NCBI GenBank assembly: GCA_016932415.1
Contig: JAFGCX010000018.1
Span: 1 to 64,000, forward strand
DNA from: Candidatus Krumholzibacteriota bacterium
Lineage (GTDB): Bacteria > Krumholzibacteriota > Krumholzibacteriia > Krumholzibacteriales > Krumholzibacteriaceae
Length of the DNA: 64,000 nt
Direction: 5' to 3'
In this document: positions 1 through 64,000 of the stretch, one piece after another
Numbering within the stretch: the first letter of the stretch is position 1
How the letters are laid out: each line of letters starts with the position of its first letter
The notes under the pieces: generated by a model
Database searches by the model: none
Told to the model about the DNA's origin: nothing
Seen by the model: only the letters and a program-made list of their open reading frames with translations
Position numbers and translations under genes: made by a program

Positions 1-2147
1 TCTCTATTCCAGCAAACGCACTACCCGGGAAATATGAACTTTTAGGTTCTGTCCGTAATCGTGATGATTGGGATGATGTTTATGAAGTCACCGGGTGCGA
101 AATTAATAGCGGATGGGATTGCCAAGATATGTGGATTAGTTGCCTGGGGGTTGGTGATGGTATAAGAACATACAAAGCAGTTATCACAGGAACAGATAAT
201 CACTCTCGACCATATCAATTCGAATTAATTACTGATGATATTGACAACTTGGCGGCAACTATCTTGGAATCTGGACCTAGTCATTGGTTTGTGGAAAATA
301 TGTTCTTAGTATATCCGCCAATGGCAACACAATCTGCTATCGAGGGTGCGATAAATAATGCTGCAGCCGGAATGGATGCAGATGACATTTTGATGTTCCA
401 ACACACTGGACATGGCAATGATAGCAGTGATGACTATGGTGGATTATTTCTCCAAAATAGCGATTATTTTTCACGTGCTGAGTTGTATAATTTCTTGGAC
501 ACAAATCTTCCGTACGGAGCAACCTGTATTTTAGCTATAAATGTATGTAACTCAGGTGGGTGGATTGAGTGGCTAAACACATTCGATGCTCACCGAATTA
601 CATACTACGTTCTCAGCTCAAGTGAAGCTGATGAAGCTACTTCGGTAACAACTTGGGAGTTGGGAATGGACTCAACCCCATTTGGGTATTGTTTGCGAAA
701 GGCGCTTGCAGGATATTCAGATGATAACAGCGATCTCGATGTAGATTTTAACGAAATTCATTCATATGTATTTGATTATATGTCAAATCTTCCCCCTTAT
801 TTATTATTAATATATAAAGCAAGTCACCCGATGATATATCCATCGACAGCATCAGACTATCCTGTCCTTATACATCAATATGGCAATATGGATATCTTGC
901 CATGGATAGAGATTCAGCAACCAGACGCAGACATCCAGGTTGTTGCTGGCACTGATATAACTATATCCTGGTATGATAATGACAGTGATGATGATGCGAC
1001 CGTGAATCTGTATTGGGGAGGGACAACTATCATTTCTGGGCTTACAGATTCCAATGGATCTCTGTGCACACATGATTGGGAGACAGATGGCGTATCACCG
1101 GGAGCTTACTATATAATGGGCGAGATTGTTGATGGCGAACACGAACCGTGTTACTCTTCGTCTCCAGGCCTTGTGACAATATTGCCCCCTGAACCACCAG
1201 TAGTGATAACGGTGAGCGATTCACCCGATCCACTAACAAGACCTGAAATGCTTATATTATCCGCAAATGTAAATGCCGGGACATCTGCAGTGAACGCTGT
1301 CCAATTCTGGCGCGAGAATAATGAAATTGAGGGTCTTCAAGTCACTGAAGTCACCGATTTATTCCTTGGCGAGGATCTATCAGCGGATGGAGGCTGGTCT
1401 CTTGAGATTCCTACATCCAATCTGTCTGCTGGTGATTATCAATATTATGCTTATGCAATTGACGTAAATGCTCAGGGAAGTGTAGTTGGCAGTTCTGCAC
1501 TTTCAACGATGAACACTATTCAAAACATTCCCCCTCAATTCGAAAGCCTCTCGATCTCTGATGGCAGTTTGGAGGGGGGGCAAGAATTTACTCTTATTGC
1601 TCACGATCTCACGGATTCCGATGGCCAGATTGTGCTAGCTGAATTCTATTTCGATATTGACAAGAATTCTATATTCGACCCAGAACAGGATACAAAGCTG
1701 GGTGATGATGAGAACGGAGCCGATGGTTGGTCGTGGACAGGGTCTCTTATCGACCAACCACCAGGAATGCTTCGCTTTTTCGCTTGGATTAAGGATAACG
1801 ACAACGGCTGGAGTACGCCCAAAAGCATCTCCGCAAACTCGACAGTAGTTGATGTAGAAAATACGCCTCTGATCTTTGCTTTAGGACAGAATGTTCCTAA
1901 CCCTTTCAATCCATCAACAACGATTAATTTCAACTTGCCTTATCCCGCACATGTACGAATTGATGTGTTCTCAGTTGATGGTAAACATGTATCTACTCTA
2001 TTAAATAGATCTAAGGGAGCAGGACATCACGTTGTACAATGGTTGGGTCAAAACGATAATGGAACTCCAATGGCATCGGGTGTATACTTCTACCGGATCC
2101 AGGCAGGCAGTTATACTGAGACAAAACGGATGGTGTTAGTCAGATAA
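1..2147 (+). CDS. Secreted caspase/legumain-fold protease with C-terminal sorting domain (5' end outside window)
   Basis: The reading frame is open from base 3 through the first internal ATG at 129, so the gene starts upstream of the window and is 5' truncated here. A caspase-hemoglobinase-type core is visible: HTGHGND (His at about 411-413) and INVCNSGG (Cys at about 546-548), the His/Cys dyad spacing expected of C13/C14/C25-type peptidases. After it come Ig-like domains, then a C-terminal domain opening with NVPNPFNPST and ending in KRMVLVR, typical of the FlgD-Ig-like/type IX sorting tails of FCB bacteria. The protein is therefore probably exported and cell-surface bound or released. Which family within the clan it belongs to cannot be told from the motifs alone. 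It is a fifth protease of this fold near the caspase island, but with a different architecture. Confidence 0.8.
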   Translation, partial: SIPANALPGKYELLGSVRNRDDWDDVYEVTGCEINSGWDCQDMWISCLGVGDGIRTYKAVITGTDNHSRPYQFELITDDIDNLAATILESGPSHWFVENMFLVYPPMATQSAIEGAINNAAAGMDADDILMFQHTGHGNDSSDDYGGLFLQNSDYFSRAELYNFLDTNLPYGATCILAINVCNSGGWIEWLNTFDAHRITYYVLSSSEADEATSVTTWELGMDSTPFGYCLRKALAGYSDDNSDLDVDFNEIHSYVFDYMSNLPPYLLLIYKASHPMIYPSTASDYPVLIHQYGNMDILPWIEIQQPDADIQVVAGTDITISWYDNDSDDDATVNLYWGGTTIISGLTDSNGSLCTHDWETDGVSPGAYYIMGEIVDGEHEPCYSSSPGLVTILPPEPPVVITVSDSPDPLTRPEMLILSANVNAGTSAVNAVQFWRENNEIEGLQVTEVTDLFLGEDLSADGGWSLEIPTSNLSAGDYQYYAYAIDVNAQGSVVGSSALSTMNTIQNIPPQFESLSISDGSLEGGQEFTLIAHDLTDSDGQIVLAEFYFDIDKNSIFDPEQDTKLGDDENGADGWSWTGSLIDQPPGMLRFFAWIKDNDNGWSTPKSISANSTVVDVENTPLIFALGQNVPNPFNPSTTINFNLPYPAHVRIDVFSVDGKHVSTLLNRSKGAGHHVVQWLGQNDNGTPMASGVYFYRIQAGSYTETKRMVLVR

Positions 2148-2480
2148 TTCATAATCTGATTCTTTCTTCAAATGGCTTGAGTATCATTCCAGGAAATTAT
2201 ACAAAACAGCACAATCTGATGGACATATAAAGCATGGGGGCTAGGTCAATGTTCTGATCGTAGATTATCATTAGGAGAATAATTATAGCTAAAAAGATGG
2301 ATCCGATACATCCTGGAGAGATACTTTGGATTAGTTAAGACTTAATCGGACAATTGACCTCGAAAGAGAGAGGGTCACTGACCTTTCGCCTTGAAAACAG
2401 CCACTCAACGAGGCACATAATTTTTCTGCCTGTTGAAAAATAGTCTTGACTAATTTTCAGTTGCATGCAAACATGATACC
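2148..2480. other. Intergenic region with toxin-antitoxin relic
   Basis: This 333-base stretch has no intact gene. It holds a short HigA-like fragment (2297-2338, listed separately). The rest shows no RNA gene, and I see no convincing promoter for the ATPase downstream. Confidence 0.5.
2297..2338 (+). pseudogene. HigA-family antitoxin N-terminal relic
   Basis: A ribosome-binding-site-like AGGAG (2273-2277) precedes an ATG whose frame reads MDPIHPGEILWIS and then stops. (I)HPGEIL is the hallmark N-terminal motif of HigA-type XRE antitoxins, which normally continue for about 80-100 residues. Only 13 codons remain and no HigB-like toxin is next to it, so this is a decayed fragment. The motif is short, so a chance match cannot be excluded. 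Confidence 0.5.
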
Positions 2481-3701
2481 ATGTTGAAAAGAGATTTATA
2501 CCTGTCGATCTGGCGGCAGTTGTCTGCCGAGAAGCATATGATCCTGCTGAGCGGTCCCCGCCAGTCGGGAAAGACGACACTGGGCAAGATGATCGCGGAT
2601 GACTATACGAGCAGCCTTTACTTCAACTGGGATGCTCCTCCCAATAAGGCGAAGCTTATAGAGAATCCCTATTTCTTTCAGGAAATACCGAGAAAGGATG
2701 ATTCGATTCCCATAGTCATGTTCGATGAGATCCACAAATACCGACATTGGAAAAACTATCTCAAAGGTTCATATGACACTTTTCACGAGGAGTTCCTGTT
2801 CCTTGTCATGGGCAGCGGCCGGATGGATATATACCAGAGAGGTGGAGATTCGCTTGCGGGAAGGTATCTTCATTTTCATCTGTGGCCCCTTACGCTGGCT
2901 GAACTGGCAGACAGGAGTACGTCTTTTAAAAAATTCATAAGAGATCCTCTCGGCGTCGAGACGAAGGGATCGGACGAGCTGGAAGCCCTATGGCACAGGC
3001 TCGGGAAGTTCAGCGGATTCCCGGAGCCGTATCTGGCCGCGAAAGCGACGACTTTCCGCCGGTGGTCGAACGCGTATTCCAGGACGCTTATCCGTGAAGA
3101 TATTAGGGATCTGACCGAAATGAGGTCGGCAGATGATATCGAGATACTGTATTCACTGCTTCCTTCCAAGGCGGGAAGCCCGCTCTCCATCAGCTCGCTC
3201 TCACGGGATTTGCAGGTCGCCTACAACACAGTGAAGAGCTGGATTAGCGTTCTTCAGCGTTTCTACATGTTGTTCAGCATACCGACGTGGACCCCTAAAA
3301 TAGTAAGGGCGATCCGGAAGGAGACGAAGGTATATCTTTTTAATTATGCTCTGATCGACGATCCGGCCTCGAGATTCGAGAACATGATCGCGATGGAACT
3401 GCTGAGAGCGGTCTCCAGCTGGAACGATATCGGGTATGGTGATTTTACGCTGCATTTCTTGCGGGACAAGGAAAAACGGGAAGTGGATTTCCTTATCGCT
3501 GACGGAAGAAAGCCGATGTTGCTGGTCGAAACCAAGCTGTCCGATACGCAGGCTTCCGCCGATCTTGTCAGGTTTCAGAAGCATCTCAAGATCCCGGCAG
3601 TGCAGCTTGTCAATAACGGTGACGAGTTCAGACTCCTGAAGAAAGATGGACAGAAGCTCTTAATCGCACCGGCCTGGCAATGGCTGGCAAGGCTGCCCTG
3701 A
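2481..3701 (+). CDS. AAA-family ATPase with DUF4143 (AAA_14)
   Basis: The 406-residue protein has a Walker A GPRQSGKTT at residues 25-33, a Walker B-like IPIVMFDEIHK near 77-87, a sensor-like LVMGSGRMD, and a C-terminal DUF4143-type region with a nuclease-like REVDFLI...LVETKLS segment near residues 330-355. The layout and length match the AAA_14/DUF4143 family, cytosolic ATPases of poorly known role that are common in variable regions of bacterial genomes. The ATG at 2481 has no clear Shine-Dalgarno. The gene is more GC-rich than the caspase genes downstream. It follows an antitoxin relic and is not obviously in an operon. The restriction-like C-terminal fold is inference from the E-V-D...E-x-K pattern. 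Confidence 0.88.
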   Translation: MLKRDLYLSIWRQLSAEKHMILLSGPRQSGKTTLGKMIADDYTSSLYFNWDAPPNKAKLIENPYFFQEIPRKDDSIPIVMFDEIHKYRHWKNYLKGSYDTFHEEFLFLVMGSGRMDIYQRGGDSLAGRYLHFHLWPLTLAELADRSTSFKKFIRDPLGVETKGSDELEALWHRLGKFSGFPEPYLAAKATTFRRWSNAYSRTLIREDIRDLTEMRSADDIEILYSLLPSKAGSPLSISSLSRDLQVAYNTVKSWISVLQRFYMLFSIPTWTPKIVRAIRKETKVYLFNYALIDDPASRFENMIAMELLRAVSSWNDIGYGDFTLHFLRDKEKREVDFLIADGRKPMLLVETKLSDTQASADLVRFQKHLKIPAVQLVNNGDEFRLLKKDGQKLLIAPAWQWLARLP

Positions 3702-4069
3702 ACATCTGTCTCAGCAAGGGGCCACCAGATGCTATCATGCCTAAGTTCAACGAGGTTGATTTTTCCGCATTGAACGAAACATTAGGATGCTTGATTAACA
3801 GGGAAAGATCATCCAGTCACCCCGACCATTTATCTCCCGGGCGACACTCCTTTGCATTAAATCAAAACTTCCCTTCAGTTTTCTCAATTCCTTACGAATA
3901 ACCAGTAACTGTAGTAATAACAAAGTAGAAGAATTAGTTTGAGGAAACTGACGGGGCATAATCAGCTTTGGCCTGGTTGACAAATCTGTAACTTTGTGAT
4001 ACAATGCCAGTTAGTGCTTAATGGCATTATGCGGCTTCGGGTTTTCTGCAGACTACCAGGGGAAATGAA
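3702..4069. other. Intergenic region carrying a promoter
   Basis: This 368-base stretch has no supported gene. A short open frame at 3680-3901 overlaps the ATPase and has no recognisable content. The right end holds the promoter and inverted repeat described separately, which serve the beta-helix gene. Confidence 0.55.
3977..4005 (+). promoter_or_regulatory. Near-consensus sigma-70 type promoter
   Basis: TTGACA (3977-3982), a 17-base spacer and TACAAT (4000-4005) give an almost ideal housekeeping promoter, with a start expected near 4012. It points at the beta-helix gene at 4070. An inverted repeat AATGCCA/TGGCATT (4003-4009 and 4022-4028) overlaps the -10 and start region and could be an operator or a leader hairpin. 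Confidence 0.7.
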
Positions 4070-6109
4070 ATGTTAAGAATTATCTGTTCTATGATCGCCA
4101 TTGCCGTGCTGTCTTCAAGCCTTTCAGCCAGGGTATGGCATATCAGAGATGATGGGAGCGGCGACGCTCCGACGATCCAGGCTGGAATCGATTCATGCAG
4201 CAGCGCCGATACTGTTCTGATCGCTCCCGGCTATTATACGGATCCAGGGAATATGGATATTGATTTTAAGGGGAAATCGATCGTGGTGACCTCAGAAGCC
4301 GGCCCGGACAGTACGACTGTCTTCGGTTTTCTGACTTCCGCCTTCAATTTTCATAGTGGCGAAGACAGCACTTCGATTGTTCAGGGCTTATTTATTGAGT
4401 CAGTTTGGGGGAATACGATATCGATCGATTCCTCATCACCTAAAATAACTGGAAATCGTATTCATAACAATACATATGAAGCATGCATATACTGTGAAAA
4501 CAGTTCGGCGATGATCTGCGAAAATGAGTTGAGAGCTTCTGAAAATGGGGGTATTTGCATAAAGAGCCTTAACGACAGTTCGACGATATTGAATAATTCT
4601 TTTGCCGGTAATGATTATTCACCCTGTATCCAATGCGACAGTTCCTGCGTTGAAATAATCGGAAACAGTACTGAATGGGGAAGATGGGGCATATTCGTAA
4701 CATATGGGTCTTACTCCATCATCGATAATGAAATAATCCATCCTTATTGTGAGAAAATTAATATTGAAGTTTCTGATCGATACGAATATATCCCGCCATC
4801 GCCTGGGGCAGGGATCGAGGTGATAGGAGCGACGACTACGATTGAAAACAACATCCTGTCCCGTGGAGGTAATAGAGGGATAAGTCTGACTGGCGGCTCG
4901 CATTATATACATGGAAATGAAGTAAAATATTTCGGCGGGATATATCACGCTGCAGGCATATATTGTACAGATCTGGATTCAACCACTACAATAGGAAATA
5001 ATTCAATTTCATATATCGAGAGTATGGAAGGCAGCCCGGGTATTTACTGTGAAAATTCAAGCCCATTAATAACCGGTAACATTATATCAGGGAGTCTTTC
5101 AAGTGGTGACTGTTCAGGTATTCATTGTGTTAATTCTTCTCCATATATTACAGGCAACACGATAACAAATACCACGATGGTAAATTCGGGCCATGCCGTA
5201 ATATTATGCGAAAACAGCAGTTCCCCGGTGATTGAAAAATGTATCATCGCCGGCAATCATTTTGATACCGGCGAGAATTGCAGCGCGATTTTCACGGCGG
5301 ATTCTACCAGCCTCCCTCTTGTCCAATGCTGCGACGTGTACGACAATGAAGCGGATAACTATGGCGGATATTTAACCGACCAGACCGGAATAAGCGGTAA
5401 TATCTCGGCAGACCCGATCTTCTGCGATCCCGGCGGCAAAGTCTATTCAATCCATGCCGAATCCCCATGCGCGCCGGGCAATCATCCCGAGTATACCGAT
5501 TGCGGCCTGATCGGAGCTCTCGGAGTAGATTGCTACTTTGTCTCTGCCTTGCTGCAATCTCATTCCGCATCATTTGATAAAGAGGCGATCATCATAGAAT
5601 GGAAATTGTCAGAACAGTATGGCGAGGAAGAATTCAAAATTTTTCGAGCGAAATCTCCAGCAGAGTTTTATTCAGTGATGGAAAACCCCGGAATTACGAA
5701 AGAAGGATTGACATATACAATTCATGACAAAGATATTGACCCTGGAAGCAGCTATCGATACAGGGTGGAGATAAACGATGATGGTCTTCCGAGCCTCCTC
5801 TTTGAAACCGACCTGATAGCAACGCCATCCATTCCATTGGTTCTATATCAGAATTATCCAAATCCCTTTAATCCGGAAACAAAGATAAGATATTACCTCC
5901 CCGAGAAGAGCATGGTGTCTCTTGAAATATTTGATGTCTCTGGAAAGAAGATAAAAACCCTTGTAAGTGAGATACAGGATAAGGGCAGTAAGGAATATTT
6001 CTGGAATGGGATAAACAGCAGAGGCGCTGAAATCAGTTCCGGGATCTACCTGTACAAGTTAAGAGCCGGGAAGAAAGTGCTGACAAAAAAAATGGTTCTC
6101 TTGAGATGA
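4070..6109 (+). CDS. Secreted right-handed beta-helix repeat protein with C-terminal sorting domain
   Basis: The first about 20 residues form a Sec signal peptide ending in SLSARV. Residues of about 25-480 consist of imperfect parallel beta-helix rungs with the recurring pattern I-T-G-N-x-I and many Asn/Ser turns, as in pectate-lyase-like PbH1 proteins. A fibronectin-III-like module follows (about 495-585), then a sorting domain starting at NYPNPFNPET and ending in KKMVLLR. This architecture is common among exported surface proteins of FCB bacteria. No catalytic motif is visible, so carbohydrate binding or an adhesin-like role is as likely as an enzyme. The gene has its own strong promoter and an AGGGGAAA ribosome site. 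Confidence 0.85.
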   Translation: MLRIICSMIAIAVLSSSLSARVWHIRDDGSGDAPTIQAGIDSCSSADTVLIAPGYYTDPGNMDIDFKGKSIVVTSEAGPDSTTVFGFLTSAFNFHSGEDSTSIVQGLFIESVWGNTISIDSSSPKITGNRIHNNTYEACIYCENSSAMICENELRASENGGICIKSLNDSSTILNNSFAGNDYSPCIQCDSSCVEIIGNSTEWGRWGIFVTYGSYSIIDNEIIHPYCEKINIEVSDRYEYIPPSPGAGIEVIGATTTIENNILSRGGNRGISLTGGSHYIHGNEVKYFGGIYHAAGIYCTDLDSTTTIGNNSISYIESMEGSPGIYCENSSPLITGNIISGSLSSGDCSGIHCVNSSPYITGNTITNTTMVNSGHAVILCENSSSPVIEKCIIAGNHFDTGENCSAIFTADSTSLPLVQCCDVYDNEADNYGGYLTDQTGISGNISADPIFCDPGGKVYSIHAESPCAPGNHPEYTDCGLIGALGVDCYFVSALLQSHSASFDKEAIIIEWKLSEQYGEEEFKIFRAKSPAEFYSVMENPGITKEGLTYTIHDKDIDPGSSYRYRVEINDDGLPSLLFETDLIATPSIPLVLYQNYPNPFNPETKIRYYLPEKSMVSLEIFDVSGKKIKTLVSEIQDKGSKEYFWNGINSRGAEISSGIYLYKLRAGKKVLTKKMVLLR

Positions 6110-6145
6110 TGTTGTTCTATCCCGCCCGGACAATTATTCATTGTT

Positions 6146-6610
6146 TCATGAAATTTCCTCTCCCATTTTCCTGGCTTCATTGTAATCGACATCCAGTTTT
6201 TCACAGACGTTTCTAAGCATTGAATCTTCATCTCTGCAAATCTTTGAAAAAAGGCCTCCGTGAGCGTTGGCAATTCCAAAAAGACTTGCCACAGTCAAAA
6301 GTTTGATTTCCCCGGGGAGTTCGTCGTTTTCGCTGATAATATCGAGAACCATATTGAGAGAATCGTCGGTAGGTTTTTGAGTTTTAAAGTAATCCGAAAC
6401 TTCATTTAAGAATATTTTACCTTTGTCAGATATCATCAATCCCGCACCAATAGTTAGATCATTGATTAGATCTGCCTCTGCTTCCTGAATCTTACCGTCT
6501 GCCCAGGCAATCGCGTACCATAAGATCAGAGAAAAGGTGGTGCCGATCTCATTCATGTCAAGGTTATAGCTAAGCCCCTTCTCTATGATTTCATCAATTT
6601 GATCTTTCAT
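6146..6610 (-). CDS. TerB-like domain protein
   Basis: The 154-residue, all-helical soluble protein contains AIAWADGKIQEAEADLI near residues 33-49, the acidic A-x-ADG-x-I-x-x-x-E signature of TerB/DjlA-type domains thought to bind metal or sit under membranes. The ATG at 6610 is chosen because AAGGAG lies just upstream; a longer frame to 6667 lacks this site. The gene lies between a beta-helix gene and the first caspase gene, pointing left like the caspase, with 139 bases between them. No other ter genes are present, so tellurite resistance is not implied. A signalling or accessory role for the island is only inferred from position. Confidence 0.7.
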   Translation of the reverse strand: MKDQIDEIIEKGLSYNLDMNEIGTTFSLILWYAIAWADGKIQEAEADLINDLTIGAGLMISDKGKIFLNEVSDYFKTQKPTDDSLNMVLDIISENDELPGEIKLLTVASLFGIANAHGGLFSKICRDEDSMLRNVCEKLDVDYNEARKMGEEIS

Positions 6611-6749
6611 GTTTCTGCTCCTTTTCGATATTGGATCTATTATTGAGTCTTTAGTAAAAACCGGCACACTTTAAAATTCTCCTTTCCTCAAATGAATTTC
6701 TTTATGCAACTTGCCCTAACAGAATCAGTTAATCACCGAAATCATCGAT

Positions 6750-9215
6750 TTACCTATATTCTATGATAATTTTTGATTTGTTTTCTCCAATTAAACAAGG
6801 TCTTTGCGTGAAACTTTTTAACCTTCTTGAATAATATGGCACTCCTTCTGAATCATCCGATACATATTTGAATATTTCTTCCACAGTCAATTGTCCATCT
6901 CTGTTATTATCACCATCCCCTTGAAGGGCTTTCAGGAAAAAATAGGTGAATAGGCTGTGTTTTTTGTCATGGTACCAGCAGCTTGGATATTGATTATCGG
7001 TACTTGTAAATACCACCATATTGTTATTGATGCTAACTGGCTTCATTTTTAGTTGAATAACTGCCGCGCTCAATCCGTCATCGATCATTCCCCCGTCCGA
7101 TTCTCCGCTGAAACAGGCGTCAATTACTATAATAACCGATTTTGCTTTCACCTTGGATACGTTTGAATAAAGCAAGTGTAATGGATAGGCATTTAACTTA
7201 ACTACTCTCGGATCACAATTAACCGGTAATATATATGCATTATCAGAGTCACGATCTGGAGCTCCGTGCCCTGAATAATAAACAAAGACGTCAGATTTGC
7301 CAGGTTTTACGAAATCGTATAGTATGCCCTCTCGATTATCAGCAGTTCCGAATATTGATTGAAAATCAGCCAGGGTTGCATCTGATCGGAAGATGATATT
7401 TCCGGGTTTGTATCCCATCGTTTTTACAAGATAGTCTTTAATTATTTCCGCGTCCCTGATTGCATAATCAACGTCAGGTACATCATTTTCGTAGTTTCTG
7501 TTTCCGATTACGACTGCTATTCCGCGAGGATTATTCATTTTTGTGTTGGGTATCTTCTCATCCACATCAATCAATAATCCTGGAGGAACAATTATTGTTT
7601 CATTCTTTGATTTCCTTGCAGCAGCAATATTTATTTCTCTTGTAGTTTGCTCTTTTTTATTAAATGCCAGTGTTCTTTTTTCTTCCGCACTGAATTTTCC
7701 GCTTTGTTCATCGAGCTTTACGATAAAAGGGATTTCCTGGCGGCTGTATCGTTTGTTTGTATAAAAAGAGAATACAAAATCCTTGTATTCCCCTGGGTTC
7801 AAGTTGTTTAATTCAAAACTTAACGGTTTGACAGGAAAAAGATCTTTACCATCCATGATTATTAAAGCCGAGGTATTTTTAGCTGCACCAGCTCCAAGAT
7901 TAGATATTCTTATGGTAACTTCTACCACTTCTCCCGCTTCTATTTTGCCATTTGAATTTGCATCGTCTATCCCAATATCAGAAACGACCAGCGAGGGTGG
8001 TTTTAAAGCTTCAGTAATAAAAGACAAGTAAACAGGGTCAGAATCAAATCCTTTTGACTCTACTGCCTGAACCATTATTCGTACAGTTGTAGTGGGAATG
8101 TTGATTCCAGCATCCAGGTTTATTACAAGATCAACTGTTTCGCCGGCATTGATATTATCGATTGGTTTGGATGGTTTGAATATTAAGTCTTGAATTATAT
8201 TTTCAGGAATGACCTTGATTTCTACGTTGTGCGCATTTCCAAGACCAATATTTGTCACCTTTACTGACATTATTCCTGATTCCTCGGCACTCAGAATATT
8301 ATCAGCGGATTGATCCTGGAACTTTAAATCGATTGACAAACTGGGAGGGTGTTTTTGCACAGGCTTCCGGGCATTTTCAGTGATAAATCCGGCATCAGTG
8401 GCTTGAGCCATAAGCTCTAAGGCATACCTCTTTGACTCATCCTCTGATTTTATGCTCTGAAACTTCTGAATGATCTTCATCTGTTTATCCTGCGGCAAAG
8501 ACATAATATATGCCCTTAATCTTTCCTTATCAATCTCCTCATTTTTAATTTTATTGCTGTCCAATTCTTCACTATAGGATAATAATTTAGGGCCATAAAC
8601 CGAACCCTGTGAGTGTTCTCGACTGATAAAAGCAAGTTCCTGGTTACGATCATGACTAAATTGTGGTTTCTGCCAGATACAAAAACCATAATTAGATTCT
8701 CCAGCTAGAATCCAATTTTTTACAATTTCTGTGACGTCCCACTGGTACCAACCCTCTCTGTCCCCAAAACCTTTTTTCCCGTAGACAGATGCAATTTCAA
8801 GTGATACCGATCTTTTTATATCAAACGCAACGCCATCTACAGACCATTTAACCCCATTTACCCTTTCACACCATGTCATTTCATCGGTATCCCAATCTTC
8901 TGTTATTTGTGAAACATAGAAAATATTTGTCATATATTCTGATTCACTGCTTAAATACAGCTGTAAAACGCATCTATTGTTTTCATCAAATTTAAATCCT
9001 GTGAGATCAAATTTGATTACTCCTCTTGCGGTTCTGTTGATTTTTTCTCTCGTTCCGACTCTTATAATTTCGAGCCCGTTCTCGTTATTTCCTTCACCAC
9101 AAAGGTTATCCCAATCTCTGTGACATGTATTATCTATAATGGACATTGTTTCCCAGGCTGCTAAGCCTGGTGAAGAAATAAGGGATAATAAAATCATCAG
9201 GATAACAAGTCTCAT
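6750..9215 (-). CDS. Exported caspase-family protease 1 (DNRLRE-like, Ig/CARDB repeats, C14)
   Basis: The 821-residue protein has a signal peptide (MRLVILMILLSL...GLAAW). Residues of about 25-215 resemble a DNRLRE/CBM96-type beta-sandwich (cell-wall/surface module). Two CARDB/Ig-like repeats follow (about 290-520), and the C-terminal 260 residues are a peptidase C14 domain: AVVIGNRNY start, YYSGHGAP with catalytic His at about 650, and IDACFSGES with catalytic Cys at about 701. An EF-hand-like DGDNNRDGQLTVEE near the end may bind calcium, which activates several metacaspases. Start ATG 9215 sits behind GAGGGTGG; an upstream GTG at 9227 overlaps that site. It is the first of four such proteases in the island and probably acts in the periplasm or at the surface. 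Confidence 0.88.
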   Translation of the reverse strand: MRLVILMILLSLISSPGLAAWETMSIIDNTCHRDWDNLCGEGNNENGLEIIRVGTREKINRTARGVIKFDLTGFKFDENNRCVLQLYLSSESEYMTNIFYVSQITEDWDTDEMTWCERVNGVKWSVDGVAFDIKRSVSLEIASVYGKKGFGDREGWYQWDVTEIVKNWILAGESNYGFCIWQKPQFSHDRNQELAFISREHSQGSVYGPKLLSYSEELDSNKIKNEEIDKERLRAYIMSLPQDKQMKIIQKFQSIKSEDESKRYALELMAQATDAGFITENARKPVQKHPPSLSIDLKFQDQSADNILSAEESGIMSVKVTNIGLGNAHNVEIKVIPENIIQDLIFKPSKPIDNINAGETVDLVINLDAGINIPTTTVRIMVQAVESKGFDSDPVYLSFITEALKPPSLVVSDIGIDDANSNGKIEAGEVVEVTIRISNLGAGAAKNTSALIIMDGKDLFPVKPLSFELNNLNPGEYKDFVFSFYTNKRYSRQEIPFIVKLDEQSGKFSAEEKRTLAFNKKEQTTREINIAAARKSKNETIIVPPGLLIDVDEKIPNTKMNNPRGIAVVIGNRNYENDVPDVDYAIRDAEIIKDYLVKTMGYKPGNIIFRSDATLADFQSIFGTADNREGILYDFVKPGKSDVFVYYSGHGAPDRDSDNAYILPVNCDPRVVKLNAYPLHLLYSNVSKVKAKSVIIVIDACFSGESDGGMIDDGLSAAVIQLKMKPVSINNNMVVFTSTDNQYPSCWYHDKKHSLFTYFFLKALQGDGDNNRDGQLTVEEIFKYVSDDSEGVPYYSRRLKSFTQRPCLIGENKSKIIIEYR

Positions 9216-9528
9216 CTTTGAAACCACCCTCTCAAGTTATAAGTCGGCAACGAACATCCTCAGAATCTCTCATTTGTTTTAGCGTCGATAAATTCGAGGC
9301 AGTTGGTAGTTTTCAAGTTAACCAGAAAGAATGCTACGGTAAAATAGAAGTAACTACAAGAAATTTAGTTTAGAGGAAGCATCAGTTAACGGGTAAGGAA
9401 TTAATACAGAATATAGTAGTAACTTAATATTTTAGTTCATGTTAAAGAATAACAAACAAGATGGTTACGGTTGATAAAAAATATCATTTAGAATTCGAGT
9501 ATTTTGTGGGATAATTTCTTTCACATTA
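9216..9528. other. AT-rich divergent intergenic region
   Basis: A stretch of about 310 bases separates the leftward caspase 1 gene from a rightward small gene. It is very AT-rich, so promoter-like hexamers are frequent and none stands out. I see no RNA gene, repeat or hairpin with a T-run. Confidence 0.4.
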
Positions 9529-9918
9529 TTGCAAAATGGATTTCAGACAGTTTCGTGGAAATCGAAGGGAAAACGGAGATTGTCAAAACGAAACAAGGAA
9601 GAAAAACCCGATAGAATAGAATATTACTACGACAGAACCATACCGCCGGAGCATAAGCCCTGGTTTAAGGATGTTATTAGAAGGATGATCCAGGATCTCT
9701 TGAGTAATGACATGCATATGGGTACGATGTGGGGTATGTTGAATAAAAATATCGATAGGTATAATTTTTACCCTAGAGGTGATTTGATAGCGTTTGGTGT
9801 CAGCGCAAAAAATGCGTCCAATATGCTGGTTCAGGTTGTTGCTGATGGGCAGTGTTTTGTGATTATATTTTCAGATAAGTATATTGCAGATGTGTTGAAT
9901 GGAAAAGAACAGAATTAG
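9529..9918 (+). CDS. Small hypothetical protein
   Basis: The 129-residue frame starts with TTG at 9529 and has no clear Shine-Dalgarno; the frame is open a further 17 codons upstream without ATG/GTG/TTG. The N-terminal third is basic (KSKGKRRLSKRNKEEK). The remainder is mixed helix/strand with PPEHKPWFKDVIRRM and FVIIFSDKYI, and there is no signal peptide, membrane segment or family motif that I recognise. It lies between two divergently oriented caspase genes, so a cytosolic accessory or regulatory role is possible but unsupported. A shorter product from an internal ATG cannot be ruled out. Confidence 0.5.
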   Translation: MQNGFQTVSWKSKGKRRLSKRNKEEKPDRIEYYYDRTIPPEHKPWFKDVIRRMIQDLLSNDMHMGTMWGMLNKNIDRYNFYPRGDLIAFGVSAKNASNMLVQVVADGQCFVIIFSDKYIADVLNGKEQN

Positions 9919-9969
9919 CTCCTTCTTAAAATCGAAAATATTGAAACAAATCAGTCAATTTATATTAAA

Positions 9970-9998
9970 TTGACGAAAATAAAAATTAGCCATACAAT
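9970..9998 (+). promoter_or_regulatory. Promoter for caspase 2
   Basis: TTGACG (9970-9975), a 17-base spacer and TACAAT (9993-9998) lie 52 bases before the caspase 2 start codon. The -10 is the same as that of the promoter at 3977. This suggests that caspase 2 is transcribed independently of the small gene before it. Confidence 0.6.
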
Positions 9999-10050
9999 GA
10001 GCGTCTCAAAGTGGATTTAATATTCCAAAAAACAGTTGGGGGATGGATCG

Positions 10051-12738
10051 ATGAAAATAATATCGAAAATGGTTATGATAGTTATCACCATTGGACTTTG
10101 GTCAACTTCCACCAGTGCCAAGGGAGCAGGCAAGGCAGTCGAATTTAATAAATCAAGCGAATTCATAAGTATTCAATCTGGAGCTTTGACTGCCAGTCAG
10201 GATCGATTTACCATTTGCGTATATCTAAAACCAGAAAAACAATCAGGCGGGACTTTTGGGCCAACGGTAATTTCAAATACCGACAACAAAGGATATGCAC
10301 TAAGAATAAATAATGGGTTCGTTTTTGCAGACCTGAGAGTGAAAAAGAAAAATAAGTTATTGTTCGAAGGAGCGTACGTTCGCTCGCGACGATGGTCGCA
10401 CGTTGCTGTTACTTATGATGGGTCTGCAGTGAGGGTATACGTTGACGGAGAATATAAAGGGGAAATGGCAGCTTCAGGAACAATTGTTGGTAGGGCGGGA
10501 TGCACATTCATAGGCAGTGAACCTACAGGCTGCAAAAACGCGGGCGGAAATTACGGGTTTAATGGACAAATTGATGAATTATCAATCTGGAAGCGCTCAC
10601 TTTCAGGAGATGAAATAAAATCGATTATGCAAAGAGAACTGAAAGGCAACGAGGCAGGACTGATTGCTTATTACAATTTCAATAGTATTGGACCAGGGGG
10701 AACGATCGAGGATATTAGTGGAAACGGAAACGATGGGACAATTCATGGTGCTCATCTGGTGTCGTCAGGTGCACCGGTTAAAGATCCCTATCCTATCAAG
10801 CTTGTTTTATCCACCATGCCTCAAAATCCAAAGTTAAAAGCTGGTCAGACAATTCAAGTATCGGTGAGAGCAATGAATGCCGGTCAAGGCATCGCGGAAA
10901 ATGTCAGGATATCCTTTAAATGCGACAATCCCAATGTGGTGCTTGGCGATGCAAGGACAATCAAAAGCATTCAACCAGGTGTTGTGGAAAAGGTCGATTA
11001 TGTTATATCAGGGACTGAACAGCTAGAAAGAGGAGTTGCTTCCTTGATGATTGAGGCCATCGCCGGGGGTAAAACTTCAGCCGAAACATCTATTAACTTA
11101 GACACAGAAGCCCATTATAGTCAGCCTGTCTTTCCGGCAGATCTTTACATTGAGGATGTGATGTTTGTCGAACCTTCTGGGAATAATGCTTTGGATGGTT
11201 ATGAAAAGGGTGAAATACGATTTCGACTGATCAACAATGGCCGCGGAGTTGCTCAAAACATCAAAATATCATTGTCTTCATTGAGTTCTGCAGAGAACCT
11301 TTCTTATGAATCGTTAAAAACGGTGGATTCTATCAAACCAAAAGAATCCAAGGAAATCAGTTTTTTAGTGACCGCCTCAGGTAGAGTAATTACCGATTCA
11401 AGGGTTTTCAGGATACAGGTAGTGGAAGAATTTGGGTTTGACGCGGATCCGGCCCGGATTAGTTTTGAAACAAGGACTTTTAATCCTCCAGACCTCCGAA
11501 TTGAAAAAGTTGCCATAAACGATTCTGATAACGAGAGTACGGGCTCCTACGGAAACGGCAATTCAATCATCGAGCCGAATGAGAGCGTTGTTGTTACCGC
11601 ATTCGTTCAGAACTTTGGCTCCGGTGAGGCTGAAAATGTAAAGGTTTCCATACGAGCAGGGGAGCAGGACCGTAATTTTACATGCCCGGACAACGGCAAT
11701 GTAACGGTTCTCGGTGATATCGCCCCAGGTGATTATAAATCGGTTAATTTCTATTTTTATACCAACAGGAGATTTACCAAAGAAGACATCCCAGTAAAAA
11801 TCGAGATCACTGAGTCAAAAGGAGACTATGGAAAAACAATTGATCTGGGTTTGAAAATGAACATTCGCACTCCGAATATAGTCGAAACCAGAGTGGCATC
11901 AATAGACCTGCCAAAACCGGAGTTTAAAAAGATTGCTGAAGTATCAAAATCCGACATCGATGATCCTCCTCTCACATCAAAAACAAGACGCCAAAATGGA
12001 CTGGCTATAATCATCGGCATCGAAAATTATAAATACGCTCCAAAAGTTACGTATGCCGAAAGGGATGCCGGAGCGTTTTATAATTATACCGAGAAGGTAT
12101 TGGGGATTCCGGATCGAAACATTTACTATCTCATGAATGATGGGGCAACTTCCGGAGAATTCGAAAAAATATTTGACAGGGAAGGGTGGATTGCCAAACG
12201 CTCGACCGTCGATACTGAAATCTTTATCTATTATTGTGGTCATGGCGCTCCAAGCATAAAAGAGGGGACTCCTTACTTGATTCCGTACGATATAGACCCC
12301 AATTACGCAACCACAGGATTTGCGTTGAGTAAAATGTACGAAACCCTGAACAGCATTAAATCCAAAGCGGTAGTAGTATTTTTAGATGCCTGCTTCAGCG
12401 GTCAAAATCGTGAAAGTGAAATGCTGCTGGCAGACGCCAGGCCGGCATTCATCAAAGTAGAGCGGCCTGAAACTTTTGGTGACATAACTGTTATGTCAGC
12501 GGCCAGCGGTGTAGAGATCAGCAGCGGGGACCCTGATAAAAGACATGGGATTTTTACCTACTTTCTTTTGAAAGGTCTTCAGGGGCCTGCGGATTTGAAC
12601 AGGGACAATAAGATAACCGTCAGTGAGATTTTTAGTTATATCAAACCGAACGTTCAGAAAATAGCCGGTCAGCTGGATCGGGAACAAACACCTGTTCTGA
12701 TATCTGACGAAATGGATTATCTGTTGGTTGAATATTGA
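10051..12738 (+). CDS. Exported caspase-family protease 2 (LamG-like, CARDB repeats, C14)
   Basis: The 895-residue protein has a signal peptide (MKIISKMVMIVITIGLW...). Residues of about 30-240 form a concanavalin/LamG-like module (motifs WSHVAVTYDGS, VYVDGEYKG, IDELSIWKRSLS) of the type that binds sugars or proteins. Three CARDB/Ig-like repeats follow (about 250-610). The C14 domain begins at LAIIIGIENY (about 651), with YYCGHGAP (His about 731) and FLDACFSGQ (Cys about 781). A basic KTRRQNG linker just before it could be a maturation site. The ATG at 10051 follows GGGGGATGG; the longer TTG start at 10036 would place the ribosome site inside the gene. The protein is strikingly similar to caspase 4 in its CARDB region (EPSGNNALDGYE is shared). 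Confidence 0.9.
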   Translation: MKIISKMVMIVITIGLWSTSTSAKGAGKAVEFNKSSEFISIQSGALTASQDRFTICVYLKPEKQSGGTFGPTVISNTDNKGYALRINNGFVFADLRVKKKNKLLFEGAYVRSRRWSHVAVTYDGSAVRVYVDGEYKGEMAASGTIVGRAGCTFIGSEPTGCKNAGGNYGFNGQIDELSIWKRSLSGDEIKSIMQRELKGNEAGLIAYYNFNSIGPGGTIEDISGNGNDGTIHGAHLVSSGAPVKDPYPIKLVLSTMPQNPKLKAGQTIQVSVRAMNAGQGIAENVRISFKCDNPNVVLGDARTIKSIQPGVVEKVDYVISGTEQLERGVASLMIEAIAGGKTSAETSINLDTEAHYSQPVFPADLYIEDVMFVEPSGNNALDGYEKGEIRFRLINNGRGVAQNIKISLSSLSSAENLSYESLKTVDSIKPKESKEISFLVTASGRVITDSRVFRIQVVEEFGFDADPARISFETRTFNPPDLRIEKVAINDSDNESTGSYGNGNSIIEPNESVVVTAFVQNFGSGEAENVKVSIRAGEQDRNFTCPDNGNVTVLGDIAPGDYKSVNFYFYTNRRFTKEDIPVKIEITESKGDYGKTIDLGLKMNIRTPNIVETRVASIDLPKPEFKKIAEVSKSDIDDPPLTSKTRRQNGLAIIIGIENYKYAPKVTYAERDAGAFYNYTEKVLGIPDRNIYYLMNDGATSGEFEKIFDREGWIAKRSTVDTEIFIYYCGHGAPSIKEGTPYLIPYDIDPNYATTGFALSKMYETLNSIKSKAVVVFLDACFSGQNRESEMLLADARPAFIKVERPETFGDITVMSAASGVEISSGDPDKRHGIFTYFLLKGLQGPADLNRDNKITVSEIFSYIKPNVQKIAGQLDREQTPVLISDEMDYLLVEY

Positions 12739-13007
12739 AAGGATGTCCATCAATCGCCCACATTGTAGGATATATAACGTCGTTCTCCAATATAAGTCAA
12801 AGATATTATTACTTATTTATGTAAGAAATCGATTCTGAATAGCTATTATATCCTCCTGTCAATTCCCGGTCTCTTTATCCGCAATGTAATATTTAGTTGA
12901 CTAAAAACGGAATATCGTATAGTGTTGATTCGTTTTCAAAGACATTCTATTTAAGGTGCCAGTTCCTGTGTGATATTAAAATATTTACCAGTAAGGAGGC
13001 AGGTTAA
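12739..13007 (+). promoter_or_regulatory. Spacer with weak candidate promoter for the envelope gene series
   Basis: The 269-base gap after caspase 2 contains TTGACT (12897-12902) and TATAGT (12918-12923), with a short 15-base spacer. The pairing is suboptimal in AT-rich DNA, so it is only a candidate. No terminator hairpin is evident after caspase 2, so read-through into the following genes is possible. Confidence 0.3.
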
Positions 13008-14276
13008 ATGAGATTGTTGCCCATCTCGATTTTTCTGTTTAGTTTCGTGTTTTACTCCTCCGCATATTCCCAGGAAGCCGGTTATAAATACACAAGACCG
13101 GAATTGGCGATTTGCATAAAAACGAATAATGTTGAGTTCAAGGATTCTCTAGCAAGGGAGTTAAAGTCAAATCTCGCTTCCCGTTACTCATTGGTTTTTG
13201 TAGACGAATGTCTGTTGGAAAAAAAATGTGTCAAAGTTACAGAAATGAAAATAAAACATGAAGTCAATGCTTCGAATCAACACGTATGGCAAGTAGAGGC
13301 AAAGGTCCATGTTTCAGGAGCCGATGAGATCTCCAATCCTCATTTTTCAATCAGTGAAACATCGAATAAATATAATAATGATAATTCGTACGCCGAAATT
13401 GTTACAAAAACTGTTGAGCAAATTGCGAAGATTTGCAGGTTCGCGCTTCCGGTTAAAGCAAATGTTATCGATTTAGATAATGACATCGTATACCTGGACC
13501 GGGGCCAGAAGAGTGGTATTGAGCCAGGGACATACTGTGACATACTGGATTTTAATGGGGAAAAAACGGCAGTAATTAAGATCGACAAAATTGCCGAAGA
13601 TCACGCTACAGGCAAAATAGTCAAAGGGAAAAGCTCTGTAAATATAGGATATACTGCCGAAACCAGGCAGTTTATAGATAAATATGGATTTGTCCTCGAG
13701 TACATGAGGATACCTGTTGATGTCAAAGAGGGAAGCGTATATGAAGCGCAGACTGGAGATGAGATCAGTAAGATAGATCATGCCCAGGCATTGATGCTAT
13801 CTACTATGTGGCAGTATTCTCTCCAAGGGAACCGAATAAAATTTGGTGGCGGATTATTAAGTTTAGGGGATATGAAAACATGGATCTTTGATGTTTCCGC
13901 ATCGCAAGCTCACTTTTTACTTTTTGATAGGATGTCAGTATTTCTTGAAGCAGGTGGTGGAGTTTTCAAGATACCCGCTCAAAAGTATGCTCGTCCTGCC
14001 GGTGATTATGATGATGATTTTAATGATCAGGGAACATCTAACAATAATTATCAATGGTATTTCCGCGCTGAACCAGGAATAAGTCTGTTTTTTAATGAGA
14101 TGTATTCGATATCGCTGTTCGGCGGATATTTTTACACAGGTGATGGATCAGATTGGTCAATTGGTAAAGAGCGCGTTGAACTCAACTCGGAATGGGTAAA
14201 ATATGATTCATTCAAGGTAAGTGGATTTCATTTTGGTGTCATGTTTTCCATATTCGGGACGGGGTATGAAAAATAG
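13008..14276 (+). CDS. FlgT_C-like protein with predicted outer-membrane barrel, paralog A
   Basis: The 422-residue protein has a signal peptide (cleavage near YSQEAG). Residues of about 25-145 are an alpha/beta domain reminiscent of the TolB-N/CsgG-like middle part of FlgT. Residues of about 150-225 (ANVIDLDNDIVYLDRG, GIEPGTYCDIL) look like the FlgT C-terminal domain. The last 190 residues alternate hydrophobic and polar positions with many aromatic and Gly residues (GGYFYTGDG, GFHFGVMFSIFG), as in outer-membrane beta-barrels. It is a clear paralog of the gene at 21920. AAGGAGG precedes the ATG. It lies directly after caspase 2 and opens the rightward gene series. FlgT assembles flagellar rings in Vibrio, but no flagellar gene is present here. 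Confidence 0.7.
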   Translation: MRLLPISIFLFSFVFYSSAYSQEAGYKYTRPELAICIKTNNVEFKDSLARELKSNLASRYSLVFVDECLLEKKCVKVTEMKIKHEVNASNQHVWQVEAKVHVSGADEISNPHFSISETSNKYNNDNSYAEIVTKTVEQIAKICRFALPVKANVIDLDNDIVYLDRGQKSGIEPGTYCDILDFNGEKTAVIKIDKIAEDHATGKIVKGKSSVNIGYTAETRQFIDKYGFVLEYMRIPVDVKEGSVYEAQTGDEISKIDHAQALMLSTMWQYSLQGNRIKFGGGLLSLGDMKTWIFDVSASQAHFLLFDRMSVFLEAGGGVFKIPAQKYARPAGDYDDDFNDQGTSNNNYQWYFRAEPGISLFFNEMYSISLFGGYFYTGDGSDWSIGKERVELNSEWVKYDSFKVSGFHFGVMFSIFGTGYEK

Positions 14277-14344
14277 TGGTAAGCGGGCATAACTAATTAA
14301 TTGATAAATAAATAGCTGCGCATCTTGTTGGTCTGGAGGATAAC

Positions 14345-15082
14345 ATGCTGGTAAAAAAAGGATTTAAAAATATTCCCGTAATGATCCCGTTCTTTTGGAT
14401 CTCCATTATGCTGTTTGTAATATTAAATTTTCCGGGAATTACCGTGGGGCAAATTTCCATAGAAAATGAGATCTCAGATCGTTCCCGGGACAACAGCTAC
14501 GTTTTGATAGCGGATAGTTGTCTTATGGCGGACGATTTCAATTGCGCCGTTGAGATGTTGAAAAAAGCTTCAAAAATAGAAAAAGAAGAAAGCGTCAGGG
14601 CCAACATCCAATGGCAGATCGCCGGCATATACGGTCTTCTGGCTAAGGACTATCCTGCCGCGGCGAGAGAGTATAAAAAATTCATTGATGATTATCCCGA
14701 TAATAAAATGGTAGAGCAGGCGAATTACATGCTAGGCAAACTATTTTTCAACCTCAGGGATCCGAAAAACTCAGCAGAATATCTCAGCAGGATTACTCCC
14801 GGAAGCCCCTATTACAAGGAAACAAGGCAATTGCTCGACTGGCTTGACGAGCACTGGAAGTACGAAATCTATAATAACGCAAAAAATATTATGATTGGGA
14901 TTTCCTTTCTGGAAATCCTGTTTGTAGTATCCTGGATTCTTCTCGGAAATATTCATCAATTGTCTGAAATAATAAGAAAACCGGGATTTATTGTGTTGTT
15001 TGTCCTCGTTCTGGTCTTTTTGGCGATAAAGCTTTATTTCAATTTTATGCTTTACGATCTGTTACAGGGTTTGACTCCTTAA
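14345..15082 (+). CDS. Membrane-anchored TPR protein
   Basis: The 245-residue protein has an N-terminal hydrophobic segment (about 12-34, signal or anchor), a periplasmic-looking TPR region of about 50-165 (LLAKDYPAAAREYKKFIDDYPD is one typical repeat split here by its turn), and two C-terminal membrane segments (about 181-200 and 213-235). GGAGG sits five bases before the ATG. Its stop codon overlaps the start of the SpoIID-type gene (TAATG), which indicates translational coupling. A scaffold or tether for the coupled cell-wall enzyme is a reasonable inference. No enzymatic motif is seen. Confidence 0.75.
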   Translation: MLVKKGFKNIPVMIPFFWISIMLFVILNFPGITVGQISIENEISDRSRDNSYVLIADSCLMADDFNCAVEMLKKASKIEKEESVRANIQWQIAGIYGLLAKDYPAAAREYKKFIDDYPDNKMVEQANYMLGKLFFNLRDPKNSAEYLSRITPGSPYYKETRQLLDWLDEHWKYEIYNNAKNIMIGISFLEILFVVSWILLGNIHQLSEIIRKPGFIVLFVLVLVFLAIKLYFNFMLYDLLQGLTP

Positions 15083-16626
15083 TGGATAATGAGTTGCATC
15101 AGAAGAAAACTATTTTTATAGTAACTGCGGTAATTTTGGTTGCCGGTTTTCAATCTTCATCGTCATCAACTACCTTGGCGGAGGCAGAAGCGTATTTCTC
15201 GCGGGGACGCTATCTGGAAGCTATTGACGCATATCTGACTATCAACAGGGAAACTGAAACCGGGTGTGATGAAGCGATCGAACAGGTCGCCGATTTATAT
15301 AATATATTCCTTGGAGATGAGAAATCGGCGGAGAAGTATTACAGGATATTGATCGATCAATTCAGCGACTCACAGTTCAGAGACGATGCTTTGTATAACC
15401 TTTCCCTTATAAAACTTAAGCAGGGTAGTTTAACCGATGGTAAAAACATCCTGAAGCGACTTTTACGGGAATACCCTTCCAGTCCCAGGGCGCCTAATGC
15501 CAGGTTTTTTCTTAAAAGGTTGGAGGGAGGTAGAAACCCAGCGGAGAGGGAAGCAGTGTCATTTGCGGATACTGAAGAAACTGTCAGGGTGTTGATCGTC
15601 GAAAAAGAAAGATATTTGAAGGTGTCTTCCAGCGGAAAACTCATAATAAAGGGGGAAGATAGTAAAAAAACGATTGCTGAAGTTCCTTCCGGCGCTTTGA
15701 TGGAATTATCCCTAACAGATAGAAATACGATAAGGCTGATGGACTCAGATCTGGGGGTTTCATCCATAATTTTAGTGTCCGAAAGCGAAAAGCCTGTTCA
15801 GTTCAAAAGGAAGGAATATATTGGAAATGTCAAAGTTACAGTAGAGAAAAACGGGTTGGCTATTATCAACCTGCTTCCGTTGGAAAAGTATCTCAAAGGA
15901 GTAGTCCCTTCGGAAATGCCAGCGTCATGGCCCGTAGAGGCCCTGGCGGCACAGGCTATCATCGCCAGGACGTATACTCTTTTTCAGATTTCCAAACGCA
16001 AAGGGTATTCATATGATGTATACTCCACGACGGGTTCACAGGTCTACGGCGGGGTTTCTTCTGAAAAGATGTCAAGCGATGAAGCAGTAGACGATACTCG
16101 AGGCATCATAGTATCCTATGAGGGAAAACCAGCTCTCACATATTACCATTCGAACAGCGGGGGATATGTTGAGGATGACAGAGATGTCTGGGGCACGGAT
16201 CTTCCTTATCTTTCAGGTTTCAAGGACGAGCACTCTATTACTGGCGAGCCGGTGGAATGGTCGTGCGAAATAACAGATAAGGAAATCGAAAAGAAGATGG
16301 GACTTAATGGCAGAATAAAGAATATCCGGACAAGCAACAGTTCGCCATCAGGAAGGATTAACGAGCTGGTGTTGGTAACTTGTGATAAAAACAGGAAGAT
16401 AGGCGGTAATCGTTTTCGATTGGCTATTGATCCGTTAAAAATAAAAAGTACTTTATTTGAATATAATCGGATAAAGAATGGTATCAGGATAGAAGGCCGC
16501 GGCTTCGGGCATGGAGTGGGATTGAGTCAATATGGCGCAAAAAATATGGCTGATAATGGTTTCGACTACAGGGAAATCCTGGGATTTTATTATCCAGGCA
16601 CATCATTGAAGCGGCTTTATTATTAA
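15082..16626 (+). CDS. TPR-SpoIID/LytB family peptidoglycan glycan-cleaving protein
   Basis: The 514-residue protein has a signal/anchor (about 10-27), TPR or YfgC-type repeats (about 35-155), then a SpoIID domain (about 170-510). Family motifs include LPLEKYLKGVVPSEMPASW, with Glu278 at the position of the catalytic Glu of SpoIID lytic transglycosylases, VEALAAQAIIARTYTLF, and GFGHGVGLSQYGA near the end. SpoIID cleaves peptide-free glycan strands made by an amidase, and the next gene is such an amidase. LytB of Bacillus has the same domain and is an amidase modifier, so both readings are open. The domain is widespread outside sporulating bacteria and does not imply spores. Start overlaps the previous stop by one base. 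Confidence 0.88.
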   Translation: MDNELHQKKTIFIVTAVILVAGFQSSSSSTTLAEAEAYFSRGRYLEAIDAYLTINRETETGCDEAIEQVADLYNIFLGDEKSAEKYYRILIDQFSDSQFRDDALYNLSLIKLKQGSLTDGKNILKRLLREYPSSPRAPNARFFLKRLEGGRNPAEREAVSFADTEETVRVLIVEKERYLKVSSSGKLIIKGEDSKKTIAEVPSGALMELSLTDRNTIRLMDSDLGVSSIILVSESEKPVQFKRKEYIGNVKVTVEKNGLAIINLLPLEKYLKGVVPSEMPASWPVEALAAQAIIARTYTLFQISKRKGYSYDVYSTTGSQVYGGVSSEKMSSDEAVDDTRGIIVSYEGKPALTYYHSNSGGYVEDDRDVWGTDLPYLSGFKDEHSITGEPVEWSCEITDKEIEKKMGLNGRIKNIRTSNSSPSGRINELVLVTCDKNRKIGGNRFRLAIDPLKIKSTLFEYNRIKNGIRIEGRGFGHGVGLSQYGAKNMADNGFDYREILGFYYPGTSLKRLYY

Positions 16627-16649
16627 ATACAGATCTACGGAGTGGTTTT

Positions 16650-17819
16650 ATGAAAACCGTGCGGAATTATTTATTGATATCAGTATTTTTGCTGGCAGCA
16701 GCTTTCAATTGTTATGCAGATACTCCTCTGACAAGAGTTATGCCTCTAAAGGTAGGAGAGGTGGACAAGCACACAGCAGTGCTTTTACCGACCGATAGCG
16801 AAACACAGACACATGTTATTCAGAAAGCCGGGATCTATTCGATATACTTCCGCAATGCTGTAATATTTCATGGAGGGGAGAAATACAGGATCGAAAGAGA
16901 TGGTTTCGAATCTGCGAATGTGAAGCAGATGAAACCTGGCGTTGTCGTAATGGAACTTATACATTCAGGGGATTATGAAATCACTGGCGGAAGCTATGAT
17001 TCAAAACGAGGCGGATATATTTTTTATACAAAAAAAGTCGATAAACCTCAAAAACCGGCAGAGAAGAGCATCCTTGAAATAGAAGCGGAAAGGGAAATAC
17101 GACAATACCGCGAAAAACTGGCAGGAAGAAAAGCGGGAAGCAGAATAAGGCGAGTAGTAATAGATCCGGGACATGGCGGGTTTGACCCAGGAGCTGTGGG
17201 TAAAGGGGGATTGAAGGAAAAAGATGTAGTTCTCGACATAGCAAAAAGGGTAAACAGGATCATTAACGATGAAACGACGATTCAATCCTTTTTGACCAGA
17301 AGAGACGATTATTATATACCGCTATCGTCACGTACGGTGATAGCGAATAAATACCGGGCGGACCTTTTTGTAAGCATACACGCTAATGCCAGTGAAAACA
17401 GAAGTGCCAGGGGATTCGAAGTTTATTACTGTTCAGAAAAAGCATCATCAAAGGAAGCTTCGGAGGTCGCCAGGAGAGAGAATATTTCTTTCGAAGAGGA
17501 GAGTTATTCCAGAGCCGAATCCGGGATGGTGAATATAGAGGAAATAGTATTCAAAGCTGGCAGGGGAAAACTCTGGGAAGACAGCAGGTATACATGCGAT
17601 AGAATGATCTCCCTTTTCCCTTCTGATGTTGGCGTAAAAGTCAGAGGATCGCAGTCTGCCAACTTTTTTGTTCTAAGGAAGGCAAAGATGCCGTCAGTGC
17701 TTGTTGAGGTCGCGTTTATAAGCAATTACGAAGAAGAAGAGTTTCTGGGGAAGGAAAAATCCCGGGAAAAAATGGCGAGAGAAATCGCAAAAATACTGAA
17801 AAATCTCAGTTTGGATTAA
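16650..17819 (+). CDS. N-acetylmuramoyl-L-alanine amidase (Amidase_3)
   Basis: The 389-residue exported protein (signal peptide ending in NCYA) has an N-terminal beta-rich region (about 25-140), a basic linker, and an Amidase_3 catalytic domain from about 165. Zinc ligands are recognisable: IDPGHGG (His175), KEKDV (Glu190) and SIHAN (His244). The catalytic Glu is in VLVEVAFISN near 355. It would cut the amide between MurNAc and L-Ala, giving denuded glycan, the substrate of SpoIID-type enzymes. It follows the SpoIID-like gene by 23 bases with GGAG before the ATG. Such pairs are known from spoIIP/spoIID and lytC/lytB. It acts in the periplasm. Confidence 0.92.
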   Translation: MKTVRNYLLISVFLLAAAFNCYADTPLTRVMPLKVGEVDKHTAVLLPTDSETQTHVIQKAGIYSIYFRNAVIFHGGEKYRIERDGFESANVKQMKPGVVVMELIHSGDYEITGGSYDSKRGGYIFYTKKVDKPQKPAEKSILEIEAEREIRQYREKLAGRKAGSRIRRVVIDPGHGGFDPGAVGKGGLKEKDVVLDIAKRVNRIINDETTIQSFLTRRDDYYIPLSSRTVIANKYRADLFVSIHANASENRSARGFEVYYCSEKASSKEASEVARRENISFEEESYSRAESGMVNIEEIVFKAGRGKLWEDSRYTCDRMISLFPSDVGVKVRGSQSANFFVLRKAKMPSVLVEVAFISNYEEEEFLGKEKSREKMAREIAKILKNLSLD

Positions 17820-17859
17820 GTTGTCGATATTTATGTTTGTCCCGGGGGTATTCGAGTTG

Positions 17860-18738
17860 ATGAACATCTTGAATTTATCGATTAAAAGCAATTCCAGAAA
17901 AATAGCTGTAGCCATAGTAATCTCTTTAAGCCTGGCCTCATCGTTCAGTATCGTTGGAGCTCAGTCGTTGAATGATCTTCTCGTTCAGGGGAACAGCTAT
18001 CATTTCAACGGTAATTTTTCAAAAGCGGAGGAAGTATTCGAGAATATCCTGAAGCTTGAACCCGGCAATATCTATGCGATGAACCAGCTGGGAGTAATCT
18101 ATCTCAAGCAGAATAAAAATGATGAGGCGATGAGGATATTTTCGCAGGTACAGACAAGAGATCCGGAAGATTGTTTCAGCAGGTTATGGAAAGGGATACT
18201 TAATCTGGAGAAAGGTGATCTTTCCTCTGCTGAGAGCCAATTCGATAGTATTCTGAAACTTGATCCTTCTGACGCCAACGCCCATTATTTTCTGGGCGCT
18301 ATATACCAATTCCGTCATCAATACGAGAAGTCGATAGATGAACTTGAGAGATCTAGGGAGTTGAATTCAAGCGAAGCAACTACACACTTCCGTCTGGCAG
18401 AGTCTTATCACAGTATGGGGCTTTTTAAAAATGCAATCCTTGAATACCGGAGGACTCTGGAGATAGACCCCGACTATACCGGGGCCTATGACGGACTGGG
18501 GTGGATAAGTCTGAATCTTGGTAATACCGATGAAGCGATAGGTTTTTGGAAGGAGATGTTGAGAGTCAATCGGGGCAATATAGGTGCGATTTATAATATT
18601 GCCTGGGCATACAACGATCTCGCCTGGAAGGAACTGGAAAAATGTTCAAAGAATAAGGCACTTCATTACTGGAAGGAGGTGCTCAAATACGACCCCGGAA
18701 ATAAGGAAGCAAAGCATAATGTTGCTAAATATAAATAA
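17860..18738 (+). CDS. Exported TPR repeat protein
   Basis: A signal peptide (MNILNLSIKSNSRKIAVAIV...VGAQS) is followed by about seven tetratricopeptide repeats, with classical ones such as AIYQFRHQYEKSIDELERS and GWISLNLGNTDEAIGFW. There is no other domain. The ATG at 17860 is preferred because it follows GGGGG with good spacing and yields a clean signal peptide; an ATG at 17833 and a TTG at 17821 are alternatives. It lies 40 bases after the amidase in the same direction and is probably a periplasmic scaffold of the same unit. Confidence 0.8.
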   Translation: MNILNLSIKSNSRKIAVAIVISLSLASSFSIVGAQSLNDLLVQGNSYHFNGNFSKAEEVFENILKLEPGNIYAMNQLGVIYLKQNKNDEAMRIFSQVQTRDPEDCFSRLWKGILNLEKGDLSSAESQFDSILKLDPSDANAHYFLGAIYQFRHQYEKSIDELERSRELNSSEATTHFRLAESYHSMGLFKNAILEYRRTLEIDPDYTGAYDGLGWISLNLGNTDEAIGFWKEMLRVNRGNIGAIYNIAWAYNDLAWKELEKCSKNKALHYWKEVLKYDPGNKEAKHNVAKYK

Positions 18739-18838
18739 CATATCAGGTTATGCTAAAAACATGGACTGCGCAGTAAATGCGTGTTATATGATTTCAAATG
18801 CGGCTGTAGATAATAAACTTTAACAAAGGAGTCGGGTG

Positions 18839-19810
18839 ATGAAGATCTTTTCAAGGTCAGGTGCTTTGGTAATTCTGATAGTAGCACTTGCAATAGCTTA
18901 TTCAACACCAAATGCTCAGGACGAGGTATGGTGGGACGCTGAAAAGGATCCAAGTGGAGAGCTGGTAGAAAGAAGATCAATCGGTGACAATCATGGAACT
19001 GGTGATAATGCATATTTTAACTGGACTCGGGGGGAAATCGTTGTACAGGGAGTAGGGGTTGCTACCCCAGATGGCGGCAAATACCCCGTTCAGATGGAGG
19101 TCGAGGCAAAGAGAGCTGCAAAGCTCGACGCCATGAGAAATCTTCATGAAGCAACTGGAATCGTAGCCATGACATATAGTAGTACTGCAAACAAACAGAT
19201 GCTGGAAAGTGATTACATTCAGGTTCAGGGTAAAGGGGCCATATCAGGCGCAAGGGAAGTCGGCAAACCGGTCATAGAAAAAGATGAAAAAGGCGGTATC
19301 AAGGTCTATATTTGGATGAAAATGTCCCTGTCTGGATTCACAGTATCACTCTATGACAAAATTAATGAGATCGAGACAAAGGAACGCGAGGTTACGCCGA
19401 TTCAATCTTATGACATGGAAAAAATAAGGCCTGTAAAGGAAATAAATCCTTCGATCAAGGATGACACTTACACAGGTCTGATTGTAGATTGCACTGGCTT
19501 GAAAGGCAGGCCCTCGGTTTCACCAAGAATCATAACTGAAGACCAAAAAGAAGTGTACGGGAGCTTGAAGGTCAACAGGCTATGGCTTCTAAACCACGGT
19601 CTTGCCGGGTACGCCAGCGATGTAACTTCGGCAAAAAACCTTCAGAAGGACCGGATCGGAGATAATCCTCTCGTAATCAAGCCGGTCATGGTATCAGGTC
19701 TAAGCAGTGATTGGGCGGTCGTCGGTGATAAGGATGCGGAGTTGATAGCTAGCGCAAATAAAGAAGAGAAATTTCTCGACAAATGCAGGGTTGTTTTTGT
19801 CCTCGATTGA
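18839..19810 (+). CDS. Exported LPP20-like protein
   Basis: The 323-residue protein has a signal peptide (MKIFSRSGALVILIVALAIA...NAQ). Residues of about 55-170 show the LPP20 pattern: VVQGVGVATPDGG, then Ala-rich helix VEAKRAAKLDAMRNL, then a strand region ending VYIWMKMSLSG. The C-terminal half (YTGLIVDCTGLKGRPSVSPRI...) is a conserved-looking alpha/beta module that I cannot assign. The ATG at 18839 follows AAGGAG; a GTG at 18836 is less well spaced. LPP20 and FlgT N-terminal domains share a fold, and FlgT-like pieces occur in three neighbouring genes. An envelope assembly role is therefore inferred. Confidence 0.7.
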   Translation: MKIFSRSGALVILIVALAIAYSTPNAQDEVWWDAEKDPSGELVERRSIGDNHGTGDNAYFNWTRGEIVVQGVGVATPDGGKYPVQMEVEAKRAAKLDAMRNLHEATGIVAMTYSSTANKQMLESDYIQVQGKGAISGAREVGKPVIEKDEKGGIKVYIWMKMSLSGFTVSLYDKINEIETKEREVTPIQSYDMEKIRPVKEINPSIKDDTYTGLIVDCTGLKGRPSVSPRIITEDQKEVYGSLKVNRLWLLNHGLAGYASDVTSAKNLQKDRIGDNPLVIKPVMVSGLSSDWAVVGDKDAELIASANKEEKFLDKCRVVFVLD

Positions 19811-19871
19811 AGTTACAGATCGAATTAAATGATCTTGAGGTAACGATACTGATCGCAGAGAGGTAGTCGTC

Positions 19872-21029
19872 ATGAAAAGATATATAATGACTTTTCCACT
19901 TGTGCTTATCCTTATTGTGAGCCTGTCTGTAGGGTGCGCGAAAAAACCGATTGTCCCGGAGAGTGAATTCGATTCTGCCACAAGCCATTACAACCAGGGT
20001 ATGCGAGAGCTGAAAGCGGGGGATATAGATAAAGCCAGGTGGGAATTTGAAAGAGGCATCGGTTTGAACAGGGCAACCCCTCTGCCGTATGTCGGCATGG
20101 CGCTGGTGGAAAAACAAGCTGGAAACAGAAAAGAAGCATTTGAATATTTGAGCAAGGCCATGAAGGCGGATAAGAATTGCGTCGAAGCATATATAGCAAG
20201 AGCCGAGATAAGAGCGGCTTTTCAGGATGATGACTGGTACGAAAACGCCTTGAAGGATATCGATAAGGCATTTGAGAAAAATCCTGAAAGCGCAGCGGCT
20301 TATTTTACCGAGGGCAAGGTGCACGAAGGCGCTTACGATCTCAACGAAGCGGAGAAATCATTCAGCAGGGTCCTTGATCTGAAAAGGGGGCTGGAGAAGG
20401 AAGCGAACCTGGAGCTTGAAAAAATAACAAAAATTAAGAGAGCAGCCCCAGGCAGTAAAATAGGTATGAAAATAGGCCTTGTTGACAAGATAACACGAGG
20501 AGAAACGGCGGTTCTTTTTATCGAAGAGTTAAAGCTTGTTGAATTGTTGAGAAGAGAAGCGGGGGAGAAGCACAATACAGATTTTATAGAACCCGGAGAT
20601 CCAGATTCTTCGAAACCTGGTAATTTCGATGGTAGATTTGCACCATCTGATATAGAAGGACACTGGGCGAAAAACTACATTGAATCCATCCTGAATGTTG
20701 GCATAAGAGGCCTCAATGAGTATCCCGACGGTAATTTCAGGCCGGATGAAACCCTGACTCGCGCGGAGTATGCTCTCGTAGTGGAGGACATACTGGACAA
20801 GCTTATTGTCGATGAAAACCTTTCGACAAAGTATATCGGCCAGACCAGCCCTTTCCCCGATGTCGGTTCAGCACATTTTGCCTTTAACGCTATTCGGGTA
20901 TGTACCGAAAAGGGAATAATGAAGACAGGTCTTAAAGATAACTCATTTCATCCTGGCGACGCGGTGAGCGGCGCTGACGCGCTGCTGATTATCAAGGCGA
21001 TCCAGGATCAACTTAGAACGGTTTTCTAA
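19872..21029 (+). CDS. Lipoprotein with TPR and SLH domains
   Basis: The 385-residue protein has a lipoprotein signal ending LSVGC (Cys at about residue 22). TPR repeats run from about 35 to 185 (NQGMRELKAGDIDKARWEFE, YFTEGKVHEGAYDLNEAEKS). The C-terminal 130 residues contain SLH-type motifs (SDIEGHWAKNYIESI, FRPDETLTRAEYALVVEDI, FPDVGSAHFAFNAI). SLH domains bind peptidoglycan or its secondary polymers, so this lipoprotein could bridge a membrane and the cell wall. It is in the rightward gene series between LPP20-like and DUF4384 genes. GAGAGG precedes the ATG. Confidence 0.85.
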   Translation: MKRYIMTFPLVLILIVSLSVGCAKKPIVPESEFDSATSHYNQGMRELKAGDIDKARWEFERGIGLNRATPLPYVGMALVEKQAGNRKEAFEYLSKAMKADKNCVEAYIARAEIRAAFQDDDWYENALKDIDKAFEKNPESAAAYFTEGKVHEGAYDLNEAEKSFSRVLDLKRGLEKEANLELEKITKIKRAAPGSKIGMKIGLVDKITRGETAVLFIEELKLVELLRREAGEKHNTDFIEPGDPDSSKPGNFDGRFAPSDIEGHWAKNYIESILNVGIRGLNEYPDGNFRPDETLTRAEYALVVEDILDKLIVDENLSTKYIGQTSPFPDVGSAHFAFNAIRVCTEKGIMKTGLKDNSFHPGDAVSGADALLIIKAIQDQLRTVF

Positions 21030-21053
21030 ATGTTCTGACAAGAGGATATAAGT

Positions 21054-21890
21054 ATGAAAAAGCACCATATTTTGTGGGCAGCTTTATTCGTGTTGATAAT
21101 AACATCAAAAGACGCGTTTTGCGGGGGATCCGAGATCCTCAGGACCAGATTGCAGTCGCAGTATCCCATTGCCGGATGGACAGCGGATCAGGCCAGAGAT
21201 CGCGCAAAAAATCAAATAAAGCGCGACGCAATGGAAGAATTGTGCGGGGCCAATCTTATAAGTACGACCCTCAGTAATAAGGGGATCCTGGTTGCTGATC
21301 TCATTGAAGCAGTTTCCGAAGGGAAGGTAACAGGTTTTAAAGAAATCGTTGATACGATCATTGCCAAAACCAGTGATTACGGCAAAACTGAATATTACTG
21401 TTATGTCGAAGCTGTTGTTGAGGTTCAATGTGACAGCGATAAACGGGACCCCGGGTTTCAATTGAAAACAGGGTTAAACAATGCTTTCTTTAGGGAAGGA
21501 GAAAAACTGGTATTAAATATTCAGTCCAGCAGGGATTGCTACGTCCATGTAATAAATATTCTGGAAAACGGTGAAATGCATCTGATATTCCCAAACCAGC
21601 TTCAGCTCGAAAATAAACTTCTTGAAGGAGATATTCTGACAATTCCAGGGAATGAAAACTTTGATATTGTTCTGCAACCGTTCGAAAACAGAGAAGAGAC
21701 CAGTGAGGCGATGCTAATAGTCGCTACCAAAGCGGATATAAAAATACCGATATTTTCCAAGCCTGAAGTCGATGGAGACAAGATATCTGGCCCCGAGGTC
21801 AGCAGAGCGAGATATGTTTCCTGGCTTATGGGGATAGACCGGGATATGCGCACTGAAAATGTTGAGGCATACAGCATCAAAAAAAATTAA
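21054..21890 (+). CDS. Exported FlgT_N-like/DUF4384 protein
   Basis: After a signal peptide (ends near AFCGG) the N-terminal domain (about 30-130) has the FlgT_N/LPP20-like pattern: ADQARDRAKNQIKRDAMEELCG, then a GKVTGFKEIVD strand. Residues of about 140-235 match DUF4384: FREGEKLVLNIQSSRDCYVH followed by GEMHLIFPN. DUF4384 is an Ig-like domain often encoded beside, or fused to, bacterial caspase-like proteases, which fits this location. AGAGGATATAAGT leads to the ATG, 24 bases after the SLH lipoprotein gene. It probably acts in the periplasm as a structural component; no enzyme motif is present. Confidence 0.8.
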   Translation: MKKHHILWAALFVLIITSKDAFCGGSEILRTRLQSQYPIAGWTADQARDRAKNQIKRDAMEELCGANLISTTLSNKGILVADLIEAVSEGKVTGFKEIVDTIIAKTSDYGKTEYYCYVEAVVEVQCDSDKRDPGFQLKTGLNNAFFREGEKLVLNIQSSRDCYVHVINILENGEMHLIFPNQLQLENKLLEGDILTIPGNENFDIVLQPFENREETSEAMLIVATKADIKIPIFSKPEVDGDKISGPEVSRARYVSWLMGIDRDMRTENVEAYSIKKN

Positions 21891-21919
21891 AAATAGTACT
21901 TCAATATGAAAGGTATTAG

Positions 21920-23206
21920 ATGAAATTGAGATCTATCATTATAATTTTGGTGAACATATTATTTGTTTCCAGCGTTGATGCTCAAGAACCAGGATATAAA
22001 TATTCGAAACCAGTTGTGACTATAATGTTTGAAAAAGGAGATGCGAAATTAATATCGAATCTAAAAGTTGAGTTAAAGAATTTACTGGATAATAATTATA
22101 CCCTAAACTTTTCTCAGGACATAATGACAGAGAGAATTATAAAAGTTTATGTATTTAAACCAAAAAAGGGGCAGCGCAGAAATTCAGTATCTTACACAAT
22201 AAATGCTAATTTGTTGATAACAGGTGTTGCTGAGGATAAAAAAGAAAAAGTGAAAGAGGCGTTGGGAATTCTTGGAACCGGGAGTGGACCCAATAAACAA
22301 ATAGCCTATAATAAATCTATAGAGGCTCTGGCATCAGCATTTTCAAAAATATGTTTGTGGGCTTTTCCTATCAGCGCCAACGTAGTTGATATTGAAGATA
22401 ACACAATATACCTGGATAGAGACAATAAGGCTGGATTGAATAAGGGGGTGTACTGTGATGTATTAAATATGAATTCGGAGAAAGTAGCTGTAGTTCAAAT
22501 ATTAAATACCACTGATGATTTTACAACAGCAAAAGTGGTAAAAGGTGGCGGTTTGATCGAAATAGGAAATACAGTTCAAACAAGACAGTTTTTAACCAAA
22601 TACGGGTTCGGACTGGAATATCTTAGAGTCCCGGTTCTATGGAAGCCCGGGCAGATTTATAAAGAAGTAACAGGAAATAGAGTCGATGAATTATCGGATG
22701 CAAACGCTTTTATGGTTTCATTTGTGACAGACTTTGATATGCATGGGAGCCAGGTACGATTGGGTGGAGGCTATCTGAAAATAAACGATATGAATACAGT
22801 AATATTTGATGGATCAGTAACGCTTGCCAGATATTTAATATTTGACGAGCTTTCAGCGTCAATATCTTTTGGAGGAGGAGCTTTATTTCTAGGAAGCCAA
22901 AACTACAGCAGGCCTGAAGGTGATTATGGTGATGGTATTGATAACTCAGGAATAACTAAGTCAAACGCTCAGGGATATTTTCGTGCCGAGCCTGGCATTA
23001 CGCTTCGTTTAAATGATAGTTTTTCAATTTTGTTTTTTGCGGGTTATTTTTATACTGGCGCTGGAGATGATTGGCAAGTAAATATGGGAACTTCAGAGAA
23101 TCCTGATTATAAAAACCTGGACTCAGAATGGTTGGAGTATAAGAATATTCAGGTCAGTGGTTTCAGTTTTGGAGTAAAATTGTCGTTTGTTGGATTTAAC
23201 ATTTAG
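21920..23206 (+). CDS. FlgT_C-like protein with predicted outer-membrane barrel, paralog B
   Basis: The 428-residue protein is collinear with the paralog at 13008: signal peptide (VDAQEPGYKY versus YSQEAGYKY), TolB-N-like region, FlgT_C-like segment (ANVVDIEDNTIYLDRDNKAGL), the shared TRQF..KYGF.LEY.R.PV block, and an aromatic/Gly-rich C-terminal barrel (FAGYFYTGAGDDW). A difference is a basic insertion near residues 75-82. It is nine bases upstream of caspase 3 and almost certainly co-transcribed with it, so each barrel paralog has a caspase neighbour. A function in anchoring or exporting the caspase is inference. Confidence 0.7.
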   Translation: MKLRSIIIILVNILFVSSVDAQEPGYKYSKPVVTIMFEKGDAKLISNLKVELKNLLDNNYTLNFSQDIMTERIIKVYVFKPKKGQRRNSVSYTINANLLITGVAEDKKEKVKEALGILGTGSGPNKQIAYNKSIEALASAFSKICLWAFPISANVVDIEDNTIYLDRDNKAGLNKGVYCDVLNMNSEKVAVVQILNTTDDFTTAKVVKGGGLIEIGNTVQTRQFLTKYGFGLEYLRVPVLWKPGQIYKEVTGNRVDELSDANAFMVSFVTDFDMHGSQVRLGGGYLKINDMNTVIFDGSVTLARYLIFDELSASISFGGGALFLGSQNYSRPEGDYGDGIDNSGITKSNAQGYFRAEPGITLRLNDSFSILFFAGYFYTGAGDDWQVNMGTSENPDYKNLDSEWLEYKNIQVSGFSFGVKLSFVGFNI

Positions 23207-23215
23207 CGGTATTAA

Positions 23216-26200
23216 ATGAAAAGTATAAATAAATTGAATGTGCGGCTTATAGCCTTCTTATTATTTATGAGTTTATTTACGCATATTGCTATTTATGCTG
23301 AAGCCATTCACTATAAAGAAATAGGAAAGTTGAGTAACTGGGTGAATGCTGTTGACATTCATCCATCGGGGAAAACGATTGCAATTGGCGGAGAAGGTGC
23401 AATTATTATTTATTCCATTGAAAATGAAATATTTCATGGAAGATTGGACCGTCACCAAAGTTATATACAATCAATTGTCTATAGTACATCGGGGGATGCT
23501 ATTTATAGTATAGGTTGGGATGGATATCTAAGGAAAACATTTATTGATGCAAATGAAAAATTTAGTACTGCTCCCGGTTATGATGTGAAGCTTGGAATTG
23601 AAAGACCAATTGCTCTGGCGATTTCAAAAAATAACAGTATTTTAGCGACAGAAGCTTCAAATAACCGGATCGCATTATATAACCCTTTAAATTTAGAATT
23701 ATTGGGATACTTCAACAAAATAGAAGATAAACCGGTCGAGATGGTATTTAGTGATATTGATAAGTTTTTATTTGTAGGCACAAACAAGGGGCAAATATAT
23801 ATATTTGACGTTGATAAAAAAACACTTCTTAAAAAATGGAAAGTACATTCTGGAAGCATCTCGGGAATAATACCAATGAGTTCAGGACAATTTGTTATAA
23901 CTTCTGGAGACGATAAGAAAATCAAACTTTGGGATATACCAAAATCTAAGATGGTTAAGCAAAAGAAATTAAACGGTGCGGTTTCGGCCATTTCAAAAAG
24001 TCCTGATGGGAAATTCCTGTACGTAGCTGAAGGCCCGGGAAGACTTGATATTCTTGACGACGAATTTCAGGAAGTTGCTGAACCAATGACTCATAACGGG
24101 AAGGTGCTTTGCCTCGCAATGGACAAGAGTGGAAAATATCTTGGAGCGGGGTTGAACATTAATAAACTTATTGTTTGGCAACCCCATAAGATCAAAGAAA
24201 TAAGAATGGTGTATGATCAGCCATGCAAGCTGGTTATGCAAGCGGAGTTTGATGACAATAATTCAATCATCCCCAACAAAGCTATTGATGGCGGAGAAAA
24301 TGTCATTGTTCATGCTGAAATAGTAAATCAGGGAGAAGGCGTCGCTTATGGCGTCGTTTTGAAAGTGACAGGTGACAATAGTGGAATCGAATTCAATGAC
24401 ATTTATAAGGTTGGCAATATACTGCCTGGAGCCACGGAAAATGTCGATATAACCCTTAAGGCTTCACTTGATATTAAGGATGGAGATCTTAATCTTATTT
24501 TTCATGCCGAAGAGGACAGGCAGTATGATGCCAGGAGCGGTTTGAAACTAAAGGTATATAAGCTTCCCAAACCAGAATTTGTCTTTTCCGGATTAGAACT
24601 TGATGACAGTGGCAGAGGGCAGACAAGAGGCAACGGGAATGGCATCCCGGAAAATGATGAGATTGTCGAAACGGAAGTGTTTGTCAAAAACACAGGGAAA
24701 GGTCCGACAAAAAACGCGGAATTAACGGTGAGTGAATGTTCGATGGGTATAATAGTCTCTAAAGAGTCATGTGTTATACCGTATATCGCTTCTGGAAGTA
24801 CAGGAAGCGCCAGGTTGCGATTCGAGATCCCCAGAGTCTATGGAAGTAATGATTTAAGTGTTACTTTTCAGGTTAAGGATCCTGTCACGGGAAAAAGCAA
24901 TACGATCTCAAAAATCTGGGCTATTAATAAAAATATCCCTGTTTTGACATGCAAAATAGAGACAGAGGAATCTCTTGCAAACGGGAGAACATCAAAAGTA
25001 AAAGTGTCTTTAACCAATTCAGGTGATCTTGAAGCTGAAAATGTAATAGTAAAACTTTCCTCTGTCGGTGGCGTCGAAGTCCTGGCCAGTACTTCGGAAC
25101 CGATACTGCGAATAGAGCCTGGATCCAGAGGTATAGCAAAATACTTCGATGTTCGAATCCCTGTCGACCACATGATGTCAAAGATATCCCTTCAGGCAGC
25201 AATCAGTCAGGATAACTTTGAAGGAACTACATTAAGTAAGGATTTCAGCGTTAAATTGAGAAAACCCGATATTGTATTTGTTGATCTGATCAGGCAGAAT
25301 AACGTAACTCAAGGTGAGAATTTGGAGTTACACCTTGCCCTGAGAAACAATGGAGATTACGAAGCTCGTAAGCTTTCCGTGCATATAGACTTCGGTCGCC
25401 TTGGAAAGAACCGTATTTTCAATATAGATAAAATCGCCGCGGGTGATGAAGTCACCCTGGATAAAATCAACCTTATTATACCATCCGGTATTGCCCCTGG
25501 ACGATTAGATGTAAGTATTATCGTCCGACAAAATTATTTCGCAGACATGACCAAAATTTATACCTACGATATAGAAGAAGCAAATGTGGCGGTAACTTCC
25601 GTAAAACCGGTTAATCCGAACTTGCCGATAGGAAGCGCAAGTATATCGACTGGATCTAGAACTAGAAATGACAAATCTACAATAAAGCTATTCAACATAC
25701 CTGATAACAACGAAGTATTAACTGACAGGTATCGGATTAAAATTGTAGCTAAATCACCTTTTGGCATTGCGGATGTTATGACTATAATAAATGGAGAAAC
25801 ACAGGACAGATTAAGTGAACGTCCTTCCGATCTGACGATACTACATGCGTCGGACGATATGGATATTAACTATGACGTCGAACTTAAGAATCTCAAGCCG
25901 AATAGCACAAATACCGTTGAAATCAGATTGAGGGATAAGAGAAACGAATTCGAGTCCGTAACAGAAGAAATATATTACAGAAAAGAGGAATTAAGGATAG
26001 CTGCTGAACTGGATCCCAATATAGATGTAAATATTCCTCCAAAGCTCAAGAATATGAACGAAAATTCTGTGGCACTTCTGATAGGAATTTCGAAATATCA
26101 GAAAAAAGATATTCCTGACGTGGATTTTGCGATTATGGACGCAATCGCGGTAAAGCAATACCTGATAGAGTCATTCGGGTACAATCAGGATAATATAATT

Positions 26201-26821
26201 GAATTGTATGATGATCAGGCAACCAAAACCCAGATTGAGATTGCGGTCAAGGAGATGCTTCACGCTAAAGTGGAAGCAGGAGTATCAAATCTGTTTATCT
26301 ATTACTCCGGACACGGGGGACCCAATATTGAAACCAAACAGGGATATCTCCTCCCCTTTGATTGTGATCCAGAACCAAGGCGCATTAAGATCAGCGGATA
26401 TCCGCTCAACGAATTTTACCAGGACATATCAGAGCTTAAAGCGCGCGACGTGACAGTAGTAATAGATGCCTGTTTCAGCGGTGAATCGGATGGAGGATCA
26501 GTAATAGGAGACGCAAGCCCGGCAGCTCTGGTTATCAGTAAAAAGGGCCTCAGTCAAGGAAATGGAATTTCATTTACCGCTTCAAGCGGAGCCGAGATAG
26601 CAACATGGTACAGAGAGAAAAAACACGGGCTTTTCACTTATTATTTCCTGAAGGGACTGCGAGGTGAAGCGGATATGGATATGGACAAAAAAATAACAGG
26701 AAACGAACTGCAATCTTATATCCATAAAAATGTCAATAAAAACGCAGCTTCAAGAGGTAGAATACAGAATCCCGAGATGAGCGGTAACGGCAATCGGATT
26801 ATACTTGATTATAATAACTAG
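23216..26821 (+). CDS. Exported caspase-family protease 3 (WD40-like, CARDB repeats, C14)
   Basis: The largest caspase (1201 residues) has a signal peptide (ending IAIYA), a WD40/beta-propeller region of about 35-330 (VNAVDIHPSGKTIAIGGEG, ITSGDDKKIKLWDI), then four to five CARDB/Ig-like repeats (about 340-830), a further beta domain (about 850-940), and the C14 domain: VALLIGISKYQ (about 957), YYSGHGGP (His1033), and VIDACFSGES (Cys1086). DMDMDKKITGNE near the end is calcium-loop-like. WD40-caspase fusions are known in cyanobacteria and other bacteria, usually without a signal peptide; here the protein appears exported. It closes the rightward gene series, right after the barrel paralog. Confidence 0.9.
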   Translation: MKSINKLNVRLIAFLLFMSLFTHIAIYAEAIHYKEIGKLSNWVNAVDIHPSGKTIAIGGEGAIIIYSIENEIFHGRLDRHQSYIQSIVYSTSGDAIYSIGWDGYLRKTFIDANEKFSTAPGYDVKLGIERPIALAISKNNSILATEASNNRIALYNPLNLELLGYFNKIEDKPVEMVFSDIDKFLFVGTNKGQIYIFDVDKKTLLKKWKVHSGSISGIIPMSSGQFVITSGDDKKIKLWDIPKSKMVKQKKLNGAVSAISKSPDGKFLYVAEGPGRLDILDDEFQEVAEPMTHNGKVLCLAMDKSGKYLGAGLNINKLIVWQPHKIKEIRMVYDQPCKLVMQAEFDDNNSIIPNKAIDGGENVIVHAEIVNQGEGVAYGVVLKVTGDNSGIEFNDIYKVGNILPGATENVDITLKASLDIKDGDLNLIFHAEEDRQYDARSGLKLKVYKLPKPEFVFSGLELDDSGRGQTRGNGNGIPENDEIVETEVFVKNTGKGPTKNAELTVSECSMGIIVSKESCVIPYIASGSTGSARLRFEIPRVYGSNDLSVTFQVKDPVTGKSNTISKIWAINKNIPVLTCKIETEESLANGRTSKVKVSLTNSGDLEAENVIVKLSSVGGVEVLASTSEPILRIEPGSRGIAKYFDVRIPVDHMMSKISLQAAISQDNFEGTTLSKDFSVKLRKPDIVFVDLIRQNNVTQGENLELHLALRNNGDYEARKLSVHIDFGRLGKNRIFNIDKIAAGDEVTLDKINLIIPSGIAPGRLDVSIIVRQNYFADMTKIYTYDIEEANVAVTSVKPVNPNLPIGSASISTGSRTRNDKSTIKLFNIPDNNEVLTDRYRIKIVAKSPFGIADVMTIINGETQDRLSERPSDLTILHASDDMDINYDVELKNLKPNSTNTVEIRLRDKRNEFESVTEEIYYRKEELRIAAELDPNIDVNIPPKLKNMNENSVALLIGISKYQKKDIPDVDFAIMDAIAVKQYLIESFGYNQDNIIELYDDQATKTQIEIAVKEMLHAKVEAGVSNLFIYYSGHGGPNIETKQGYLLPFDCDPEPRRIKISGYPLNEFYQDISELKARDVTVVIDACFSGESDGGSVIGDASPAALVISKKGLSQGNGISFTASSGAEIATWYREKKHGLFTYYFLKGLRGEADMDMDKKITGNELQSYIHKNVNKNAASRGRIQNPEMSGNGNRIILDYNN

Positions 26822-26877
26822 ATTGTCGAAATCGTACTAATATATCTTACTCTCAATATGATGAATTTCATAAATAA

Positions 26878-29220
26878 TCATGAAACTGTATTTTTTCTGC
26901 TGATAAGCTTGGTAGCAATCAACAGAACCACAATGATAAGAAATACCCTGTCTTCCCAGAGCAGGTTCATGAAACTCCCCGGATTTCTTATATAATCCCC
27001 AAGATATTTATTCATTCGGACTGATGTATAGATCAACGTCAAAGATCCGGTTATAAATAGAACCGTATTTGCGAATATCGAAGTGTGAATCGCGTGTCTT
27101 GATACCGTTTGAACATTGATGCGATTTCCCTTCCCCTTAGAAGAAATAAAACCGGTGTCGGATGCTTTTCTCCGCGGAATCAGATGAGTAGACAAATAAA
27201 ACAGAAATGATATCATCAGAAGGGTGATTAAGACATAATGGATCTTCTCCGCGTCACTGATCATATCCCAGCCGGCGGGTAAAACAGCAGTGGTATTCAA
27301 AGGGTGCCTGGTCGTGGCATTCTCAGAATCGATGTCGGAAGTTTTATTTTCTGCTGTCTGCCCGTCGGATGTTCTTATGGATTCAATGATGAACTCGGCG
27401 GAACTGTTGTTTTTATCGATTTCAAGAACACTGTTCATGCACGCGTACGCTTCCCTGAACATGCCGTTCTGATAATAGGTAAGGCCCAGGTTATAGTACA
27501 GGCCGGAGTTGTTGTTGCCGGACTCAATGGCGTTGTTAAGTACAGTGATAACATCTTCAGCATCATCTCTTATCGACAGGAATACCAGAAGACTCGCGAG
27601 TGAATCGATATTGTCCGGATGAGAATCGACATGTTCTATCAATCTTCTGATTTCACGATCGTACTTTTCTGCCAGATCTTTGCTTATCAGTGAGGAATCA
27701 ATAGCAAGCATATCAGGTACAATATCATCTGTATCAGTGACGATCGAAACAGGTTCGCCAGACAGCACAACTTCTTCAGTTTTATGCCATCTGGAAGAAA
27801 AATACCGTTCGATACGGTATCCAAAAGGCATATTGTATAAAAGTATTCCCAGCAAGATAAGAATAATGAAAGCGACAGAAAATTCAGATACCGTCCTGGC
27901 AGGTTTTGAAGCTGACTTAATAGTAGCGTTTGTACCGAGTTTGTGAAGTTCCAACCAGTGGAATGCGGCAGGTATATTGATAAGTCCCGAACCCTGCTCG
28001 TTTCCGTTGTGAATTTCGTTTATTTTGTTGGAGCCGGCCTTTAGAGCACTTTTCATATCGTCAGGTTTTAGAAAATCGGGCATACCGCGTTCAGTGGAAT
28101 AAACCTGATACAACTCTCCCAGAAGTGCTGCTGCTCCAGCCGCATGCGGAGCGGCCATACTTGTCCCAGACATGCTGGCATATCCGCCACCAGGAGCGGC
28201 GGCTGTAATATTTACGCCCGGAGCAATTACATCCGGCTTTTCCCTTCCATCGGTGGTTGGGCCACAGCTGCTGAAGGAAGCCAATTCACGGTCTTTAGTC
28301 ATAGCCCCGATGGTAAAGGAGTGAAGTGCGTTACCGGGACACGTTATTGTACTGGACGAGAATTCAACGCCTTGCGGACTTTCTGCTTCATTTCCCGCAG
28401 ATACTACGACAAACACGCCGTTTGACGAGACATAGTCTACAGCTTTGCATATTGGACATGTTCCATCTCTTGATGTGCTGGAATCTCCGAGACTCATATT
28501 TACAACATCAACTCTCATCTCTATAGCCCATAGAAGGGCATCTATGATCATTCTTCTTGAAGTACATCCATCTTTGTCGAAAACCTTTGCGATAAGAAGC
28601 CCCGATCCAGGGGCGACACCTTTATATTTTCCAGACGAAGCGGATCCATTCCCGACGATAATCGATGCCACATGGGTTCCGTGTCCGCTGTAATCATGAC
28701 TATCCATGTCAGGTGTAAAATCTTTTATTTCCAGGATCGAATCCTTTAAATCAGGATGTTCCCGGTCGATACCAGTATCAATAATACAAATTCTTATGCC
28801 ATCGCCGGAAGGAGGAGAATCTTTTCCCGGAAGCTTAAATGGCAGGAGGATCTTGTCATGGTTGACTATCATTCCGACGCTTGCATCCAGGCAATGCTTG
28901 ATTTTACCTGTTCCATCGTAGATGCCGTTGATATGAGGTGTTTTTTTTAGCGGTATTAATTGGAAAAATGGTATTTCCGCCGCGAGCATATTCAGTTCAG
29001 GATATTTTTTGATATTTCTTGCGCCTCTTGAGCTTATGGTATTTTCAAATTCCTCAAGAGAGAGAAGATCTCCAATTTCGATCAGGGAATCAAGAAAGTG
29101 AACATCCTTAATTGCGAAATCGTCACCAATCTCTTCATGACTGGAATCGATATTATTAATATTAAGACTTTTTGCGCTAACAGCTATTTTTTCATACAAC
29201 GCAGGTTCAATAAAACCCAT
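26878..29220 (-). CDS. Membrane-anchored subtilisin-like serine protease with TPR
   Basis: The 780-residue protein has a complete S8 catalytic triad: IIDTGIDREHPDL (Asp148), SGHGTHVASI (His180) and GTSMAAPHAAG (Ser354), with the oxyanion Asn in SAGNE. Residues 40-110 look like an I9-type propeptide. A membrane segment lies at about 448-464 (FSVAFIILILLGILLY), then a TPR region (about 535-625), and three more membrane segments at about 680-700, 715-735 and 755-775. There is no N-terminal signal peptide, which is unusual and makes the location of the protease domain uncertain. GAGGG precedes the ATG. It is convergent with caspase 3 and follows a small gene by 32 bases. It could process other island proteins. 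Confidence 0.9.
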   Translation of the reverse strand: MGFIEPALYEKIAVSAKSLNINNIDSSHEEIGDDFAIKDVHFLDSLIEIGDLLSLEEFENTISSRGARNIKKYPELNMLAAEIPFFQLIPLKKTPHINGIYDGTGKIKHCLDASVGMIVNHDKILLPFKLPGKDSPPSGDGIRICIIDTGIDREHPDLKDSILEIKDFTPDMDSHDYSGHGTHVASIIVGNGSASSGKYKGVAPGSGLLIAKVFDKDGCTSRRMIIDALLWAIEMRVDVVNMSLGDSSTSRDGTCPICKAVDYVSSNGVFVVVSAGNEAESPQGVEFSSSTITCPGNALHSFTIGAMTKDRELASFSSCGPTTDGREKPDVIAPGVNITAAAPGGGYASMSGTSMAAPHAAGAAALLGELYQVYSTERGMPDFLKPDDMKSALKAGSNKINEIHNGNEQGSGLINIPAAFHWLELHKLGTNATIKSASKPARTVSEFSVAFIILILLGILLYNMPFGYRIERYFSSRWHKTEEVVLSGEPVSIVTDTDDIVPDMLAIDSSLISKDLAEKYDREIRRLIEHVDSHPDNIDSLASLLVFLSIRDDAEDVITVLNNAIESGNNNSGLYYNLGLTYYQNGMFREAYACMNSVLEIDKNNSSAEFIIESIRTSDGQTAENKTSDIDSENATTRHPLNTTAVLPAGWDMISDAEKIHYVLITLLMISFLFYLSTHLIPRRKASDTGFISSKGKGNRINVQTVSRHAIHTSIFANTVLFITGSLTLIYTSVRMNKYLGDYIRNPGSFMNLLWEDRVFLIIVVLLIATKLISRKNTVS

Positions 29221-29252
29221 AGTTTCACCCTCAGAGTTATTGTGAAAAAAAA

Positions 29253-29657
29253 TCAGTCTCTCACATCTGGAGTAATATCTCCTTCGGCATCAAATATTTT
29301 TGAGACATTAAACAATTGGAACAGGAGAGGTATTTTATTTACAGGAAGGTTTGCAACTATCATATTCATGAATCCATAAATATTGATAATTTCTAAGTCT
29401 GATGGCAGATCAATATTGAGAATATCTTCCAATTTTGTGTTTAGTGATTCTGGGCTTGATTTATTTTCGTTTGATCCTTCCGGAAGATTATCCGATATCT
29501 CTATGATGACTTCAATGGTTGCCGATTCGATGTCCATGATATTATTCAGCTTTTCGACAAGCTTAACGTCAATTTTATCGATCTGTTCCGGTGACAGGTT
29601 TGGAATTTTCAATTTAGACCACCAATAGTAAGCCGGCACGAAGGCATATACATTCAT
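29253..29657 (-). CDS. Small acidic hypothetical protein upstream of the subtilase
   Basis: The 134-residue product is acidic and rich in Ile/Leu/Asn, with no signal peptide and no family that I recognise. It contains NLSPEQIDKIDVKLVEKLNN, a Ser/Asn-rich middle, and ends in TPDVRD. It is 32 bases upstream of the subtilase on the same strand, so the two probably form an operon. A TTG at about 29614, behind GGTGG, is an alternative start. A protease inhibitor, chaperone or substrate are possibilities from position only. Confidence 0.6.
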   Translation of the reverse strand: MNVYAFVPAYYWWSKLKIPNLSPEQIDKIDVKLVEKLNNIMDIESATIEVIIEISDNLPEGSNENKSSPESLNTKLEDILNIDLPSDLEIINIYGFMNMIVANLPVNKIPLLFQLFNVSKIFDAEGDITPDVRD

Positions 29658-29724
29658 TCTGTAATTATTACAGGCTCAATTTATGTATCATAAAACCACC
29701 AATTTATATACCAAATTAACATGT

Positions 29725-32472
29725 TTAATATTCAACCAGCACCCGGCTTTTGTCCTTTGTCAATAAGTCAGGTGTCTGTTCACGATCCAGGAACGCGGCG
29801 GTTTGCGAGACATTTGGCTTGATATAATTGAATAGTTCCCCGACAGTTATTGAGTTGTCACCGTTCGAATCGGCAAGTCCCTGAAGACCTTTTAGCAGAA
29901 AATATGTAAATATCCCATGACTCTGCTCCGGGTAATAACTGCTGATTTCCATGCCACTTGCCGCTGCCATCACCGTTACATTGTTATATGAATCATTACG
30001 TTTATGAAGCTCAATTACAGCGGGCCTTGACCCCGCAAGGAGTAATTCCTTTTCGCGGCTCTGCCCGCTGAAACAGGCATCAAGCAAAATTGTAACTGAA
30101 CTTAACTTGAGGTCGTCCATTGTACTGTAGATGTCAGGCAGAGATAAACCGGAAGTCATGTAATTTGGATCGACATCGGAGGGGATGATATATGGTTCTT
30201 TCCTTTTGAGGTTTGGGGCTCCATGACCGCTATAAAATATATAGACATCACTGTCTTCAGTGATTCTCCGGGCGATCCATCCGTCTTTGTCGAATATTTT
30301 CATAAATTCGGCTGCTGTAGCATCCTCATTGACGCGATAGATAATGTTCCTGTCAGGTATTCCCAATATGTCCAGCGCGTAATTATAGAATGCGCCGGCA
30401 TCCCTGGCCGCGTATGTTACGTCAGGAGCATACTTGTATTTTTCAATGCCTATTATTACTGCGAAATCATCGGGCTCTGAATTTTTTGACTTCCTTTTTA
30501 TTCGATCGATATCTGATGTAATAGCGGGAAGTGGTTTAATGTTAAGCTGCGGGGTCGGTATCTTCGCAATGTCTATATCAATAATATTTGATGACCTTTC
30601 ATTCATTTTAAGAGCAAGGTCAATAATTTTGCCATAATGCCCTTTTGATTCAGAAAGTTCCACCTTGATCGGGATGTTACTTCTTGAGAAGCGCTTGGTA
30701 GTATGAAAAAAGAAAGAATATTCCCTGTATTCACCGGGCGGAATGTTTCCTATGTTGGAAATATCCTTTTCCATTGGAACGAACAGGTTGGGAACGCTGT
30801 GATCGACAATTATTTTAGCGGTAACGTTTTCTGCTGTCCCAGTGCCAAAATTTTGTATAAAAGCAGTTACAACTATCGATTCATTCGGTTCTATGATTGA
30901 ATTTTTGTTGCCGTACGCGTCTCCATCCTCACTGTCATCTATAGCGATTTTTTCGATTCTAAGGTCAGGTGGCTCATACCGTTTTGTTTCAAACCGGATA
31001 TTTACAGGATCCGCGTCGAATCCGAACTCCTCGACTGCCTGTATTCTGAATTGCCTGTCAAGGCTGGTAATATTGTACTCCGCTTTTATGGGGTAGTGTA
31101 ATTCTTTTCTGCTGTTTGGGTTTAACCGCTCGACAATCTGCATTGCCGAAAAAATCAAGCCCTCAGCCGAGCCAAGTGGAGAAAGGGATATTCTGATGTT
31201 CTGCGCCTCTCCCTTACCTTTATTTGATAGAAAAAAGGATATTTTACCTGTCTCGTATCCATCAAGTGCGTTGTTTCCAGAAGGTTCTTTAAAAACAATA
31301 TTCTCTATGACAAGATCGGCCGGATAGGTAGGGGAAGAAAACTGTCGTTTTGTCGGTATTTCAAGGACTATCGATTTACTCTGGCTTTCTCTTGTGGACG
31401 CATCAACTGTCAATCGGGCAGTTCCAGATTCAATATTATCCGTTCCTTTTATAGTGAAAAAATAATATCGGTTTTTACCGGCTGGAAGAGAGTCAATTAT
31501 TTTATATTCAGGCGACAAGGAGATAAGACCTGAACGCGTAGGTCTCAGCATCAGTTGAACATTATTCGCGTCACCATCTCCAATATTATCCACTTTTACG
31601 GATATTATGACTGAGTCCTGGTCTGTTAAAACAGTATAACCACTCTTTAACGCAGCGGAAACAACAAGCTCAGGTTTTCCGGTTGGAATTATATTTATGA
31701 TTTTTTGTGCGGATTTTTGAGTAGGATTACCACTGAATTTATATAAAACGAAGGATTTTGTTGTAGTTCCATCATCAAATGTCGCGCCCTTAATGGTTAC
31801 CGTATATCCCAGTCCAAGCATGTGGCCGGGTTTTGATTCGGTACCAATATTATTCATTTTCAGAATCAGTTGCTTACCCTTTATTTCATATGAACCATCC
31901 CATTTTGCATTGGCATATTTACACCGGGTTGGAACATCATCCATCCTCAGGTGAGGATAATCCTTGATGAAGCAAACCTTTGATTTGTCGGAATAATCTA
32001 TGCCATAGCCCTTTATACCAGTTACTGAAACTCCTGAAACATTACTGCTTTTCGAAGTGCTGTAATTAGCAGGAGCCCCATACACTGAAAAACCTTCCGA
32101 CCCTTTGCTGCAAAATGAGATCAACCCATCTCTGCCCCCTCCTCCCAGCATGATAAATTTGACATATCTGGCAGTTACTTTTACTTTTTTTGGGCTTTGA
32201 TTATACTTCAGGTTTGTGACCAGAGTCCAGCGGTCCCATTTTATTCCATCAATAGAATATTCCAGAACGCCGTCAATGGTCTCCTTGTCATTTGCACCAG
32301 CATAGAATACGGCAGCGCTTAATTCGTACGTGCCCGGCAACTGCATCTCTATGCTTTCACCGACACGCAACACGTCCCTGCAGGGGCCTTTAATCCATTC
32401 AGCCTGAGCTTTTGAGCAAGTAAAAACCGAAATGATCATTATTATCGACATAAAAATGGATATACGCCGCAT
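29725..32472 (-). CDS. Exported caspase-family protease 4 (discoidin-like, CARDB repeats, C14)
   Basis: The 915-residue protein has a signal peptide (ending SKAQAEW). Residues of about 28-140 resemble an F5/8-type discoidin module (YELSAAVFYAG, VLEYSIDGIKWDRWT, ARYVKFIMLGGG). A second beta domain (about 155-260) and three CARDB/Ig-like repeats follow. The C14 domain starts at FAVIIGIEKY (about 683), with YSGHGAP (His750) and LLDACFSGQS (Cys800). A basic RIKRKSKNSE linker precedes it. The CARDB-caspase part is close to caspase 2 (EPSGNNALDGYE, EEFGFDADP are shared), so the two are likely duplicates with exchanged N-terminal modules. AAGGAGAG precedes the ATG. Confidence 0.9.
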   Translation of the reverse strand: MRRISIFMSIIMIISVFTCSKAQAEWIKGPCRDVLRVGESIEMQLPGTYELSAAVFYAGANDKETIDGVLEYSIDGIKWDRWTLVTNLKYNQSPKKVKVTARYVKFIMLGGGGRDGLISFCSKGSEGFSVYGAPANYSTSKSSNVSGVSVTGIKGYGIDYSDKSKVCFIKDYPHLRMDDVPTRCKYANAKWDGSYEIKGKQLILKMNNIGTESKPGHMLGLGYTVTIKGATFDDGTTTKSFVLYKFSGNPTQKSAQKIINIIPTGKPELVVSAALKSGYTVLTDQDSVIISVKVDNIGDGDANNVQLMLRPTRSGLISLSPEYKIIDSLPAGKNRYYFFTIKGTDNIESGTARLTVDASTRESQSKSIVLEIPTKRQFSSPTYPADLVIENIVFKEPSGNNALDGYETGKISFFLSNKGKGEAQNIRISLSPLGSAEGLIFSAMQIVERLNPNSRKELHYPIKAEYNITSLDRQFRIQAVEEFGFDADPVNIRFETKRYEPPDLRIEKIAIDDSEDGDAYGNKNSIIEPNESIVVTAFIQNFGTGTAENVTAKIIVDHSVPNLFVPMEKDISNIGNIPPGEYREYSFFFHTTKRFSRSNIPIKVELSESKGHYGKIIDLALKMNERSSNIIDIDIAKIPTPQLNIKPLPAITSDIDRIKRKSKNSEPDDFAVIIGIEKYKYAPDVTYAARDAGAFYNYALDILGIPDRNIIYRVNEDATAAEFMKIFDKDGWIARRITEDSDVYIFYSGHGAPNLKRKEPYIIPSDVDPNYMTSGLSLPDIYSTMDDLKLSSVTILLDACFSGQSREKELLLAGSRPAVIELHKRNDSYNNVTVMAAASGMEISSYYPEQSHGIFTYFLLKGLQGLADSNGDNSITVGELFNYIKPNVSQTAAFLDREQTPDLLTKDKSRVLVEY

Positions 32473-32514
32473 AAAATGAACTCTCCTTATCTATTTAAAA
32501 GCGATTATTTGTCC

Positions 32515-32544
32515 ATATTATTACAATCCCTGCAATTCCCTCAA
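32515..32544 (-). promoter_or_regulatory. Candidate promoter for caspase 4
   Basis: On the minus strand TTGAGG (32539-32544), an 18-base spacer and TAATAT (32515-32520) sit about 45 bases before the caspase 4 start. The region is AT-rich, so chance matches are likely. Confidence 0.4.
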
Positions 32545-32601
32545 GGCAATCCTATACCCGGGAATTTGAATTAACAAGCAATAATTTGCCTTCATATGTC
32601 G

Positions 32602-33756
32602 TCATCGTAGATTGGTAAGAGAAAGGTCCAGGTCATCATCCCATTTTGTTTGATCGTCATATTTGGCTTCATTGAGATTGATTCCCTTTAGTATTGTTTT
32701 TCTGAAATCGGCTCCGTTCAGGATCGCTCCGGATAAATTTGAACCTTCAAGGTTTGCGTTTTGTAAATTGGCGTTTGTAAGGTTCGCTCCAGCGAGGAAA
32801 GCGCGTGAAAGATTCGCGTTTGTCAAATCAGCGTTTGATAAGTCAGCTGTTCTGAAAGAGACATCGGATAAATTACAATGGCTGAAATTTGCGGTTCGAA
32901 AATCGGTATTATCCAAATTAGCCGAATGGATCCCTTTACTAAGGTCCGCATTTTTGAACGATGCCCCGATTCCTTTTGCTTCGCCGGCATTTATTTCAGG
33001 CAATACAGCTCCTTCAAAATCAGCCTGACTCAGGTCGGCATTTCGCATAAAAACATTGTACCCCGTCACGTTTCGTAATTTTGCGCGAATGAGAGAAGTT
33101 TTATGAAACATTGAGCTGCCAATTGATGCATTATCAATCATCGCATCCTCCAGGCATGCTTCTTCAAAATTAGCCGATAACAATTCGGATTTAATGAACA
33201 CTCCATTTTTAATATCAGCGTTTAAAAATTGAGCATTATTAAGACACGTTTCCTTGAAGATAACTCCCTTCAAGCTTGCCTTGCAAAAATTCGTTCCCGA
33301 TAGATTCAATCCGGACAGGTCCTCTCCTTCAAGGTTCCTGTCAGATAGATTAAGAGTATTTGACCCGACCAGAGCGAGATTTTTCTCGACATGTTCCCGT
33401 GTAATATGTTCCTGTCGTTTAATTACTTCTTCACGTTCCAATTGTTTAAGTCTCATAATTTCCTTTTTTAGGGGGGCAATATCTTCCTTCAGGTTATCCC
33501 GGTAATGAATAAAATGTATAATGCAGATCGAAACGTATATAATAACAACAATCAATAACCCGACTCCGAATGAATGAAACCCATTAGTAATATTATTAGT
33601 AACAATACAACTTCTAAAACCAGTAATGATTGAAATGAGAATTCCGCCTAATCCAATAAAAGTGGCCCAGATTACAAGTTTGTCAGAAAATTTTTGAGCG
33701 TGTTCGGTTTTTATTAGATCTATCTTCTTGTCTATTTCGTCAATGTGTTTATTCAT
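32602..33756 (-). CDS. Membrane pentapeptide-repeat protein
   Basis: The 384-residue protein starts with a helical segment, then two membrane spans (about 27-45 and 65-85), a charged coiled coil (about 88-120), and a long pentapeptide-repeat domain (about 135-365) with A(D/N)LXX pattern, such as ADLSNADLTNANLSRA and ANLQNANLEGSNLSGA. Pentapeptide repeats form a right-handed quadrilateral beta-helix used for protein-protein contact. With this topology the repeat domain probably faces the cytoplasm. GGAGG lies eight bases before the ATG. It is the last gene of the AT-rich island, on the same strand as caspase 4, 129 bases upstream of it. Confidence 0.88.
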   Translation of the reverse strand: MNKHIDEIDKKIDLIKTEHAQKFSDKLVIWATFIGLGGILISIITGFRSCIVTNNITNGFHSFGVGLLIVVIIYVSICIIHFIHYRDNLKEDIAPLKKEIMRLKQLEREEVIKRQEHITREHVEKNLALVGSNTLNLSDRNLEGEDLSGLNLSGTNFCKASLKGVIFKETCLNNAQFLNADIKNGVFIKSELLSANFEEACLEDAMIDNASIGSSMFHKTSLIRAKLRNVTGYNVFMRNADLSQADFEGAVLPEINAGEAKGIGASFKNADLSKGIHSANLDNTDFRTANFSHCNLSDVSFRTADLSNADLTNANLSRAFLAGANLTNANLQNANLEGSNLSGAILNGADFRKTILKGINLNEAKYDDQTKWDDDLDLSLTNLR

Positions 33757-33949
33757 CTAAAATGCCTCCGCTGATAATTGTATTATCTCATCAATAATGG
33801 ATAAAACCGACGCGCGATACGTTTGAATGTAAAGCTATACGGTAGTATACTGATGATTGTACTTATTATTTGTTCTCTTTTTCAAGCTATTCTTGTGTAT
33901 TTGTTCTGGAATTGAATTGTCACTGGTTCATGGAAAAATATCAGGGCGG

Positions 33950-35245
33950 TTATCGTGAAATCTGTTCCCGGATCGTTTTGGCCGCTTCGAGCAGTGCCGC
34001 GGTGTCTGTCTTTTCGCCGATACGGTTATCCGAGATCGCCTTTATCAAAGCTTCGACCGGGAATATGCCCGATATTTCCAGCAGGACCAGCATCATGACA
34101 AGGGTCGACTCCTTCGGATTGACCGAACCCCTGAAGTCGCCTGTCAGCACTGAAGCACCTGTCGAGGGAAGAGTAATCGTCGAATCGGCCAGCACCGATC
34201 CTTCTGTCATACCCTTGATCCTGTTGCTCAAATAAGAGGTTCCGTCTTCCGAAGAGACCAGGACCCAGTCTATCTTCGTTATGCCGGTATATCCGATGTC
34301 GCGCGGGGAAAGAATCACCTCGGCCGCGGAGAACCCGGTCCCGACGGTGACAGGATAACTGCCTTTTTTCGTGGCGTTGAGACCCGATGAGACAGCAGCT
34401 GTTATGAAGATCTCTGCCGCTACCTGGACTCCCTCTCCCGCAGATCCGCTTACGAGGACCGTAAACTGATCATCGAGAGCGTGTGAGAATTCAAAAGGGA
34501 CCGGACTGAGCGAACCGAGAAGCGATGAGACGGCGGCGCGGGGCTCGACATCGATCTTGTTGGCGTTCTCATTCATATGCGTCTCGAGAGGCAGATTGAA
34601 TGCCGGCCCGATGTCGGCGATTTTAATGTCCCTGTTCTGTTTGATCCCGTAGGCTGGACATATCTCGAGGATCTCGACGAGGGAGAATCCCTTTATCCTG
34701 AAAGCTTCAACGAGGCTGTCGGAGAAATCGCCCCTGGCGGCTATCCTGCTGACGTACGCGGCGCCCGCGTCCCCTGTGATCTTCACCAGGTCGAGAGGTT
34801 CCTCTGTAAAGCCTCCTATCGGTGAACGGGTCCTGAATCCGCCCGGAGTGAGGTCGCTTCGCTGACCTCCGGTCATTCCATAGAGCATGTTATTATGAAC
34901 AATAACGGTCATATCGAAATTACGGTGAGCGGCTCCGATGATATGATTGATCCCTATTGTGCTTCCGCCGTCGCCGATAAAGACGATAACTTTTTTCCGC
35001 GGGTTGTTGAGGGCCGCTGAAATTCCGACGGCAAGAGCCACCGAACGGCCATGAAGTCCGTGGACTGTGTGCGTGTGCGACTTGCGGTCTATTATACCAT
35101 GGCATCCTATGTCTGTTACCATTATGACGTCAAGCGGATCGATCCCGATTTTTTCAAGCGCCGCGGCGGTGTGGCGGATGATCAGGTTATGGCTGCATCC
35201 CCTGCAGAACGGAAGGTCCCCGCTGTCTATATACCTGTTATCCAT
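33950..35245 (-). CDS. korB: 2-oxoacid:ferredoxin oxidoreductase, fused beta-gamma subunit
   Basis: The 431-residue protein carries a TPP-binding beta subunit (about 1-240): FCRGCSH (Cys14, Cys17), DIGCHG (Cys48) and EICPAY near 195 are the four Cys of the [4Fe-4S] cluster, and VFIGDGGSTIGINH is the TPP/Mg motif. Residues of about 255-430 (TVLVSGSAGEGVQVAAEIF) match the gamma domain of these enzymes, here joined to the C-terminus of beta, a less common arrangement. The alpha subunit gene overlaps it by eight bases upstream. The complex converts a 2-oxoacid and CoA to acyl-CoA, CO2 and reduced ferredoxin in the cytosol. The neighbouring glutaryl-CoA dehydrogenase suggests that 2-oxoadipate may be the substrate. 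GGAGG precedes the ATG. Confidence 0.9.
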   Translation of the reverse strand: MDNRYIDSGDLPFCRGCSHNLIIRHTAAALEKIGIDPLDVIMVTDIGCHGIIDRKSHTHTVHGLHGRSVALAVGISAALNNPRKKVIVFIGDGGSTIGINHIIGAAHRNFDMTVIVHNNMLYGMTGGQRSDLTPGGFRTRSPIGGFTEEPLDLVKITGDAGAAYVSRIAARGDFSDSLVEAFRIKGFSLVEILEICPAYGIKQNRDIKIADIGPAFNLPLETHMNENANKIDVEPRAAVSSLLGSLSPVPFEFSHALDDQFTVLVSGSAGEGVQVAAEIFITAAVSSGLNATKKGSYPVTVGTGFSAAEVILSPRDIGYTGITKIDWVLVSSEDGTSYLSNRIKGMTEGSVLADSTITLPSTGASVLTGDFRGSVNPKESTLVMMLVLLEISGIFPVEALIKAISDNRIGEKTDTAALLEAAKTIREQISR

Positions 35246-36377
35246 GGGTCTTCACCTCCTCGATGATCTCATCTGGAGTAACCATCCTTCCGATGGCGTT
35301 GACTCCAGAGACACCTGGACGTGAAATTCTGCCGAAAAGGATATGCCTCATCTGGCCCGTCAGATTCTCCTCAGCTACTATCACCCTGCCGTATCTGCCA
35401 AGAATCTCCGTATAGGACCCGGGTACGGGGAAGATCGTCTTCAGGATGAAGAGAGAGACTTTCAGGCCTGTCGACCTCATCGTCGCAACTGCTTCCCTGG
35501 CGGCCTGCGAGGTCGTTCCATAGGATACGACGATGGCTGTTGCGCCATCATCTTCATCCAGTTCGTAAAAAGTATACGAAGAAATATTTTTTTCAAGTTT
35601 CGCCTGGAGCCTTTTCGTGTTATCGAGAGCCTCGGGAGTGCTGTTCTGAAGGATTCCCTGCGAGTCGTGCGTCGAAGCGGTGAGGCGGACCTGGTGTTTT
35701 TTGTTCCCAACCGGAAGAAACGCCGGCACAAGGTCTTCTTTCGGATGATAACTTTCGAAGGGCCGATCGCCGGGAAAAAGTTCATGGGTTATCGCGTTGA
35801 TTCCGGAGAGAGACGATATGTCGAAACTTCTCCTGGTCATAACGTCTTCCTTGGATGTCAGAAGCACGACAGGGCTTCGCAGCCTGACAGCCATCCGTAC
35901 CGCTTCAGCAGGGAGCGTCCAGCAATCCTCCATGTCCGACGCGCAGATGGTCGGAAGAGGATATCCTCCCGATATTGCTCCCTGGAGAAGCAGCAGGTCT
36001 CCCTGCGCGCCGAGCGTCGCGGTCCCGGTAGCGGGACCGCGACGCTGCGCCAGGACGATCACCATCGGAAGCTCCATCATGAGGGCCATGTTTATAGATT
36101 CGATCATAAGGGCGAATCCGGGAAAAGAGGTCGCGGTGACAGGGATTCTGCCCGCAGCGGCAAACCCCGACATCCACTGGATGGTAGTAATCTCGTCGGG
36201 AGCGGCGAGCGCTATGGGAAAACGTATCGCGCCGAACTGGTAAAGGAGGTTCGCCGGCGTTATGGGGTATCCGATAAAGACATCGGCCCCCGCCCGGGCG
36301 AGCGATTCTATGATCAGAGTCGATCCGTCGACCAGGACGATGCCGGGTTTTTCGGCCATCTTTATTTTCGCCGTCAT
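35238..36377 (-). CDS. korA: 2-oxoacid:ferredoxin oxidoreductase alpha subunit
   Basis: The 379-residue protein has the alpha-subunit pyrimidine-binding region (FIGYPITPAN near residue 35, DEITTIQWMSGFAAAG, TATSFPGFALMIESI, QRRGPATG) and the C-terminal transketolase-like domain (AIVVSYGTTSQAAREAV, LFILKTIFPVP). It lacks the N-terminal gamma domain seen in many KorA proteins, which fits with gamma being on the beta subunit here. The end overlaps the start of korB by eight bases, so translation is coupled. It lies 36 bases after the glutaryl-CoA dehydrogenase gene in the same operon. Confidence 0.92.
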   Translation of the reverse strand: MTAKIKMAEKPGIVLVDGSTLIIESLARAGADVFIGYPITPANLLYQFGAIRFPIALAAPDEITTIQWMSGFAAAGRIPVTATSFPGFALMIESINMALMMELPMVIVLAQRRGPATGTATLGAQGDLLLLQGAISGGYPLPTICASDMEDCWTLPAEAVRMAVRLRSPVVLLTSKEDVMTRRSFDISSLSGINAITHELFPGDRPFESYHPKEDLVPAFLPVGNKKHQVRLTASTHDSQGILQNSTPEALDNTKRLQAKLEKNISSYTFYELDEDDGATAIVVSYGTTSQAAREAVATMRSTGLKVSLFILKTIFPVPGSYTEILGRYGRVIVAEENLTGQMRHILFGRISRPGVSGVNAIGRMVTPDEIIEEVKTHG

Positions 36378-36413
36378 TTCGAACTCACCGATTTACTCAG
36401 GTAATACATCTTG

Positions 36414-37589
36414 CTACTCGTTGCCGAACGCTGACATCCCGGTCAGGTGTTCACCGATAATGAGTGTATGGATCTCAAAGGTCCCTTCGTACGTGTGGAC
36501 CGACTCAAGGTTGCACATATGGCGCATCGTCTGGTATTCAAGGGTGATCCCGTTCGCTCCGAGCATACCGCGCGCTTTCCTCGCGCCCTGAAGCGCGGCG
36601 TTGACGTTGTGTCTCTTTGCCATCGAGACGTGGTAGTGCTTCATCCTGCCCGAATCAGCGAGCCTTCCCAACCTGTGCCCCATAAGCTGGCAATTGGTAA
36701 GATCGGTCGCCAGTTCGGCAAGCTTGCTCTGCGTTATCTGGAAAGAAGCTACGGGCTTGTTGAACTGGACGCGTTCGCTCGTGTATCCCAGGACTTCGTC
36801 GAAAACCGACTGCAGCGCGCCTGTCGCGCCCCAGGCGATCCCGTACCGCGCCGATGTAAGGCACATCAGCGGGCTTTTAAGGTCGTCCGTGCCGGGAAGT
36901 TCCCTGTCGGCGGGGATCCTCACGTCCTCAAGGATCAACTCGGATGTGACAGAGGCACGGAGCGATACTTTGTGCTTCTGTTCGGGGGAGGAGAATCCGG
37001 GATCATCACTGTGTACTATGAATCCCCTTATCTTTCCCTCTTCGTCCTTCGCCCAGACGACGGCGATATCGGCGATCGAACCGTTGGTGATCCACATCTT
37101 CGTACCATTAAGGACCCAGTCTCCCTTGTCTTTTTTCGCGCGGGTCAGCATCGAACGCGGATCCGATCCGGCGTCCGGTTCGGTAAGCCCGAAGCAGCCC
37201 ACGATCTTGCCGGCGGCGAGTTCCGGCAGGTATTTCTTCTTCTGCTCCTCCGAACCGAATTTCCATATCGGGTACATCACAAGGCTTCCCTGCACAGACG
37301 CGAAACTCCTTACGCCTGAATCCCCTCTTTCGAGTTCCTGGCAGATCAATCCATATATCGTGTAAGAACATTCCGCTCCGCCGTATTCGGCCGGAACGAA
37401 CGGTCCGAGAAATCCCAGTTCCCCCATCATCGGGATCAGTTCCTTCGGGAAGGTCGCCTTTTCCCAGTGGTCCGCGATAACAGGGATCACTTCCCTGTCT
37501 ACGAATTTCGCCGCTGTTTCCCTGACAAGTATCTCTTCTTCACTCAGAAGTTCATCGAGGTTAAAAAAATCGAGAGCCTTAAAAGACAT
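36414..37589 (-). CDS. gcdH: Glutaryl-CoA dehydrogenase-like acyl-CoA dehydrogenase
   Basis: The 391-residue flavoprotein has standard acyl-CoA dehydrogenase motifs: CFGLTEPDAGSDP, KMWITNG, and a C-terminal HTYEGTFEIHTLIIGEHLTG, where the YEGT Glu is the catalytic base and the pattern is that of glutaryl-CoA dehydrogenases. Such enzymes oxidise and decarboxylate glutaryl-CoA to crotonyl-CoA, passing electrons to ETF. Other acyl-CoA substrates remain possible. The ATG at 37589 follows GGGAGGG; a TTG five codons earlier overlaps that site. It is the first gene of an operon with korA and korB. Confidence 0.88.
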   Translation of the reverse strand: MSFKALDFFNLDELLSEEEILVRETAAKFVDREVIPVIADHWEKATFPKELIPMMGELGFLGPFVPAEYGGAECSYTIYGLICQELERGDSGVRSFASVQGSLVMYPIWKFGSEEQKKKYLPELAAGKIVGCFGLTEPDAGSDPRSMLTRAKKDKGDWVLNGTKMWITNGSIADIAVVWAKDEEGKIRGFIVHSDDPGFSSPEQKHKVSLRASVTSELILEDVRIPADRELPGTDDLKSPLMCLTSARYGIAWGATGALQSVFDEVLGYTSERVQFNKPVASFQITQSKLAELATDLTNCQLMGHRLGRLADSGRMKHYHVSMAKRHNVNAALQGARKARGMLGANGITLEYQTMRHMCNLESVHTYEGTFEIHTLIIGEHLTGMSAFGNE

Positions 37590-37794
37590 GCCATACCCTC
37601 CCAAGACTTTTTACGGGCTGTTTCACCAGCCGGAAAGCTGATGAAAAGACCAGTTATTAAGGCCGAACATAATATATGCAGGGTGTCTTTACAAACGAAA
37701 ATGGAGGGTCCGAGCCGGAGCCGTGGCGATTTGCCGCGGGCGATCCCGCATGATTCGGACGAAAAACGAATATTCCACGCCGGGGCCATTTCCA

Positions 37795-39261
37795 CTATCG
37801 AAGAAGAATCAGTTTCCTCGACCCGGTGATGTCGCCGACAGTGTATCTCAGAAAATATACTCCGCTCGCCACTTCGAGGCCGGCATCGTTCCTGCCGTGC
37901 CAGAGCGCTTTGTATGCTCCCTTTTCGCGATAAGAGTCGACAAGGACTCTGACTCTTCTGCCGCCCGTGTCGAAGATCTCGAGGCGCACCTTCGATCCGG
38001 CCTCGCAGAAATACGGTATTGTCGTAGTCGGGTTGAACGGATTTGGATAGTTCTGTCCAACGGCGGCGATTACCGGGATATCGGAGCCGGAGTGTGCCGG
38101 GACGGAAAAAGTGATGTCGAAGGGAGGAAGCCCCGTATCGATCGGATGGGAAGTGATCTCCATATCGGTGGCGGTATCGTATACGCGGATCCCTGGATCG
38201 GTCGGCGTCTGGTCGGCGAGGAAAAGCTCTCCATACGGAGATATCCCGATATCGTTGATCACCCACGCGCCGGGGGAGTAGAGCGTCGCCGTCTTTGTCC
38301 CAGAGGCCCGGTCGAAACTGACCAGTTCTGTATGGAAACTCGAATTCGTGACGACCGCGTAACCTTTCGCGCCTCCCGCAAGATCGAAGTTGTTGATATC
38401 TCCCCCCGCCGCCGTCTCCGTGAGAAGATACCCTTCCGACTGAAAGGTGTAAGGGTTGATTATCTCAATGCCGCCGTCCTGCATCCCGAACCAGCCGACG
38501 CATGAAAGATGAAGCTTGCCCGAAGCCTCATCGAAGATGATCTCGGAAAAAGGGTTAGTTCCGGTCAGCGGTATCGATTGCACGCCGGGGACCGCGCCGT
38601 CGCAGTCGATGAGAGTGTCTGCGGCGCAATCTATCACGGCGATATAGCTGTCGCCGACAGGGCCCCAGTAGTTGTTCCTGTCGATCCGCTGGATCGCAAC
38701 GAAGAGTATGTCATGCTTGATGAATATATAAGCCATCTCGCAGAGGCCGTCGCCGTCGGCAAAGGATGAGAGGTCTATGCTGCCTGTGATCTCCCCGGTG
38801 ATCGTGTTCATGATCAGCAGTTCATTCGTGTCGAAGGTGGAGATATAAGCCTTCGTCTCAGACCTGAAGGCGATATCCTGAGGGTTCGACCCGTTCCCGG
38901 TGGAATACTGTCCGATCGTAGCGTACCCGGCGCCGGGATCGAGTATCTGGATATTATCCGCTCCGCCCCTGTTGACGACATATACAAGCTCGTTATACCA
39001 CCTTGCCACCGCGTCGCTGTGTATCGAAGCTATTCCAGTCGCGGTAGTATGCGATCCGTCGAGCAGGATCCTCGCCGCCGATCCGGACTCGTAGTCCGTT
39101 GTCGTGACGAAGGCGTAATCCACGGCGCCGGCGGAAAAAGGGAATGAAATAACGAGCAGGCAGGTCACGATCACTGCCGCAGCCGATCTGTTGAGATTTC
39201 CGTTCGACCTGTGCCATCCTGATACTTTTACTGACGACGATCTTCCATCGAAACCCGTCAT
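37795..39261 (-). CDS. Secreted beta-propeller protein with sorting domain, possible BtuG-like cobalamin protein
   Basis: The 488-residue protein has a signal peptide (ending FPFSAGAVDYAF) and a YncE/NHL-like seven-bladed propeller region (about 35-390; repeats such as YNELVYVVNRGGADNIQIL and SETKAYISTFDTNELLIMN). A C-terminal sorting domain opens at NYPNPFNPTT and ends in SRKLILLR. It starts 12 bases after the BtuB-like receptor stop, with GGGAGG overlapping that stop, so both are one transcript under the cobalamin riboswitch. Bacteroides BtuG, a surface beta-propeller, captures vitamin B12 for BtuB; synteny and fold suggest a similar job here, but BtuG is a lipoprotein whereas this one has a type IX-like tail. 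The functional link is inference. Confidence 0.8.
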   Translation of the reverse strand: MTGFDGRSSSVKVSGWHRSNGNLNRSAAAVIVTCLLVISFPFSAGAVDYAFVTTTDYESGSAARILLDGSHTTATGIASIHSDAVARWYNELVYVVNRGGADNIQILDPGAGYATIGQYSTGNGSNPQDIAFRSETKAYISTFDTNELLIMNTITGEITGSIDLSSFADGDGLCEMAYIFIKHDILFVAIQRIDRNNYWGPVGDSYIAVIDCAADTLIDCDGAVPGVQSIPLTGTNPFSEIIFDEASGKLHLSCVGWFGMQDGGIEIINPYTFQSEGYLLTETAAGGDINNFDLAGGAKGYAVVTNSSFHTELVSFDRASGTKTATLYSPGAWVINDIGISPYGELFLADQTPTDPGIRVYDTATDMEITSHPIDTGLPPFDITFSVPAHSGSDIPVIAAVGQNYPNPFNPTTTIPYFCEAGSKVRLEIFDTGGRRVRVLVDSYREKGAYKALWHGRNDAGLEVASGVYFLRYTVGDITGSRKLILLR

Positions 39262-39273
39262 TATCGTTCCTCC

Positions 39274-41379
39274 CTAAAGCTGATACCTGACTGAAGCGTA
39301 AAAACTCCTTCCGGGAAGAGGAAACCCCGCCACGTCGCTGGTCTTCTCGTCGCCGATATTGAGCCCTTCTATCGTAAAGGTCACACCACCGAGTGGAGGC
39401 CTTATAACCAGGTTGAGATTGTGGATCGTCCTCGCGCCGGCCTCTTTCATATTCGCCCTGTCGAGGAAGTTGGGGCTGGTATAGTTCGTCTCCCAGCGCG
39501 CCCCCCACCATTTTGCGTCATATTGGAGAGATATCGACGCGGCATGCTCCGGCCTTCCGGGAAGTGAGTTGCCGTTGTAATACGGTATCGGACCGGTATC
39601 GACGCTTTCGAGCCAGCAGTAGTTTCCCGAGATCCGAACAGGCCAGGGAAGAGACCCAGCGGCGGAGAGTTCGACGCCCCTGACCGTCGCCGACCCGATA
39701 TTCTCCGGTTTAACGGTCGACTGCGAATTGGGGAAGAAGAGGATAAGGTCGTCGATCTCGTTATGAAGATAGATGGCTTCGATGAAAAGATCGCGTATCC
39801 AGGCGAATCGCTCAGAAGAGAGGATGATCCCGATATCGCGGTTGAAGCCTGTCTCGGGGGTGAGGGAAGCGTCGCCTGTGACGCTTCCGAGATTGCCGAA
39901 CATCTCGAAAAATGTAGGCACCCTGTAATATCGGCCGGCGTTTCCCTTTATGGTGAGGAAAGAAAAGGGCATCAGCCGCAATCCAGCACCGGGCGAGTCG
40001 TTCCTCCCCGTGATCCTTCCCTGGGGAGTAGGAGGAAGCCAGGGGAAAAAGGGCTGGTCGTAGAATTCGTTGGCGTACCATTCCCACCGGTGGCCGTACG
40101 TAAAGATGATCCGGTCTCCGAGAAGGGAGAGGTCACCCGAAGCGGCGCAGGAGAGAGTCTCCCTTTTTCTGTCCGGCCCTTCCTCATAGAGGGGAAGGTG
40201 CTCGACGGGGTGAAATCTTTCTTTCCGTCCTTCAAAGAAAGTTTCTATCGAAAGGGGAAGAACCGGCGGAAAATATTTCAGCTTCATGTTGCTTCCGTAA
40301 GATACTATCGTATTGTCTGTCTTTGCCGCCGTCAGGTCGATCTCGCCCGCCGGGTCGTTAAAAGACTCGCGCGTCGAGGAATAGAAGATCGTCGCGTCGT
40401 TATGGAGCGATCCGGAGAATACCGGCAGCGGCTTGAGTCTCAGCCACGTTATCCTCCGCTGGCGCTCAAGCCTTGCTCTCGACGACTGATTCGCTCCGAT
40501 CCCGGGGACTCCGCCTTCGCGGTGGACGCTGCTGTGATTGAGCGAAAGGGAGGTGAATCCGGCCGGTTTGCACTCCATCCTGCCTGTAAGGCTGAGTTTC
40601 GTAAAATCGTTGTTCTCCCTTATGGCGTTAGCGTCGTCAAGAGGATTCTCGGGAGTAGCGTTATCGTCGAGGAATGAAAAGTCGCCGCGGCTTTCGGTAT
40701 ACCCCGCGCGAAGGTGAAGTGTGAGAAGCGAAAGTTGCCGGTCTGCCCCGGCGGAATATTTCCGCGCCCCGAATGAACCGGCTGCTACCGAAGCGCTCAT
40801 CGAGTTCGCCCCTTCGCCATCCCGGCCGACCCTGCCTGTTCCAGGGACGAGGTTGACCGTTCCGCCCACCGAGGATGCGCCGAATCCGGTAGGGCTGAAT
40901 CCGCGGTAGACCTCTATCCTGCCTATATCTTCAAGGGAAAGATCAGCCAGGTCGGTCATCCCCGACCACGCGTCGTTTAGCGGGACTCCGTCGATATAGA
41001 CCTGCACCTGGGTCGACGACGATCCACGGATCGACATCGTCGCGAATGAGCCGAGCCCGCCGTACTGTTTTATCCTTACTCCAACGGTGTTTGAAAGGAT
41101 ACCGGCGGCGTCCTCGAAGGCGCTTTTCCCCTTTTCCAGTTCTATCAGGCCGACAAAGCCGCTTCTGTTGAATATCTCCTTGCCCGGCGTGGAGTGAAAC
41201 CCCTCGACTACGATCTCCGGGGCCCAGAAAAGGGTGTCGAGGAGAGTCTCTTGAGATTTTTCAGGTTTATTCCGCGATTCCGCGCCCTTTTCGGCGCTTG
41301 CCCCGACAGGGCGGAGGACTGTCAGGCATAACGCCAGTGCGATCGGCAGGAAAGACAGTCTGTGAGGACGGCTTCTCAT
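39274..41379 (-). CDS. btuB: TonB-dependent outer-membrane receptor, BtuB-like
   Basis: The 701-residue protein has a signal peptide (MRSRPHRLSFLPIALAL...GASA), a plug domain (about 55-175: TVGVRIKQYGGLG, MSIRGSSSTQVQVYIDGV, IEVYRG), and a 22-strand barrel to an aromatic-ended C-terminus (GRSFYASVRYQL). It imports a bound ligand across the outer membrane with TonB energy. The ligand is taken as cobalamin because a cobalamin riboswitch precedes the gene. The ATG at 41379 is chosen since GGAGTGAA lies just upstream, and the longer frame to 41463 would begin inside the riboswitch terminator. No clear TonB box was picked out. Confidence 0.9.
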   Translation of the reverse strand: MRSRPHRLSFLPIALALCLTVLRPVGASAEKGAESRNKPEKSQETLLDTLFWAPEIVVEGFHSTPGKEIFNRSGFVGLIELEKGKSAFEDAAGILSNTVGVRIKQYGGLGSFATMSIRGSSSTQVQVYIDGVPLNDAWSGMTDLADLSLEDIGRIEVYRGFSPTGFGASSVGGTVNLVPGTGRVGRDGEGANSMSASVAAGSFGARKYSAGADRQLSLLTLHLRAGYTESRGDFSFLDDNATPENPLDDANAIRENNDFTKLSLTGRMECKPAGFTSLSLNHSSVHREGGVPGIGANQSSRARLERQRRITWLRLKPLPVFSGSLHNDATIFYSSTRESFNDPAGEIDLTAAKTDNTIVSYGSNMKLKYFPPVLPLSIETFFEGRKERFHPVEHLPLYEEGPDRKRETLSCAASGDLSLLGDRIIFTYGHRWEWYANEFYDQPFFPWLPPTPQGRITGRNDSPGAGLRLMPFSFLTIKGNAGRYYRVPTFFEMFGNLGSVTGDASLTPETGFNRDIGIILSSERFAWIRDLFIEAIYLHNEIDDLILFFPNSQSTVKPENIGSATVRGVELSAAGSLPWPVRISGNYCWLESVDTGPIPYYNGNSLPGRPEHAASISLQYDAKWWGARWETNYTSPNFLDRANMKEAGARTIHNLNLVIRPPLGGVTFTIEGLNIGDEKTSDVAGFPLPGRSFYASVRYQL

Positions 41380-41461
41380 TTCACTCCAGCCGGTTCTGTG
41401 CCGGCGGGGAATACCTGTCCTCGTCGAAGAAGATCGATCGTCAGATCCCGGCGGGGGTAAC

Positions 41462-41501
41462 AAAAAACCCTCCGGGCCTTTTTGGAAAAAAAGGTGGAGG
41501 G
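41462..41501 (-). terminator. Riboswitch-controlled intrinsic terminator
   Basis: On the minus strand CCCTCC (41496-41501) pairs with GGAGGG (41468-41473), with an inner CCTTTTT/AAAAAGG stem, followed by six T (41462-41467). It lies between the cobalamin riboswitch and the receptor gene, the position expected for attenuation when cobalamin is bound. Confidence 0.75.
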
Positions 41502-41559
41502 GGTGTCAGCCTCTCCCTATCCTCTCATTCCTCGAAGAGGGCCAGGGACAAAACGCGTC

Positions 41560-41680
41560 CAGGCAGGTATCCTGACTTATGGCCTTTTCCGCTTCGCGGT
41601 CTGGCCAATCACAGTGGCGGGTCCGTGAGGGAGTCTCACCCTCTTCCCCTTTTGCTCTATTTGAGCGCCTGAAACCAAAA
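41560..41680 (-). promoter_or_regulatory. Cobalamin (B12) riboswitch
   Basis: Read on the minus strand, the leader has a GGGTGAGACTCCC stem region, the invariant GACCCGCCACTGTGA core, and ends with the B12-box-like AGTCAGGATACCTGCCT (41561-41578). These are the conserved parts of the cobalamin riboswitch. A strong promoter lies just upstream, and a terminator and the BtuB-like gene lie downstream. It should reduce expression of the receptor and the propeller protein when adenosylcobalamin is plentiful. Confidence 0.92.
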
Positions 41681-41690
41681 TAACATCCGG

Positions 41691-41719
41691 ATATTAACGG
41701 TCCTCGGAGAAGGTGTCAA
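41691..41719 (-). promoter_or_regulatory. Promoter of the cobalamin riboswitch transcript
   Basis: On the minus strand TTGACA (41714-41719), a 17-base spacer and TAATAT (41691-41696) form a near-consensus promoter whose start would fall at about 41684, right at the 5' edge of the riboswitch. Confidence 0.8.
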
Positions 41720-41786
41720 GATTTTTCAGATAAAAAAGAAAATCGATCTGTCTCCCGGGCTCCAGACCGGGGCGGTACTATATCGA

Positions 41787-41816
41787 TTGAAGCGCGGGCC
41801 GCTGACGAGGTATATT
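41787..41816 (+). promoter_or_regulatory. Candidate promoter for the acyltransferase
   Basis: TTGAAG (41787-41792), 18 bases and TATATT (41811-41816) lie about 65 bases before the acyltransferase start, divergent from the riboswitch promoter. Confidence 0.45.
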
Positions 41817-41881
41817 ATTTTCAGCAGGCAGGCCGGCCTGCCGGAGGTCATCGATACTGAAAATATGATGAAGGAGATGAT

Positions 41882-42436
41882 ATGAGAACGGTTCACGATA
41901 TGGCGAGAAGGTTATACAGGGCTTTCTTCAGGTATGACCAGGTCAGGGAATTGAAAAAGAACGGTTTCAGGGCCGGAAAGAATCTTAAGATCCTAAGGGA
42001 CGTGGAGATCGATTTCTCCCACGCCTGGCATATAGAGATAGGGGACGACGTGACTCTCGCGCCGCGCGTCCAGATACTCGCTCACGACGCCAGCACGAAG
42101 ACGCATCTCGATTATACGAGAATAGGGAAGGTCAAGATCGGCGACAGGGTATTTATAGGGGCCAGTTCGATAATACTTCCCGGCGTGACGATCGGCAGCG
42201 ACGTCGTCATAGGAGCGGGGAGCGTGGTGACCGGGAATATCCCTGATGGCCAGGTCGTCGCGGGAAATCCCGCGCGCGCGATCTGCGCCATAGACCAATT
42301 CCTGCGAAGAAAAGAGGATGAGATGGCGGCCTGTCCGACTTTCGGAGAGGAATATACGATGCGCAAGAATGTCTCGTCAGAGATGAAAGCAGAGATGAAC
42401 CGCAGGATGACCGGCGGAATCGGTTATATCGTGTGA
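41882..42436 (+). CDS. Hexapeptide-repeat acyltransferase (WcaF/LacA-like)
   Basis: The 184-residue protein has left-handed beta-helix hexapeptide repeats at about 85-140 (VKIGDRVFIGASSIILPGV, then VVIGAGSVVTGNIPDGQ, VVAGNPAR), with the catalytic-type His in LAHDAS near residue 62. It is like maltose/galactoside or colanic-acid O-acetyltransferases, which acetylate a sugar hydroxyl with acetyl-CoA in the cytosol. The C-terminal 45 residues are an extra helical extension. AAGGAG precedes the ATG. It stands alone between two leftward units, so the acceptor is unknown. Confidence 0.85.
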   Translation: MRTVHDMARRLYRAFFRYDQVRELKKNGFRAGKNLKILRDVEIDFSHAWHIEIGDDVTLAPRVQILAHDASTKTHLDYTRIGKVKIGDRVFIGASSIILPGVTIGSDVVIGAGSVVTGNIPDGQVVAGNPARAICAIDQFLRRKEDEMAACPTFGEEYTMRKNVSSEMKAEMNRRMTGGIGYIV

Positions 42437-42497
42437 CGACACGAGGATCAGTGAAGACCAGGCCCCGGCGGCTCTTGGTGACAGATGAGCAGTCCGT

Positions 42498-44738
42498 CTA
42501 TTTTATCTCCCATAAAGTGAAGATCGCGTCGGCTACGGAATCGACCTGGGCCCTGTTGAAGAACCACAGGGGCAATCCGAAATGAACGCTAGGCGCTCTT
42601 ATAGCTTCTTCGTTGGGGGCCAGCCTGTCGGCGTATTTCGTCGTCCAGAACGCCACCGGTTGATTATGAAGCACAGATCGGCTGACGATCGCCTGCATCC
42701 TGTACAGCGGATGGAAACAGCTCTGGCTGGTGGCTCCGACGTATCGCATCCAGTAGTCGGCGTCATAGATCTCGATATAGTGGAAACCTCTTGTCTGAGG
42801 GTAGAAGAACATGCCCGGCTGCGTGACCTTGTCCCACAGATCGAGCCTTCGCGGGAATCCGGGGATATCGAGTGTGTAATTGTCCTGCTCGTCGAGGAGC
42901 ATATACCTTGCCGCGTCGAGGGAGATGTCCCTGTTGAACGGTATGTCGGTCTTGAAGATCGCCTCTATCTTGTCGAGGGTGGAAACGCAGAAATCCCTGT
43001 ACGGCATGCATTCCACCCCCAGCGTGTCAGCGCATCCGTACGCCGAGGATCCGGCATTGCACTTGAGGTAATTGGGGAATATCTGCTGGAAGAGCCTCAA
43101 GGCCGCTCCAAGGCCACCTGTCCTCTGGCACATCCCAACCGACCAGATATGGCCGCCGGCTGCCATGTAGAAGGGGATATAGTTGAGGACGCGGGCGTCG
43201 AGAGGCACGAGCTCTTCCGGCGTGAAGAGTATCAGTCTTGTCCATGAAGAACCGGCTATCGGGTCGACAGCTCCGCTGAACGACCATATTATATTCCTGT
43301 ACTTGAATATCGTCTCCATCGGAGGAGCCCTGAAATCATGCTCTGAAACGTCGAATATATCCCTGGCCGGGTTGAACTCGGCTGCGCGCAGGCAGATATT
43401 GATCCAGAACTCGTCGTGAGCCGATTCGGTCGGGAATGCGTAGATTAGCTGCTGGAAATCGTTGGAGGGGAAATCGTCTACCCAAAGCAGATCGTTCTCG
43501 AAAACCGACGGTATCACCGTGATCTCTATGATCGCGAGGGTCCTGATCCCGAGATTGTCATAAGCCTCTATGTAGAACGTGTGAATTCCCGAAAAGAAAG
43601 TCTTCGGCTGCGAATTTTTGACATACGGGCTCGGGAATTCTTCCCACTCGGTCGGGTCATCGAAATTCTCGATATCCCACCCGTACCTGTATGAAGAGAT
43701 GACCCCTCCATACTGGCTGGCGTCTCCATTCCAGGAGAATTTCATCTGGAAGCCAGGCGGCACCTTGCCTGTTTTCGGCACAAGGTCGACTCCGACAAAG
43801 TTGAACCTGCCCAGGAAAGACTCCGTCACGTTAAGCATCGGTCCGGTCGGCGTCCTCACCGAAAAAGCCCTGACATTCGTGTTGAGGTTGAAGACGGCCG
43901 ATAAGGCGCCGGCGTCGTCCTTAGCCTGAACGGCCAGCATGTAAGCCCGCCCCGGCGTGAGGATCTCGTCGTCTCCAATTATAGTCGATATCGCCGAATC
44001 TCCCTCCGCGTCCAGGGGATACCACTTGCTCCACCGGCTCTCGAACATCTCCGGCGATTCGTTCAACTGGTCAATCGCCTCCGGATAGTAGCTCGACAGC
44101 ATGTATCTCGTCGAATCGACGTTCCTGTAGTTCCACGGGCTGTCGATAGGGTCTTTGCCTGTCCATTTGAATGTCGTAAGTGGAGTCAGGTACTGTAACG
44201 AGCCGGGGCGCGGGTTCGACGGTGATTCGATATTTATATGCGGAGCAAGGGTCCAGGCGTTGAAAGACCTGAACAGCGTCGGGGAAGCGGCTCCCCTGTT
44301 GTCGACAGCCCTGATGAACAGGGTGTGATATTTCGAGAAGACGGCGTACGTTGCTTCGTTTATCGTCACTGTCGTGTTAAAGACGTCGGCTGTCGTTTTG
44401 AATACGCTGTCCGTGGCAGTGGTAAATGTCCATTTATCGATCCCGGCGGTATCGGCCGGATTGAATCCGATCGGGTCGCCTTCAACAAGGATTATCTCGT
44501 AATGATCGATCTCGCCGTCAGGATCGTCTCCATACCAGAAAAAATGGACATGATATTCAATCGAATCGCCCTCGATCGGACCGTTGGTCAGCTCGATGTT
44601 CGGGACCTGGTTTTCAGCGACCTTTCCGAGAAAAACATCATCCCTGGTACATCCCGTGATCGCTATGGCGGCGATGATCGCGGCATAGAGCGGCGCGAAC
44701 GCCTTTAAGATCCTGATTTCCCGGTGCCGTCTTTTCAT
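42498..44738 (-). CDS. Large lipoprotein of unknown function, paralog A
   Basis: The 746-residue protein has a lipoprotein signal (AIAITGC, Cys near residue 30). The N-terminal half contains FnIII/Ig-like modules (HVHFFWYGDDPDGEIDHYEI; HTFYIEAYDNLG). The C-terminal part from about 415 (DLLWVDDFPSND, IIWSFSGAVD, YMAAGGHIWSVGM) looks like a Rossmann/class-I glutamine-amidotransferase-like fold without a recognised catalytic site. The last residues HFGLPLWFFNRAQVDSVADAI are matched in the paralog at 50566. It follows the secreted protein gene at 44753 by 14 bases, so the two are an operon. AAAGG precedes the ATG. No family name can be given. Confidence 0.75.
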   Translation of the reverse strand: MKRRHREIRILKAFAPLYAAIIAAIAITGCTRDDVFLGKVAENQVPNIELTNGPIEGDSIEYHVHFFWYGDDPDGEIDHYEIILVEGDPIGFNPADTAGIDKWTFTTATDSVFKTTADVFNTTVTINEATYAVFSKYHTLFIRAVDNRGAASPTLFRSFNAWTLAPHINIESPSNPRPGSLQYLTPLTTFKWTGKDPIDSPWNYRNVDSTRYMLSSYYPEAIDQLNESPEMFESRWSKWYPLDAEGDSAISTIIGDDEILTPGRAYMLAVQAKDDAGALSAVFNLNTNVRAFSVRTPTGPMLNVTESFLGRFNFVGVDLVPKTGKVPPGFQMKFSWNGDASQYGGVISSYRYGWDIENFDDPTEWEEFPSPYVKNSQPKTFFSGIHTFYIEAYDNLGIRTLAIIEITVIPSVFENDLLWVDDFPSNDFQQLIYAFPTESAHDEFWINICLRAAEFNPARDIFDVSEHDFRAPPMETIFKYRNIIWSFSGAVDPIAGSSWTRLILFTPEELVPLDARVLNYIPFYMAAGGHIWSVGMCQRTGGLGAALRLFQQIFPNYLKCNAGSSAYGCADTLGVECMPYRDFCVSTLDKIEAIFKTDIPFNRDISLDAARYMLLDEQDNYTLDIPGFPRRLDLWDKVTQPGMFFYPQTRGFHYIEIYDADYWMRYVGATSQSCFHPLYRMQAIVSRSVLHNQPVAFWTTKYADRLAPNEEAIRAPSVHFGLPLWFFNRAQVDSVADAIFTLWEIK

Positions 44739-44752
44739 CGTACCTTTCCTGA

Positions 44753-47287
44753 TCAGCGGATAACGACAAATTTTCCGATCTTCCTCTTGAAAGCCCCGTC
44801 ATGAGGCTCAACGGCAAAGATATATACTCCGCTCGTGATGTCCTGGCCGTTCCTCGAGACAAGATTCCATGATACAGTTCCATTCCCCGCGCTGCCGTCA
44901 TGTTCCTTAGTATATACGAGGTCTCCAGAGATCGTGAAGATCCTCAAAGTCGAGCGGCAGGCCGGCAGATTGCGCAGTTCCACCTTGAGCCCGGACGGGT
45001 CGTCGTTGACCGGGCCGAGCTCCCAGGGAGCCATACTTTCGCTGGTGACGGGGTTGGGTACGGCATATATCAGATCGCCGTCATATCCACCGCTTGTCTG
45101 GGCGGTGGATAAAGGAACGACATATTTAAAATTCACCGAAGGGGCGTTATATCTTCCCAGGGCGTACGGCTGGCCGTTTCTCGTCTCGTGGTCATACGCG
45201 GTGACCGAGTAGAAATAGTGCATGCCGTTTTTCGCCGTCGTGTCGGTGTATTTGTAGTACAGTTTTCCGCCATCCCGGCCCAGATTATACAGGGCGATGC
45301 TTTCGATCGTGTCGCATTCCGCTTTGGTTAGCCCCGGAGGGCAGGGGACCGGATCGCCCGGGTACTCGGTCAGGCTCATCTCAAAACTCTCGAGATATTT
45401 ATCATAATCCGGAAGATTTTTAAGGGGGTAGTATTCCAACCCTCCTGATTCGGGAGCCCCCTTGAATTTTTTGTCCGGCTGCAGGCCGTTGACCAGGTCG
45501 CGCGTATCAAGAAGTGACCACAGGTCATGACTCGGCCCATTCTCGATACTCGTTCCGAGGGGCCTGTGCCATTCGTCGGCCCGCCATATCTGGTACCCTT
45601 CGAAATCGCATTCGAACGACAGTACGTCGGGCACGATCTCGCTCAGATTATCCCAGTAAATGCTGACTTCGTGGTCGCCTCCCAATACCCGCATATTAGG
45701 AGAGATCGGGGCGGCGCCGGTAATAAAGTGAAGTTGATGTTCCTTGCCATCCATCCCCGTCTTGTAGTAGTCGTATGTGACTCCGTACGGCTTGTAGCAG
45801 TCGAGATTTCTGTAAGCCGACATCTCGAGCCAGCAATCGGAGTTGGCCCACATCGTATCGCCTTTTTCAAGATCGTATTTTTCATCGATCCCGTCGCATC
45901 CGTCGGGGTCAAAATCCTCGATCGGTCCGATGACGGGGCTTTCCCTGCCTATTATTCCCGTTGTCGGGTCGCCGTCAAGGTCATACCAGCATCCCTCGTA
46001 GATGATCTGGGCCACGGCGGCGTTGTCGAGCATATCTTCGAAACTGTCGCCCGCCACATAGGCGATGTCGACATCTATCGACATTCCCGCTACAAGGTAG
46101 CTGAACGGCCCGGTCGATATCAGTACCCTGTAGTCTCCGGGATTTTCAGTATCGGGGTCGAAGCTTGAGGTCGAAAGAAGCTCGTATCTTTCGAAATCGT
46201 TCGTCGGTTCTCCTCCATGCATGTACGGCTGAAGCCCCTGGAAGGTCTGGAAGGCGATGACATTCTTGGCAGGGTACCTTGGAGCATGAAATCCGGTCTT
46301 CGTCGTAGTATGGCCGAGCAGGACTATTCCGAAATACCCCGTAGTCACTCCTTCGTCGCCGTTGTCATCATAGACGTAAGCGATCTTGACGTTTACAGGG
46401 TATTCAGCCGTCCCTTTCGGGGCGCAGCGCGTTCCTTCCCAGTAGCCGACCTGGTCATCCATATGGTACGTTCCCCGGTCTCTCGCGCCGGCGTCGAGGT
46501 CGGCATAGATACCAATGTAGATACTCTGGAGATATGCCAGTCCGACATTTTTCACGGTATACCGGACCGCGACGAAATCATTGAAGAGTTCCTCTCCCCA
46601 CTGGAAGGACTCCTGCCGGACCTGTATCATAAGGGGTTCGTGTTCGGGCCAGATCAGGCCGATCTGCGGCAGGCCGTCTTCGTACTGGCAGCAGAACATC
46701 TGGTCGCCTCTCGCGGCAAAATCCTCATCGATCAGTCCGTCGTGGTCGTCGTCATATCCGTTGAGAAAATCTTCGTCCATCCTGCCGTCCTTATCGTCAT
46801 CAGCGCCTTCGGAGGGGAGGTGTTCGCCCCCCGGGGCGCCTTCCCTGGTCCTGTAAATCGTGTCGCGGGGGTCGCTCGTCGGACGGAATTCCGTTTCGGG
46901 GTAGCCGGTCGATACGTACGGTATGCCGTTATTTATTGCTCCCACCCATATTCCCGCGGCGTAGAGATATTCGACGCTCGATCCGGCCGGGTACTGGGCT
47001 GATGGAGAATCACGCATCGGGAGCGTGCTGTTCGGCATCGATCCGACAAACCCCCAGTTGGTGATGTTCATGTGAAGATTGCCTATATTGTGGACGAATT
47101 CCCCGTTGATCACAGGGGAGAGATCGGGAGATGTCGTCTTGGAATCAAAAGGGTCATAGCGGTCTGAAGCTGTTCCGGGAATAGCGATTGCAAAGAACAG
47201 AAATACAGAGATCAATACAATACGCAAACGGTCATAAGACCCGCACCATGTATTGGACAATTTCCCAACTCCGTGTCTGCAGAACAA
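44753..47287 (-). CDS. Secreted protein with Asp-rich calcium-loop motifs and C-terminal sorting-type domain
   Basis: The protein (up to 844 residues) has an N-terminal export signal (LRIVLISVFLFFAIAIPGTA). Near residues 165-190 two Asp-rich loops (DDDKDGRMDED and DDDHDGLIDED) resemble calcium-binding thrombospondin type-3 or EF-loop motifs. The centre is a large beta-rich region of no known family. The C-terminus (LRIFTISGDLVYTKEHDGS, GQDITSGVYIFAVEP, KIGKFVVIR) is a FlgD-Ig-like sorting-type domain without the NPFNP opening. No ATG is available near the signal: TTG at 47287 is listed, and TTG at 47260 behind GGAG is a good alternative. It is the first gene of an operon with the lipoprotein at 42498. 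Confidence 0.78.
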   Translation of the reverse strand: MFCRHGVGKLSNTWCGSYDRLRIVLISVFLFFAIAIPGTASDRYDPFDSKTTSPDLSPVINGEFVHNIGNLHMNITNWGFVGSMPNSTLPMRDSPSAQYPAGSSVEYLYAAGIWVGAINNGIPYVSTGYPETEFRPTSDPRDTIYRTREGAPGGEHLPSEGADDDKDGRMDEDFLNGYDDDHDGLIDEDFAARGDQMFCCQYEDGLPQIGLIWPEHEPLMIQVRQESFQWGEELFNDFVAVRYTVKNVGLAYLQSIYIGIYADLDAGARDRGTYHMDDQVGYWEGTRCAPKGTAEYPVNVKIAYVYDDNGDEGVTTGYFGIVLLGHTTTKTGFHAPRYPAKNVIAFQTFQGLQPYMHGGEPTNDFERYELLSTSSFDPDTENPGDYRVLISTGPFSYLVAGMSIDVDIAYVAGDSFEDMLDNAAVAQIIYEGCWYDLDGDPTTGIIGRESPVIGPIEDFDPDGCDGIDEKYDLEKGDTMWANSDCWLEMSAYRNLDCYKPYGVTYDYYKTGMDGKEHQLHFITGAAPISPNMRVLGGDHEVSIYWDNLSEIVPDVLSFECDFEGYQIWRADEWHRPLGTSIENGPSHDLWSLLDTRDLVNGLQPDKKFKGAPESGGLEYYPLKNLPDYDKYLESFEMSLTEYPGDPVPCPPGLTKAECDTIESIALYNLGRDGGKLYYKYTDTTAKNGMHYFYSVTAYDHETRNGQPYALGRYNAPSVNFKYVVPLSTAQTSGGYDGDLIYAVPNPVTSESMAPWELGPVNDDPSGLKVELRNLPACRSTLRIFTISGDLVYTKEHDGSAGNGTVSWNLVSRNGQDITSGVYIFAVEPHDGAFKRKIGKFVVIR

Positions 47288-47294
47288 GAATGGT

Positions 47295-47322
47295 TTGACA
47301 TGCCAACCATCTTCAATAATAT
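47295..47322 (+). promoter_or_regulatory. Rightward promoter of the pentapeptide gene pair
   Basis: TTGACA (47295-47300), a 16-base spacer and TAATAT (47317-47322) point to the gene at 47423, giving a leader of about 95 bases. Its -10 overlaps that of a leftward promoter. Confidence 0.6.
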
Positions 47323-47346
47323 ATGTAGTACGATTAGAATTCGCAA
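47318..47346 (-). promoter_or_regulatory. Leftward promoter of the secreted protein operon
   Basis: On the minus strand TTGCGA (47341-47346), 17 bases and TATATT (47318-47323) drive the operon starting at 47287. The start near 47311 would leave a short leader and agrees with the TTG start codons. The -10 is shared with the rightward promoter, so the two would exclude each other. Confidence 0.55.
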
Positions 47347-47422
47347 AAGTTTTGCAGGTTTTTCATGTTTCGTGAAAATAGTTTTTTCAGGGGTTTTTCC
47401 GGGTTTTGAGAGATAATTCGCG

Positions 47423-48079
47423 ATGAGCGACCGACGGCACAGGGAGATGATCGAAAAAGGGGCCGCTGCCTGGAACGGGTGGCGGCAGGATCATCCCGAT
47501 ATCAGGCCTGATATCTCCTTTTCACACATAAGACGAACAGATCTCGCCGGAGTCGATCTGAGCGGTTCCGATATGCGCAGGGCCATGCTCCCGGGAGTCT
47601 GCCTCAGGGGCGCCGATCTTGATCATGCCGACCTCTCCGGCATAGACCTGATGGAAGCGGACCTTGAGGGGGCGTCGCTCAGGGGAGCCGATCTCACCGG
47701 TGCGAACCTGATGGGAGCGAATCTGAAAAAAGCCGATCTTGAAGGTGTGATCCTTGAAAACGCGATATTGTACAGGGCGGATCTCGGGGGAACGGAATGC
47801 GCGAGGAATGCCCTGTGGCTGCAGACCCTGATGAACTTTGCCGAAGGGCTGGCGCAGATCGAAGGTGACGCAGGCGGATTTGAGTTCGATGGGATCGAAA
47901 GTTCCCACATACATAGCAGTTTCGTTTCCACCGATATCTGCAGGCTCGAGATAAGGCTCGCTGATCCGATAAGCGCCGGGGCGAGCGTCGAGATAATGGG
48001 CGCTCTGAACAGGCTTTACAGCAAGGTGGCCGATATCGACCTGCCTGGGCCTATAGTACAGATCGGTCATCCGGAATAG
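47423..48079 (+). CDS. Pentapeptide-repeat protein with unassigned C-terminal domain
   Basis: Residues of about 35-130 of this 218-residue protein are regular pentapeptide repeats (LRGADLDHADLSGIDLMEAD; ANLMGANLKKADLEGV). After a helical linker, the last 60 residues (SSFVSTDICRLEIRLADPIS, VEIMGALNRLYSKVADIDLP) form a compact alpha/beta module that I cannot name. It lacks signal and membrane segments, so it is cytosolic. The next gene starts about 20 bases downstream, so the two are likely co-expressed. The C-terminal module vaguely resembles small domains found beside bacterial conflict-system proteins, which is a weak impression only. Confidence 0.82.
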   Translation: MSDRRHREMIEKGAAAWNGWRQDHPDIRPDISFSHIRRTDLAGVDLSGSDMRRAMLPGVCLRGADLDHADLSGIDLMEADLEGASLRGADLTGANLMGANLKKADLEGVILENAILYRADLGGTECARNALWLQTLMNFAEGLAQIEGDAGGFEFDGIESSHIHSSFVSTDICRLEIRLADPISAGASVEIMGALNRLYSKVADIDLPGPIVQIGHPE

Positions 48080-48100
48080 AAAAGGGTGGGGGAGAAGATC

Positions 48101-48454
48101 TTGAACAGGATATCATTCAGCGGCTCATCCCTTATCATCGAGGAATTCGTCCATATCTTTCTCAGGGAGGAAAGGGATTTTTCCGACCTCCATGAAGAAT
48201 CGTCGCTGAAATACTGCAGGAGGCTCGGAGAGATCGTCTCATCAGAGGGAGTGGACCGGAAATATCTCGAAAGGGTGTTGTGGTTTCTTGTCAATTGCGA
48301 TGTCGACGAAGGGGAGATCGAGAGGCTTATCACCTGCGGCAGAGATGAACTGGTTCAGCTGGCGCGCGACGCTGAGATGCTGGAAAAACACAAGCTGAAC
48401 AGGAATATCAAAAAGTTCTATATAGTCGACGAAGCTGACGAGGCCGACGATTGA
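48101..48454 (+). CDS. Small helical hypothetical protein
   Basis: The product of about 117 residues is predicted to be mostly helical and charged, with an acidic tail (DEADEADD). No motif is recognised. A TTG at 48101 is chosen because GGGGGAG lies six bases upstream; a GTG at 48086 is the alternative. It is paired with the pentapeptide gene and ends ten bases from the convergent NHL gene. Confidence 0.55.
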   Translation: MNRISFSGSSLIIEEFVHIFLREERDFSDLHEESSLKYCRRLGEIVSSEGVDRKYLERVLWFLVNCDVDEGEIERLITCGRDELVQLARDAEMLEKHKLNRNIKKFYIVDEADEADD

Positions 48455-48463
48455 TCATGCCCT

Positions 48464-50566
48464 CTACCTGGCAAGTGGAGCGAAGACCTTGATCCTGTGA
48501 TTTCCCGAGTCGCATATATAGAGATAGCCGTCGCCGGCGACAGCTATTCCCGAAGGGTCGTCGAATCCTCCCTCTCCCGTGCCAAAGCTCCCGAGACTGG
48601 AGATGAAGGCTCCGCCGGGATCGAATTTCACTATCCTGCTGTTTCCGTAATCGACGACATGGATATTCCCTCCGGGACCAGTGGCGAGATCGACGGGGCA
48701 GTCAAACTCTCCGTCGCCGCTTCCCATTGTTCCCCATCCCGCGACGAAGATCCCTTCCCCTGTGAATTTCTGAACGCGGTGATTATAGCATTCCGAGACG
48801 TATACCGATCCATCCGGACCGCAGGTTATACCCATCGGTCCGGAGAATTGGCCCGGCAGTTCGCCGAATTCTCCCCAGGAATCAAGAAAATCACCGTCGG
48901 CGCTGAACTTCTGCACCCGGTTGCTGAAATTGTCCGTCACAAAGATATCACCCGAACCCGATATGGCGATTCCTTCAGGTTCGCGGAACTGCCCGTCGGA
49001 ATCTCCCTCCTCGCCCCATGAGCGGATGAAGTCGCCTTCCCCGGTGAATTTCTGTATCCTTTTGTTTCCCTTGTCGACCACATATATATTGCCGCCAGGG
49101 CCGGAGACGATCCCCGCGGGAAAACTCAGTTCTCCGGGACCCGGTCCTCGCGTGCCCCAGAGATCGACACAGATCCCTTCGGGTGTGAATACCTGGATCC
49201 GGTGAAGGGTGTTGTCACTGATTATTATCTCGTTTTCCGGCCCTATCGAGACTCCTTTTGGAAAATCGAACTGATCGTTATCTGTACCTTCCTCTCCCCA
49301 CTGGGTAACGAAGATATAATCGGCAGTCCTGTACGGTCCGGTCGAGACGGATTCGCTTATATCGAGGCCGGAGAAAGTGGCCGGAGTCATCGAGGGGCTG
49401 AGGATGCCGGGATCGAAACTGCATGAAGAGGATATGCCGTTGGAAAGTTCCCATATCCAGAAAGGATCGGGATCGATATCCATCGTGGCATCGAGAGACA
49501 CTCCGATATCAGCGGCGGTCAGCTCTTTGCCGAAGAGGAAGAGGGTCACCGTCGGTATGACAGAGATACTGACCCTTCCGACCGAAGCTTCGGCGCATCC
49601 GACAGGGTAGCTGCCAAATTCCACGGAGGCTGAATCGAACTCTCCCCCAGGCAGATTATCGCAATACGTCATGCCGGCTTTGAGCGAAGCCTCAATGGAG
49701 CTTCTGATCCCGCACAGGTCGAGATCCGTTCCCTCAAGCCGGATATCAAGATCGTACGATATCCGTGCTTCCAGTGGAAGGGTAAGCTCTTTGATATTGA
49801 GATCGATCCAGCGGTCGAACCTGGCGAGGGGATGGATCATCGAATAATCTGACTCTCCGCCGATATCAGCCGATATCTCGCAGTAAAAACGCAGATCTCC
49901 TTCAACGGAAGAGTGGAGCTCGATTATATCCCTGTCCTCGATCATCATCGAGAATGTCACGATGGGGCTGAATTCGATGAACCCGTTGTCGATCACGACC
50001 GACCCAGCTCCTGGCAGAGCATCCCGCTGGTATAAGATTATCCCTGAAAGATCGAGTCTTCCACCGGTGGGGGGGATGAGCCGATCCTCCGGCGGGTCCG
50101 GCCCGCCGGCGCTGACCGGCGGCGGAGAAGAGCCGGAGTCGACTTTCGCGCCGGGAGCACCCGTTCCCGGCTCAAGGATGAATTCCGCGCCGACCTCACC
50201 CGACTTGACTATGTCGGTAAGGAAGGCATCTCCTGTCAGAAGGATCATCATCGATCGATCGACTGTGACTGAGATGACCCTTCTTATGTAGCCGCCGAGG
50301 CCTGTTCCGGCGATCACCATTCTCGCGCTGATCGGAGGGGGCTCCGCGGTAAAGGCGAGAAAATAAAGATCCCCCTCGCTGTGGTGCATATAGAGGTCGT
50401 CGCTTTCAGGGATCACGAACGAGTCATGACTGAGAGCGGGAACGACTCTTTCATTCGGCGGCCCGGAGGGGGAGTCGCCCGCGCAGCCGGCAAGGAAAAG
50501 CAAGGGCAGGAGCAGGATGGCGATGGTAGTATATATGAGAGACAGTTTTTTGCAGGCAAAGATCAT
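48464..50566 (-). CDS. NHL-repeat lipoprotein
   Basis: The 700-residue protein has a lipoprotein signal ending LLFLAGC (Cys near residue 27). A beta-rich N-terminal region (about 40-380) is followed by six NHL repeats (about 410-695), such as VYVSECYNHRVQKFTGEG and LYICDSGNHRIKVFAP, which make a six-bladed propeller. NHL propellers bind proteins, RNA or ligands; the surface-lipoprotein setting suggests binding outside the cell. The ATG at 50566 overlaps the TGA of the upstream gene by one base; a longer frame to 50818 would lie entirely within that gene and has no signal at its start. Confidence 0.82.
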   Translation of the reverse strand: MIFACKKLSLIYTTIAILLLPLLFLAGCAGDSPSGPPNERVVPALSHDSFVIPESDDLYMHHSEGDLYFLAFTAEPPPISARMVIAGTGLGGYIRRVISVTVDRSMMILLTGDAFLTDIVKSGEVGAEFILEPGTGAPGAKVDSGSSPPPVSAGGPDPPEDRLIPPTGGRLDLSGIILYQRDALPGAGSVVIDNGFIEFSPIVTFSMMIEDRDIIELHSSVEGDLRFYCEISADIGGESDYSMIHPLARFDRWIDLNIKELTLPLEARISYDLDIRLEGTDLDLCGIRSSIEASLKAGMTYCDNLPGGEFDSASVEFGSYPVGCAEASVGRVSISVIPTVTLFLFGKELTAADIGVSLDATMDIDPDPFWIWELSNGISSSCSFDPGILSPSMTPATFSGLDISESVSTGPYRTADYIFVTQWGEEGTDNDQFDFPKGVSIGPENEIIISDNTLHRIQVFTPEGICVDLWGTRGPGPGELSFPAGIVSGPGGNIYVVDKGNKRIQKFTGEGDFIRSWGEEGDSDGQFREPEGIAISGSGDIFVTDNFSNRVQKFSADGDFLDSWGEFGELPGQFSGPMGITCGPDGSVYVSECYNHRVQKFTGEGIFVAGWGTMGSGDGEFDCPVDLATGPGGNIHVVDYGNSRIVKFDPGGAFISSLGSFGTGEGGFDDPSGIAVAGDGYLYICDSGNHRIKVFAPLAR

Positions 50567-52437
50567 CACGGGCCACCTTCCCCGCCTGCGCCGAGGATGC
50601 CCCATCGATCGAAGATCACAGCGGCGATGCTGTCGACAGTCTCGTGTCTGAAGAACCACAGGGGGAATCCGAAGTGGATCGAAGGGGCGGCGACGGCCGG
50701 TCCCGAAAGAGGATCGGGAACGATATCCTCGTATTTCGTCAGCCACAGGGCGACGGCGCAATCGTTCAGGGCCGACGTCGATCCCGCCGCGCGCATCCTG
50801 AAGGCGGGATGGAAACAATACTGCGAGAATACAGATCTGCTCTCCATCCAGTACTCGGGATCGTACACTTCTACATATGAGAACCCTCCGGTGAGGCTGG
50901 TGGAATCGGTGCTGAAATATTTTCCAGGGGCTGTGACGTCATCGCGAAGCTCAAGGCGGTCGGGGATCTGCGGATATCTCGCCGAAACCGGATCGAAGCG
51001 GTCGTAGAAAGCCGATATCATAACGTCGTAATGAGCGCTCTGCCTGTAAGGCATGGCATCGTCGGTCCTGATCGGAGCGACGATCTTGTCGAGCATGGTG
51101 ACGCAGAAATCCAGATATGGAAATGACCGCCTCCCGCTGCGGTCGCCGGCGCAGTCGCCGCGGGTTCCCGCTATCTCGCAGGCGAGATTCATCGGAAAGA
51201 AAATCCCCCTGTCGTCGAAAGTCGCGGCAAGTCCGCCGATCTGGTCGGAGCGTCCGGAGGTCCAGGTGTGCCCGCCCTTCTGAAGAAAGACGGAGAGGAT
51301 ATTCGTTGCCGTGTGCGACAGTTCTCCGATCTGCGATTCGGGGATGAAGTAGATGATATCTCCCCATCGGCTGTTTCCCGCCGAGAATGTCCATATTATA
51401 TTTTTGTAGAGCCCGATCTCCTCGACACCGGGGGCGGACCCTCTTTCGACGCAGTCGTAGATATCGACCGACTCGTCGAAACCGGCTGCTTTCGACGCGA
51501 TCGAGGTCCAGAAAGCGTCATGCTCGTATTCAGGGGGCCACGACAGGTCGGGGACAGGCGAATTATACGAAAAGAAATCGTCGACAACAAGAAGGTCGCG
51601 CTCCATCGTCCACGGGACGATCTCAACAATTATCCTTCCGCGGGTAAGGTTCCCCGCGCGGTCGACCGCCTCTATATAGAGGGTATGAGTGCCTGAATGG
51701 AAGGTGGCGGTCGCGGCGCCGGTGCGCTTCAGGTCGAATGGATCATTCCAGAGATCAGTGTCCTCAATATCCCAACCGCATCTGTAGCCGGCAAGTTCGC
51801 CGTAATAGGTGGTGTTGTCGCTCATCCAGATGAAATCGAGCCCTATCCCCGGGGGAAGTCTCCTGGTCACGGGGCTGCCGCGCGTCCCGCTGAACCTGAA
51901 GCTTCCGACCAGCCGCTCATAGACGCGAAGGAAGGGGCCTGGTACCGGCGCAACCTGAAAATGCCTCACATTGATATTCTTGTCGAAGACGGTGGTGACC
52001 GATCCGCTCGTGCCCTTACCCTGGAAGGCTATGAAGTAATATCTTCCCAGTATCATCTTCTCGTCATCGCCGATCGTGACACTGATCGAAGGGGCGCCGG
52101 GGTCTATCCTCGTCCATGGAGACCATTTTTCTTCATAGCGCCAAAGATTGTCGTTGAGGTCGGCGATGAAATCGAAATCGGGATCATATACACCGGCAGT
52201 GTCGACGACCGGGCTGAAGAAGTACCTGGCATATTTCAGTGTATTTTCCCCGGCCGCGGCCGCCTCAAAGGTCGTAACGGCGGTGTACCTCGCCGTCCTG
52301 GAAGATGGGGGAGGATATTCTATGACGAGATTCGGTTCGGGCACCGGGCCTCCGGGGGCTGTTACCCTGTCTTCGTCGCACCCGGCGGCGGATGCCAGAA
52401 CCATCATTATCGCGATGAGACGTATCGGATATTTCAT
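50566..52437 (-). CDS. Large lipoprotein of unknown function, paralog B
   Basis: The 623-residue protein has a lipoprotein signal (LASAAGC, Cys near residue 20), FnIII/Ig-like modules (HSGTHTLYIEAVDRAG), and a C-terminal Rossmann-like part (DLLVVDDFFSYN, IIWTFSAGNSRW, FLQKGGHTWTSGRSDQIGG), ending in HFGFPLWFFRHETVDSIAAVI. These blocks align with the lipoprotein at 42498, so the two are paralogs, each next to a different secreted protein. Its stop overlaps the start of the NHL lipoprotein. The function is unknown. Confidence 0.75.
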   Translation of the reverse strand: MKYPIRLIAIMMVLASAAGCDEDRVTAPGGPVPEPNLVIEYPPPSSRTARYTAVTTFEAAAAGENTLKYARYFFSPVVDTAGVYDPDFDFIADLNDNLWRYEEKWSPWTRIDPGAPSISVTIGDDEKMILGRYYFIAFQGKGTSGSVTTVFDKNINVRHFQVAPVPGPFLRVYERLVGSFRFSGTRGSPVTRRLPPGIGLDFIWMSDNTTYYGELAGYRCGWDIEDTDLWNDPFDLKRTGAATATFHSGTHTLYIEAVDRAGNLTRGRIIVEIVPWTMERDLLVVDDFFSYNSPVPDLSWPPEYEHDAFWTSIASKAAGFDESVDIYDCVERGSAPGVEEIGLYKNIIWTFSAGNSRWGDIIYFIPESQIGELSHTATNILSVFLQKGGHTWTSGRSDQIGGLAATFDDRGIFFPMNLACEIAGTRGDCAGDRSGRRSFPYLDFCVTMLDKIVAPIRTDDAMPYRQSAHYDVMISAFYDRFDPVSARYPQIPDRLELRDDVTAPGKYFSTDSTSLTGGFSYVEVYDPEYWMESRSVFSQYCFHPAFRMRAAGSTSALNDCAVALWLTKYEDIVPDPLSGPAVAAPSIHFGFPLWFFRHETVDSIAAVIFDRWGILGAGGEGGP

Positions 52438-52506
52438 TATCGATCACCGGTCCGAAAGAAGGCCGAAAGAAAGAGGGGCGGCGTCATCCAAACTTTTTCA
52501 GAGGTG

Positions 52507-52535
52507 ATTATACAATATCGGGGAGATTTAGTCTT
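52507..52535 (-). promoter_or_regulatory. Promoter for the lipoprotein pair
   Basis: On the minus strand a perfect TATAAT (52507-52512) lies 17 bases after AAGACT (52530-52535), about 70 bases before the start of the lipoprotein gene at 52437. The -35 is poor, so an activator may be needed. Confidence 0.5.
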
Positions 52536-52601
52536 GAAGAATATACAGATGCTCTGAATGCTGATCCGGCCGGAGGGGGCCGGCCGGATCAGCCTGTCAG
52601 A

Positions 52602-53318
52602 TTATTGGGAAAAGATATATTTTCCGATCGAAGGTACGGGGAGCATCTTCCGGTTGATCGTCCCGACGCGGGATGCTTCCGACGCGGTGACCCGCTCGGC
52701 GGTGACTGTGAACTGGTCGTCACAGGCGTAGGCGGCCGCCGAGCCGACATATCCCGCTTCAAGGTGATATGTGAGGACGGCAGTCAGGTTGTCGGTCCCT
52801 GAGAACGATATATTGAAATCCATCGTCGTATCATACCAGATGCCGTCAGATTCGAAATAATCCTCAAAAGCTGTATGGCCGACGTGCGTCGCGTCGTTCC
52901 ATTCGACGGTCCATCCGGCGAAACATATCACTCCGCCCTCGATCGATACCGCCTGCAGCGTAGTGGCGATCCAGGAATACTGGCACGATTCGGTGACCTG
53001 CGCCGCCATCATCCCTGTTATCAGGAAGAATCCTTCATAAGCGTTTTCGCTCTCGCATGCCGGACAGTCAGGGCAATCGGGACAGTCGGGATCGTCTGGG
53101 CAGTCGGGACAATCGGGGCAATCTCCGGCGTATACTGTGTCGGGGACAGACGGGGGGCAGTCATCGATATATATCGTGTCGTGGACTGTTATGATGTTTC
53201 CATCAGGGTCGCCGCCGCCCTCCACAATGACGTTGGTCGATTGATCTGTGTTGCAGCCATGGAAGAGAAAAATGACTGCCAGGCCTGCCAGAAGGGCAAG
53301 GGGGATAAACTTTTTCAT
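52602..53318 (-). CDS. Lipoprotein with Cys-Pro-Asp repeat
   Basis: The 238-residue protein has a lipoprotein signal ending FLFHGC. Around residues 60-85 comes a low-complexity run built on the triplet C-P-D (CPDCPDCPDDPDCPDCPDC), rich in Cys and Asp. The C-terminal 150 residues are beta-rich without a known motif. The run could form a metal-binding or disulphide-linked stalk between the lipid anchor and the domain. The ATG at 53318 follows GGGAG; a start at 53345 is longer but without a ribosome site. It is monocistronic. Confidence 0.72.
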   Translation of the reverse strand: MKKFIPLALLAGLAVIFLFHGCNTDQSTNVIVEGGGDPDGNIITVHDTIYIDDCPPSVPDTVYAGDCPDCPDCPDDPDCPDCPDCPACESENAYEGFFLITGMMAAQVTESCQYSWIATTLQAVSIEGGVICFAGWTVEWNDATHVGHTAFEDYFESDGIWYDTTMDFNISFSGTDNLTAVLTYHLEAGYVGSAAAYACDDQFTVTAERVTASEASRVGTINRKMLPVPSIGKYIFSQ

Positions 53319-53382
53319 AGCTCGCTCCCGGGGTTGATTCAGCACTGGATGTCGTAATTGAGCTATAATTTATATAGAACGC

Positions 53383-53454
53383 AAAAAAACCCTCGAAACA
53401 CCTCCTTGTGCGTGATCTCCCGCCACTTCAGGCGGGTGGTGTTCCTTGGGTTTT
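53383..53454. repeat. Structured palindromic element, possible IS200/IS605-type end or MITE relic
   Basis: AAAACCC..G.AACACC (53386-53402) pairs with GGTGTT.C..GGGTTTT (53438-53454). Inside are a second perfect hairpin, CCCGCC-ACTTCA-GGCGGG (53419-53436), and a 16-base unpaired strip. A-runs and T-runs flank it. The CTTCA loop in a GC stem resembles the subterminal hairpins of IS200/IS605 elements. A bidirectional terminator is the alternative. Confidence 0.5.
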
Positions 53455-53540
53455 ACATACCGATTATATCATTTATCGCTCTGCCGGGTCAAGGGCGTGG
53501 ATACGCAATCTCGCCTATCTTATTGCGGGTGAAGATGATA

Positions 53541-53573
53541 AAGAGGCGCCCTCTTGACGGGGGAACGCCTCTT
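53541..53573 (-). terminator. Stem-loop, possible terminator
   Basis: AAGAGGCG (53541-53548) pairs with CGCCTCTT (53566-53573) about 35 bases past the end of the leftward gene at 53608. The T-run on the minus strand is short, so termination efficiency is uncertain. Confidence 0.45.
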
Positions 53574-53607
53574 CAGATCGTCTTTTCCGGGGCCTGAGCT
53601 CCAGGTG

Positions 53608-54303
53608 TCACTCTTTTTCGTCGCTGCCTATCGTCTTTATCCTGCCCCAGCTCGTCTTGTCGACAGGAACCACCATGTCGTGCGAGAAGGCGGTGAAACA
53701 TTCGCCGCCATCCCTTACGCCGTTGTAATTCTCATCGGAAAAGGCCCAGATATGAAGGCCATAGCAGCCGAACCAGCTGATATCGAAGGTCATCGTATCG
53801 GAATAATTATTTCCCGTCTCCGTTGGCGTCGAGACGACAAGATCTCCGGTGGGGAAAAATGACTCTGTCAGTACGGTGCCATCGACGAGTATCGTGGGGT
53901 AACAGGTTTCAGGTACAAACTTGTCGAAAACGACGAGGATGTTGACGAAAGTAGTCTGTTTGTTGGAAAAACCATCCACGATTAGATCGAAATCGGTCCC
54001 GACGAAAACATACCCATCGTTCCCGTCTGTCGATACTTCGAACCCTTCCAGTCCGGGAGCCTGGTAGATACTCTCGTCGATATCGCAACTTCCGATCTCG
54101 ACAAGGACGTATCCGCCACGGTCGTATTCCGCGTCATAACATGAATCTTCCGGGCCGGCGAGAGAATATTCCGAAGGATCGAAGTGGTATATGCAGGGAC
54201 CGCCCGGATATACGACAAGACACGGATCAGCGGTGGCTTCTGATGGCATCAGAGCGATGATCATCGCGATCAAGAGAAGCCACCCTGCCTTAGCTACATG
54301 CAT
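53608..54303 (-). CDS. Secreted beta-rich hypothetical protein
   Basis: The 231-residue protein has a signal peptide (MHVAKAGWLLLIAMIIAL...ATA). The mature part has several Cys (PCLVVYPGGPC, SCYDAEYD, FGCYGLHIW, GGECFTAF) and looks like an Ig-like or SdrD-B-like fold with FSDENYNGVRDGGE as a calcium-loop-like turn. No family is recognised. GGGGAGG leads into the ATG, and a good promoter lies upstream. It is probably periplasmic or secreted and monocistronic. Confidence 0.7.
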   Translation of the reverse strand: MHVAKAGWLLLIAMIIALMPSEATADPCLVVYPGGPCIYHFDPSEYSLAGPEDSCYDAEYDRGGYVLVEIGSCDIDESIYQAPGLEGFEVSTDGNDGYVFVGTDFDLIVDGFSNKQTTFVNILVVFDKFVPETCYPTILVDGTVLTESFFPTGDLVVSTPTETGNNYSDTMTFDISWFGCYGLHIWAFSDENYNGVRDGGECFTAFSHDMVVPVDKTSWGRIKTIGSDEKE

Positions 54304-54351
54304 AATCTCCTCCCCTCATATGCAGGCTAAAGGCTCTTTATTTTCGATGGC

Positions 54352-54380
54352 ATCATACTACAGATCGGGGAATAATTCAA
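54352..54380 (-). promoter_or_regulatory. Promoter for the secreted hypothetical protein
   Basis: On the minus strand TTGAAT (54375-54380), a 17-base spacer and TATGAT (54352-54357) lie about 50 bases before the start at 54303. The -35 overlaps an inverted repeat TAATTCAA/TTGAATTA (54373-54380 and 54388-54395). Confidence 0.5.
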
Positions 54381-54412
54381 TATTATTTTGAATTAAATTT
54401 AGGTAAAAATAA

Positions 54413-55504
54413 CTAGGAATTAATAACCGTCAACAATCGGTCGACCGCTTCTTCGATCCCGAACCGTTTCTCCACCGCCGATCTGCCCTTCTTTCCCGTT
54501 TCTTCCCTCAGCGCGGCATCGCCAGAGAGCTTTTCGACCGCCGCCGCCATCGCCCCGATATCGCCGGCGGGGACGAGAAATCCCGATCTTTCGTCGTCGA
54601 CGATCTCCCTCGTGCTGGCAAGGTCGAAAGCGACGACCGGTTTTCCCGATGCCATCGCCTCAATCAGGACATATCCGAACCCCTCCCATAGGGAGGAAAG
54701 AAGAAATATATCGATACTGTCCATGAAGCTTTTCATATCTTCGACGAACCCGGTGAAAGTCACCTCTTTTGAGAGGCCGCGACGCGCCACCTGGCGCTCA
54801 AGTTTTTTTCGCAGCCGTCCGCTGCCTGCGATGAGAAGCCTGAACTGCAGCCCGCGCTCCCTGAGCACTACGGCAAGATCGATCAGGCGCCCGTGAGCCT
54901 TTTCTATCTCCAGCCTTCCCGCTGTCCCCAGGACGATCTCCTCCTTTTCGGCCAACGGCAGTGGCCGGCGGGGCCGGGTGTCCCATTCTTCGAGATCGAT
55001 GCCGTTGTAGATCGTCGTTATCCTCGCGTCATCGAATATGGCGGGATTATTTGCAAGGATCGTCCCTCTCGTCTCTTCGGAATTCACTATGACAGAGGAG
55101 ACGCAGTTTTTAAAAAGGTAACGGTTGAGAAACGAATCGCGAAGAGGGATCGCGCTTCCGCGGCGGTAGATCAGCGGGCAGTTGCCGGCGATCCGCGCGG
55201 CGGGCCCGGCGACTTTAAGGTCCGAGGGGAGGTTGACGATCAGTGTGTCTATATTTTCGCGCGTGAGAAAAGCGGCGACCCGGCGTATCTTGACGATATT
55301 GAGAAAGGAAAGGTTGGATATCTCCATCGTGTGAAGGGGTATCCCCGCCTCGATGATCCGTTCGCGGAATGGACCGCTGCTTCCCGCAGCGGCGCAGATA
55401 TTCATGCCGCGGCGCGCCAGGCGCGCCGCCATGTCAAGGTGCCACTTTTCTCCGCCACCCCACCGGGCCGACGTATTAAAAAAACATATCTTTTTTTCCT
55501 TCAT
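54413..55504 (-). CDS. GT4-family glycosyltransferase
   Basis: The 363-residue cytosolic protein has the two Rossmann domains of GT-B enzymes. Motifs include WGGGEKWHLDMAARLARRG near the N-terminus, VIVNSEETR, IYNGIDLEEW, and the GT4 signature SSLWEGFGYVLIEAMASGKP followed by TREIV (about 270-300), where the E-x7-E motif holds the donor nucleotide. It transfers a sugar to a glycan or lipid acceptor, probably in surface polysaccharide synthesis; sugar and acceptor cannot be told. The ATG at 55504 is preferred over TTG 55507. No neighbouring polysaccharide genes are present. Confidence 0.92.
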   Translation of the reverse strand: MKEKKICFFNTSARWGGGEKWHLDMAARLARRGMNICAAAGSSGPFRERIIEAGIPLHTMEISNLSFLNIVKIRRVAAFLTRENIDTLIVNLPSDLKVAGPAARIAGNCPLIYRRGSAIPLRDSFLNRYLFKNCVSSVIVNSEETRGTILANNPAIFDDARITTIYNGIDLEEWDTRPRRPLPLAEKEEIVLGTAGRLEIEKAHGRLIDLAVVLRERGLQFRLLIAGSGRLRKKLERQVARRGLSKEVTFTGFVEDMKSFMDSIDIFLLSSLWEGFGYVLIEAMASGKPVVAFDLASTREIVDDERSGFLVPAGDIGAMAAAVEKLSGDAALREETGKKGRSAVEKRFGIEEAVDRLLTVINS

Positions 55505-55639
55505 CAATCTGTTATAAACTATGGAGCCGCCGGTGGCAACAGTGAAGGAGCGGCGGCTGGGGCCGCTGATCGGCCCGGGCTTTCCGGGAAATGACGGGCT
55601 CTTGAGAGTGCCGGCCGCCGGGTCCGATGCAGATTACCA

Positions 55640-55668
55640 TTGCCTAAGCGCCGCGGTATTGCTAACTT
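55640..55668 (+). promoter_or_regulatory. Candidate promoter of tRNA-Arg
   Basis: TTGCCT (55640-55645), 17 bases and TAACTT (55663-55668) lie just before the tRNA, giving a start near 55675. Confidence 0.4.
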
Positions 55669-55685
55669 ATTGAATCATTTATTAT

Positions 55686-55759
<74 letters not shown>

Positions 55760-55769
55760 CGTTTTTCGG

Positions 55770-55798
55770 GGCACCCGGGCCCTTCCGGGTGCCTTTTT
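55770..55798 (+). terminator. Intrinsic terminator of tRNA-Arg
   Basis: GGCACCCGG (55770-55778) pairs perfectly with CCGGGTGCC (55785-55793), followed by five T (55794-55798). It ends just before the ABC transporter operon. Confidence 0.88.
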
Positions 55799-55812
55799 AA
55801 CGGGAAACCGCC

Positions 55813-56742
55813 ATGATAGAAGTCACAAAAGTATCAAAATCGTTCAAGGATGTCGACGCTGTCCGCTCGGTGTCTTTCCAGGTGCGCAAGGGAGAGTTCG
55901 TCGCACTCCTCGGGCCCAACGGCGCAGGCAAGACCACGCTGGTCGAGATGATCGAGGGGCTGAGAAAACCCGACTCGGGAGAGATCTCGATCGACCGGCG
56001 CAACTGGAAGAGCGACGAGCGCTACCTCAGGTCGGTGATGGGGATATCGCTCCAGGAGACAAGGTTCATCGACAAACTCACCATCGACGAGATCATGACA
56101 CTCTTTGCAGGGTTCTACGGCCGGGGCGGGGAAGGGATCGCCGAAATACTCGATCTTGTCGGTTTGACAGAGAAGCGCCGATCATACACGATGAACCTCT
56201 CCGGAGGGCAGAGGCAGAAGCTCGCCCTGGGGATCGCGCTGATAAACGAACCTTCGATCCTGATACTCGACGAGCCTACCACCGGTCTCGATCCTAACGC
56301 GCGCAGGGAGATATGGGATATCCTTCAGAACCTCAGGTCGAACGGGACCTCGATGATCCTTACTACCCACTACATGGAAGAGGCCGAACACCTCTGCGAC
56401 CGCATCATCATAATGAACAGGGGCGAGGTGATCGCCGAGGGGACGCTCGACGAGCTGCTCGAGAAGCATGGAGCCTGCGAAGTGATCTCTTTCACGCTCG
56501 GCGCTCCTTCGATCCCCGATTCGATATCGAAGCTTGATGGCGTAATAAGCTTCGCGGCGGAGAACTCCGGCGGGGCGGGGCGGCTCTGCGTCGACGATAT
56601 CGTCGCTGTTCTGCCGGGATTGCTCTCCCTCGTGGAGAGGGAACGGCTTGACCTTAAAAGGCTCGAATGCAGAAAGATGAACCTCGACGACCTCTTTGTC
56701 TCGCTGACCGGGAGGAGGCTGCATGATCAGGACACTCCGTAA
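55813..56742 (+). CDS. ABC-2 type transporter ATP-binding protein
   Basis: The 309-residue ATPase has Walker A GPNGAGKTT (34-42), signature LSGGQRQKLALG (about 136), Walker B ILILDEPTTGLDP and the H-loop TTHYMEEAEHL, as in DRA/NatA-type exporters. It powers the permease encoded by the next gene, with which it overlaps by 20 bases. The C-terminal extension (about 225-309) is typical of drug or polysaccharide/antibiotic exporters. Substrate unknown. Confidence 0.95.
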   Translation: MIEVTKVSKSFKDVDAVRSVSFQVRKGEFVALLGPNGAGKTTLVEMIEGLRKPDSGEISIDRRNWKSDERYLRSVMGISLQETRFIDKLTIDEIMTLFAGFYGRGGEGIAEILDLVGLTEKRRSYTMNLSGGQRQKLALGIALINEPSILILDEPTTGLDPNARREIWDILQNLRSNGTSMILTTHYMEEAEHLCDRIIIMNRGEVIAEGTLDELLEKHGACEVISFTLGAPSIPDSISKLDGVISFAAENSGGAGRLCVDDIVAVLPGLLSLVERERLDLKRLECRKMNLDDLFVSLTGRRLHDQDTP

Positions 56743-57766
56743 CCTCGTCGGCGCGCAGTTCAAGGAGTATTTCCGCGAACCTGAGATCATATTCTGGGCG
56801 ATGATCTTTCCGATCCTCCTTTCCTGGCTTCTCGGGATAGCGATCGGTTCCGGCGGGAAGAGCGTCGCGAAGGTAGCCGTTGTCAGCGGCGCCGAAGCCC
56901 CGGCCGACTCGGATGTTGCCTGGGTCGATTCGCTGACCGCCGAAGCGGGGACGAAACTCATCCCTCTCTCGAAAGATGAAGCGCTCCTCGCCCTGAAAAA
57001 GGGGAAGGTCTCCCTGCTGGTCGAGAGGTCGCAAGAGAACACCCTTCTTTATCATTTCGATCCGCGAAACTCGGAGGCCGAGAGGACGTGGCTCCTGATG
57101 GAACGCGCGGCGGCGAGGCACTGGGGAGAGGAGAGGGAGAGCTCGATAGCGCCACTCGACATGCCGGGAACGAGGTATATCGATTTTCTCGTACCGGGGC
57201 TGCTGGCGATGAGCATCATGAATTCGGCGATGTGGGGAGTCGGCTGGTCCCTTATCGAACTGAGGATGAAAAAACTGCTCAGGCGCATGGCAGCGACCCC
57301 GGTGAACAAGGAATTGTTCCTCGGGTCTTATTTCGTCACCCGGCTCGTAACGAACGGGATACAGTTCCTCGCGCTCTATATATTCGTCCATATTTATTTC
57401 GGAGTCAGGATACAGGGGAGCATCCCCGCCCTGGCGGCGGTCTTCGTTGCCGGCAATCTCGCCTTTTCCGGAGTGGCGGTCCTGATATCGTCGCGCACCG
57501 CCAATTCGAGGGTGGGAAACGGCCTTATAAACGCGATCACTTTACCGATGATGCTTCTCTCGGGGATATTTTTCAGCTACCACAACTTCCCCGCCTGGGC
57601 GGTCCCCGTCGTACAGAAACTTCCCCTGACGATGCTGACCGATTCGATGAGGACGATATTCAACGAAGGGACCGGGCTGGCTGGGGCGATCGGCCCCGTC
57701 GCCGCTCTTTCAGCCGTGGGGATCGTCCTTATCTATGCCGGCACGAAGATGTTCCGGTGGTATTGA
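56723..57766 (+). CDS. ABC-2 type transporter permease
   Basis: The 347-residue protein has one N-terminal membrane span (about 23-40), a large extracytoplasmic loop (about 45-165), and five C-terminal spans, the standard ABC2_membrane_3 layout; LLSGIFFSYHNFPAW lies in the conserved region before the last spans. It forms the export channel with the ATPase encoded just upstream. GGAGGAGG precedes the ATG inside the ATPase gene. Exported substrate unknown. Confidence 0.93.
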   Translation: MIRTLRNLVGAQFKEYFREPEIIFWAMIFPILLSWLLGIAIGSGGKSVAKVAVVSGAEAPADSDVAWVDSLTAEAGTKLIPLSKDEALLALKKGKVSLLVERSQENTLLYHFDPRNSEAERTWLLMERAAARHWGEERESSIAPLDMPGTRYIDFLVPGLLAMSIMNSAMWGVGWSLIELRMKKLLRRMAATPVNKELFLGSYFVTRLVTNGIQFLALYIFVHIYFGVRIQGSIPALAAVFVAGNLAFSGVAVLISSRTANSRVGNGLINAITLPMMLLSGIFFSYHNFPAWAVPVVQKLPLTMLTDSMRTIFNEGTGLAGAIGPVAALSAVGIVLIYAGTKMFRWY

Positions 57767-57784
57767 TGCGGCGTACGTTTTCAC

Positions 57785-57813
57785 TTGCAGGAACAGGAGT
57801 TTGAAGATAAATT
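57785..57813 (+). promoter_or_regulatory. Candidate promoter of tRNA-His
   Basis: TTGCAG (57785-57790), 17 bases and TAAATT (57808-57813) precede the tRNA by 13 bases. Confidence 0.4.
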
Positions 57814-57826
57814 AGTATTTCAATGT

Positions 57827-57903
57827 GGTGGATATAGCTCAGTTGGTAGAGCCCTGGATTGTGGATCCAGTTGTCGCGGGTTCGAATCCCGTTATCCACC
57901 CCA
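57827..57903 (+). tRNA. tRNA-His (GTG), CCA encoded
   Basis: Acceptor GTGGATA/TATCCAC with the extra 5' G (57827) opposite C73, which is specific to tRNA-His. Anticodon loop TTGTGGA reads GTG; T-arm CGGG-TTCGAAT-CCCG. The 3' CCA (57901-57903) is encoded, unlike in the tRNA-Arg gene. Confidence 0.97.
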
Positions 57904-57991
57904 TTTTTATTTTCACTGCCGGCGATCGAGTCCCGTTGTCGCGTTATCCATTTCCCTAGAATATCGGATTTTTTTGCGGTGGTCCGTATAA

Positions 57992-58023
57992 AGGAAAACC
58001 CGCTGCCCGGGGGGGACAGCGGG
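57992..58023 (-). terminator. Intrinsic terminator of the peroxiredoxin gene
   Basis: On the minus strand CCCGCTG (58017-58023) pairs with CAGCGGG (57999-58005), followed by TTTT. It lies 30 bases after the stop of the leftward peroxiredoxin gene. Confidence 0.75.
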
Positions 58024-58052
58024 TCTCTTGCTGAGATGATGCGAGCGCCAGG

Positions 58053-58526
58053 TTAATCCAGGCCTTCCAGCACCTTTTTGATCTCTTCCAGTTTGGGAAG
58101 GACCCCGGGATCATCTGAGATCCATGAGTACCGGAGCTTTCCCTCGTTGTCTATTACAAATGCTGATCTTTTTGCTACGCCGTGAAGGGGGCCAAGTTCA
58201 GCGTGGCACGCGCCGAATTCCTGACACACCTTGGTGTTAAAGTCACTCAGCAGCGGGAATTGAAGACCAAGTTCTTCTTTCCATTTGGCCAGAACAAACG
58301 GACTGTCTATACTGGCCGCGATGACTTCCGCGTCTAGGTCCCTGAATTCGTGGAAGCCGTCTCTCATGCTGCAAAGTTCTTCGGTGCAAGGCGGTGAAAA
58401 TGCCAGCGGGAATAAAAGCATTACAATATTCTTCCCGCCAAGATGTTCGGAGAGTTTCCAGGTCGATTCCATCGATTCGAGAAGCTCGAAATCCCGAACC
58501 TTGTCGCCTGTGGCATATCCTGACAT
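58053..58526 (-). CDS. AhpE/Bcp-like peroxiredoxin
   Basis: The 157-residue cytosolic protein has the peroxiredoxin active-site segment LLFPLAFSPPCTEELC, with peroxidatic Cys47 and a second Cys52 that could be resolving, and the conserved Arg in VAKRSAFVID. FPLAF..xC resembles the AhpE subgroup. It reduces peroxides using thiol partners. The ATG at 58526 has GAGG before it; the longer frame to 58556 lacks a site. It has its own promoter and terminator. Confidence 0.92.
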   Translation of the reverse strand: MSGYATGDKVRDFELLESMESTWKLSEHLGGKNIVMLLFPLAFSPPCTEELCSMRDGFHEFRDLDAEVIAASIDSPFVLAKWKEELGLQFPLLSDFNTKVCQEFGACHAELGPLHGVAKRSAFVIDNEGKLRYSWISDDPGVLPKLEEIKKVLEGLD

Positions 58527-58585
58527 CTTTCCTCTCTTTCTACCTTGTACCAACAACTAACAAATCCTAAATAAGAACTGTTAGT

Positions 58586-58614
58586 ATTATGGTTGGTTTC
58601 CCGTCACATGTCAA
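58586..58614 (-). promoter_or_regulatory. Promoter of the peroxiredoxin gene
   Basis: On the minus strand TTGACA (58609-58614), 17 bases and CATAAT (58586-58591) lie 60 bases before the start codon. This is a near-consensus promoter. Confidence 0.72.
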
Positions 58615-58700
58615 GCTGGATTGTAGCAGAATCGGCGTTGGAAAGCAATTTGAGTATATCTACCTTGTCACTTGTGGCGGCGGGGCAGCCAGGTTTTTTC

Positions 58701-58728
58701 TTGACCGTCAAAAGATTGTGTATACAAT
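58701..58728 (+). promoter_or_regulatory. Promoter of ssb
   Basis: TTGACC (58701-58706), 16 bases and TACAAT (58723-58728) precede the ssb ribosome site by about 70 bases. Confidence 0.65.
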
Positions 58729-58808
58729 AGGGGTCGAACCTTATGGGGTATGGTGGAGGAGAGATGCCGGGGACGGTTCATTATTATTCTATCGCAGGAG
58801 GTGCGGTG

Positions 58809-59246
58809 ATGAGTGGTGTAAACAAAGCTATACTCGTCGGCAATCTCGGCTCCGACCCGGAGCTCAGGCATACAGGGAGCGGTACGACCGTCGCCAATTT
58901 CAGCCTTGCTACAAGTGAGAATTTCAAGAGCCGCGAAGGAGAACGGCAGACAAGGACTGAGTGGCACAAGGTCGTCGCTTTCGGAAAACTCGCCGAGATC
59001 TGCGGGCAATATCTGCAGAAAGGGAAGCAGGTATATATCGAGGGCCGGATTCAGACGAGAAGCTGGGAAGACCAGTCAGGGAATAAAAAATATACGACAG
59101 AGATCATCGCCAACCAGATGGTGATGCTAGGGCGTGCCGGAGACGGAGGCGGAAGGTCAGGCGATGATGAATTCCGCGACGCGCCAGCCGATGACGACGG
59201 GTCCCAGGTCCCGCCGGCGGACGACGACGATGACCTGCCGTTCTAG
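58809..59246 (+). CDS. ssb: Single-stranded DNA-binding protein
   Basis: The 145-residue protein has the OB-fold core ([51 protein letters not shown]) and an acidic tail ending DDDDDLPF, the protein-docking tip of bacterial SSB. It coats ssDNA during replication, repair and recombination. The ATG at 58809 follows AGGAGGTG; the longer frame from 58743 lacks this. Confidence 0.97.
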
Positions 59247-59315
59247 GATCGCTGAAAAATCAGCAGATGTCCGCCTCCTTCGGGCGGGCACCGAGTCAAG
59301 CGCCCGATAAGGTTG

Positions 59316-59352
59316 AGCCGGAGTGGATCATTGATCGACTCCGGCTTTTTTT
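59316..59352 (+). terminator. Intrinsic terminator of ssb
   Basis: AGCCGGAGT (59316-59324) pairs with ACTCCGGCT (59338-59346), with an inner GATC/GATC extension, followed by a run of seven T. It lies 70 bases after the ssb stop and separates it from the carboxypeptidase gene. Confidence 0.88.
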
Positions 59353-59381
59353 AGTTTTTCCGGAAAGGGAAAGGTTGGACG

Positions 59382-61031
59382 ATGAAGAGGATAATACCGT
59401 TTCTTCTGATCGCGCTTTTCGCGGCAGCTCCGGCCGCCGCGCAGGAGGGACCGCTGACCAGGGCGGAAAAGACAGATTACGCCGAGACGTCCCTTTACGC
59501 CGACATCACCGGTTTTCTCGGCGAAGTAAGCAGAAATTCCGATTTTGTCAGGATAACTTCCCTTTGCCGCTCTGCCGAGGGAAGGATCGTACCGCTCGTC
59601 ATCCTCAGCCGCGAGGGGATCAGCAGCAGGTATGAACTGGCGATGACGGGAAAGGATGTCGTGTTGATCCAGGCGAATATCCACGCTGGAGAGATCGAGG
59701 GAAAGGAAGCCTGCCTGATGCTGATCAGGGAGATAGGAAACGGAGAGCTCGCCTCCCTGCTGGACAACCAGGTGATACTCGTCATTCCCGATCTCAATGC
59801 TGACGGGAACGAAAAGCTCTCCGAAGAGAGCCGCCGGGACAACGGCCCTGCTCTTGCCGGTGAAAGGGCGAACGGCCAGAATCTCGATCTTAACCGCGAC
59901 TACCTCAAGCTTGAATCTCCCGAGATAAACGCGCTGGTCGCGATAATGAACGAATGGGACCCCGTCCTCGTCGTCGACATGCACACCAAGAACGGGTCGT
60001 ATCACAGGGCGCAGGTGACTTACACGACCTGCCTTCATCCCAATTCGCCCCGGCAGATCAGGGATTACATGTGGAAGAAGCTCTTTCCCCAGGTCGAGAA
60101 GATGATGGAGAAGGATTCCGGGTACCTGGCGATGCCGTACGGAAATTTCAGGGACAGGCTCGAACCGTCGAAAGGATGGAACAACCACGCCGTCGAGGGA
60201 AGGTACGGTTCGAACTATGTCGGCTTGAGAAACAGATTCTCGATCCTCGACGAGAACTATCCCCACGTCGATTTTAAAACGAGGGTCCTCTCGTCGTACG
60301 CTTTCATCAGGTCGATCCTTGAATATACAGGCAGGAATATCGGCAAGATGCGCGAGATAGCCCTCGCCGCCGACCGGGAGACGAAAGCGAGTTTTCACCG
60401 GAATGAGCTGATGCTCGAATACGGGATCGAGAAACTGTTCGATCTGAAGGTAAAGAGCTACCGGCTGGTCAACGAGAAGATCCCCGAAGAGGCTCTCGAC
60501 CAGTATCCGTCGTGGTGGAACGGCGTCATCGTGAGAAACACGGGGGAGCCGAAAGATTACGAGATCGAGTATTTTTCGAAAGCGGTGCCGTCGCGCTCAG
60601 TCCCCCTTCCGCAAGGGTATGTCATTCTGCCGGGGAACGATAATATAGTCGATAACCTCATCAGGCACGGCCTGTCGGTAAGCACGATAAACAACGCCGT
60701 CACGGCGGAGGTGGAGCAGTTCTCGATCGAGAGCATAGAGCCTTCGGGCGAGATTTTCCAGGGGCACGCCTTCATAAACGTCTCCGGAAAATATGCCGCC
60801 GCGACTGCGGCGATACCGGCGGGGTCTTCGTATATTAGCCTCGAGCAGCCACTCGCGCGCATTGCCGCCCTTCTTCTCGAGCCTGAATCTGTCGATGGTT
60901 TTCTCCGCTGGGGATTTCTCAACCGCGTGGCGGTGAGGCAGTGGGGACGAAACAGACCGGGGATATATCCCGTATACAGAGTGGAAGGGCTTGAAAGGAA
61001 GTTCGATCTTACCGATTTGAGAAGGCAGTGA
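59382..61031 (+). CDS. Exported M14-family zinc carboxypeptidase
   Basis: The 549-residue protein has a signal peptide (ending APAAAQ). Zinc ligands HAGEIEGKE (His101, Glu104) and VVDMHT (His201) match the M14 pattern, and QNLDLNRD gives the substrate-binding Asn/Arg region. Glu291 in ILDENYPH is the likely catalytic Glu. M14 enzymes remove C-terminal residues from peptides; bacterial exported ones also process peptidoglycan or protein. The C-terminal 200 residues form an additional beta-rich domain. GGAAAGG precedes the ATG, and its stop overlaps the regulator gene by four bases. Confidence 0.88.
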   Translation: MKRIIPFLLIALFAAAPAAAQEGPLTRAEKTDYAETSLYADITGFLGEVSRNSDFVRITSLCRSAEGRIVPLVILSREGISSRYELAMTGKDVVLIQANIHAGEIEGKEACLMLIREIGNGELASLLDNQVILVIPDLNADGNEKLSEESRRDNGPALAGERANGQNLDLNRDYLKLESPEINALVAIMNEWDPVLVVDMHTKNGSYHRAQVTYTTCLHPNSPRQIRDYMWKKLFPQVEKMMEKDSGYLAMPYGNFRDRLEPSKGWNNHAVEGRYGSNYVGLRNRFSILDENYPHVDFKTRVLSSYAFIRSILEYTGRNIGKMREIALAADRETKASFHRNELMLEYGIEKLFDLKVKSYRLVNEKIPEEALDQYPSWWNGVIVRNTGEPKDYEIEYFSKAVPSRSVPLPQGYVILPGNDNIVDNLIRHGLSVSTINNAVTAEVEQFSIESIEPSGEIFQGHAFINVSGKYAAATAAIPAGSSYISLEQPLARIAALLLEPESVDGFLRWGFLNRVAVRQWGRNRPGIYPVYRVEGLERKFDLTDLRRQ

Positions 61032-63877
61032 CTTTTCGAGGGATAGATAACAATAATGACGCCGGCAGGATCGGGCCAGCCATCTCGCGCCAGTCTGCCC
61101 GGCCGCGGAAGGGGCGATTCTTCACCACCGGCGCCGGGGCCGCGCTGCTTTCCCTGTTCCTCGTTTTGACCGCCTCAACTACGCTGGCGGCGACAGATCC
61201 GGCCGGTATCGTCATAAACTCATGGAACGCCGACTCGGGGCTTCCCCATAACGAGATAACCGCCCTCGCGCAGAGCGCCGACGGGTATATATGGATCGGG
61301 ACGCCGGCGGGGCTGGTTCGTTTCGACGGAGCAGGTTTCACCCTTTTCGACCGCTGGAAGGTCCCCCTGCTCGTCGAGAACAGGATCAGTTCGATCTGCG
61401 CGGCGAGCGATTCATCCCTCTGGGTCGGAACAGGGGGCGGCGGGATATATTTTATAAAGAATGGCGAGTGGAAGAGGTACGGCCTTGCTGAAGGGCTGAG
61501 AAGCGAGCATGTCAGCTGCGTCGCTGAAGGGAGCGGGGGAGAGATATGGTTCGGGACAGAGATCGGACTGCACAGGTTAAGCGGCGGTGATCTTGCGGTC
61601 TTCGGGCTCAATGAAGGACTCGCCGACGACATAATCACCGCGATAGACGAAGACCAGGAGGGCAGACTCTGGGCCGGAACGATGCGGGGCGGTCTCGTAT
61701 CGATCGATCGGGGCGGCGCTCGCAGGTACGGTTATTACGAGGGGCTTGCAGATCCAGGCATTCTCTCGGTCCTGGCGCTGCCCGGCGGCGAGGTCCGGGC
61801 AGGGACGATGAACGGGATCTTTTCACTCAGGCCCGGTGAAAATCATTTTTACAGGATCGATGCCGTCGATGGGATCCCGGTGACGGTGATGACCGGGGGG
61901 GAGGATGGAGAAGTCCTTGCCGGGACGATGGTAGAGGGACTGAAGGTCCTGGGGGCCGCCGGCTGCCGTGATCTTTTTGTCGATAACGGCCTGGCGAGCT
62001 CTCACGTGACCGCCGTGCTGAGAGGCAGGGGCGGCGTCATCTGGGCCGGAACGAAATCAGACGGGCTGATATCTCTCGGAAAGAAAAGAGCCGGTTCGAT
62101 CACTTCGAAGAACGGGCTTCCCGAAGGGAGGGTATACGCCGTCACCGGAGACGGAGCGGGCGTCCTCTGGGTCGCGACGGAGAACAGGGGGGTCTGGAGG
62201 ATAGAGGAAGGCGAGGCGACCGGTTATCTCGATGGAAAAAGCGGACTGGCGGGTAATATCGTCCGCGCCCTGATGATAGACAGATCAGGGAGGTTCTGGG
62301 TGGGGACGCTCGACGCGGGGCTTACGATAATAACGGGTGACCGTTCTCCCGGGCCGGGGAGCGCCCCGGCGAGGACGATGCAATATATAGGAACCAGGGA
62401 AGGACTTCTCTCCGAGAGGGTCACCTCTCTGCTGCAGGACAGGACAGGGACTGTCTGGGTGGGGACAGACGCGGGGCTCAACTATTTCAGCAGCGGAGTG
62501 ATCGGGCGCCCGGGAAGCGCCGAGGCCCTGAAGGGCCAGAATATCCAGGTCCTCTATGAGGACGCGGAGGGGACAGTCTTCGCCGGGACGAGAAACGGAA
62601 TATGGAGACTTTCCGGAGCGGTTTTTCAGAAAGAAGCTCCGGAAAAGGGGGCCGGGCGGATCGACGCGATCTCGCTCCTGGAGGACCACAGGGGAAGGCT
62701 CTGGGCCGGGACGAACGGGGACGGCATCAGACTTCTCTCTGAAGATACGATCGCCGGGTGCAGATCGAGAGACGGCCTTCCGGGAGATTTCATCTATTCG
62801 ATATCGGCGGCCGATTCGGGAAAACTCTGGATAAGCTGCGAGAACGGTGTTTTTTCCGTTTTCGCCGATTCTCTGGCCGATTGCGTCACTGGCCGAGGAA
62901 GATTCCCTTCGTCCTTTCTCCTCGACGATACCGACGGGATGCCATCGAGCCGGTGCAGCGGCCTCTGCTCTCCGGCTGTCTTCGAAGGCGCCGGCGGCAT
63001 TTTTTATTATCCCACCTCCGGGGGGCTGGCGGTTATAGACGGCGCCATCGAGACAAGGCGCGGCGGCGGGCCCGACCTGCTGATAGAATCGATCATCGCC
63101 GACGGGGCGGAGATCAGCCACGGCAGTGGGCCGGGGCCGATCGTGCTGCCGGGGGGAACGAAAAGGATAGAGATCCGTTTTACAGCCTTCGATTACGCCG
63201 ATCCAGGCAAATTGAGGTTTCTATACAGGCTTGGCGGAGTCGACGGGGACAGAAAGATCGTCATGCCGGGCGAGCCGAGATCGGCGGTCTATAATGATCT
63301 CAGGCCGGGGAGGTACAGCTTTGATCTTTGGGTCATAGGCAACGGGGGCAAGTATGGAAAGATCGAATCACCGGTAGATTTTGAAATAGAGGCTCCGATC
63401 TACAGGCGGAGCTCTTTTATTATGATCAGCATTTCGGTCCTTCTGACAGCCGCCGCCCTTGTATATGTCGATCTCCAGCGAAGGAAAAGGAAGAAACAAA
63501 GGCTCAAATACAGTACCTCGTCGATCAACCCCGAGCGTATGGACGCGGCGCTCGACCGGCTTGTTATCCTGATGGAAGAGGAATCGATATACCTCGATCC
63601 CGACCTTACACTGAAAAAACTGGCGCAGCGCCTCGGGATACACTACAACCATCTATCGAGGATAATAAACGAGAGGTTCTCTGTCAGTTTCAGCAACTAT
63701 ATAAACAGGTACAGGATAGAAGAGGCGAAGAAAAGACTCGTTTCAGAGGAATATAGAAACAGGAATATCACAGAAATAATATATGACACGGGGTTTTATT
63801 CAAAATCGACTTTCAATACCGCTTTCAGGAAATTCACCGGGATGAGCCCATCCGAGTATAAAAAGAAAAATATCTGA
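61028..63877 (+). CDS. Membrane-spanning propeller regulator with AraC-type HTH
   Basis: The 949-residue protein has an N-terminal signal-anchor (about 36-54), two seven-bladed-type regulator propellers made of Reg_prop repeats (about 60-660; GYIWIGTPAGLVRFDG, GKLWISCENGVFSVFAD), a Y_Y_Y Ig-like domain (about 690-790), a membrane span (about 798-815), and an AraC-type double HTH (about 855-949; LKKLAQRLGIHYNHLSRIIN, GFYSKSTFNTAFRKFTGMSPSEY). It resembles hybrid two-component systems but lacks kinase and receiver, so ligand sensing outside is linked directly to DNA binding inside. The GTG start lies in the GTGA overlap with the carboxypeptidase stop, so the two are coupled. Targets are unknown; a nutrient-peptide or polysaccharide response is inferred. 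Confidence 0.9.
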   Translation: MTFRGIDNNNDAGRIGPAISRQSARPRKGRFFTTGAGAALLSLFLVLTASTTLAATDPAGIVINSWNADSGLPHNEITALAQSADGYIWIGTPAGLVRFDGAGFTLFDRWKVPLLVENRISSICAASDSSLWVGTGGGGIYFIKNGEWKRYGLAEGLRSEHVSCVAEGSGGEIWFGTEIGLHRLSGGDLAVFGLNEGLADDIITAIDEDQEGRLWAGTMRGGLVSIDRGGARRYGYYEGLADPGILSVLALPGGEVRAGTMNGIFSLRPGENHFYRIDAVDGIPVTVMTGGEDGEVLAGTMVEGLKVLGAAGCRDLFVDNGLASSHVTAVLRGRGGVIWAGTKSDGLISLGKKRAGSITSKNGLPEGRVYAVTGDGAGVLWVATENRGVWRIEEGEATGYLDGKSGLAGNIVRALMIDRSGRFWVGTLDAGLTIITGDRSPGPGSAPARTMQYIGTREGLLSERVTSLLQDRTGTVWVGTDAGLNYFSSGVIGRPGSAEALKGQNIQVLYEDAEGTVFAGTRNGIWRLSGAVFQKEAPEKGAGRIDAISLLEDHRGRLWAGTNGDGIRLLSEDTIAGCRSRDGLPGDFIYSISAADSGKLWISCENGVFSVFADSLADCVTGRGRFPSSFLLDDTDGMPSSRCSGLCSPAVFEGAGGIFYYPTSGGLAVIDGAIETRRGGGPDLLIESIIADGAEISHGSGPGPIVLPGGTKRIEIRFTAFDYADPGKLRFLYRLGGVDGDRKIVMPGEPRSAVYNDLRPGRYSFDLWVIGNGGKYGKIESPVDFEIEAPIYRRSSFIMISISVLLTAAALVYVDLQRRKRKKQRLKYSTSSINPERMDAALDRLVILMEEESIYLDPDLTLKKLAQRLGIHYNHLSRIINERFSVSFSNYINRYRIEEAKKRLVSEEYRNRNITEIIYDTGFYSKSTFNTAFRKFTGMSPSEYKKKNI

Positions 63878-64000
63878 CCCGCCGCGTCCGGAATTGACAT
63901 TTCGAACGAAAAATCGGTTCGGGATTGCAACACCGGGCGACCGGAGAGCGCCGGAACGCGTATTATACGCGACAGGCAACCGGACCAGGCCGCCTAAAGC

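Follow-up and report, generated by a model that had tools for sequence, protein, structure and literature searches.

The stretch of DNA analysed here (the window, 64,000 nucleotides of a Candidatus Krumholzibacteriota genome) carries on its minus strand a promoter-like site, a cobalamin riboswitch, a terminator-like hairpin, a BtuB-type TonB receptor and a secreted beta-propeller, encoded in that order and with a gap of exactly 12 bases between the receptor and propeller genes. This arrangement had been claimed in a first-pass annotation of the same DNA, and each of its parts was confirmed on that strand at the following positions.

41691..41719, minus strand: promoter-like site TTGACA-17-TAATAT (10 of 12 matches; directly upstream of the riboswitch)
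41545..41687, minus strand: cobalamin riboswitch aptamer RF00174 (69.6 bits against a gathering score of 31.5; E 4.2e-15)
41460..41502, minus strand: intrinsic-terminator-like hairpin with U6, expression platform (fold -16.6 kcal/mol, z -2.7)
39274..41382, minus strand: btuB-like TonB-dependent receptor, 702 aa, with Sec signal peptide (Plug and barrel Pfam domains)
37795..39261, minus strand: BtuG-like propeller gene, 488 aa (profile, fold, linkage)
39124..39261, minus strand: Sec signal peptide of the propeller protein, residues 1-46, without lipobox (sequence; anchor survey)
38086..39123, minus strand: beta-propeller domain, residues 47-392, net charge about -32 (model pLDDT 91.9; Foldseek to BtuG)
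37807..38049, minus strand: type IX (type A) C-terminal sorting domain, residues 405-485 (TIGR04183, 29.4 bits, cut-off 23)

Components of the operon and their genomic setting

The riboswitch of the window is the sole cobalamin riboswitch in the 3.11-Mb assembly. The region contains two promoter-like sites, where 0.3 would be expected, and a TTGACA also precedes the riboswitch of a related locus (L005), in which the sequence of the terminator-like hairpin is conserved as well. When positions 41502-41460 were folded as a target, the stability of the hairpin was reached by 1 of 200 shuffled sequences; a simple terminator scan of the region missed it, and folding of a longer leader stretch (41450-41530), which was no more stable than its shuffles (z -0.8), did not favour it. 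A chance arrangement of the entire series of elements is excluded by its recurrence, in unchanged order, in 53 Krumholzibacteriota genomes. The receptor gene starts at an ATG with a GGAG site, and the listed TTG at 41463 is unnecessary.

The C-terminal domain of the propeller protein is FlgD_ig-like and displays seven strands in the AlphaFold model (mean pLDDT 91.9). The type IX sorting tail and the lack of a lipid anchor proposed for this protein were both borne out by the TIGR04183 match above its cut-off and by a plain Sec signal devoid of a lipobox, with the Pfam models Por_Secre_tail and FlgD_ig scoring the tail just below their cut-offs. The genome encodes both SprA (471 bits, cut-off 200) and PorU (542.5 bits, cut-off 420), so that machinery for handling the tail is present; the combination of a C-terminal sorting domain with genes for a translocon and a sortase is that of a type A cargo of the type IX system. 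The same tail matches about 70 places in the genome, several of them in the window (such as 1857-2144 and 5777-6106); type IX cargo is plentiful in this organism, and a tail common to so many places is uninformative on B12 specifically. Scans of Pfam and NCBIfam matched no family to the propeller domain (Pfam returning tail domains only), and because that domain lies outside the families of both collections, such propeller genes are at present without a functional name.

Six B12-binding domains scored over cut-off in the genome, and no CobB/CobQ-type amidotransferase did so, an absence that is not proof in an assembly that is about 95% complete; judged from this gene content, the organism likely needs to scavenge B12. 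In three other Krumholzibacteriota genomes, a second cobalamin riboswitch stands ahead of a gene for a 263-267-aa secreted protein (L090, 6578-7378, minus strand; L091, 6786-7574, minus strand; L092, 661-1449, plus strand), with a cysteine-synthase-like open reading frame next in L091 and L092. These secreted proteins matched nothing in Pfam, and a PDB search with that of L092 was empty; they are candidates for a further B12-related surface protein. Other cobalamin riboswitches of the phylum, in L093, L094 and L097, precede large open reading frames that, by eye, have the look of an anaerobic ribonucleotide reductase and its activase.

Relationship of the propeller and receptor to Bacteroides proteins

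A search of the PDB with the single propeller sequence returned no BtuG and nothing convincing, so that homology to BtuG can be recognised only with a profile. When a profile of 49 relatives was used instead, the best propeller matches were BtuG structures. Since the profile that included the tail (A1) flooded genomes with tail matches, a propeller-only profile of 51 sequences (A2) was built, and the top nine sequences that it matched in the PDB were all BtuG (9.5e-12 to 1.5e-8), followed by WD40 propellers at 2.2e-3. The structural comparison with BtuG that had been suggested for this protein gave a corresponding result, in that BtuG chains took 15 of the top 16 places among the model's fold matches: ranks 2-16 in Foldseek were all BtuG (target-normalised TM 0.73-0.81, 3.5-4.2 Å), and rank 1 was an archaeal multi-domain S-layer propeller (1l0q) at an rmsd of 23.7 Å. 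Other propellers fitted the model worse (XusB, TM 0.61-0.67; YncE, rmsd >10 Å).

On these profile and predicted-fold matches, the propeller is best regarded as a distant homologue of Bacteroides BtuG and not merely as its analogue; a convergent origin was considered and is ruled out by the same matches. The first-pass annotation had spoken of a possible BtuG analogue representing a parallel solution in another phylum. The likeness to BtuG stood, with respect to profile, predicted fold, operon and regulation, and the idea of mere analogy did not; nor did that of a parallel solution, what changed being the surface anchor.

Like BtuG (BtuG1-3 of Bacteroides thetaiotaomicron; 8bmy, 8okv, 8ptd; 3dsm), which is its nearest PDB match by both sequence profile and fold, the protein is an acidic beta-propeller whose gene adjoins btuB within a cobalamin-riboswitch locus. 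Unlike BtuG, it is not a surface lipoprotein, its sorting tail taking the place of the lipobox and export signal, and for that reason it is classed here as a BtuG-like homologue rather than as BtuG proper. Identity in the structural alignment is about 14-16%, and the pocket residues are apparently unconserved: the BtuG2 position that corresponds to Trp194 (by inferred numbering) aligns with a conserved Gln-Arg-x-Asp stretch, so that the two pockets apparently differ, and the B12-contact residues Trp272 and Tyr316 of BtuG2 could not be aligned reliably to the propeller family. Because the aligned pocket residues differ in this manner, B12 binding by the propeller is a property that we infer. 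The net charge of the domain (-32, against a family median of -28) fits the report of a negatively charged B12-binding face on BtuG2 (PMC10404256), and the conserved acidic residues of the family sit in loops.

The receptor possesses both the plug and barrel of a TonB-dependent transporter and similarity to B12 receptors, and shares the fold of BtuB1 and BtuB3 of B. thetaiotaomicron (8blw, 8p97) and of E. coli BtuB (1nqe). The best B12 transporters in the PDB for its sequence were the Bacteroides BtuB1/BtuB3 proteins, ahead of E. coli BtuB, and it scored 99.9 bits, under the cut-off of 599.7, with the NCBIfam equivalog for E. coli-like BtuB (TIGR01779); by sequence, it is of the Bacteroides kind and not an E. 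coli-like BtuB. Its model was nearest to XusA and BtuB1, both of which are receptors with propeller lids.

Two propeller-less relatives show the reverse of this closeness to the BtuG-capped type. Three Krumholzibacteriota loci with a riboswitch but without a propeller were opened (L086, L087 and L088), and each encodes a shorter BtuB-like receptor; for the two that were searched, L086 and L087, the best PDB match was E. coli BtuB (171 and 157 bits, respectively). Phosphate-uptake genes adjoin the receptor in L087 and L088, and the propeller operon of L005 and of L006 is bordered by the same genes. Given these shared neighbours, it seems that the receptor with its propeller and the stand-alone receptor are replacements for one another at a single site.

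Genomic linkage, distribution and exchange of anchors

A scan of genome contigs with one sequence yielded two loci only, and whole-genome profile searches were therefore adopted. The propellers in L005 and L006 are 72% and 60% identical to that of the window, and each follows a riboswitch and btuB. The propeller is present in 64 of 80 Krumholzibacteriota genomes, almost always as one copy per genome; in 57 of these 64 it is immediately preceded by btuB on the same strand, and in 53 a riboswitch is located 2.1-2.5 kb upstream. In several of the six genomes that displayed neither btuB nor riboswitch, the match is at a contig end. Those members from the phylum that were fully read carry both a signal peptide and a sorting tail.

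Outside the phylum, the A2 profile found relatives at E 1e-8 or better in 53 genomes from 45 family-level groups, the members having been picked by protein similarity with position ignored, and a few of the genomes possibly being Bacteroidota. A cobalamin riboswitch was found in 52 of the 53, and in 54 of 64 matches and 48 of 53 genomes the propeller follows one on the same strand at a distance of no more than 6 kb. The search near B12-regulated loci of other groups that the first-pass annotation had recommended thus gave a positive answer, and homologues unlinked to B12 transport, which it had named as evidence against its proposal, did not emerge as the pattern either inside or outside the phylum; with relatives in 45 further family-level groups, the propeller is not special to this phylum.

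Among 118 complete proteins, curation assigned a sorting tail only to 73, a lipobox only to 36, both to none and neither to 9; outside the phylum the corresponding counts were 18, 36, 0 and 9 (Fisher p 1.8e-9; raw 6.8e-5, both values ignoring shared descent). The uncurated lipobox pattern had produced seven apparent proteins with tail and lipobox, which were rejected on reading because each of the cysteines was judged to be part of either the signal's hydrophobic core or the mature domain. Anchor type switched at least four times on a tree built from 59 propellers, in which several branches are weak. Weak relatives in L130, L150 and L154, located behind B12 riboswitches, bear neither sorting tail nor lipobox and end in regions that appear dockerin-like by eye, possibly a third anchoring mode.

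A proposed uptake mechanism and its alternatives

We hold it to be probable that the locus is a B12-repressible uptake operon in which a type IX-delivered, BtuG-like propeller feeds the co-encoded BtuB. At low intracellular cobalamin, the riboswitch would let transcripts extend beyond the terminator, so that both btuB and the propeller gene are transcribed. The propeller would then cross the inner membrane via Sec and the outer membrane via the type IX translocon (SprA), after which PorU would remove the C-terminal tail and the protein would be retained at the surface, either attached to LPS or held by its partner. There, its acidic face would capture corrinoids and hand them to BtuB, in an action like that of BtuG, which binds corrinoids very tightly and forms a complex with BtuB, but with a tail-based tether. 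We infer the binding of B12, the surface exposure, the contact with BtuB and the fate of the tail. It is conceivable, if somewhat doubtful, that the tailed form is not a hinged lid but is instead cut by PorU and released or linked to LPS, as a corrinoid scavenger that returns its cargo to BtuB; such a diffusible or loosely tethered protein would deserve the name cobalophore, by analogy with hemophores.

That the propeller serves at the surface as a structural or scaffold protein, stabilising BtuB or a surface layer without binding B12, appears unlikely: the S-layer propeller at the head of the Foldseek results and the pocket residues unlike those of BtuG2 would agree with such a role, but the former is a multi-domain alignment with poor superposition, the conserved acidic residues are placed in loops, and loci with a stand-alone BtuB of the E. 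coli type lack the propeller gene. Quite unlikely is the capture of another TonB substrate, such as a siderophore, with the riboswitch merely tracking cobamide state. XusAB (9gbc, 9hqk), a siderophore receptor with a propeller lipoprotein as its lid (PMC13142918), shares with the window the layout of receptor plus propeller lid and the receptor fold, and the receptor model comes closest to XusA; the XusAB propeller, however, is a lipoprotein with a different ligand and a weaker match, the family profile matches BtuG and not XusB, and both the ligand specificity of the riboswitch and the linkage to cobalamin riboswitches in 45 other family-level groups speak against the siderophore. A generic YncE/YVTN-type propeller beside btuB by accident, which the commonness of propellers and the undetectable single-sequence similarity to BtuG might suggest, is refuted as wildly improbable by the linkage, namely a near-fixed and almost always single-copy site behind btuB within the phylum and a linkage outside it for which chance would account in well under 1% per gene (a rough estimate that assumes about one riboswitch per 3-Mb genome).

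When BtuG was described in 2018, it was regarded as exclusive to Bacteroidetes, on the basis of BLASTP searches of 313 gut genomes, and was discussed as a response to competition among gut bacteria (PMC6143338). The present findings contradict that exclusivity. As relatives occupy B12-controlled loci across many bacterial lineages, B12 capture via a BtuG-like propeller probably long predates, and extends well beyond, the gut bacteria of its first description, and its presence through an entire environmental candidate phylum and 45 other family-level groups points to an old and general answer to B12 scarcity. The open-access papers searched contained no report of a BtuG-like propeller outside Bacteroidetes or of a sorting-tailed form. 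Likewise distributed over several clades are the scavenging DUF4465 proteins (BtuJ and relatives), for which B12 binding across clades was demonstrated recently (PMC13398666), but they form a separate family and are mostly predicted lipoproteins. Since the anchors replace each other, and since absence of the propeller tracks the other receptor type in the loci examined, what the tether contributes to lid-type TonB transport can now be tested directly.

Tandem pairs of BtuG-like propellers occur within single loci in L115, L121, L116 and L085; in the genome of L085 no B12 riboswitch was found, and the other three pairs are each accompanied by one.
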